A DNA stretch of 32,228 bases from Phycisphaerae bacterium (GTDB lineage Bacteria > Planctomycetota > Phycisphaerae > Sedimentisphaerales > Anaerobacaceae): assembly GCA_018007255.1 (NCBI GenBank), contig JAGOQT010000004.1:1-32228 (forward strand), read 5' to 3'. The position numbers and the translations under genes are program-made. The notes beneath the pieces were generated by a model. It saw nothing but the letters and a program-made list of their open reading frames with translations. It did not search any database and was not told where the DNA came from. Of this stretch, positions 1-32,228 are shown one piece after another (positions within the stretch are counted from its first letter, which is position 1; the number at the start of each line of letters is the position of its first letter).

Positions 1-2
1 CC

Positions 3-566
3 CTCGGGCCTATCGCGCTCTGTTCTCTTCTCCTTATCTACCAGAACTTGCAGTTCGTGACCGGACGCTCCTTGATGTTCAGGTCTATGAGCACTCGCAT
101 TGGGATCTTCCTGGATGTGGTCCTGGCTGCAGGGGTGAAGGAGATCATCATAGGCACGGGGTTGGGAGTAGGCAGCAACGTTGCTGTGACATTTGCGGAG
201 ATGAACCCGACTGCACTTGCCGGCGCGCATCATCTGTTCATAGCCGATTCGGTGTATGCCTCCCTGCTATCTCAGGGCGGGGTACTTCTGGTAACTGCAT
301 TTGTAGTGTTCAACATCTGTCTGTTCTGGCGGGCTCTTGTGGCACGATACTCGGATGTCAATCCAATTGCCGTTCTCGCGATCCCTTCAATGCTTGTGGC
401 CTCTCTTGGCAATGTAGTGACTGAGGTGTTTCCGGTCAACTGGTTGCTCTTCATCCTCTATGGGATGCTGCTCCAGAAGGACACAGTGCGGTTGGAGGGA
501 ATCGAGTGCGTGGTTCAGCGGAGGCGGATCCCGCGAGTGCATGGTGAGACAGGAGGGGCGATGTAG
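3..566 (+). CDS. O-antigen polymerase/ligase-like membrane protein, C-terminal part
   Basis: The reading frame is already open at the window edge, so this is the 3' part of a gene that starts upstream. The visible part has several hydrophobic segments, including VLLVTAFVVFNICLFWRAL and LLFILYGMLLQ. Between them lie a basic SRIG-type entry, a glycine-rich IIGTGLGVGS stretch and an extracytoplasmic DSVYASLLSQGG segment. This order (Arg-containing entry, GxGxG, then D-x-x-Y in front of a membrane segment) is the pattern of the C-terminal half of Wzy/WaaL-like O-antigen polymerases and ligases, which join or polymerise lipid-linked repeat units in the periplasm. The glycosyltransferases that follow on the same strand fit this role. 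Polymerase and ligase cannot be told apart from this fragment. It ends with TAG. Confidence 0.7.
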   Translation, partial: LGPIALCSLLLIYQNLQFVTGRSLMFRSMSTRIGIFLDVVLAAGVKEIIIGTGLGVGSNVAVTFAEMNPTALAGAHHLFIADSVYASLLSQGGVLLVTAFVVFNICLFWRALVARYSDVNPIAVLAIPSMLVASLGNVVTEVFPVNWLLFILYGMLLQKDTVRLEGIECVVQRRRIPRVHGETGGAM

Positions 567-997
567 GCGACAGTTCGCCCTTGTTGTCCCAGGGCTGCCG
601 CAGTCTGGCTTGGCCCACGGACAGAGATTGACGGAACTGCCGACGAGGGTGCATGGCCGTCTGCATTCGGTCCGTTCCTGCCGTTGGCGCCGACAGTGCA
701 TCAGGCAACCGGAGTCGCTGTCTCATGTCCCCACTATGCGCAGCATTCCGAGATCGTTGGCGTCTGGACCCACGGGTTTCTCATCTCCTTGCTTTCGATG
801 GACCGTGCTTTATGGTACTCGCACCCTTCCGGTGCTAGGGTTCCCGGCGATTGGAGACAGACGTTCACAGTGGCGCAACATGGTGGCCTACCTGCGATGG
901 AGCGCAGGCTTTCTGCCATGAGATGCGAGGGTTGACTTTGAAGAAGAGATGTGGACCGTCGGGGCCTGTTGCGTTGCCAGTTCTGAGGACGGGCTAG
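567..997. other. Intergenic stretch of about 430 bases without a recognised gene
   Basis: Several short open frames cross this stretch, but none has a recognisable motif or a believable start, and all look like chance frames in GC-rich DNA. A weak sigma70-like promoter is possible on the plus strand: TTGCTT at 789-794, 16 bases, then TATGGT at 811-816, ahead of the next glycosyltransferase. A decayed gene cannot be excluded, because the gap is long for a polysaccharide locus. Confidence 0.4.
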
Positions 998-2215
998 ATG
1001 CATATCGCACACGTACTCCCAACACTCAACAGCGAATACGGCGGGCCGGTGAGCGCTGCCCTTGGGCTGGGTGAGGCGCAACGCAGACTCGGCCGGGTCC
1101 TGTCCTACTGGGCGACCGCGGACGACGTCCGTACGGGTGATCCTGAGATCCGGTGTTTCAGGCGGGCATGGCCCAGGCGTTGGTATCGTTCCCCAGACCT
1201 GGTGCGGGCCCTGGCAGCAGAGGCGCGGTCCATTGACGTCGGCCACATCTACGGGATCTGGGAGCATACCGCTGCATTCGGGGCGGCTGCCCTGTACAAG
1301 GCGGACGTACCGTACATCCTGCATCCCACCGGGGTCTTCACACACGCGTGGCGGTTCAATTCAATCAAGAAGCGGCTGTACATGGGCCTGCTCGCAGAGA
1401 AGATGGTCAACAGAGCAGCCTGTGTGCAGGCCGCGTCCCCCCTGGAAGCGGAGTCCCTGTCCAGATTGGATCTCAAGTCGCCCATCACCGTGATTCCCAA
1501 CGGCGTGGATGTGGACACCTTTGAGCAGGTGCCTGGCCGGGGCGAGGCAGAGGCCCTGTGGCCTTGTCTGAGGGGGCGGGTCGTGGTCCTGTTTCTCTCC
1601 AGGATCAGCCCGGAGAAGGGCCTGGACATACTCCTTGCGTCCACTCGCCAACTCGTTGATCGGGGCTGCAGGGACGTTCTAATGGTCATTGCGGGCTCGG
1701 GTCAAACGAAGTACCTGGCCTGTGTGAAGGACATGGTTTCTCGGCATGATCTGGGGGCCCATGTGTTGTTCACGGGCATGGTCCAGGGACGCACGAAGCT
1801 GGCCCTGTATGCCCGGGCAGACGTGTTTGTCCTGCCCTCCTACTCTGAGAACTACGGGATTGTGGTCGCGGAGGCCATGGCGGCGGGTGTGCCTGTGCTG
1901 ACAACCACGTGCACACCCTGGGGCGTGCTGCAGCAGATCGATGCAGGCAGACAGGTGCCTCCCGATGTCGGACCTCTTGGGGAGGCCCTTCTTGAGCTCG
2001 TACGCCTGTCTGCGGATTCGCGGGCGTCCATGGGGCGGCGTGGACGGCAGTTCATTCTCCAGGAGCACACGTGGGACGTGGCGGCCCGGAGGATGGCCAC
2101 TGTGCACCGATGCATCCTGAAAGGCAGGGCGATCCCTGAATGCCCAGATCCGATCCCGCAAGGGGACCTGATCCAAGCAGAAGGGCAGCCTGCGCGGGCG
2201 GGCGGGGGGCTGTAG
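998..2215 (+). CDS. Glycosyltransferase family 4
   Basis: This 405-residue cytoplasmic GT-B enzyme probably transfers a sugar from a nucleotide-sugar donor to a growing lipid-linked glycan. The N-terminal acceptor domain opens with MHIAHVLPTLNSEYGGPVSA, the usual GT4 beginning with a glycine-rich loop. The C-terminal donor domain has ITVIPNGVDVDTF, then LFLSRISPEKGLDILL, and the E-x7-E nucleotide-sugar motif in SENYGIVVAEAMAAGVPVL. Length is normal for the family. The ATG is supported by GAGGA at 985-989, eight bases upstream. About 30 residues after the GT fold are unconserved. Donor and acceptor sugars cannot be read from the sequence. It is the first complete gene of the locus. Confidence 0.9.
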   Translation: MHIAHVLPTLNSEYGGPVSAALGLGEAQRRLGRVLSYWATADDVRTGDPEIRCFRRAWPRRWYRSPDLVRALAAEARSIDVGHIYGIWEHTAAFGAAALYKADVPYILHPTGVFTHAWRFNSIKKRLYMGLLAEKMVNRAACVQAASPLEAESLSRLDLKSPITVIPNGVDVDTFEQVPGRGEAEALWPCLRGRVVVLFLSRISPEKGLDILLASTRQLVDRGCRDVLMVIAGSGQTKYLACVKDMVSRHDLGAHVLFTGMVQGRTKLALYARADVFVLPSYSENYGIVVAEAMAAGVPVLTTTCTPWGVLQQIDAGRQVPPDVGPLGEALLELVRLSADSRASMGRRGRQFILQEHTWDVAARRMATVHRCILKGRAIPECPDPIPQGDLIQAEGQPARAGGGL

Positions 2216-2339
2216 AAGCATGTACAGGGAACGGATCTCAATGTCTGATGGCGGCCGAGGACATGAGCCGATAACAGGTGTATGGGCCTCACAACGGAAC
2301 AACAGGAAGGGATTCTAGCCACTGGCGTGGGAGAGCCTC

Positions 2340-3164
2340 ATGAAGATATCCGTCGTGACAGTCAGTCTGAACTCCGCGAACACGATTGAGCGGACCATCC
2401 TGTCCGTGGTGGGCCAGGACTACGACCCCATCGAGTACATCGTGGTGGACGGCCGGTCCAAGGACCGCACCATGGAGATCGTCAGGGCCTACCGGCGGCA
2501 CATCGAGCTGGTCATCTCCGAGGAGGACGACGGGATCTACGATGCCATGAACAAGGGGCTGCGCATGGCCACCGGCGACGTGGTGGGCTTCCTGAACAGC
2601 GACGACGAGTACGTGGACCGGAGGGTCCTGGGCAAGGTGGCCTCCAGGATCGAGGGCGGGGGGCTGGACGCGGTCTACGGGGATCTGGTCTACGTGGCCC
2701 GCCACAATCGCCAGAGGATTACGCGGCGATGGACGGCCGGGCCCTACCGGCCGGGCGGGTTTGCCCGGGGGTGGGTCCCGCCGCATCCGACCTTCTTCTG
2801 CTGCAGGGCAACCTACGAGAAGTACGGCGGCTTCAACCGGCAGTTCCGGGTCGCGGGCGACTTCGAGCTGATGCTGCGGTTCATCCAATGCCATCAGATC
2901 CGCCTGGGGTACATCCCGGAGGTGCTGGCCCGGATGCGAGCAGGCGGCAAGGCCAATACCCTGGCCGGGATGCTCAGGGGCCAGCGTGAGATCCGCCAGG
3001 CTTTCCGGGTCAACGGCCTGCCCTATCCCCTGCAGATCGCCGTGCGCAGGCCGCTCAGCCGCATCCCCCAGATCATCCGGGGCCACTGTGCCGCGGACAC
3101 CCTTGCCAAGCCAGCGGAGATCCCGTCCAAGATCGAGGATGCCGTGGCACCGGTAGCGGAATAG
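2340..3164 (+). CDS. Glycosyltransferase family 2 (GT-A fold)
   Basis: This 274-residue protein begins MKISVVTVSLNSANTIERTI, the standard GT2 start. It continues with IEYIVVDGRSKDRTMEI and the metal-binding acidic motif in VVGFLNSDDEYV. The first half resembles WcaA-like inverting transferases that add one sugar during exopolysaccharide assembly. A later segment, HPTFFCCRATYEKYGGFN followed by VAGDFELMLRF, is the acceptor-side signature of this subfamily (an H-x-x-x-F, then GDfDl-like motif). GGGAGAG at 2329-2335 is placed well for the ATG. No membrane segments are visible, so it should act at the cytoplasmic face of the membrane. Sugar specificity is unknown. Confidence 0.9.
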   Translation: MKISVVTVSLNSANTIERTILSVVGQDYDPIEYIVVDGRSKDRTMEIVRAYRRHIELVISEEDDGIYDAMNKGLRMATGDVVGFLNSDDEYVDRRVLGKVASRIEGGGLDAVYGDLVYVARHNRQRITRRWTAGPYRPGGFARGWVPPHPTFFCCRATYEKYGGFNRQFRVAGDFELMLRFIQCHQIRLGYIPEVLARMRAGGKANTLAGMLRGQREIRQAFRVNGLPYPLQIAVRRPLSRIPQIIRGHCAADTLAKPAEIPSKIEDAVAPVAE

Positions 3165-3253
3165 GCGAGTCGTCCGTCCTTGGTGTGTGCTGCGCAGCCT
3201 CCGGCCTCGGCCGGGGGCCGGTCGGAGCCAAGTGAGAGAAAGGGGCGTGTTCC

Positions 3254-4069
3254 ATGTCCAAACGAGCGATCTGCATTGGGATCAACAACTACCCCGGCAC
3301 GGACAGCGATCTGTCCGGGTGCGTGAACGACGCCAAGGATTGGGCCAAGGTGTTGAGGGAGCGGGACTTCTCCGTCCAGACCCTGATCGACAGGCAGGCC
3401 ACCGGCAAGGCCATGCGCGAGGCCATTGCGGATCTGATCACGCAGGCCAAACCAAGGGACACCGTGGTGGTCCAGTACTCCGGGCACGGCTCGTTTGTGC
3501 CCGATGAGGACGGCGATGAGCCGGACGGCACGGACGAGTGCCTGTGTCCCTACGACATCCGGTCCAAGGGCCCGATCACGGACGACGAGCTGTTCGATCT
3601 GTTCTCCGCTAGGGCCCAGGGCGTCAAGGCCGTGATGATTGCCGACTCCTGCCACTCCGGGACCGTGTCCCGGTTTGCGCCCATCCGCACGCCGTTCCCG
3701 GTCAAGGGCAGGCGGGTCGTCCTGGAGAGCGTGCGGTTCCTTCCGCCGGCCAACTTCCTCTCCAGGATCGACGCGGCCAAGCTCGGTCTTCGCAGGCGGA
3801 TTCGGTCGTCCAACCCCCCTGGCCGGTATGCCGCGCTGCTCGTGGCCGGGTGCCAGGACACCGAGTACAGCTACGATGCCTACTTCCAGGGCAGGCCCAA
3901 TGGGGCATTCAGCTTCGTGGCCCTGCGGTGCCTGAGATCCCTGTCGGCCAAGGCAACCTACCACGACTGGTTCAAGGCCATCCGCGAGGTGCTGCCGTCC
4001 AGGCAGTACCCCCAGACGCCGAACCTGTACGGCTCCAGCAGCCAGAAGCGGTGGAAGGCCCTGGGGTGA
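3254..4069 (+). CDS. Caspase-family (C14, metacaspase/orthocaspase-like) peptidase
   Basis: The protein has 271 residues, no signal peptide and no membrane segment. It starts with KRAICIGINNYPGTDSDLSGCVNDAKDW, the typical p20 opening of bacterial caspase homologues. The catalytic dyad is visible: His78 in QYSGHGS and Cys133 in IADSCHSG. The acidic FVPDEDGDEPDGTDE region after the histidine and the late GRPNGAFSF segment also match this family, which usually cleaves after Arg or Lys. It is a stand-alone peptidase domain with no fused sensor or effector. It sits between glycosyltransferases on the same strand, about 90 bases after the GT2. AAAGGGG precedes the start. Its substrate and any role in the polysaccharide locus are unknown. 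Confidence 0.88.
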   Translation: MSKRAICIGINNYPGTDSDLSGCVNDAKDWAKVLRERDFSVQTLIDRQATGKAMREAIADLITQAKPRDTVVVQYSGHGSFVPDEDGDEPDGTDECLCPYDIRSKGPITDDELFDLFSARAQGVKAVMIADSCHSGTVSRFAPIRTPFPVKGRRVVLESVRFLPPANFLSRIDAAKLGLRRRIRSSNPPGRYAALLVAGCQDTEYSYDAYFQGRPNGAFSFVALRCLRSLSAKATYHDWFKAIREVLPSRQYPQTPNLYGSSSQKRWKALG

Positions 4070-4070
4070 G

Positions 4071-4222
4071 GACCGGTCGGACCGTCGGACAGTTGGACAG
4101 TCGGACCGTCCGACGGGGTTTCTCCGTTCTTACCTTCCTACCTTCTTACGTTCCTACCTTCTGCGTTGTCCGTGATCCTCGGACTGTCTGACTGTATGGC
4201 CGACTGTCCGACAGTCTGACCG
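4071..4222. repeat. Degenerate heptamer/octamer repeats forming an inverted pair around a pyrimidine tract
   Basis: The left arm (about 4074-4112) is built of variants of GGACCGTC and GGACAGTC. The right arm (about 4181-4222) has the complementary units GACTGTC and GACTGTCC. Read as reverse complement, the right arm aligns imperfectly with the left, so a hairpin of roughly 40 pairs is possible. The spacer holds a pyrimidine-rich run at 4119-4163 with repeats of the type CTTACCTTC and CTACCTTC. The whole block fills the gap between the caspase gene and the next glycosyltransferase. Confidence 0.7.
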
Positions 4223-4399
4223 TTTCTCCAGTATCCCTCGCCACGGGCCTGCCTGTGCGGAATCCGAATGACCCTTCCTGAGACAGATCACGGCATACGG
4301 CCGGCCCATGCCGCACGGCAGGGGCGGTTGGTCCTGCTTCAAGGGGCTGTGCAGGCCCCGGGTCAAGGCGGGCGAGCCGCGCGTTCGGAGGGTCCGGTC

Positions 4400-5632
4400 T
4401 TGCCGGACCAGCGAGGTCTGCGCCTGCTCGTCCTGGCCCATGCCAACCGGACTGCAGGGCCTCGGTATGTGGCTCTGCATCTGATCCAGGCATTGGCCGG
4501 GTTGGGCCCGGAGTTCCAAGTCATCCCGGTCTTGCCGTCGCGATGCGGGTACGAGCAGATGGCGGAGCGGTGTGCACTCCAGCCTGTCTGGTTCGCGCAG
4601 GGCAGGAGCCGGGCCAAGAGGCTGTTCTTCGACACCATTGTGCTCCCGCGCATCGCCCGGCGCCTCCGGCCCGATGCCATCCTCTCGCTGGGGAGCATGG
4701 GCCTGCAGAGACCCCCAGCGCCGCAAGCCATTCTTGTGCAAGACCCCCACTTCGTATACTCGGGCTGGCACCATGGGGACATGGTGATGGCTGAGCGGGT
4801 GCGGTACTTTGTCCAGCGCAGACAGCTTCGATCCGCCATCGCCCGCTCCTGTCTTGTCTATGGCCAGACCCCCCTCATGCTCGAGTGGCTCCGCAAGACC
4901 CTGGACCTGGACGGCAGGCTCAAGGTCCTGCCCAAGTGCGTGGCCCCGCCGTCCATGGGTGCCGACATCGACACCGGGGCGGCCGGGGTCCTGGAGGCCC
5001 ACGCGGACCGGTTCCGGCTCGTGTGTCTGTGCAGGTACTACACGCATAAGAACCTGGAGATCATCTGCGATGCGTTCGAGCAACATGGCGGGAGGCTGGA
5101 AGGGGCCGTGGTGTTCCTGACCGTCTCGGCGGATCACCACCCCCACGCCGGTCGCCTCCTGCGACGGATCGAGCGATCGGGCCTCTCGAACCGGATCGTG
5201 AACCTCGGGCCCATATCGGAGGGGGCCATCCCTGACTGCCTTGCCAGGTGCGAGGGGCTTCTCTTCCCCACGAGGATGGAGTCGTTCTCCGGGACCTATC
5301 TGGACGCCATGCAGGCCGGCCTTCCCATCCTGACCAGCGACCTGGACTTCGCCCACGAGGTCTGCGGGGATGCGGCGGCCTACTTCGACCCCACCTCGGC
5401 CCAGGGCATGGCCGAGGCGATCGTCCGCCTGCGCTGCGACCCCTCGCTGCGATGCCATCTCGCTGCCGCAGGACGGGAGCGGCTCCGGCGTGTCTACCCT
5501 CAGTCCTGGTCCGAGGTGGCGGCCCAAGTCGTCGCGGACCTCCAGGCCTATGTGCGAGTTGGGTGCAGCCCCATCCGGGCTCCAGTCCAGCCGGCCTGTG
5601 CGGACAGGTCCGGCCCCGGAGGCTCGCCGTAA
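4400..5632 (+). CDS. Glycosyltransferase family 4
   Basis: This GT-B enzyme begins its fold at LRLLVLAHANRTAGPRYVALHLIQAL. The donor half contains LVCLCRYYTHKNLEIICDAF, then ESFSGTYLDAMQAGLPILTSDLDFAHEVCGD with the E-x7-E-like motif and the typical D-rich acceptor of the nucleotide sugar. I place the start at TTG 4400, because GGAGGG at 4387-4392 lies seven bases upstream and the conserved fold begins six codons later, giving 410 residues. An in-frame ATG at 4268 would add 44 unconserved residues and has no good ribosome site. The stop codon overlaps the next gene's ATG (TAATG), so the two genes are translationally coupled. Substrates are unknown. Confidence 0.85.
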   Translation: MPDQRGLRLLVLAHANRTAGPRYVALHLIQALAGLGPEFQVIPVLPSRCGYEQMAERCALQPVWFAQGRSRAKRLFFDTIVLPRIARRLRPDAILSLGSMGLQRPPAPQAILVQDPHFVYSGWHHGDMVMAERVRYFVQRRQLRSAIARSCLVYGQTPLMLEWLRKTLDLDGRLKVLPKCVAPPSMGADIDTGAAGVLEAHADRFRLVCLCRYYTHKNLEIICDAFEQHGGRLEGAVVFLTVSADHHPHAGRLLRRIERSGLSNRIVNLGPISEGAIPDCLARCEGLLFPTRMESFSGTYLDAMQAGLPILTSDLDFAHEVCGDAAAYFDPTSAQGMAEAIVRLRCDPSLRCHLAAAGRERLRRVYPQSWSEVAAQVVADLQAYVRVGCSPIRAPVQPACADRSGPGGSP

Positions 5633-6864
5633 TGACGATCTCCGGCGGGTTGGAGACCCGGGTCTTGGACAAGGGCAGGGGCCGACCGGTTCCGGTCGGA
5701 GGCCGAGATCAGCCAGCGCTCTCGGTCATGCTCCTGAGCTTCACCCCAGGTGTGCGCGGGGGCGCGGACAGGAGCCTGCTGCTGCTGGTGGAAGGGCTGG
5801 TCCGAAGCGGGTGGCGGCCCCTGCTGGTCGTGCCGGCCGGGGGTCAGATGCAGGAAGAGGCTGCCCGGATGGGCGCGAGGGTGGAGGTCCTGGATCTGGT
5901 TCACTTCCGCGGTTGCAGGACCCGCGACTTCGCGAAAGGGCTGTGGCAGCTCCGGAGGGTCTGCGTGGAGAACCACGTGGACCTGATCCACTGCAATGCG
6001 TGGCCCGCACTCCAGTGGGTCGTGCCTGTTCGTGCCACCCTGCGTGTTCCGGTGGTCTGCCACTTCCGGGAGCGTCCGAGCCCGAAGAGGGGATGGGTCC
6101 ACCTGCTGAACCGGAGCGATCGGATCATTGCCGTGTCCTCTGCCTCTCGGGACGACCTGATCCACGCCGGGGTGAAGGGGGCGAGGGTCGCTGTGATCCA
6201 CAACGCCGTGGATCTGTCTCGCTACGATGGCGCAGGCGCGGATCCCTGCGAGGGTCACGGGCATGGACACGGGGCGGTTGTCGGCATGGCGAGCCGGCTT
6301 TCCGGCTGGAAGGGCCATGGCTTCTTCCTCAAGGCCGCTGCCCAGGTCGTCCAGGCATTCCCCCATGCCGAGTTCCCCATCGCGGGCGCGCCGGTGCGGG
6401 GTGAGGAGGCCTATGCAGCCGAGCTTGTGGCCCTGGCCGGCCGGTTGGGACTGGAGAGGCGAGTTCGGTTCGTGGGGCATCAGGAGGACATCGTGCCCTT
6501 CATGAAGTCCCTTGACGTCCTGGTCCTGACGTCCGATAGGGAGCCCTTCGGCAGGGTGTTGATCGAGGCCATGGCTGCCGCCAAGCCAGTGGTGGCGTTT
6601 CACGGGGGTGGCGTTGGCGAGGTCGTGGACCACGGATCGACCGGCGTGTTGGTCCCGCCCGGCGACATCGAGGGCCTGGCCCGCGCGATCCGGATGCTCC
6701 TGGCCGACCGGGCCCTGGCCCAGGCGATGGGCACACGGGGCCGCGCAAAGGTCGAGCGATGCTTCACCGCCGAGGTGCACGTCGATCGGATCCAGCGACT
6801 GTATCGATCGGTTGCCGGCGTTGAGGCAGGGCGTTCAGATCCGCGGGACGGGACGGACTTGTGA
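5632..6864 (+). CDS. Glycosyltransferase family 4
   Basis: This 410-residue GT-B enzyme has its ATG overlapping the previous stop by one base. GGAGG at 5618-5622 supports this start, although the frame stays open further upstream. The N-terminal domain reads SVMLLSFTPGVRGGADRSLLLLVEGL, with the glycine-rich loop of GT4. The C-terminal domain has VAVIHNAVDLSRYD, GMASRLSGWKGHGFFLKA and REPFGRVLIEAMAAAKPVVAF with both glutamates of the E-x7-E motif. A short GHGHGHG run in the interdomain loop is unusual but small. It probably extends the same glycan as its neighbours; the sugar is unknown. Confidence 0.9.
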   Translation: MTISGGLETRVLDKGRGRPVPVGGRDQPALSVMLLSFTPGVRGGADRSLLLLVEGLVRSGWRPLLVVPAGGQMQEEAARMGARVEVLDLVHFRGCRTRDFAKGLWQLRRVCVENHVDLIHCNAWPALQWVVPVRATLRVPVVCHFRERPSPKRGWVHLLNRSDRIIAVSSASRDDLIHAGVKGARVAVIHNAVDLSRYDGAGADPCEGHGHGHGAVVGMASRLSGWKGHGFFLKAAAQVVQAFPHAEFPIAGAPVRGEEAYAAELVALAGRLGLERRVRFVGHQEDIVPFMKSLDVLVLTSDREPFGRVLIEAMAAAKPVVAFHGGGVGEVVDHGSTGVLVPPGDIEGLARAIRMLLADRALAQAMGTRGRAKVERCFTAEVHVDRIQRLYRSVAGVEAGRSDPRDGTDL

Positions 6865-6968
6865 GCAGGCCTTTGCGTCCAGTCGTCTGAATCGCCTCCT
6901 GTGCTCCTTGTCCATGGGGCTTGTCGTCTGTCTGCTCTGGCTGTTGTCTCGTAGGAGCGCCTAACCAG

Positions 6969-7808
6969 ATGCCGTCCGGGTCCGCGATCGAAGAGTACTA
7001 CGACACACTCTCCGCACGATTCATCCGGGACTGCGTGTACGGGAATGACCGGGTCCGGTATCAGACGGCGTTCTTGTCCTCCGCGATCCCCCGAGGCGTT
7101 TCGAGTGTCCTGGTGGTCGGCTGTGGGGCGGGGCAGACCCCGTGGCATATCGCTCGGTGTTGTGCGAGGAAGGCCCATGTCCTGGGGATCGATATCAGCG
7201 GCGCCGCGCTGCAAATTGCCAGGGCGATCCACAGCCACCCTCGGGTTGAGTACCGCCAAGCCGACATCCTCAGGGACGCTGTGGAGGGACGCTGGGACGT
7301 TATCGTCCTGCCGGATGTCTATGAGCACATCCCCTTGGAGGACCGCGTTGCCCTGCACGAGGTGCTCTCCAGGCTGCTCTCGGACCGGGGGCGTGTGCTG
7401 CTGACGTGTCCCAGCCCGACCTACCAGGCATTCCTGCGAGAGAGGCATCCGGAGAAGCTGCAGATCGTGGACGAGACCGTAACCTTGGAGGACCTGGCGG
7501 ATCTTGCCCGTGACTTGTCCGGCGCTCTGACTTTCTTCAACGTGGTGTCCGTCTGGAACAGGAACGACTATCTCCATGCGACGATCGAGCGAGGGGGCGA
7601 GCGATCCGGCCCGATCAAGGCACAGGAGAACGGCCCGATCCAACCGCTGCGAAGGGCCACTGGGCTCGTGAAGACCTGGAGGCGTTGCCTTCGTCGCTCC
7701 CACTTGGACAAGCCGGTCTTCTGGATGCGTCAGTGGAGGATCCGGAGGGCCCTGCAAAGGCTGGACAAGGGTGAATCGCCGGGTCGAGGACAGCCCCCTG
7801 CACGTTGA
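6969..7808 (+). CDS. Class I SAM-dependent methyltransferase
   Basis: The protein carries a Rossmann-type methyltransferase core. Motif I is VLVVGCGAGQTPWHIA, the acidic end of strand 2 is VLGIDISGAAL, and the motif IV region is WDVIVLPDVYEHIPLEDR. The N-terminal IEEYYDTLSARF is typical of small-molecule or sugar methyltransferases of the UbiE/Methyltransf_11-12 type. I chose ATG 6969 over an in-frame ATG at 6921, because the earlier segment is cysteine-rich and unconserved and AGGAG lies at 6953-6957. The product has 279 residues, and its last 80 are basic and unassigned. Within this locus it probably O-methylates a sugar residue or caps the chain; that role is inferred from context. Confidence 0.8.
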   Translation: MPSGSAIEEYYDTLSARFIRDCVYGNDRVRYQTAFLSSAIPRGVSSVLVVGCGAGQTPWHIARCCARKAHVLGIDISGAALQIARAIHSHPRVEYRQADILRDAVEGRWDVIVLPDVYEHIPLEDRVALHEVLSRLLSDRGRVLLTCPSPTYQAFLRERHPEKLQIVDETVTLEDLADLARDLSGALTFFNVVSVWNRNDYLHATIERGGERSGPIKAQENGPIQPLRRATGLVKTWRRCLRRSHLDKPVFWMRQWRIRRALQRLDKGESPGRGQPPAR

Positions 7809-7823
7809 ACCGGTTGTCCCACG

Positions 7824-9092
7824 GTGTCCAAGATGCGGATCGCAATCCTGGTCAGGCGGTTCCCAGTCCCTTCGGAGACGTTCATCCTCGATCAGGTCGC
7901 CGGCCTGATCCAGCGTGGGCACGATGTGGAGATCCTGGCCGAGTCCGGGCACGATCAAGAGGGGATCCGCCCGGATGCCGCAGAGGGGGCGCTGCTGGAG
8001 CGGACCCGGTACTCCGGGCCCGTGCCGGCCAACTACGCAGCGAGGCTTGCCAAGGGCCTTGCGATCTGGGTTAGGCACGCCCATGGAGACCGGCTTCATC
8101 TGCTCCGGTCGCTGAATGTGTCTCGGTTCGGCAGGCAGGCCGCTTCGCTGCGCATGCTGTATCGGGCGGCCTCCGTCGCGGGCGCGGGCCCGTACGACAT
8201 CGTCCACTGTCATTTTGGGCCGAACGGGATCCTGGGAGCGGCCCTGCGCAGTGCAGGGGTCCTGACCGGGAGGCTCGTCACGTCGTTTCACGGCTATGAT
8301 CTGACCCAGTTCGTCCGCTCGAGGGGGCCTGGCGCCTACGCCGGTCTGTTCGAGCAGGGGGACCTCTTCCTCCCTGTCAGCCGGCAGGGCAGGGACACCT
8401 TGATCCGGCTTGGGTGCGATGAGGACAAGATCGCGGTCCACCACATGGGAGTGGACTGCCGGGCCCTCGCGTTCAGGCCGGCCCCACCGCCCCAGGACGG
8501 ACCGACCAGGATCCTGTCCGTTGCGAGGTTGACCGAGAAGAAGGGCCTGGAGTACGGGATCCGCGCGGTGGGCCGGGTCCTCCGAAGGGGCTTCGACGTG
8601 CAGTACAACATCGTGGGCGACGGCCCTCTGCGCGACCGCTGCGCGAGACTTATCGCGGAGTTGGATATCGGGCAGAGGATCCGCCTGCTGGGCTGGAGAG
8701 ACAGGCAAGAGACAGTCCGCATGCTCAGGGAGTCCCACCTCTTCTTGGCCCCCAGCGTGACCGGTGCGGACGGGGACCAGGAGGGCGTCCCCGTTGCACT
8801 CATGGAGGCCATGGCAACGGGCCTGCCGGTTGTGGCCAGCCGGCACGCTGGAATCCCTGAGCTCGTGCAGGACGGTGTGTGCGGGCGTTTGGTGCCGGAG
8901 CGGGACGTGGATGGCCTGGCGGACGCACTAGTCGACCTTGTGGAGCACCCTGAGCTGTGGCCGGGGATGGGACAGGCGGGGCGGGCATGTGTGGAAGAGG
9001 ACTACGACTTGGACAAACAGAATGACAGGCTGATCGATACCTTCAGGGGACTCCTGTGCGCGGCCTCGCGGCAGCCCTGTGGCGCGGGCTAG
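7824..9092 (+). CDS. Glycosyltransferase family 4, colanic-acid WcaL/AmsK-like
   Basis: The protein begins MRIAILVRRFPVPSETFILDQVAGLIQRGHDVEI, the hallmark of the WcaL/AmsK branch of GT4 (FP-x-x-SETFI). It continues with DIVHCHFGPNG and SFHGYDLT, then the donor domain: ILSVARLTEKKGLEYGIRAV, YNIVGDGPLRD and EGVPVALMEAMATGLPVVAS with the E-x7-E motif. The full frame starts at GTG 7824; ATG 7833 is an equally good or better start, since no clear ribosome site exists for either. Length (419-422 residues) is normal. WcaL-type enzymes add a late sugar to exopolysaccharide repeat units. A strong terminator follows 40 bases after the stop. Confidence 0.9.
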   Translation: MSKMRIAILVRRFPVPSETFILDQVAGLIQRGHDVEILAESGHDQEGIRPDAAEGALLERTRYSGPVPANYAARLAKGLAIWVRHAHGDRLHLLRSLNVSRFGRQAASLRMLYRAASVAGAGPYDIVHCHFGPNGILGAALRSAGVLTGRLVTSFHGYDLTQFVRSRGPGAYAGLFEQGDLFLPVSRQGRDTLIRLGCDEDKIAVHHMGVDCRALAFRPAPPPQDGPTRILSVARLTEKKGLEYGIRAVGRVLRRGFDVQYNIVGDGPLRDRCARLIAELDIGQRIRLLGWRDRQETVRMLRESHLFLAPSVTGADGDQEGVPVALMEAMATGLPVVASRHAGIPELVQDGVCGRLVPERDVDGLADALVDLVEHPELWPGMGQAGRACVEEDYDLDKQNDRLIDTFRGLLCAASRQPCGAG

Positions 9093-9120
9093 ATCTCGCC
9101 TGAGTCAGGCAACTTATTCC

Positions 9121-9165
9121 GAAAAAGAAAGACGGCTGCCCAACACGGGCAGCCGTCTCTTTTTT
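9121..9165. terminator. Bidirectional rho-independent terminator
   Basis: A perfect 12-bp stem (AGACGGCTGCCC at 9130-9141, complement at 9147-9158) closes a five-base loop. It is followed by CTTTTTT on the plus strand and, read backwards, by the complement of GAAAAAGAAA at 9121-9130. It therefore serves both the plus-strand glycosyltransferase and the convergent PEP-CTERM gene. Confidence 0.93.
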
Positions 9166-9195
9166 GACCATTCATTGTGGTGGTCTTGGATCCGA

Positions 9196-9708
9196 CTAGG
9201 CTACCTTCCTCCGCAGCCAACCCACAAGGCCGGTCCCCAGGCCGCTGAGCAGAAGGGCCCCGGGCGCCGGGATGGACGGTGCGTCGATGCGGGCCTCGAT
9301 CGCGCCCCAGTTGTCGGCGTACGAGGTGTCCCAGCACAGGAGCTTGAGTGTCCCGGTGTCGCTCGCAGAATCGGTGTGAAAGTTGGTCCCGACGAGGAAG
9401 AAGTCTCCGTCGCCGATCTGGCCGACCATGGCTCCGTAGTTCGCGGTAAGACCATCTCGGGTCAGCGGGGCGAGTTCATCCAGACCGTCCGCATTGCAGA
9501 CCCGAATGTCTCCTTCGCCATCGTCGTAGAGAGTCCACGTGTCCATCGGATGGCACAGGACCGTGAGCCAATCGCCCGCGTTCACCTGGATCCCCGTATC
9601 GTACGGAGCGAATCTCGTGTGCTCAAAACAGTTCACATTCTCCGTGACCATTGCATTGGCAGCGCCTGCAAGGGCCAAGACACAAAGCACAGTTGCCAGT
9701 CTCTTCAT
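9196..9708 (-). CDS. PEP-CTERM sorting-domain protein with PA-IL/LecA-like domain
   Basis: This 170-residue protein is exported. MKRLATVLCVLALAGAANA is a signal peptide with an A-x-A type end. The tail IPAPGALLLSGLGTGLVGWLRRKVA is a PEP-CTERM sorting signal: a short proline motif, a hydrophobic segment and an Arg-rich end. The motif is PAP rather than PEP. The middle reads DTGIQVNAGDWLTV, then GAMVGQIGDGDFFLVGTNF, then GTLKLLCWDTSYADNWGAIEARI, resembling the galactose-binding PA-IL-like fold seen in other PEP-CTERM proteins; this assignment is by pattern only. ATG 9708 is supported by GGAGGAA at 9714-9720. Exosortase would anchor it on the cell surface or in the matrix. It lies opposite to the polysaccharide genes around it. 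Confidence 0.85.
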   Translation of the reverse strand: MKRLATVLCVLALAGAANAMVTENVNCFEHTRFAPYDTGIQVNAGDWLTVLCHPMDTWTLYDDGEGDIRVCNADGLDELAPLTRDGLTANYGAMVGQIGDGDFFLVGTNFHTDSASDTGTLKLLCWDTSYADNWGAIEARIDAPSIPAPGALLLSGLGTGLVGWLRRKVA

Positions 9709-9720
9709 CTTTCTTCCTCC

Positions 9721-10471
9721 AAAACAAGTTCCGCTCATTCTGTTCATCTCGCGATTACTCCAGGTCACTAGACCAGAAGTTAGACACTTACCAAGTTTGT
9801 CACGCCGCCTGATGAAAGTACAACGCAGCCTACGCAAATTACCCAGCCCCCGCTGCACTGCAACCAATCAATGTCTGTATGTTACCGATCCGTGGCACCA
9901 ATGTCAATAGTCTGGTCCCAAGTGGGTCCTGGCGCGGGCTAACGAACTGTGATCTTGCACAGGGTTCTGTGGAGGTCTTGTGTGGACCGTGGTCCAAAGA
10001 ACGGGCTCCAGGGGCCATACTGGCCCCTTCTATAGGACGTACACCCTTGGTTGAGTCTCCTCCTCCCGGGCCCCTTCTTCCACATTTTTTTCTGTTCTTG
10101 AGTCTGTCGAAACCCGCGACAGAGGCATTGATCCCGGGCCCCTCGGCCAGGATGGCTCCCACTGAGAGGATCTCCCACCCAGGATGGGGGCAGTGGCCCG
10201 TGGGGTATCCCTCCAGCGGACGTAGGATCCGCGAAGAACTAAGCTAAACGTTTACCATCTCATCTTCGGGCCATCTTGGGCCGCTCCTCAATCACGAAAT
10301 CCTCGACGTAGAAGGGCACTACGCCTCCGGTTTTGCTCAATCCTCGCGTCCCCATCTGACCCAAATCTGAGCGGCAAACCTTTACCTTATTCCTTCGCGG
10401 GTCCTTAGTTGTTCTGCACGGCACCCGGCACCTGGGCCTGGGACATGGACGGTCCGGCCCGGTCTTTGCTG
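9721..10471. other. Long gene-free stretch (about 750 bases) between PEP-CTERM gene and sugar transferase
   Basis: No convincing coding frame is present. Visible structure includes a perfect 8-bp hairpin, AGGGGCCA-TAC-TGGCCCCT, at 10010-10028, without a T-tract. There is also a near-identical pair of motifs, AAACGTTTACC at 10246-10256 and AAACCTTTACC at 10376-10386. Neither has a known function here. The promoter of the PEP-CTERM gene should lie near 9730-9850, but I see no good match. Confidence 0.45.
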
Positions 10472-10499
10472 TTGACCTACTGCGCGTGGATCCTACAAT
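10472..10499 (+). promoter_or_regulatory. Sigma70-type promoter of the sugar transferase gene
   Basis: TTGACC at 10472-10477 and TACAAT at 10494-10499 are separated by 16 bases. Transcription should start near 10506, which rules out GTG 10486 and ATG 10498 as translation starts of the following gene. Confidence 0.7.
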
Positions 10500-10605
10500 G
10501 ACACCCGCGTGGGTGGGGGGCCTTTGTCGATCGGACGAAGGTGCGAGGGGATGGGTCGCCTTGCCGCGGCCTTTGTCTGGAAACGGCAGAATAGGGACTG
10601 CTGCT

Positions 10606-11361
10606 ATGGGTCAAGGAGGTCCGGTTGTCCAGAGCCATCCGCGCAGGCCGCTCCGCGGTGCTTCCGAATTCCAAGTCGAACCCGGTGTCCAGAAGGCCCA
10701 CGCCCTGCATGGAGTGCCGCTCCGTTTGGATCGCCCCGCGATCGTGCGGGCATCCCTCTCGAAGGCGGTCTGCGAACCCCGTGAGATCTCCGGGTTGCAC
10801 GAGTTCTCGATCCGTGCGCTGGACGTCACGGGCGCGGTTCTCGTCCTGCTGCTGACTGCGCCCCTTTCGCTGCTCTTCTCCGTGCTGATCAAGATGTCCT
10901 CTCCAGGTCCCGTCCTTTATGTGCAGGAGCGGGTTGGAAGGGGGGGGAAGGTGTTCGCCCTGTACAAGTTCCGCAGCATGGTCGAGGATGCCGAGAAGCA
11001 CGTGGGTCCGGTCTGGGCGAGCCAGAAGGACCACCGGGTGACACCCGTGGGAAGGGTGATGAGGAGGATGCGGGTGGACGAGCTGCCTCAGCTCATCAAC
11101 GTGGTCAAGGGCGACATGAGCCTGGTGGGGCCCAGGCCCGAGAGACCGTTCTTTGTGGACCGGTATGAGGCCCTCCAGGGGGTCCGATTGGCGGTCCGAC
11201 CAGGGCTCACGGGCCTGGCCCAGATCCGTGGGTTCTACGACCTTCGGCCCGAGCACAAGCTCAGGTACGACACCCTGTACATCCAGAACAGGTCCCTGCG
11301 GCTCAATGTGTCCATCCTGCTCAAGACCCTGCCCGTGGTGATCCGCAAGACGGGATGGTAG
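10606..11361 (+). CDS. Bacterial sugar transferase (monotopic phosphoglycosyl transferase)
   Basis: This is the initiating enzyme of polysaccharide assembly, which transfers a sugar phosphate from UDP-sugar to undecaprenyl phosphate. The re-entrant hydrophobic helix is VTGAVLVLLLTAPLSLLFSVLIK, followed by SSPGPVLYVQERVGRGGKVF and LYKFRSM. The catalytic Asp-Glu pair is D158-E159 in RVDELPQLINVVKGDMSLVGPRPE (PF02397, WcaJ/PglC C-terminal type). The catalytic domain begins about 65 residues into the protein. ATG 10606 is the first in-frame ATG after the predicted transcription start; the frame is open back to 10486. A strong AAGGAGGT at 10613-10620 lies inside this start region, so the true start is uncertain. 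It is separated from the other polysaccharide genes by a long gap. Confidence 0.85.
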   Translation: MGQGGPVVQSHPRRPLRGASEFQVEPGVQKAHALHGVPLRLDRPAIVRASLSKAVCEPREISGLHEFSIRALDVTGAVLVLLLTAPLSLLFSVLIKMSSPGPVLYVQERVGRGGKVFALYKFRSMVEDAEKHVGPVWASQKDHRVTPVGRVMRRMRVDELPQLINVVKGDMSLVGPRPERPFFVDRYEALQGVRLAVRPGLTGLAQIRGFYDLRPEHKLRYDTLYIQNRSLRLNVSILLKTLPVVIRKTGW

Positions 11362-11459
11362 GAGAACGGGTCCCCCGTGCCGGGTTCCAGGTGTGAACCG
11401 GGGCTGCAAGGGACCGCGCACGGCAGAAGGGCGGGCCTGAACGGAGGGGCCGCGGGAGG

Positions 11460-12905
11460 CTATCCTCTGACCGCAGCCGGGGTCTCCTGGGTCTGGAACC
11501 GGGTCTTGGCCTGTCCGACCAGGTAGAAACTCCCTGTGATGACGATCAGATCCTCTCTGCCGATCGCGCTCTTGGCAAGGAGCAAGGCCTCCCCGAGGCT
11601 GGACGCGGTCTGGCACATCTTGTGCGAGATCTCCGAGAACCGCTCCGCCAGGTCCTGGGGGGATATGGCCTTGGGCGAACTGCTGCGCGTGAAGATGACC
11701 TTGTCCGCGCCGTACTGAACCTCGCGGAGCATGCCGTCCACGTCCTTGTCGCTGTTGCAGCCGAAGATCATCACCATCGAGTCGTACGGGATGTTCTGGC
11801 CCACGGCGTAGATCAGGGCCCGAATGCTCGCGGCGTTGTGCGCGCCGTCGACCATGATCCGGGGATCTTGGCAGATCATCTCCATGCGGCCCGGAAGGGT
11901 CACGTCTTGGAGGCCCTTCGCGGACTTGTCGTTGTCGGTCTCGAAGCCGCAAGACTTGAGTCGATCGAGCATGGCCAAGGCCAACCCGCAGTTGATGGCC
12001 TGATGGCGGCCGTGGAGCGGGACCCGCAGATGCTCGAACTTGCTGGTGGGCGTGCTCAGGCAGATCCGCGTGTGCGGGCCGTGTTCGCGCGAGGTCTCGA
12101 AGCGGAACGAGAAGTCGATGTCCCCTCCCGTCACGCTCAGGGGGGCCTTCACGGCCAGGGCCTGGGTCTTGAGGACCTTCATGGCCGAGGGATCTTGCTC
12201 CACCGTGACAATCGGGATCCCGGGCTTGAAGACCCCGGCCTTCTCCCTGGCAATGCCGTCCAGGGTGTCCCCCAACTGCTGCTGGTGGTCGATGCTCAGG
12301 CTGGTGATCCCGATGACCTGGGGACAGATCACGTTGGTGCTGTCCAGCCGTCCCCCAAGGCCCGTCTCGATGACCGCGATGTCCACCTCCCGGTCCACGA
12401 AGTACAGGAAGGCGATGGCCGTCATGATCTCGAAGAACGTCGGGGGATCACCCTTGGCGGCCAGCCTCTCGATGGGACTGTGCACGCGGTTCAGGAGACC
12501 CAGCATCTCCCGGTCGGTGATCATCCGGGAGTTCACCGTGATCCGCTCGTGCAGGTGCACGACGTGAGGCGAGGTGTAGAGACCGACCGTGTAGCCGTTC
12601 GCCTCGAGCATCCGGGCGAGCATGGTGGCCGTAGACCCCTTGCCCTTGGTCCCTGCCAGGTGGGCCGTCCTGAGCTTCTTGTGCGGATTGCCCACCAGCG
12701 CAAGGAGGTTCTCCATCCGGTCCAGGCTGAACGTGGTCACGTTGTACCGAACTCGCCCTTCCTTCTCGTAGTCGGTCTTCTTGAAGAGATAGTCCATGGC
12801 CTGGGCGTAGCTGTGAAAAGCCCTGGCAGGCTTGACCTTGGCGAGCTTGGATGCAGACTTCTGCTGTGCCTGTTTCCTTCCTGCTGTCCTTATTCCTTTT
12901 TCCAT
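11460..12905 (-). CDS. folC: Bifunctional folylpolyglutamate synthase/dihydrofolate synthase
   Basis: FolC joins glutamate to dihydropteroate and extends the polyglutamate tail of folates, using ATP. The Mur-ligase-like fold is clear: the P-loop LAGTKGKGSTATMLARML at about residues 83-100, LYTSPHVVHLHERITVN, the ETGLGGRLDSTNV motif and DGAHNAASIRALI in the C-terminal domain. Length (481 residues) is slightly above usual, because of a basic 30-residue N-terminal extension. I chose ATG 12905 over ATG 12914, because the predicted -10 box directly precedes 12914 and transcription should begin at about 12908. The gene is convergent with the sugar transferase, and no strong terminator is visible in the 98-base gap between them. 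Confidence 0.95.
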   Translation of the reverse strand: MEKGIRTAGRKQAQQKSASKLAKVKPARAFHSYAQAMDYLFKKTDYEKEGRVRYNVTTFSLDRMENLLALVGNPHKKLRTAHLAGTKGKGSTATMLARMLEANGYTVGLYTSPHVVHLHERITVNSRMITDREMLGLLNRVHSPIERLAAKGDPPTFFEIMTAIAFLYFVDREVDIAVIETGLGGRLDSTNVICPQVIGITSLSIDHQQQLGDTLDGIAREKAGVFKPGIPIVTVEQDPSAMKVLKTQALAVKAPLSVTGGDIDFSFRFETSREHGPHTRICLSTPTSKFEHLRVPLHGRHQAINCGLALAMLDRLKSCGFETDNDKSAKGLQDVTLPGRMEMICQDPRIMVDGAHNAASIRALIYAVGQNIPYDSMVMIFGCNSDKDVDGMLREVQYGADKVIFTRSSSPKAISPQDLAERFSEISHKMCQTASSLGEALLLAKSAIGREDLIVITGSFYLVGQAKTRFQTQETPAAVRG

Positions 12906-12914
12906 GAGCCGCAT

Positions 12915-12943
12915 ACTCTAGCAGATTACGGGACACAAGTCAA
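12915..12943 (-). promoter_or_regulatory. folC promoter abutting the start codon
   Basis: On the minus strand TTGACT (12938-12943) and TAGAGT (12915-12920) are exactly 17 bases apart. The -10 box ends one base before ATG 12914, so transcription would begin between the two candidate ATGs and leave almost no leader. Confidence 0.7.
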
Positions 12944-13207
12944 CGCCTCTCATTCCGGCGATCTCCGGTTGGGTGCGTTGCAGGTGCCTCTTCTTCATTA
13001 AACCCTTGTTAGAAAATGACCTAGAGGGTTTCCACGGGCTTGATCGCATCGGGCTCGGCGGCTTGTCCTATAAGTTCTGGCTGCGGGAAGATGCCGATTG
13101 GCTTATGCAGGGGCCGCGCCGATGGTCCGTGATCAGACCTGTTCTATACGAGCGGGAGCGGCCTTTGTTTGCAGTCTCCGGACCGGGTCCGGGTCGCGCA
13201 AGGGCCG

Positions 13208-14440
13208 CTACCGGGCCCCCTTGGCCTTGCGGATGGGCCTTTCCTGAATGAAGCGGCCGATGTTCCGCACTGCCTGGCGGAGCCTTTGCTCGTTCTCCAC
13301 AAGGGCGATCCGCACGTACTTCTCGCCGTTTTCGCCAAAGGCCCTTCCCGGAGAGACCACGACCTCGGCGTGCTCCACCAGGTCCTGGGCGTAGTCGATG
13401 GTCCCCTTGCCCCTGAGGTGTTCATCCGGGATCCGGGCCCACACGAACATGGAGGCCCGGGGCTTGTCCACGGACCAGCCGATCCGCCGGAGTCCGTTGC
13501 ACAGCACGTCCCTGCGGGACTGGTACTTCTTGTTCTGGGCTTCGATGTCCTTGTCGCAATGGCGCATGGCGATGATCCCGGCGATCTGGACCGCCTGGAA
13601 GATGCCGTAGTCGTAGTACCCCTTGATGGTGGCCAGGTAATTGACCATGTCCTTGTTGCCCGCCACGAAGCCGATTCGGAAGCCCGCCATGTTGTACGGC
13701 TTGCTCAGCGTGGTGAACTCCACGCCCACGTCCTTGGCCCCCTTGGTGGCGAGGAAGCTGGGGGCCTTGTACCCGTCGAAGCAGGTCTCACCGTAGGCGA
13801 AGTCGTGGATGACGGCCAGCTTGAACCGCTTGGCCAGTTCGACGACCGGCTCGAAGAACCCCTCGTCCACGGTCATGGCCGTGGGGTTGTGCGGGTAGTT
13901 CAGGATCAGGAGCTTGGGCTTGGGGTACAGGTGCTCGCAGACCATGGTGATGGTATGCAGGAACGCCTCGTCGTTGCCCAGGGGCACCGTGATGACGTTT
14001 GCGCCGGCCAGGGCCACACCGTAGTTGTGGATGGGGAAGGCGGGGTCGGGCACGATCGCCGTATCGCCCGTGCCCAGCAGGGCTAGGCACATGTGGCTGA
14101 ATCCCTCCTTGGACCCGATGCAGGCCAAGACCTCGGTCTCGGGATCCAACTCCACGCCGAACTTCCGCGCATACTTGAGGGCCACCTCCTTGCGGAGGTT
14201 CGTGATGCCCTTGGAGGCGCTGTACCGATGGTTGCGGGGGTCCAGGACCGCCTCGCAGAGCTTGTCCACGACGATCTTGGGGGCCCCGTCCGTGGGGTTG
14301 CCCATGGCCAGGTCGATGATATCCGCGCCCTGCTGGCGCTTGGCGAGCTTCAGGGCATTGAGCCCGGCGAACAGGTAGGGAGGCAGACGCGTGATCCGCT
14401 GCGCGGGTTCAATCTTGAACGTTGACGCTGACCTTGACAT
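13208..14440 (-). CDS. PLP-dependent class I/II aminotransferase, AlaC/LL-DAP-aminotransferase-like
   Basis: This 410-residue fold-type I aminotransferase has IIDLAMGNPTDGAPKIVVDKL, the GSKEGFSHMCLALL PLP-phosphate region, NYPHNPTAMTV with the substrate-side Asn, and the Schiff-base lysine K247 in TTLSKPYNMAGFRIGF. The whole pattern matches the AlaC/DapL-like group that makes alanine from pyruvate and glutamate, or acts on related amino acids. The exact substrate cannot be decided. ATG 14440 has CAGGA upstream on the minus strand. The frame continues upstream to 14665, but that part is unconserved. A possible promoter (TTGCAG at 14515-14520, 16 bases, TAGACT at 14493-14498) lies in the divergent region shared with the ATP-grasp gene. 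Confidence 0.9.
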   Translation of the reverse strand: MSRSASTFKIEPAQRITRLPPYLFAGLNALKLAKRQQGADIIDLAMGNPTDGAPKIVVDKLCEAVLDPRNHRYSASKGITNLRKEVALKYARKFGVELDPETEVLACIGSKEGFSHMCLALLGTGDTAIVPDPAFPIHNYGVALAGANVITVPLGNDEAFLHTITMVCEHLYPKPKLLILNYPHNPTAMTVDEGFFEPVVELAKRFKLAVIHDFAYGETCFDGYKAPSFLATKGAKDVGVEFTTLSKPYNMAGFRIGFVAGNKDMVNYLATIKGYYDYGIFQAVQIAGIIAMRHCDKDIEAQNKKYQSRRDVLCNGLRRIGWSVDKPRASMFVWARIPDEHLRGKGTIDYAQDLVEHAEVVVSPGRAFGENGEKYVRIALVENEQRLRQAVRNIGRFIQERPIRKAKGAR

Positions 14441-14641
14441 GGCCGTATCCTGAAAAAAGAAACCAGTCTGATTCGAAAGGACGCGGCGAAACAGTCTACA
14501 TAGGCTGCCCAGATCTGCAAGCCGAATCCCGGTGGGATCGTCCCATTTCCCGTTATCGACAGGCGGGCCTCTGGCCTGGAACGGATTGGGGCACTCGCCC
14601 CGGTGTTGCGGGCCGAGCAGCTCGTGGCTGCGACACAACCT

Positions 14642-14670
14642 TTGCCAGGTGAACCGCACGTCCATATAAT
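14642..14670 (+). promoter_or_regulatory. Sigma70-type promoter of the ATP-grasp gene
   Basis: TTGCCA (14642-14647), 17 bases, then a perfect TATAAT (14665-14670). Transcription should start near 14677, about 73 bases before ATG 14750. This excludes the earlier possible start at 14603. Confidence 0.75.
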
Positions 14671-14749
14671 ATTGCCGCTTCAGATGGTTCCTGCACGTGG
14701 CGCCCGGAGGGCGACTCGATGCGGCCGTCCAGGGTATGAGGATGCGACT

Positions 14750-15835
14750 ATGCCATACCAGAACAGACGGGGCCGGAAGTCACTCCATGTCGCGCTGGTG
14801 TACAACGCCGATGCAGGGGTCCTGCCCGAGACGCCCGGGGATCGCGGCAGCACGGCCGACCTCAGGCGGATGATCCGTGACATGGCCCGCACGCTGAGGT
14901 CCTTGCGGCACCGTGTGACCGTGCTGCCGCTGGCCCACGACTTGGCCGGCTTCCAGCGGAAGCTGCGGCGTCTGTGCCCCGATGTGGTCTTCAACCAATA
15001 TGACGACGTGGTGCACGGTGCCCTGTATGAGATGCGGTTTGCGGCCATGGTGCCCATGATGGGCTTTCCCCTCACCGGATCGCCGGCCCTGGCCCTGGGG
15101 CTGAGCCGCTACAAGCACATGTGTGCCACACTCCTGCAGGGCACGGGCATCCCCGTCCCCCCCTGCACGGAGCTGCTGGAGCGGGTGGGGGACGTGGACC
15201 GGCACGAATGGAGATTCCCTCTGATCGTTCAGCCCGGGCAGGAACACGCGGGGATCGGTCTGGACCGGAACTCGGTCGTGCATTCGAAGGTCGCACTGCG
15301 CCGCCAGGTGCGCCACATCCTGCAGACCTACAGCCAGCCCGCGCTGGTCCAGCACTTTCTGCCCGGCCGTGAGTTCAACGTGGGCATTGTGGGGGGAAGA
15401 AGGCCCCGCGTGATGGCCCTGGCGGAGGTCCACTACGCTGAACTGCCCCCGGACATCCCGCCCATCATGTCCTATGCCGCCAAGTGGATTGAGAACTCGG
15501 TGGAGTACAAGAAGACGTCCGTGATCTGTCCCGCTATCGTGGAGCCCGATCTGTCCCGCCAGCTCCATGACATCTCGCTCCGGGCGTTCCGAGCAGTCAG
15601 GGCCTGGGGCTACGGCCGGGTCGATATACGGCTGGACGAGGCCGGCCAGCCCAGGGTCCTCGAGGTCAACTGCAACTCCTCGCTGGAGGAGGGCGTCAGC
15701 CTGGCCCGCTCTGCCGAGAAGGCGGGGATCACCTACCGGCAGCTGCTCCAGATGATCATCGACGCGGCCCTGGAGGAGCCGCGATTCGACGTCCGCGTCC
15801 CCATGGGGCTCGGACGGGTCCCGGTGCAGGGGTAG
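14750..15835 (+). CDS. D-alanine-D-alanine-ligase-like ATP-grasp protein
   Basis: The protein has 361 residues and an ATP-grasp fold. The N-terminal part (HVALVYNADAGV, then VVFNQYDDVVHGALYEMRFAAM) is like the preATP-grasp domain of Ddl. MMGFPLTGSPALALGLSRYKHMCATLL corresponds to the Ddl stretch before the ATP-binding lobe. VQHFLPGREFNVGIVGG and YGRVDIRLDEAGQPRVLEVNCNSSLEEG give the metal-binding D, E and N residues. It is probably a carboxylate-amine ligase that joins amino acids or peptides with ATP. A true Ddl would usually have EVNT-x-PG, so the substrate may differ. ATG 14750 is supported by GAGGA at 14738-14742. It is convergent with the metallopeptidase gene. Confidence 0.85.
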   Translation: MPYQNRRGRKSLHVALVYNADAGVLPETPGDRGSTADLRRMIRDMARTLRSLRHRVTVLPLAHDLAGFQRKLRRLCPDVVFNQYDDVVHGALYEMRFAAMVPMMGFPLTGSPALALGLSRYKHMCATLLQGTGIPVPPCTELLERVGDVDRHEWRFPLIVQPGQEHAGIGLDRNSVVHSKVALRRQVRHILQTYSQPALVQHFLPGREFNVGIVGGRRPRVMALAEVHYAELPPDIPPIMSYAAKWIENSVEYKKTSVICPAIVEPDLSRQLHDISLRAFRAVRAWGYGRVDIRLDEAGQPRVLEVNCNSSLEEGVSLARSAEKAGITYRQLLQMIIDAALEEPRFDVRVPMGLGRVPVQG

Positions 15836-15909
15836 CCCGCATTTCTCACGAGAACGCAGCAGCCGGACAACAGGACCGCTCAGAACCGAAGGCTTGTGAG
15901 GAATGCGGG
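15836..15909. repeat. Inverted repeat filling the gap between two convergent genes
   Basis: CCCGCATTTCTCAC (15836-15849) and GTGAGGAATGCGGG (15896-15909) form a 14-pair stem with one G-U pair around a 46-base loop. The arms begin and end exactly next to the two convergent stop codons. There is no T-tract; it may still act as a factor-dependent or mRNA-protecting hairpin for both transcripts. Confidence 0.6.
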
Positions 15910-16680
15910 TTAAGCCGTGCGCCGGCACCTCCTGGCCAGGCGCCGGTAGTGCTCGGCCAGAGACATGGTCAGCCGTGACACCGGTTCCGCGAGCCTCCCT
16001 CGCGTGCGCTTGGGCTCCTGATCGCGGATCCGCCGCATCAGACGATCGACGTACCGCAGTTTGCGGATGGCCGGCCAGGACCGGTACTTCCGGCGCCAGC
16101 CGGAGCGAGGGGTCAGCCAGACCGCGAAGGTCTCCGCGAAGTCGTCATCCGGATGCTTCTGCGCGTAGGTGTACCCGTGGGGGGAGCTGCAGATGTGCCG
16201 GACGAAGCTCCGGCTCTGCGGCTTGGGCCGGAAGGACTCCCGATACGGCTTGGAGAACACGCCGAATCGCTCGCTCCAGCCCGGCTCTTCCCACAGGCGG
16301 AAGGCGTAGTTGATGGCGTGCCCGGTCTCGTGCCGCAGGATCTGCATCACCGTCTCGGTGTCTTCCAGGCCTCCGGTCAGCTCCCGCTCGAGACGGCCGA
16401 GCTGCTTGCTGGCCAGATAGAACGGGACCCCGATGACCGGCACCCTGTCCGGGCAGCCCCACGTGTCGCTCAGGTACACGCCGGGCGTGTAGTCCAGCCC
16501 CTTGGCGGACAACTCCCTGCGGAGCTGGCGGATGAACGGTTCGAGGGGCGATCGCTCGACCCGGAGGCCCAGGTCGCAGATCCGTTTCCCAAGCAGCCTC
16601 TTGCGTGTGGCCTGCCAGCCATCCGACTGGGTCCGTGCCTGGTACGCGGATCCCTGTCTGCCGTAGCCATATGCAGTCAT
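15910..16680 (-). CDS. Putative zinc-binding metallopeptidase (COG4307/Peptidase_Mx-like)
   Basis: The 256-residue product has no signal peptide. It carries HETGH at residues 117-121 in ILRHETGHAINYAFRLW, a zincin HExxH motif, and a downstream DDDFAETFAVWL whose acidic residues can give the third zinc ligand. The segments GVPFYLASKQLGRLERELTGG and SRSFVRHICSS also fit the uncharacterised COG4307-type group; this is from memory of the family. ATG 16680 has AAGGAA upstream on the minus strand. The frame is open further to 16737, without support. The natural substrate is unknown. Such peptidases often occur near Ddl-like ATP-grasp genes, as here, but the two genes are convergent and cannot share an operon. 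Confidence 0.75.
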   Translation of the reverse strand: MTAYGYGRQGSAYQARTQSDGWQATRKRLLGKRICDLGLRVERSPLEPFIRQLRRELSAKGLDYTPGVYLSDTWGCPDRVPVIGVPFYLASKQLGRLERELTGGLEDTETVMQILRHETGHAINYAFRLWEEPGWSERFGVFSKPYRESFRPKPQSRSFVRHICSSPHGYTYAQKHPDDDFAETFAVWLTPRSGWRRKYRSWPAIRKLRYVDRLMRRIRDQEPKRTRGRLAEPVSRLTMSLAEHYRRLARRCRRTA

Positions 16681-16769
16681 CTGACTATTCCTTACTCTCC
16701 GGCCGTGCGTGCGGGGGCGATCATCTAGGGGACACAACTGTTCAGTTCAGTGCCTGCCTCCAGCGCCAT

Positions 16770-16812
16770 GCAGGTGGGCTATATGCTACCTCACCTGCCT
16801 GTGGATTTTCAA
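16770..16812 (-). promoter_or_regulatory. Possible promoter with overlapping hairpin upstream of the metallopeptidase
   Basis: On the minus strand TTGAAA (16807-16812), 18 bases, TAGCAT (16783-16788) could form a promoter. The -10 lies inside an inverted repeat: GCAGGTGGG at 16770-16778 pairs with CCTCACCTGC at 16789-16798, with one bulged base and a 10-base loop. It could be an operator. The leader to ATG 16680 would be about 100 bases. Confidence 0.35.
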
Positions 16813-16860
16813 GGTCATCTGGAGAAATGTGTTTAAATTGCTTTCGAAAAAGGAGTTAGG

Positions 16861-16885
16861 ATCAGAAAGTCGGGCTGGGCAGCCC
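16861..16885 (-). terminator. Weak candidate terminator of guaBA
   Basis: GGGCT-GGGC-AGCCC at 16872-16885 forms a 5-bp GC hairpin about 40 bases beyond the guaA stop. On the minus strand it is followed by GACTTTCTGAT. The T-tract is poor, so this is tentative. Confidence 0.3.
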
Positions 16886-16923
16886 CTTCGCAGATGCGGC
16901 CGCCACCCCCGGTGCCGCCTGGC

Positions 16924-18480
16924 TCATTCCCACTCGATGGTAGCGGGGGGCTTGCTCGACACGTCGTAGACCACGCGGTTCACGCCGCGGACCTCGTTGA
17001 TGATCCGGCTGGCGATCGTGGCCAGCACCTCGTAGGGGATCCTGGAGAAGTCCGCTGTCATGAAGTCCGTGGTGTCGACCACGCGGAGGGCGATGACGTT
17101 CTCGTAGCTCCGCTCGTCCCCCATGACGCCCACGGTGGACACGGGCATGAGCACGGCCAGGGCCTGCGAGGTCTTGCGATACAGTCCGGCCGCGCGGATC
17201 TCGTCGATCAGGATCTCGTCCGCGGCCCTCAACGTCTCCAGCCTCTGGGGGGTGACCTCGCCGATCACCCGCACGGCCAGGCCCGGACCGGGGAACGGAT
17301 GCCGCCACACGATGTCCTCGGCCAGGCCCAGGTACTCGCCCACGAGCCTGACCTCATCCTTGAACAAGTCCCGCAAGGGCTCGACCAGCTCGAATCCAAG
17401 CTCCGCGGGCAGCCCGCCCACATTGTGGTGGAGCTTGATGTTGGCGGCCGGATTGCCGTCCTTGGACCCGGACTCGATGACGTCCGGATACAGGGTCCCC
17501 TGGGCCAGGAACCGGGCGTCCGGGATCTTGGCTGCCTCCCACTTGAAGGCCTCGATGAACTCCCTGCCGATGATCCGTCTCTTCTGCTGGGGTTCGGTCA
17601 CGCCGGCCAGGGCGTCCAAGAACCGCCTGGACCAGTCCACCACGCGCAGGTCCATGCGGAAGTGGCCGCGGAACGTGGACTCCACCCCATCCCGTTCGTT
17701 CCTGCGGAGCAGGCCGTTGTCCACGAAGATGCAGGTCAACTGGTCCCCCACGGCCCTGTGCACGATCGACGCGGCCACCGCGGAGTCCACACCGCCGCTG
17801 AGCCCGCAGACCACGTGGGCCTTGCCCACTTGGCGGCGGATCCGGTCCACGGACTCGGTCACGAAGTCGCTCATCCGCCAGTCGCCCGTGCATGCGCAGA
17901 TGTCGTACAGGAAGTTCCTGAGGACCACCGCCCCCTTGGGGGTGTGGGCGACCTCGGGGTGGAACTGGACGCCGTAGAACCGCTTGGCCCTGTGCCGCAC
18001 TGCGGCATAGGGGCAGGTCCGTGTTCCGGCCAGGTTGTCGAAGGCCGGGCCCAGGCTCTGGACCTGGTCGCCGTGGCTGGCCCAGACCCGGGTGGTGTCC
18101 GGCATGTGGGCGAACAGGTCTGCCTTGTCCAGGATCGTCAGGTCTGCGCGGCCGTACTCCCTGTGCTGGGCGGGCAGGATGCGGGCCCCCAGGATCTGGC
18201 AGCCCAACTGCATGCCGTAGCAGATCCCCAGGATCGGAACGCCCAGGTCGAACACGGCCGGGTCGCAGAGGGGGGCCCCGGGCTCGTACACGCTGGCAGG
18301 CCCCCCGGACAGGATGATGCCCTTGAGGGGCAGCTTCGACAGCTCCGCGGCGGGTACATCCGCCCTGAACAGGCGGGAGAGGCAGTTGTGCTCGCGGACC
18401 CGCCGTGCAATCAACTGCCCGTACTGGCTGCCGAAGTCCAGGATCGCGATCAACTGATTAGCCATGCCCGAATGCCCCAT
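16924..18480 (-). CDS. guaA: GMP synthase, glutamine-hydrolysing
   Basis: GuaA converts XMP, glutamine and ATP to GMP, the last step of guanine nucleotide synthesis. The N-terminal class I amidotransferase starts [20 protein letters not shown]. Its catalytic Cys87 lies in [11 protein letters not shown], with the His-Glu pair in [13 protein letters not shown]. The ATP-pyrophosphatase domain has the PP-loop [15 protein letters not shown], then the dimerisation domain ending [10 protein letters not shown], the standard C-terminus. Length (518 residues) is normal. ATG 18480 is the first start in frame; ATG 18465 ([12 protein letters not shown]) fits the family at least as well, and neither has a clear ribosome site. 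It follows guaB by 36 bases in the same operon. Confidence 0.97.
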
Positions 18481-18516
18481 CCGGCGGAGCCGGAGACGGA
18501 GGAGGACTCACGCCGC

Positions 18517-19989
18517 CTAGCTCTCGAGGGGTACGGTCCCCGAGTAGTTGGGGGCCTCCCGGGTGATCAGGATGTCGTGTGGGTGGGATTCGCTGACCGA
18601 AGCTGCGCTGATCCGAACGAACCGTGCGTCCCTGCCCAGGGCCTCGATCGTGCGGGTCCCGCAGTAGCCCATGCCCGCGCGCAGCCCGCCGACCAGTTGA
18701 TACACATACTCGCCCAGCGGTCCGCGGTAGGGCACGCGGCCCTCCACGCCCTCGGGGACCAGCTTGCCTGCGTCCGTTGCGCTGCTCTGCCCGTACCGCT
18801 CCGCGGACCCCCGCACCATTGCGCCCAGGGATCCCATGCCGCGGTATTCCTTGAACTGCCGGCCCTTGTAGATGACCAGTTGGCCCGGGCTTTCCTTGAG
18901 GCCCGCGAACAGCGACCCCAGCATCACGCTGGAGGCCCCTGCGGCCAGGGCCTTGGTGATGTCGCCCGAGTGGCGGATGCCCCCGTCCGCGATGACCGGG
19001 ATGTGGTGTTTGGAGGCGACCGCCGCGCAGTCCATGACCGCGGTGACCTGGGGGACCCCCGCCCCGGAGATGATCCGTGTGGTGCAGATCGCGCCGGGCC
19101 CGATGCCGACCTTGACCGCGTCCGCCCCGGCTTGGATGAGGTCCTCGGTCGCCTCCCCGGTGGCGATGTTGCCCGCGATGACCTGGATATCGTGCTTGGC
19201 CTTGACGGCCTTGACGGTCTCGATCACGTTTCGCGAATGGCCGTGCGCGGTGTCCACGACGATGAGATCGACGTCGGCATCCACCAGGGCGGCCACGCGT
19301 TCCTGGTCATGCACGCCCACCGCAGCCCCCACCCTCAGCCTGCCCCGCTCGTCCCTCGCGGCCTTGGGGTACTGCTCGACCCGGTCGATGTCCCGCATGG
19401 TGATCAGTCCGGCCAGCTCGCCATTGGGATGGACCAGCAGGAGTTTCTCGACCTTGCGCTCCTGGAGGATGCCCTTGGCCTGCTCCAGGGTCGTGTCGGC
19501 CGGTCCGGTGACCAGGTTGGTCTTGGTCATCACCGAGCCGATCTTGACATCGTAGTCCTTGAGGAACTTCAGGTCCCTTCGGGTGAGGATCCCCACCAGC
19601 TTCTTGCGCTGGATGATGGGGATGCCGGAGACGTTCTGCTCCTGCATGACCTCGAGCGCCCGCTGCACCGGATCGGTGGGAGAGAGGGTCACCGGGTCCA
19701 GGATGACCCCGTGCTCGGACCGCTTGACCTTGGCGACCTCCCGCCTCTGGGCCTCGATGGACAGGTTCTTGTGGATGATCCCGATCCCGCCCTCCTGGGC
19801 CAGGGCGATGGCCAGCGCGGACTCCGTGACCGTGTCCATGGCCGCGGACACGATGGGGATGTTGATCTTGATCTTCCGGGTCAGGAGGGTGCTCGTGTCC
19901 ACCTCGCCGGGCAGGAAGTCGCTCCTGCCCGGGATCAGGAGGACGTCGTCAAAGGTGATACCCTCTGCCACGATCCTGCGATGGTCCAT
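18517..19989 (-). CDS. guaB: IMP dehydrogenase
   Basis: GuaB oxidises IMP to XMP with NAD and is the first committed step to GMP. The 490-residue protein begins with [17 protein letters not shown]. It carries two CBS repeats in the region from about residue 90 to 205, then the barrel motifs [15 protein letters not shown] and GNIATGEAT. The catalytic loop is [20 protein letters not shown] with Cys302, and the flap region RYGQ is present. The ATG is preceded by AGGAGC (19995-20000 on the plus strand) at five bases. The promoter and leader are short, so no riboswitch is expected. It is transcribed together with guaA and is divergent from the first blaI gene. Confidence 0.97.
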
Positions 19990-20037
19990 CCTTCGCTCCT
20001 ACAATCCTGCACCCCGGCCGGGGGCTGAAGGGGGGCT

Positions 20038-20066
20038 ACTATACCCGTGTCGCGCGGGGGAGTCAA
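20038..20066 (-). promoter_or_regulatory. guaBA promoter
   Basis: On the minus strand TTGACT (20061-20066), exactly 17 bases, TATAGT (20038-20043). The predicted leader to the guaB ATG is about 40 bases. Confidence 0.8.
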
Positions 20067-20162
20067 ACCATTTTGGCATCCTGCGAGGGGCCAGGCCCAT
20101 TGTCCGTGGACCGGGCGGAGAGTACAGGCGAAAAAAATCTCCGCGCGGTCGTGGAAATCCCC

Positions 20163-20211
20163 TTGACATAAAAGTTACATATGTAACACTAATGAATGTT
20201 ACATCTGTAAC
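20163..20211 (+). promoter_or_regulatory. blaI-blaR1 promoter with two TACA-N2-TGTA operators
   Basis: TTGACA lies at 20163-20168. A perfect palindrome, GTTACATATGTAAC, spans 20174-20187, and a second site, GTTACATCTGTAAC, spans 20198-20211; their centres are 24 bases apart. Both match the TACA-N2-TGTA core known for BlaI/MecI repressors. The -10 is not obvious (ACTAAT at 20188-20193 is the best candidate, with a long spacer). The arrangement predicts self-repression of the following pair. Confidence 0.85.
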
Positions 20212-20228
20212 TTTACTGGGAGCCGATC

Positions 20229-20639
20229 ATGGGCAAGACGCCTCGAATCTCCGAGTCCGAGTGGGAGGTCATGAAGGTCCTGTGGGAGCAATCCCCCCTG
20301 ACCGCCAATGCGATCGTGCAGATCCTGTCCAAGAAGACCCCCTGGCACCGCGAGACCATACGGACCCTGATCCACCGCCTGGTCCAGAAGGGGGCCGTGG
20401 CCTACAAGAAGGAAGGCCGGCAGCACCAGTACTATCCCTGTGTGGGGGAGGCGGAGTGTACCCGCGCAGAGGCCCGGTCCTTCCTAAGGCGGGTCCGCGT
20501 CAGTGCAATCGAGCCCATGCTGGCTGCCTTCGTGGAGGAGCACCGGCTCTCTGAAGAGCAGATCACCCGTCTCAAGCAGATCCTGGACGGCCAGGACCTG
20601 GGCGACAAGGAGGGTAGGGCCAAGAGGCACACACCCTGA
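20229..20639 (+). CDS. BlaI/MecI-family transcriptional repressor
   Basis: The 136-residue protein begins with PRISESEWEVMKVLWEQSPLTANAIVQIL and continues with the recognition helix segment WHRETIRTLIHRLVQKGAVAYKKEGRQHQYYP, the winged helix of the BlaI/MecI/CopY family. The C-terminal part is the helical dimerisation region with the usual proteolysis-sensitive linker. It should bind the two TACA-N2-TGTA sites just upstream as a dimer and repress its own operon. Its induction is likely by the downstream M56 peptidase, as in bla and mec systems. The membrane sensor gene begins 15 bases after its stop. Confidence 0.92.
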   Translation: MGKTPRISESEWEVMKVLWEQSPLTANAIVQILSKKTPWHRETIRTLIHRLVQKGAVAYKKEGRQHQYYPCVGEAECTRAEARSFLRRVRVSAIEPMLAAFVEEHRLSEEQITRLKQILDGQDLGDKEGRAKRHTP

Positions 20640-20654
20640 GCAGATGGGGAGACC

Positions 20655-23627
20655 ATGGAAGCCTTGAGCATGAACCTGACTGCGTTCTGGCCATGGCTGC
20701 TGAAGACCACCCTTCAAGGCAGCCTTCTGGCCGTCCTCATCCTCTTGATCAGGACCATCCTCGGGGACAGGCTCCCGGCCCGCTGGCACTACGGCCTTTG
20801 GCTCGTACTGCTGGTGCGTCTGGCCCTGCCCTGGGCGCCGCAGAGTCGGGTCAGCCTCTACAACCTGATTCCGGGATGGCCTTCTGTGTCCGGCTTGGCT
20901 TGGGACCAACAGGGCGAAGGCCCCCCGCGTGCGGTCCTTCCCATGGCAGGACCTCCAGGGCAGCAGGGCCGGCCGGACCGCCCGTCCGCAGGGGACCAGG
21001 CCGGTGTCATCGAGCCGGCCGAGCGTGGGCCTGCAGGTCCTGCGTCTGCCGGCCCCTTGGCGGGTTCGAATCCGGCCTCCGAAGGGCCGTTCCCAGGCCT
21101 GGGCGATCAGACCGCAAGGACTGGCGCATCGATCATCCGTCTGCTGCCCTGGCTCTGGCTCTTGGGCGCCGCGTTGCTGGCAGGGACCATCTCGATCAGG
21201 AGCTGCAGACTGTGGCGCGCGGTCCGGTCCGAGCGGCCTGTGACCGACCAGCGGATCTTGGATCTCCTGGAGGACTGCAAGATGCAGATGCGGGTCCGGA
21301 CCCTGGTGGCCGTGGTCGTTACGGACAGGGTCCACACACCGGTCCTGTTCGGCTTCTTGCGGCCCCGCATCCTGTTACCGCAGGGCCTGGTCGAGTCCAT
21401 GGACATGGACGACCTCGAGTACGTGTTCCTTCACGAGTTGGCCCACCTCAAGCGCCTGGACATCTACACAGGGTGGCTGGTCTGCCTGGTGCAGGTCCTG
21501 CACTGGTTCAACCCCCTGGTCTGGCTGGCGTTTCGCCGGATGCGGGCAGACCAGGAATCCGCGACGGATGCCCTGGCCCTGCGGGGGTTGAACGCAGGCG
21601 AACCGGTCCGGTACGGCCAAACGATCATGAAATTGCTCGAAGGATTCTCCCAGCGACAATATTTGCCCTCCGTAGCTGGGATCCTTGAGGATACCTCTCA
21701 CATCGAAAGGAGAATTCACATGATTGCCAGATTCAATCACTCTTCACGCAGACCGCTGCTGGCCATGGTGCTCCTGGCCGTTCTGGGGCTGATCACCTTG
21801 ACCGATGCACAGAACAAGTCGCAAGGCGGCGAGCCTGCATCCAGGCCCGAAGAAGAGACGGGCTTAGCGCCGGACAGGAGTGCGCCTGTCGCGCCGCAGG
21901 TGACCGGTGGGTCTGCGACCGAAACGCCCTCTCTCGGCGGGGGACTCGTCGCACGCCGGGTTCTCGCAGACGCCTCCGGCATCGGTGAGGTCTTGACCGC
22001 GGATGGCAAGTACATCAGCAGCAATATGGACCGGAGCACGGGTGACGTGGTCCAGTTCGAAGTTGCCAGCGGACAGAGGACGCGAATCACGAATAGGGGG
22101 CCCTGGACCGAGACTGACAAGTCCTACGAGAACCAAGCGTTCTCACGCGACGGAAAACAAATCGCGTACAACGTCGAAAGTTCCGACCCGAATACGAAGG
22201 CTTGGGTCTTTCAAGTGCGGATTAGAAACCTGGATGGTTCGCGCCTTCGCACGCTCTACAAAGACTGTTACGCCTACCCCTTGGACTGGTCGCCTGACGC
22301 AGGATCCATCCTCGCACTTCGCGATCGTAACAAGGCGACTGAACTGACGGTGATCTCGACGGCGGACGGCTCGGTACGCGTCCTGAGGAGTATTACTTCG
22401 GGCTGGTTCTCGTTTCAAAGGGCCAGTTTCTCGCCCGATGGGCGATTTGTTGCGTTCAGTTTGGTGCGTGAGGGGAACCCACCCAATGGCGACGTCTTAC
22501 TGATGACCGCCGATGGCCGGAATGAGGTCGTTGTTGCCGGGCATCCCGCGGAGGATCGACTGCTTCGATGGACACCGGACGGGAGAAGCCTGGTCTTCCT
22601 CAGCGACCGCTCAGGGACATGGGACATCTGGACCGTCCACATCACCGGGGGGAAGCAGCAAGGGGAACCAGAACTGCTGAAAAAGGACTTCGGCTATGAT
22701 TCAGAGGTTCTTGGCTTTGCACCCGACGGCTCCCTTTATTACAAGACTCAAACGTATTTGGGTTGCCTCTACCACGGTGAGGTCGACCTTGAAACCGGTA
22801 AGATACTCGTGCCACCCGCGCCGGTCACGACGCGGTATACCGGCCCAGTGGCACAGCCAACATGGTCACCCGACGGCAGGAACTTAGCCTATCTTTCACA
22901 CCCGGGTTTCATCGGTCTCGGAAACAACATCCTCACGATCCGGTCGGCCGCCACCGGGGAAGAGCGCTTTCTGTCGCCGCGTCTTCGTTACGTTAACCAG
23001 ATCTGCTGGGCGCCGGACGGCCGTTCCGTCATCGCGGTCGCGATTACGGGGACGGGACTTGGAATCTTCCGAATTGATACTGAAACAAGCGGGATCACTA
23101 AGTTGACAGATGGAGGTTTGGCCCCCCATCTCTGCCCGGATGGGAAGACCCTGGTGTTCGTGAATGGGGAAACAGGGAGGCCGGGGCCAATCATCAGGAA
23201 ACGCAACCTCGACACCGGTGAGGAGTCGGAACTTGTCCTGATAAGGGGAATCATCTACGACCTCTCGCCGGACGGCCGGGAAGTGGTGTTCCAGGTGGGC
23301 GATGCTGTAAAAACCGTGTCCCTCAACGGAGGCCAGCCGCGGGAACTGTTTCGCGGTTTGGCGCAGCGGCACGCCGGGCTGAGTTGGACGAGAGACGGCC
23401 GTTACATCATCGCCGAGGCAACCGGTACCGCGAGCAGTGAAATCTGGCGGGTTCCGGCGCAGGGCGGGACGCCGCTGAAGCTGGACCTCGCCGTTCCCAA
23501 AATGAACGACTTCACGCTTAACCCGGACAACCGCCGCTTTGCGTTCAGCGTCGATGAGGGGTCCAAGAGCGAGCTCTGGGTGATGGAGAACTTCCTGCCG
23601 GCGGGCTCGCCGGTAAGTCCAAAGTAA
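20655..23627 (+). CDS. BlaR1-type M56 sensor peptidase fused to a PD40/TolB-like beta-propeller
   Basis: The 990-residue protein has N-terminal membrane helices (FWPWLLKTTLQGSLLAVLILL, then YGLWLVLLVRLALPWAP). The M56 zinc site is HELAH at 260-264 in YVFLHELAHLKRLDIYTG, with a later glutamate in RADQESATDAL. A last membrane segment is near residues 368-388 (PLLAMVLLAVLGLITL). From about 430 to 985 it carries roughly eleven PD40 repeats, such as FSPDGRFVAFSL, WTPDGRSLVFLSD and WSPDGRNLAYLS. Classical BlaR1 has a penicillin-binding domain in this place, so the ligand should differ. The predicted role is to sense an extracytoplasmic signal and cleave the adjacent repressor. Codon third positions are clearly less GC-rich in the propeller half. 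Confidence 0.88.
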   Translation: MEALSMNLTAFWPWLLKTTLQGSLLAVLILLIRTILGDRLPARWHYGLWLVLLVRLALPWAPQSRVSLYNLIPGWPSVSGLAWDQQGEGPPRAVLPMAGPPGQQGRPDRPSAGDQAGVIEPAERGPAGPASAGPLAGSNPASEGPFPGLGDQTARTGASIIRLLPWLWLLGAALLAGTISIRSCRLWRAVRSERPVTDQRILDLLEDCKMQMRVRTLVAVVVTDRVHTPVLFGFLRPRILLPQGLVESMDMDDLEYVFLHELAHLKRLDIYTGWLVCLVQVLHWFNPLVWLAFRRMRADQESATDALALRGLNAGEPVRYGQTIMKLLEGFSQRQYLPSVAGILEDTSHIERRIHMIARFNHSSRRPLLAMVLLAVLGLITLTDAQNKSQGGEPASRPEEETGLAPDRSAPVAPQVTGGSATETPSLGGGLVARRVLADASGIGEVLTADGKYISSNMDRSTGDVVQFEVASGQRTRITNRGPWTETDKSYENQAFSRDGKQIAYNVESSDPNTKAWVFQVRIRNLDGSRLRTLYKDCYAYPLDWSPDAGSILALRDRNKATELTVISTADGSVRVLRSITSGWFSFQRASFSPDGRFVAFSLVREGNPPNGDVLLMTADGRNEVVVAGHPAEDRLLRWTPDGRSLVFLSDRSGTWDIWTVHITGGKQQGEPELLKKDFGYDSEVLGFAPDGSLYYKTQTYLGCLYHGEVDLETGKILVPPAPVTTRYTGPVAQPTWSPDGRNLAYLSHPGFIGLGNNILTIRSAATGEERFLSPRLRYVNQICWAPDGRSVIAVAITGTGLGIFRIDTETSGITKLTDGGLAPHLCPDGKTLVFVNGETGRPGPIIRKRNLDTGEESELVLIRGIIYDLSPDGREVVFQVGDAVKTVSLNGGQPRELFRGLAQRHAGLSWTRDGRYIIAEATGTASSEIWRVPAQGGTPLKLDLAVPKMNDFTLNPDNRRFAFSVDEGSKSELWVMENFLPAGSPVSPK

Positions 23628-23927
23628 CTGGTATTTGACTCTTTCCAGTCACAGACTGCGTGTGGCATTGCCCTCAGACCGTTCTTTAGGAGATGGATGT
23701 GGAGGAGGCGGTACAAGGGTAGATACAGGGCTGAACGCACCCTAGGGCGGCCAGGCCTCGAGTGAACGGGGAGTGGCCGCCCCTGTTTCATGCCTTGGCA
23801 CACGGTCGCCAGTGCACATCCTAAGGCTTTGTCAAAACAAGGGATAGAGGTAACCCAGTCCGCATAGCCATCTGCCCTCTCGACCTCGGTGGAACTGCAG
23901 ATTCTGATCAAGAAACAGAAAATAATC
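23628..23927. other. Gap between the two blaI-blaR1 pairs, with a hairpin
   Basis: No believable gene is present. GGGCGGCCA (23745-23753) and TGGCCGCCC (23774-23782) form a 9-bp stem with a 20-base loop followed by CTGTTTC. This may be the terminator of the first pair, although the T-tract is weak. Confidence 0.5.
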
Positions 23928-23956
23928 TTGCCTTCTCTAATATAATCGAATATAGT
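23928..23956 (+). promoter_or_regulatory. Promoter of the second blaI-blaR1 pair with overlapping palindrome
   Basis: TTGCCT (23928-23933), 17 bases, TATAGT (23951-23956). The near-palindrome TATAATCGAATATA (23941-23954, 12 of 14 positions symmetrical) covers the spacer and the -10 box. It differs from the TACA-N2-TGTA type upstream of the first pair. A strong AAAGGAG at 23972-23978 precedes the ATG. Confidence 0.7.
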
Positions 23957-23986
23957 CACCACAAATAGAACAAAGGAGACGCTGGC

Positions 23987-24403
23987 ATGGCCACATCGAA
24001 GACAACACGGGGGCGGAGAAGGAAGAAGACCACGGACCTGACCGAGGCGGAGTGGGAGATCCTGAAGGTCGTGTGGAAGGAGGAGCCCTGTGCAGCCGGG
24101 ACCGTTCAGGAGGCCTTGGCCCAGAGCAAGGACTGGGCCTATGCCACGGTCAAGTCCACCATGGACCGCATGGTGGAGAAGGGCTTCCTGGAGATCACGC
24201 GGATCCGCAACCTGCAGTTGTTCAGGTCATCCATAAGCCAGGTGGATGCCAAGAGGGGGGAGCTCAGGAAGCTGCTCAGGCGGGCCTTTGACGGGGCGCT
24301 CACACCCATGGTGCAGTTCCTGATCGAGCACGAAGGCCTCTCCAAGGAAGAGGCGTCCGGTCTTCGCAGGCTCGTGAACAAGTCCGACGGCAAGAAGGGC
24401 TGA
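23987..24403 (+). CDS. BlaI/MecI-family transcriptional repressor (second copy)
   Basis: This 138-residue protein has a basic N-terminus (TTRGRRRKKTT), then the winged helix: LTEAEWEILKVVWKEEPCAAGTVQEAL and WAYATVKSTMDRMVEKGFLEI. The recognition helix differs from the first BlaI (ATVKSTMDRM against ETIRTLIHRL), which agrees with the different palindrome upstream. The C-terminal helices (LRKLLRRAFDGALTPMVQFLIE) are the dimerisation part. The start has AAAGGAG at eight bases. The matching sensor gene follows after 17 bases. It is a diverged paralogue of the 20229 gene rather than a recent duplicate. Confidence 0.92.
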   Translation: MATSKTTRGRRRKKTTDLTEAEWEILKVVWKEEPCAAGTVQEALAQSKDWAYATVKSTMDRMVEKGFLEITRIRNLQLFRSSISQVDAKRGELRKLLRRAFDGALTPMVQFLIEHEGLSKEEASGLRRLVNKSDGKKG

Positions 24404-24420
24404 GTTGAGACCATGAGGGA

Positions 24421-27400
24421 ATGGGAGACCCCACTATGAACCCGCTCATCGATGCCTGCATAGGCGGCCTGAATGCGGCCGGCCGCGTGTTCTACGGCTA
24501 CGCCGCTGCGGTTTCCGTCCAGTGCGCCATCCTGGTAGTCGTGCTGTTCGCGGCGGACCTGTTCCTGCGGAGCTGGGTGCGTGCGGTGGTTCGGTACTGC
24601 ATTTGGCTGCTCGTGCTTGTGAAACTGGTCTTGCCTCCGACACTTGCCCTGCCCACGGGGATAGGGTATTGGGTGGGCGCCCGGCTCCCCGGTGCCGGGC
24701 CCCATCTAGGCGTTTCCTCTCCGGCCGTCCTTGAGGCTGAGGGCCGGCCCGGCCTCGCGGAACCGCCCATGGCAAGAGAGGCCGCCCCCAGGGGGCCTTC
24801 CTCCGGACAGGAGACGGCCTCAGTCTCGCTCGAACGTGTGTCTCCTGGGGTGACCCGGCTCACGTTGCCGGGGATTGTCTTCCTGCTCTGGCTTGTGGGC
24901 GTCCTTGCGTTTGCCGCCCTGCTCGTCCAACGCCTGAGGTTTGTCAGGGGGCTGATGGCCTTCAGCAGCCCAACCGATCCGCGTTTCCAGCAGATCATGG
25001 AAGATTGCGGCAGGCTGCTCGGCATCCGCCGGGAGATCGAGCTGCGGGCCTCAGGGACGATGTCGAGTCCTGCCGTGTGCGGACTCCTGAGACCCGTCGT
25101 GCTGGTCCCGGCCAGGATCCTCGAGACGGTCTCACAGGACGGACTCAGGGCGATCCTCATCCACGAGCTGGCCCACATGCGGCGGGGCGACCTGTGGGTC
25201 AACACCTTGCAGACCCTGCTCCAGGTCATCCACTTCTACAACCCCTTTGTGTGGCTGGCCAATGCCGTGATCCGCAGGACCCGCGAGGAGGCCGTGGACG
25301 AGACGGTCCTGGTGGCCCTCGGCGGGCGGGCTCGGGACTACAGCACCACCCTCATCGACATCGGCGAGATGGCCCTGTGGAGGGCCGATCTCGGTCTGCG
25401 CCTGATCGGCGTTGCAGAATCAGAGAGGATCTTGCGCTGGAGGATCAAACACATGTTGACGCGACCGATACCAACGAGTGCGAGGGTGGGTCTTGTGGGG
25501 TTCCTGGCCCTGGTCGTCATGGCGGCGATCCTGCTGCCCATGGCCTGTGTCGAGAGGTCTGGGCCGGGCGCAGACCTGACGACCCAGGCAGGGGCAGAGA
25601 GAACGCAGGCGAGTTCACTGTCAGAGAGCAGGGAGGTGGGTCTTGGCGGGGACGGCAACGTGTTCGTGGACCCGAACACCGGGGTCCGGTTCACGCAGTT
25701 CAAGACCCTGGCCGGGCCCTATGACGTTAAGCAACCGGGGTTTCTTTGTGTCTCACCGAGTGGAAGGTTCCTGCTTGACCTCGTGCGTGTGATCCCGCTG
25801 GATGGCCGCGAGCCCTTCGATCTGGTGGACATGCCCGGCGCGGGTAACCAAGGATCTCTGTCGCCTGATGGCCGAAAGGTGGTCTTCTTCTGTGACTACG
25901 CCTTGTGGTGGATCGAGATCGATCCGGACACCGGGCGGCCGGCGGGTTCGCCTCGGAAACTCCTAGACAAGCAGATGTCTGCTATACGCGGCTGGTCCCA
26001 CGACTCCCGGAGGATCATGTTCGTTAGGACAGACAGGCAGCCTGGTGACGCGCGTGTACGGAGCTGGTGGACCCTCAGCCTAGAGGGCGGCGAACCTTCC
26101 CCCCTGACGGATCCATACAGTTTTGGCCTCCTGTCGCCCGACGGCAAGTCAGTGGCCTTTGAAGCGAGGGCATCCACGGACGGTTATTCGCGTGCTTCCT
26201 CCGCCTCCCTCCTCGTGAGACCGGTAGCTGGTGGAGAGGCCAAGAAGGTCCTTGATGGCGGACCCAACATGTCTCCCGTGGCCTGGTCAAGCGATAGCGA
26301 ATGGCTGGTATCGAGCGCCTGGGGAGGTCTCGAGTTCATTCGCATCGCGGACGGACGCCATGTGCAGGTGACCACGCCGGGCAATCTGATTGGCGGGCGT
26401 CGACTTGGAGAGAAGTTGCTTTTCTACGAGGATTCCTACCAGAGCACGATCTCGGTGAAACTGCTTTCTGTCGCCGGCGGTGCACCTGCGACCATTGGAT
26501 GGCCCAGCCTTTCCTTCCGTGGAGGGCCCGGCAATCCCTGGTGGGCCCAAGACTCGCGCAGCATCGTGATAGAGGGCACGCGAGGAGAAGACCAGTGGGG
26601 CCTTTGGGTCGTTCCCCTGGATGGGAAGGACCCCAGGCCGCTGGCGATCGACACCCCGCTGTGTCGAAACGCGCAGATTAGGCTTCTCTCTCCTGACGGC
26701 AGCCACCTCCTGCTCGTCACGGGGGAACAAGAGGGCGATTGGGACCTTTGGACGGTGCCCATATCCCTGACGCAGATGAGGTCCACCGGCCCTGCGGTCA
26801 GGATCTTCGGGGGGATGGTTCCACCGGTCCGCACATGGCAGGCAGTTCAGGATGGCTGGTCGCCGGATGGGAGCAAGATTGTTTTCGTCCACAACTGGGA
26901 TATCTGGGTGGCCGGCACCGACGGCAAGAACGTCCTGCAACTGACGAAAACGCCCGAAAAGGAGGGACTGCCCATCTGGTCGCCGGACGGCAAGATGATT
27001 GTCTTCCGCACTCAGCCTTCGGGCTCGACGCAGGTTGGCGCCGAGACAATACACCTGCGGCTTCACGTTGTGCCAGCCTCCGGAGGCGAAGCAAGGGTGA
27101 TCGCGGATCTTCCACGCGCCGCTGGGGTTGGTTTCTCGCGATACACATGGTTCCCCGATGGCAAAGAAGTAACAGTAGCCTGCGGAGAAGACGGAATCAT
27201 CGCCAACTTCCCGATTGCCGGCGGCGATCGCAGAACGGTGGTGCGCCTCAAGGACGCGGGGATAGACCTTGCAGGCTGGCCAAGATGGTCGCCGGATGGT
27301 CGTCTCCTCGCCTTTCAGGGTGAGAGCCCCAGGGACAGCAAGTTCTATGTCTACCAGGTGGATAACGCCAATCTGCAGCCTTTGAGCGACAACTATGCCC

Positions 27401-27528
27401 CTCCCTTCTACTGGTCGCCCGACAGCAAATGGATCTGTTATTACACCCGAGAGACCGTCAAGACCCGTCCCGAGGGCGTCCTGTGGGAGATGGACGTGGA
27501 CGAGGCGGTGGCCAAGTTGGCCGAGTGA
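24421..27528 (+). CDS. BlaR1-type M56 sensor peptidase fused to a PD40/TolB-like beta-propeller (second copy)
   Basis: This 1035-residue protein has the same plan as the 20655 gene. Membrane helices come first (AAAVSVQCAILVVVLFAADLF, CIWLLVLVKLVLP). Then comes HELAH at 248-252 in ILIHELAHMRRGDLWVN with a later REEAVDETVL, and a final membrane segment, VGLVGFLALVVMAAILLPMAC. About twelve PD40 repeats follow, among them LSPDGRKVVFFC, LSPDGKSVAFEA, WSPDGSKIVFVH and WSPDGRLLAFQG. ATG 24436 (MNPLIDAC) is an equally plausible start, with GGGAG upstream. The end of the last helix, LLPMAC, resembles a lipobox but lies too far inside the protein to act as one. It is expected to sense an outside ligand and inactivate the second repressor; the ligand is unknown. 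Confidence 0.88.
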   Translation: MGDPTMNPLIDACIGGLNAAGRVFYGYAAAVSVQCAILVVVLFAADLFLRSWVRAVVRYCIWLLVLVKLVLPPTLALPTGIGYWVGARLPGAGPHLGVSSPAVLEAEGRPGLAEPPMAREAAPRGPSSGQETASVSLERVSPGVTRLTLPGIVFLLWLVGVLAFAALLVQRLRFVRGLMAFSSPTDPRFQQIMEDCGRLLGIRREIELRASGTMSSPAVCGLLRPVVLVPARILETVSQDGLRAILIHELAHMRRGDLWVNTLQTLLQVIHFYNPFVWLANAVIRRTREEAVDETVLVALGGRARDYSTTLIDIGEMALWRADLGLRLIGVAESERILRWRIKHMLTRPIPTSARVGLVGFLALVVMAAILLPMACVERSGPGADLTTQAGAERTQASSLSESREVGLGGDGNVFVDPNTGVRFTQFKTLAGPYDVKQPGFLCVSPSGRFLLDLVRVIPLDGREPFDLVDMPGAGNQGSLSPDGRKVVFFCDYALWWIEIDPDTGRPAGSPRKLLDKQMSAIRGWSHDSRRIMFVRTDRQPGDARVRSWWTLSLEGGEPSPLTDPYSFGLLSPDGKSVAFEARASTDGYSRASSASLLVRPVAGGEAKKVLDGGPNMSPVAWSSDSEWLVSSAWGGLEFIRIADGRHVQVTTPGNLIGGRRLGEKLLFYEDSYQSTISVKLLSVAGGAPATIGWPSLSFRGGPGNPWWAQDSRSIVIEGTRGEDQWGLWVVPLDGKDPRPLAIDTPLCRNAQIRLLSPDGSHLLLVTGEQEGDWDLWTVPISLTQMRSTGPAVRIFGGMVPPVRTWQAVQDGWSPDGSKIVFVHNWDIWVAGTDGKNVLQLTKTPEKEGLPIWSPDGKMIVFRTQPSGSTQVGAETIHLRLHVVPASGGEARVIADLPRAAGVGFSRYTWFPDGKEVTVACGEDGIIANFPIAGGDRRTVVRLKDAGIDLAGWPRWSPDGRLLAFQGESPRDSKFYVYQVDNANLQPLSDNYAPPFYWSPDSKWICYYTRETVKTRPEGVLWEMDVDEAVAKLAE

Positions 27529-27906
27529 GGGATTCCGCTGATGGACCGGCCAAGTCGCCCCTGGCGCCATCAAGAACGCCCCTTCACTCCTCGAACAGCG
27601 TAACCTGGGTTAGGCAACCCACGGGACCAGGTTTGCCATGTGCATCCTGGCGCAGGCCATTTGGCGTTTGCTGACAGCCATTAGTCTTTTCCTCCTGGGA
27701 TGCCAGCGTCCTCAAAAACGTGGGCTATTTTCCTCGAAGGCAGGATAATTGAGAAAATTGGGTATACTGGGCAACACTTAGAAAAGTAGAATCGGCACAA
27801 CAAGGAATCATGCCGCCCATCAGGGCCGTGAAACATGGGTACATGAAGTGTCGCGCCGTGTGTGAGCCCAGACGGGTCGGGACGCCATCAGTGAAAGGGG
27901 AAGGTC
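27529..27906. other. Gene-free stretch upstream of the PHP-domain gene
   Basis: About 380 bases without a convincing coding frame. TATACT at 27763-27768 is a good -10 box for the next gene, but I see no matching -35. A small hairpin, TGGGTT-AGGC-AACCCA, lies at 27606-27621 and has no T-tract. Confidence 0.4.
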
Positions 27907-30900
27907 ATGAAAGGTCGAAGCTGCTTGCCTGTCTCCGTTCTTTGTCTGCTTGTCGCCTCGGCAGTATCCCAAGGGGCCTCCTTGGTCAGCAGCGACAACA
28001 TCTACTTCGGCCATTTTCACAATCATACCGAGCTTTCAGGCGCTACCGGGACGCCCGCGCAGGCCTACAGCGCCGCTAGATCGGCGGGGCTGGATTTCTT
28101 TGGACTGTCGGATCATGGTGAGGCATTGACCACGGATGAATTCGTGGCCATGCAGACTGCAGCGGATGCCTCGAATGCGGCGGGTGCCTTCAGCGCCTTC
28201 TGGGGATTCGAATGGAGCTCCAGCAAGTACGGCCATATCACGGTCGTCCACCCTGCTACCTTTGCCTCGGCTGGCAACGCCTCAACGGATACGTTCAGCG
28301 AGTTCATGAGCTGGCTGGGCGCCCAGGGCGCCGTGGCGTTCTTCAACCACCCTGGGCGTCAGAACGGGGCCGGAACCGAATTCGAGCATTTTACCGGCGC
28401 ATACTCGGACAACATTGTCGGGATGGAACTGTGGAACAAGGGCGATTCCTTCGGCACCTACTACTACAACGAAGGGTATACCAGCGACACCAGAGATCGG
28501 TCCGGCCACTATGACGAGGCGCTGCTTGAGGGCTGGCAGATCGGCGCTGCCGGATCGCGAGACAACCACGACGGCACTTGGGGCAGTGGCAGTTATCGAC
28601 TGGCCATTCTGGCCGGCTCCAATACCCGCGGCGACCTCTACAGCGCACTGTGGGCAAGACGTTTCTACTCGACGCTCGATCAGGATCTGGAGCTGTCGTT
28701 CAGGGTCAACGGGAGCGAGATGGGCTCGACGATCGCAGGGGGTATAAGTCAGTGCGTGATAGAAGCCGCCGACCGGGGCAATGAAGGCTTCTCCCGGATC
28801 GAGGTGATCCACAACGGTTATATCGTCTATACACAGAGTGTGGCCGGCCAGACGCATCCCCTCGTCACCTGCGACCTGTTCGCACAGCAGGGCGACACCC
28901 TCTACTGCAAGGTCACCCAGAGCGATGGCGACGAGGCAATTTCCTCGCCTGTCTTCATTACGAGCAACGGCCCCGACGGTCCTCCGCGTTCCGCTCTGAC
29001 GGCTCCGCTGGACAACGGGCCGGACGATCTTGAGCCGGCGAGTGGTCAGGTGACCGTCAATATGACCCAGCCCGCTTTTCAGATACAGCTAAGCGACCTT
29101 GAAGGTGTCAACGACAGCACGGTCACGTCAGCCGCTGTTTCAGTAGCAGGCCTGACACTGGGTGCGGACTACACCTTCGCGTACAATGGCAGCACAGATG
29201 TCATTACTCTTGCGCCTCTGTCAGACGGTTTCTTCGGAAACGGTACATACGCCATCACACTGAGCGGTATCAGCGACGTGGCCGGCTACACGATGACGGC
29301 AAAGACCCTCACCATCCTGATCGACACCTCCATCGTAGTCCCGCAGACGCTTCGCTTCCAGGAGGGTGTTGACGGCTATTCCGGCACGGTTGACACCATG
29401 ATATGTGCTGGAACATCGGACACCTCCTACGGAGACAGTACCAGCCTCAACGTCGATACTTCCGATACATACGGCGGAGCTTCTCAGGTCTTGCTGCGAT
29501 TTGACAGCATCACCGGTGGTGCCGCCGACCAGATTCCGCCGTACGCCAGCATCAGCTCCGCAACGCTGCGGCTCAGGTCCCTGGACACGGGAAATGGAGG
29601 CTCGCTGCATGCCATGCTGCAGCCCTGGTCCGATGTGTCCACATGGAATTCGCTGGTCAATGGCATTCTGGCGGATGATGTGGAGTCCTCGTCCGCTGCA
29701 GAGGATAGCATTAGTGCCAACATCGTTGGCGATGTGGACCTGGATGTGACGGCCACGGTGCAGGGGTGGGTCGACGGGACCATACAGAACAACGGGTGGG
29801 CCGTGCTGCCCAACGGTACGGACGGGTGGCATATCGCGTCCGCCGAGCACGGCACCACAGGCTACCGCCCCGAGCTGAGTGTCACCTTCGTGGAGAGCGA
29901 GGCCATGGACACTGCTCACAACCCCTCGCCCGCAAACGGCGCGTCGGCTGTCCCGATGAGCGTGTCTTTACAGTGGACCCCAGGTACCGGGGCGCTGTGC
30001 CACGATGTCTACCTTTGGACAGGAGGCACGCCCGTCCTCGTATCGGGACGCCAGCCAGGCACAACGTACGCACCGCCACAGCCGCTGGCAGGCGAGACCG
30101 CCTACTCTTGGCGGATCGATGAGTACTATCGTACGGATCCCGGCGAGATTCCCGTGATGGGTGACGTGTGGACCTTCACGACCGGACCTGCCACGGTGGT
30201 GAGTAGGGCAGTCAGCGAATCGCCGGTCAAGGGAGTGGTCGGCGGCACCTACGCCCATACGCACTCCAGTGACGACGTGTATGAAACGATCACCGAAGTC
30301 CCCAGTGCCCCGAACAAGAACGCCTACAGCATGCTGGAGCACGTCTGGCGATTTGACGTGGCGGCGGGGACCTACATTGAGTTCTCCATTGAGGCCAGTC
30401 GGTCTGCAAGCTCGGACGGCGACAACTTCGAGTTCTCCTACTCCACGGATGGCACGACGTACCATACCCTGCTGACGGTGGCGAGCACGATGGATACCGT
30501 GCAGAGCTCCGTTCTTCCCTCCGGCACCGCCGGCACCGTGTACGTCAAGGCGACCGACACCAACCACGCCAGGGGATACGCGAATGCGGATGTCCTGTCC
30601 ATTGACTTCATGTGCATCATCAGCTCCCAGGTCCCGATTCCCCAACCGCCCGTGGCCAACGCTGGACCGGATCAGACTGTGGCCGACAGTGACAAAGACG
30701 GTGTTGAAAGCTTGACCTTGAACGGCTCCGGCTCCGACCCCGAGGGCTCTGAGGTCACGTTCCAGTGGTCTGTCGACGGCGACATGATCCTAGGTGCTAC
30801 CGATGCATCGCTCGTGTATGGATTCACCCCTGGAACCCACACCGCCACACTCGAGGTCACCGATGGGGATGGCCTGATCGGTTCTGATGATGCGACCATC

Positions 30901-31254
30901 ATCGTCCAGGCGGCGGGAGCCAGCATGCATGTCGCTGGCCTCGATGGGGTTGCGAGCGTCAAAGGCAGCAGTGGCCAGTGGACTGCGCGGGTCACCGTGA
31001 CAGTCGCCGATCAGGCCGGAGCCCCTGTCTCAGGGGCAACCGTGACCGGTGCCTGGGGCGGGGCGGCGAGCGGTGACGGTACGGGCGTGACCGGCAGTGA
31101 CGGGACCGTCACCATCAGCAGCAGCAACATGAGGAGCGGCGCCTCGGTGACGTTTACGGTGAACCACATCGCGCACAGCAGTCTCACGTATCAGCCGGCC
31201 GACAACATCGAGACGTCCATTACTGTGACGTACGCTTCTGCGGCTAAGCCGTAG
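27907..31254 (+). CDS. Secreted PHP-domain metallohydrolase (CehA/McbA-like) with adhesin-type beta domains
   Basis: The 1115-residue protein has a signal peptide (about residues 1-24). The PHP domain follows at about 30-350, with metal ligands in GHFHNHTELS (H36, H38, H40), GLSDHGE (H70), FFNHPG (H148) and SRDNHDG (D219, H221). Then come an Ig-like domain (about 360-475) and a DNRLRE-type domain (about 480-660) with YGGASQVLLRFDS, DVDLDVTATVQGWVDG and RPELSVTF. A Fib3/Fn3-like part (NPSPANGASAVPMSVSLQW), a PKD-type domain (VANAGPDQTVADSDKDG) and a C-terminal Ig/Big-like domain complete the chain. No PEP-CTERM or other anchor is visible. It probably hydrolyses an extracellular phosphoester or similar bond; the substrate is unknown. 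GGGGAAGG precedes the ATG. Confidence 0.87.
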   Translation: MKGRSCLPVSVLCLLVASAVSQGASLVSSDNIYFGHFHNHTELSGATGTPAQAYSAARSAGLDFFGLSDHGEALTTDEFVAMQTAADASNAAGAFSAFWGFEWSSSKYGHITVVHPATFASAGNASTDTFSEFMSWLGAQGAVAFFNHPGRQNGAGTEFEHFTGAYSDNIVGMELWNKGDSFGTYYYNEGYTSDTRDRSGHYDEALLEGWQIGAAGSRDNHDGTWGSGSYRLAILAGSNTRGDLYSALWARRFYSTLDQDLELSFRVNGSEMGSTIAGGISQCVIEAADRGNEGFSRIEVIHNGYIVYTQSVAGQTHPLVTCDLFAQQGDTLYCKVTQSDGDEAISSPVFITSNGPDGPPRSALTAPLDNGPDDLEPASGQVTVNMTQPAFQIQLSDLEGVNDSTVTSAAVSVAGLTLGADYTFAYNGSTDVITLAPLSDGFFGNGTYAITLSGISDVAGYTMTAKTLTILIDTSIVVPQTLRFQEGVDGYSGTVDTMICAGTSDTSYGDSTSLNVDTSDTYGGASQVLLRFDSITGGAADQIPPYASISSATLRLRSLDTGNGGSLHAMLQPWSDVSTWNSLVNGILADDVESSSAAEDSISANIVGDVDLDVTATVQGWVDGTIQNNGWAVLPNGTDGWHIASAEHGTTGYRPELSVTFVESEAMDTAHNPSPANGASAVPMSVSLQWTPGTGALCHDVYLWTGGTPVLVSGRQPGTTYAPPQPLAGETAYSWRIDEYYRTDPGEIPVMGDVWTFTTGPATVVSRAVSESPVKGVVGGTYAHTHSSDDVYETITEVPSAPNKNAYSMLEHVWRFDVAAGTYIEFSIEASRSASSDGDNFEFSYSTDGTTYHTLLTVASTMDTVQSSVLPSGTAGTVYVKATDTNHARGYANADVLSIDFMCIISSQVPIPQPPVANAGPDQTVADSDKDGVESLTLNGSGSDPEGSEVTFQWSVDGDMILGATDASLVYGFTPGTHTATLEVTDGDGLIGSDDATIIVQAAGASMHVAGLDGVASVKGSSGQWTARVTVTVADQAGAPVSGATVTGAWGGAASGDGTGVTGSDGTVTISSSNMRSGASVTFTVNHIAHSSLTYQPADNIETSITVTYASAAKP

Positions 31255-31313
31255 CGATCATCGGTCCAGTCGCAACGCGTCGTGGGCGCCGGCGGTGTCT
31301 GCGTTGCTGCCGG

Positions 31314-31330
31314 GGCCGGCTCTCCCGGCC
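31314..31330 (+). terminator. GC hairpin after the PHP-domain gene (tentative)
   Basis: GGCCGG-CTCTC-CCGGCC forms a 6-bp stem 60 bases after the stop. There is no T-tract, so intrinsic termination is doubtful. Confidence 0.3.
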
Positions 31331-31358
31331 ACCAGGTCAAGGTGCGCCCGACATGCGC

Positions 31359-31386
31359 TTCTCATCCAGGACCTCGGCGGTATACT
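31359..31386 (+). promoter_or_regulatory. Possible hydF promoter
   Basis: TTCTCA (31359-31364), 16 bases, TATACT (31381-31386), about 58 bases ahead of ATG 31445. The -35 box matches the consensus at four of six positions. Confidence 0.4.
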
Positions 31387-31444
31387 CATGGAGTCCGACG
31401 GGGACCTGCCCTGTCGGGTGTTTCGGATCCCTGGAGAAGCATCC

Positions 31445-32228
31445 ATGTCTTGGGCCGCACCCAAGGGGCTTCGGCTGCACATCGGGCTGTTCGGGCGGCG
31501 GAACGTGGGCAAGTCCAGCCTGCTCAACGCCATGGCCCCGTAGCAGCTGTCGATCGTGTCCGACGTGGCGGGCACCACCACGGACCCGGTGGAGAAGCCC
31601 ATGGAGTTCTTGCCCCTGGGGCCGGTCCTCTTCATCGACACCGCGGGGATCGACGACGTGGGTGCATTGGGTCAACTGCGGGTGGAAAAGACCCGGCAGG
31701 TCTTCGACCGCACGGACCTGGGCATCCTCGTGGCCGAGGCGCAATCGTGGGGCGACTTCGAGGAGAGGATCCTCAGCGAGCTGGTGTGCAGGAAGATCCC
31801 GTGTATCGTAGTCCTCAACAAGATCGACCAAGGCCAGGCAGACCCCGTGTTGGTGGGGAGGCTCACGGCCTCCAAGGTCCCCTTGGTCCGGACCAACGCC
31901 AGGGACGGGCTCGGCATCCTGGACCTCCGCAGGGCGATCCTGGAGGCGGCCCCTGAGGACTACGTCAACCAGCCTGCGATCCTGGGGGACCTGGTCGGAC
32001 CGGGTCAGATGGCGGTCCTCGTGGTGCCCATCGACAAAGAGGCGCCCAGGGGCAGGCTGATCCTGCCCCAGGTCCAGGCGATCCGGGACCTGCTGGATGC
32101 GGATGCCTTCTGTATGGTGGTCAAGGAGAGCGGGCTCCGCACGGCCCTGGAGCAGCTCAAGTCGCAGCCCGCCCTGGTGGTGACGGACTCCCAGGCCTTT
32201 CTCCAGGTGGCCCGGGACACCCCTGCGC
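31445..32228 (+). pseudogene. hydF: [FeFe]-hydrogenase maturation GTPase HydF, interrupted by an amber codon and cut by the window edge
   Basis: HydF is the GTPase scaffold on which the H-cluster precursor is assembled before transfer to [FeFe]-hydrogenase. The start has GGAGAA at 31433-31438. The P-loop LFGRRNVGKSSLLNA and the switch/G3 segments SDVAGTTTDPVEKPMEF and LFIDTAGIDDVGALG are clear, as is the G4 motif NKID. The dimerisation domain begins near LVGPGQMAVLVVPIDKEAP. Codon 33 is TAG (31541-31543), between AMAP and QLSIVSD, where relatives usually have a residue such as Gln. After it the frame stays open for 228 codons to the window edge, with full conservation. This is either a recent nonsense mutation, a sequence error or readthrough. 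TAG is a normal stop in many neighbouring genes. Confidence 0.85.

Follow-up and report, generated by a model that had tools for sequence, protein, structure and literature searches.

The window, a stretch of 32,228 nucleotides from a Phycisphaerae bacterium (contig JAGOQT010000004.1), carries on its forward strand two adjacent gene pairs, each encoding a BlaI-type repressor followed by a membrane-bound sensor. The first pair consists of blaI1 (20229..20639), whose product is a BlaI/MecI-type repressor of 136 residues, and the gene for sensor 1 (20655-23627; 990 residues); the second consists of blaI2 (23987..24403; 138 residues) and the gene for sensor 2 (24421-27528; 1035 residues). All four genes are intact (window 20229-23627 and 23987-27528), and their coordinates agree exactly with those of a first-pass annotation of this DNA. 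Both repressors exceed the Pfam Penicillinase_R cut-off of 22.6 bits, with scores of 121.6 bits (E 2.7e-35) for BlaI1 and 95.1 bits (E 4.5e-27) for BlaI2, and BlaI1 can be aligned over its full length with the MecI and BlaI structures. Each sensor is composed of an M56 membrane metalloprotease part and a propeller tail. The M56 part of sensor 1 (residues 1-386; 20655..21812) contains its HEXXH motif at residues 260-264 and its last transmembrane (TM) segment at about residues 367-385, and is followed by a tail of type T1 (21813..23627) that comprises a linker and then tandem propellers (about residues 430-980), the second half being TolB-like, and that terminates in ELWVMENFLP. The corresponding part of sensor 2 (residues 1-375; 24421..25545) harbors the HEXXH motif at residues 248-252 and the last TM at about residues 359-377; its tail, of type T2 (25546..27528), contains tandem propellers at about residues 414-1025, the second of which spans about residues 685-1013.

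Matches to Peptidase_M56 (E 1.2e-61 and 3.2e-45 for sensors 1 and 2) and to PD40 (PF07676; E 2.6e-22 and 2e-23) lie above the curated Pfam cut-offs in both proteins, and the same scan returned no penicillin-binding family match in either sensor, bearing out the earlier proposal that a propeller takes the place of the penicillin-binding sensor in a BlaI/M56 relay. Both proteins fall below the NCBIfam blaR1_generic cut-off (199.5 and 114 bits versus 400) and below that of the TolB equivalog TIGR02800 (119.2 and 60.7 bits versus 343), and no beta-lactamase gene was found adjoining either pair. Downstream of sensor 2 (27907-31254) lies the gene for a large secreted protein of 1115 residues with PKD and Big_1-like domains and a putative PHP-type metal-dependent domain at its start. 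On the other side, a plus-strand reading frame of 1044 residues (16894-20028) is antisense to guaB, the IMP dehydrogenase gene (18517-19989, minus strand), and is a spurious high-GC frame.

The source genome (3.98 Mb in 457 contigs, 87% complete) contains six BlaI genes, each adjoined by an M56 gene, and M56 is present in 46 of 61 relatives. A PD40 match was obtained for 19 of the 43 M56 tails examined; the other tails carry many different domains, and Laminin_G_3 occurs in 4 of the 43. M56-propeller fusions are found in many other genomes and assemblies from related Planctomycetota, which rules out that the propeller was joined to M56 by an assembly error. The annotation had also noted that no effector gene follows either sensor, and our comparison of 54 M56 genes revealed no conserved same-direction gene 3' of them. 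A recurring downstream reading frame was considered as an effector family and rejected, as it overlaps the convergent hisA on the opposite strand and looks spurious.

The S. aureus BlaR1 residues H201, H205, D210, E242, D246, Y261 and R294 (PMC9834060) correspond, without gaps and at an offset of 59, to sensor 1 positions 260, 264, 269, 301, 305, 320 and 353. They are essentially invariant in the alignment, where 66-68 M56 rows span these positions (one has K at 301), and all seven BlaR1 catalytic residues are kept in the M56 part. At the position of the autocleavage loop (G342-I343) a hydrophobic P1' residue is present in nearly all rows; the loop is disordered in the model. In the repressors, the BlaI P1' residue Phe102 aligns with F101 of BlaI1. 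BlaI2 reads QFL in the alignment, with Leu at P1' and Phe one residue earlier, and the other BlaI proteins of its clade (clade II, below) likewise have Leu at this position and Phe one residue before it.

AlphaFold models of sensors 1 and 2 have mean pLDDT values of 73.9 and 76.4, with the propeller blocks mostly at 80-95, and in these models each tail forms a tandem pair of beta-propellers, which in sensor 1 are TolB-like; the 11-12 PD40 repeats first counted per sensor are consistent with this arrangement. The best structural match of the second sensor 1 propeller is between residues 699-970 and the TolB-like structure 2ojh (Z 26.6, rmsd 2.7 over 253 residues). The entire tail can also be superimposed at Z ~20 on LRP6 and other tandem propellers, with a large rmsd that indicates a different domain arrangement. 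In sensor 2, residues 674-1013 match the propellers of S9 peptidases at Z 22.4 and many unrelated propellers at Z ~20, and oligogalacturonate lyases match the second propeller at Z 22.2. Because the scores are near-equal for many propellers, the fold does not reveal the ligand, and a glycan-specific fold for sensor 2 was discarded as non-discriminating, the S9 peptidase propellers scoring alike.

Both tail types occur in other signalling systems. In Ser/Thr kinases (L240, L242, L243, L246) T1 comes after the one TM; it is also fused to a TM-bearing anti-sigma-like N-terminus behind an ECF gene (L252) and exists in secreted forms (L233, L235, L237-L239); in one relative a secreted T1 protein that is 83% identical to the sensor 1 tail adjoins its own M56-T1 receptor. 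T2 is also found in proteins made up of a signal peptide, TPR repeats and T2, encoded directly 3' of an anti-sigma-type gene (L194) or behind an ECF sigma gene and an anti-sigma-type gene (L196, L207). The anti-sigma-type proteins beside T2 (L194, L196, L207) and T1 (L235) share 69-74% identity in their C-terminal part, and T1 and T2 thus have a partner in common; among these four the anti-sigma-type label has Pfam support in L194 alone (zf-HC2). Kinase and anti-sigma parts act in the cytoplasm, and the propellers beyond their TM segments must therefore, by prediction, be extracytoplasmic. The basic residues that precede the last TM in both window sensors likewise predict a tail on the outside, against the concern that the propeller might be cytoplasmic. 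The occurrence of T1 and T2 with kinases, anti-sigma partners and signal peptides supports an input role, and the propeller resembles a mobile sensor of some signal from outside the cell.

Sensors 1 and 2 share 22% identity over the full proteins. On the M56 tree, which was built by a quick method rather than a careful search, sensor 1 falls in a clade of 38 rows (clade I) and sensor 2 in one of 24 rows (clade II), both on starred branches. The two pairs are thus not duplicates of each other; they belong to two old M56 clades with differing operators, and a recent tandem duplication is ruled out by this separation. The first-pass description of two diverged copies side by side holds as regards their divergence, with the correction that they are not recent paralogues of each other. 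The tails do not follow the M56 tree, on which the T2 label needs at least six changes and T1 at least five. T2 tails are found on M56 parts of both clades (on clade I in L058 and L198), L061 and L085 are M56-T1-T1 proteins, and L206 (G025) encodes M56, T1 and T2 in a single open frame, its T2 being 72% identical to the sensor 2 tail. The last of these bears both propellers on one receptor, and the idea that the window's two sensors read two signals is not established. In several relatives BlaI-M56 systems share a slot between mnmG-radical SAM and hisA, which, depending on the relative, holds T1, T2, fused T1-T2 or a triple array; in UBA2218 (L086, L201) the three tandem pairs carry T1T1, T2 and T2, in the same order as in the window. 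As far as the sequences tell, T1 and T2 are movable cassettes exchanged between chassis, and tandem pairs have likely recombined and fused their tails. Among 198 genomes sampled across the class, none but the source genome gave a full-length M56-T1 match at E 1e-30; a scan of genome contigs gave one full-length match, from a Planctomycetota MAG whose kinship is unplaced (L088). The radical SAM protein that adjoins mnmG lies just 5' of the BlaI-M56 genes in L234 (10070-11221), L249 (3430-4470), L206, L200, L060 and L086.

Two TACA/TGTA dyads precede blaI1, GTTACATATGTAAC at 20174..20187 and GTTACATCTGTAAC at 20198..20211, 24 bp from the first, and the dyad positions are kept before blaI in relatives. 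A putative -35-like hexamer, TTGACA, lies at 20163..20168 on the plus strand, with no good -10 at 15-19 nt. The source genome contains two GTTACAnnTGTAAC operators, both at the pair 1 promoter, and a search for GTTACANNTGTAAC with at most one mismatch gave two matches in this 87% complete genome, both at blaI1, where ~0.06 would be expected. In 12 genomes that encode such systems there are 24 exact RTTACANNTGTAAY sites, of which 21 lie just 5' of blaI and three within reading frames; the reversed control gave eight matches in the same genomes. A relaxed operator pattern and its control gave seven matches each. The sole promoter-like relaxed match in the source genome is a single ATTACAACTGTAAA, at chance level, ~30 bp 5' of a subtilase-like reading frame (L260 5951-5962). 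With the operator at its own promoter alone and nearly all RTTACANNTGTAAY sites before blaI, no unlinked pair 1 targets were found in the source genome or the 12 genomes, and the suggestion that the regulated targets may lie elsewhere is unsupported for pair 1. Pair 1, at least, is predicted to be autoregulated.

The region before blaI2 lacks a TACA/TGTA dyad. Most clade II blaI genes are preceded, at one position, by dyads resembling ATTYGA-N6-TCRAAT, and at that position pair 2 shows a degenerate form, TCTCTA-N6-TCGAAT (23934..23951), which we regard as a tentative candidate operator, its score of 15/18 being by itself at chance level. With one mismatch this pattern has 10 matches in the source genome and is too loose to call targets. 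Operator type goes with the chassis rather than with the tail, since L058 and L198 combine T2 tails with operator I. A subclade (L045, L067, L076, L081, L082) has TCTACANNTGTAGA-like operators 5' of blaI instead.

On this mostly comparative basis we consider it probable that the locus encodes two BlaI/BlaR1-type receptor-protease circuits in which tandem beta-propeller cassettes stand in for the usual sensor. On the outer side of the membrane, the propeller would bind a ligand or partner, and this binding would activate the cytoplasm-facing M56 zinc protease, which in turn would cleave BlaI within its dimerisation half. Release of BlaI from the operator would then derepress the blaI-sensor operon and raise the level of the receptor, so that output would be set by the chassis (M56, BlaI and operator) and input by the tail. 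The architecture, catalytic residues, pair 1 operators with their absence elsewhere, tail exchange and extracytoplasmic context of the tails are read from sequence. Against this reading stand the degenerate pair 2 operator, the Leu at P1' in clade II BlaI proteins, model mean pLDDT values of only 74-76 and the quick tree. A more specific version is doubtful, namely a receptor-only circuit in which the pair 1 BlaI regulon is its own receptor operon, receptor induction is itself the response, and the T1 and T2 cassettes, which pass between the M56/BlaI receptors, anti-sigma systems, Ser/Thr kinases and secreted proteins of one planctomycete family, all sense a single kind of envelope signal.

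The same receptors might instead control a true regulon whose promoters are unlinked and carry operators that are weaker or of another kind, a possibility that we take seriously while leaning against it. Some known BlaI/MecI systems also regulate resistance genes beyond themselves (PMC9834060), the genome is incomplete, the loose pair 2 pattern leaves room for targets and the relaxed site before the subtilase-like frame could be one; however, GTTACANNTGTAAC-like sites are confined to blaI1, the RTTACANNTGTAAY sites of the 12 genomes cluster before blaI or fall within reading frames, the relaxed pattern is no commoner than its control and no conserved same-direction gene follows the sensors. 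The apparent lack of another pair 1 target, together with the secreted T1 protein beside an M56-T1 receptor and the discussion of BlaR1 cleavage by signal peptidase (PMC9834060), could also mean that the propeller is itself the effector, such that induction increases the supply of propeller, which signal peptidase might release, to bind a periplasmic partner, with sensing secondary. This seems unlikely to us, as sensing better explains why tails form the input end of kinases and lie beside anti-sigma factors.

That T1 and T2 recognise glycans, such as plant or algal polysaccharide fragments, we judge rather improbable. The oligogalacturonate lyase match of sensor 2 and the Laminin_G_3 tails point this way, as does a C-terminal extension of ~220 residues after the T2 propellers of some relatives (L044, L080, L200, L201), which in L044 weakly resembles 3-keto-disaccharide hydrolase or GH59 lectin domains. 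That resemblance is below the Pfam cut-off, though, and the extension is absent from the window's sensor 2, whose propeller matches S9 peptidases and many unrelated proteins about as well; sensor 1 is closest to TolB, which binds proteins. TolB-like propellers act at the Pal/peptidoglycan interface, and this and the BlaR1-like chassis would suit a disguised beta-lactam or cell-wall sensor functionally near BlaR1. Such a role is very improbable given the missing penicillin-binding domain, blaR1_generic scores far below the cut-off and the lack of a beta-lactamase gene beside the pairs. The system works like BlaI/BlaR1, yet with the defining sensor domain absent and the family score not reached it does not count as a BlaR1 beta-lactam sensor.

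The propeller circuits resemble BlaI/BlaR1 and MecI/MecR1 of Staphylococcus and Bacillus in several respects: a winged-helix repressor adjoins a gluzincin receptor of the M56 family, the HEXXH and EXXXD residues are present, pair 1 has TACA/TGTA operators, and the sensor is C-terminal, past the last TM. They differ in that the sensor is a tandem beta-propeller, there is no beta-lactamase or PBP target and the pair 1 operator lies at its own promoter only. Planctomycetota Ser/Thr kinases with C-terminal periplasmic WD40/TPR arrays are already known (PMC11032199); they share the layout of a cytoplasmic signalling domain, one TM and an outside repeat propeller, and T1 itself occurs in kinases of this layout in relatives, whereas the output here is repressor removal by a protease. 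TolB shares the PD40 propeller and is the best structural match of the second propeller of sensor 1, but the window sensors are membrane-tethered, have two propellers and score below the TolB family cut-off. ECF sigma/anti-sigma pairs in relatives have the same T1 or T2 propellers encoded directly behind them, with different output machinery; the window has the M56/BlaI version.

To our knowledge, BlaI/BlaR1 is known almost solely from beta-lactam resistance. A literature search retrieved no paper naming both PD40 and BlaR1 or both Peptidase_M56 and PD40, and nothing relevant on M56/BlaI plus a propeller. The BlaI/BlaR1 protease relay would here serve as a general chassis for receptors whose sensors can be exchanged, and a single sensor cassette appears common to several unrelated signalling systems, which offers a direct handle on the ligand, since any chassis, or the secreted form, could be used as bait. 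Elsewhere in the source genome (L046 457-7406), another M56 protein, highly divergent, has a tail of 1825 residues and its own BlaI.
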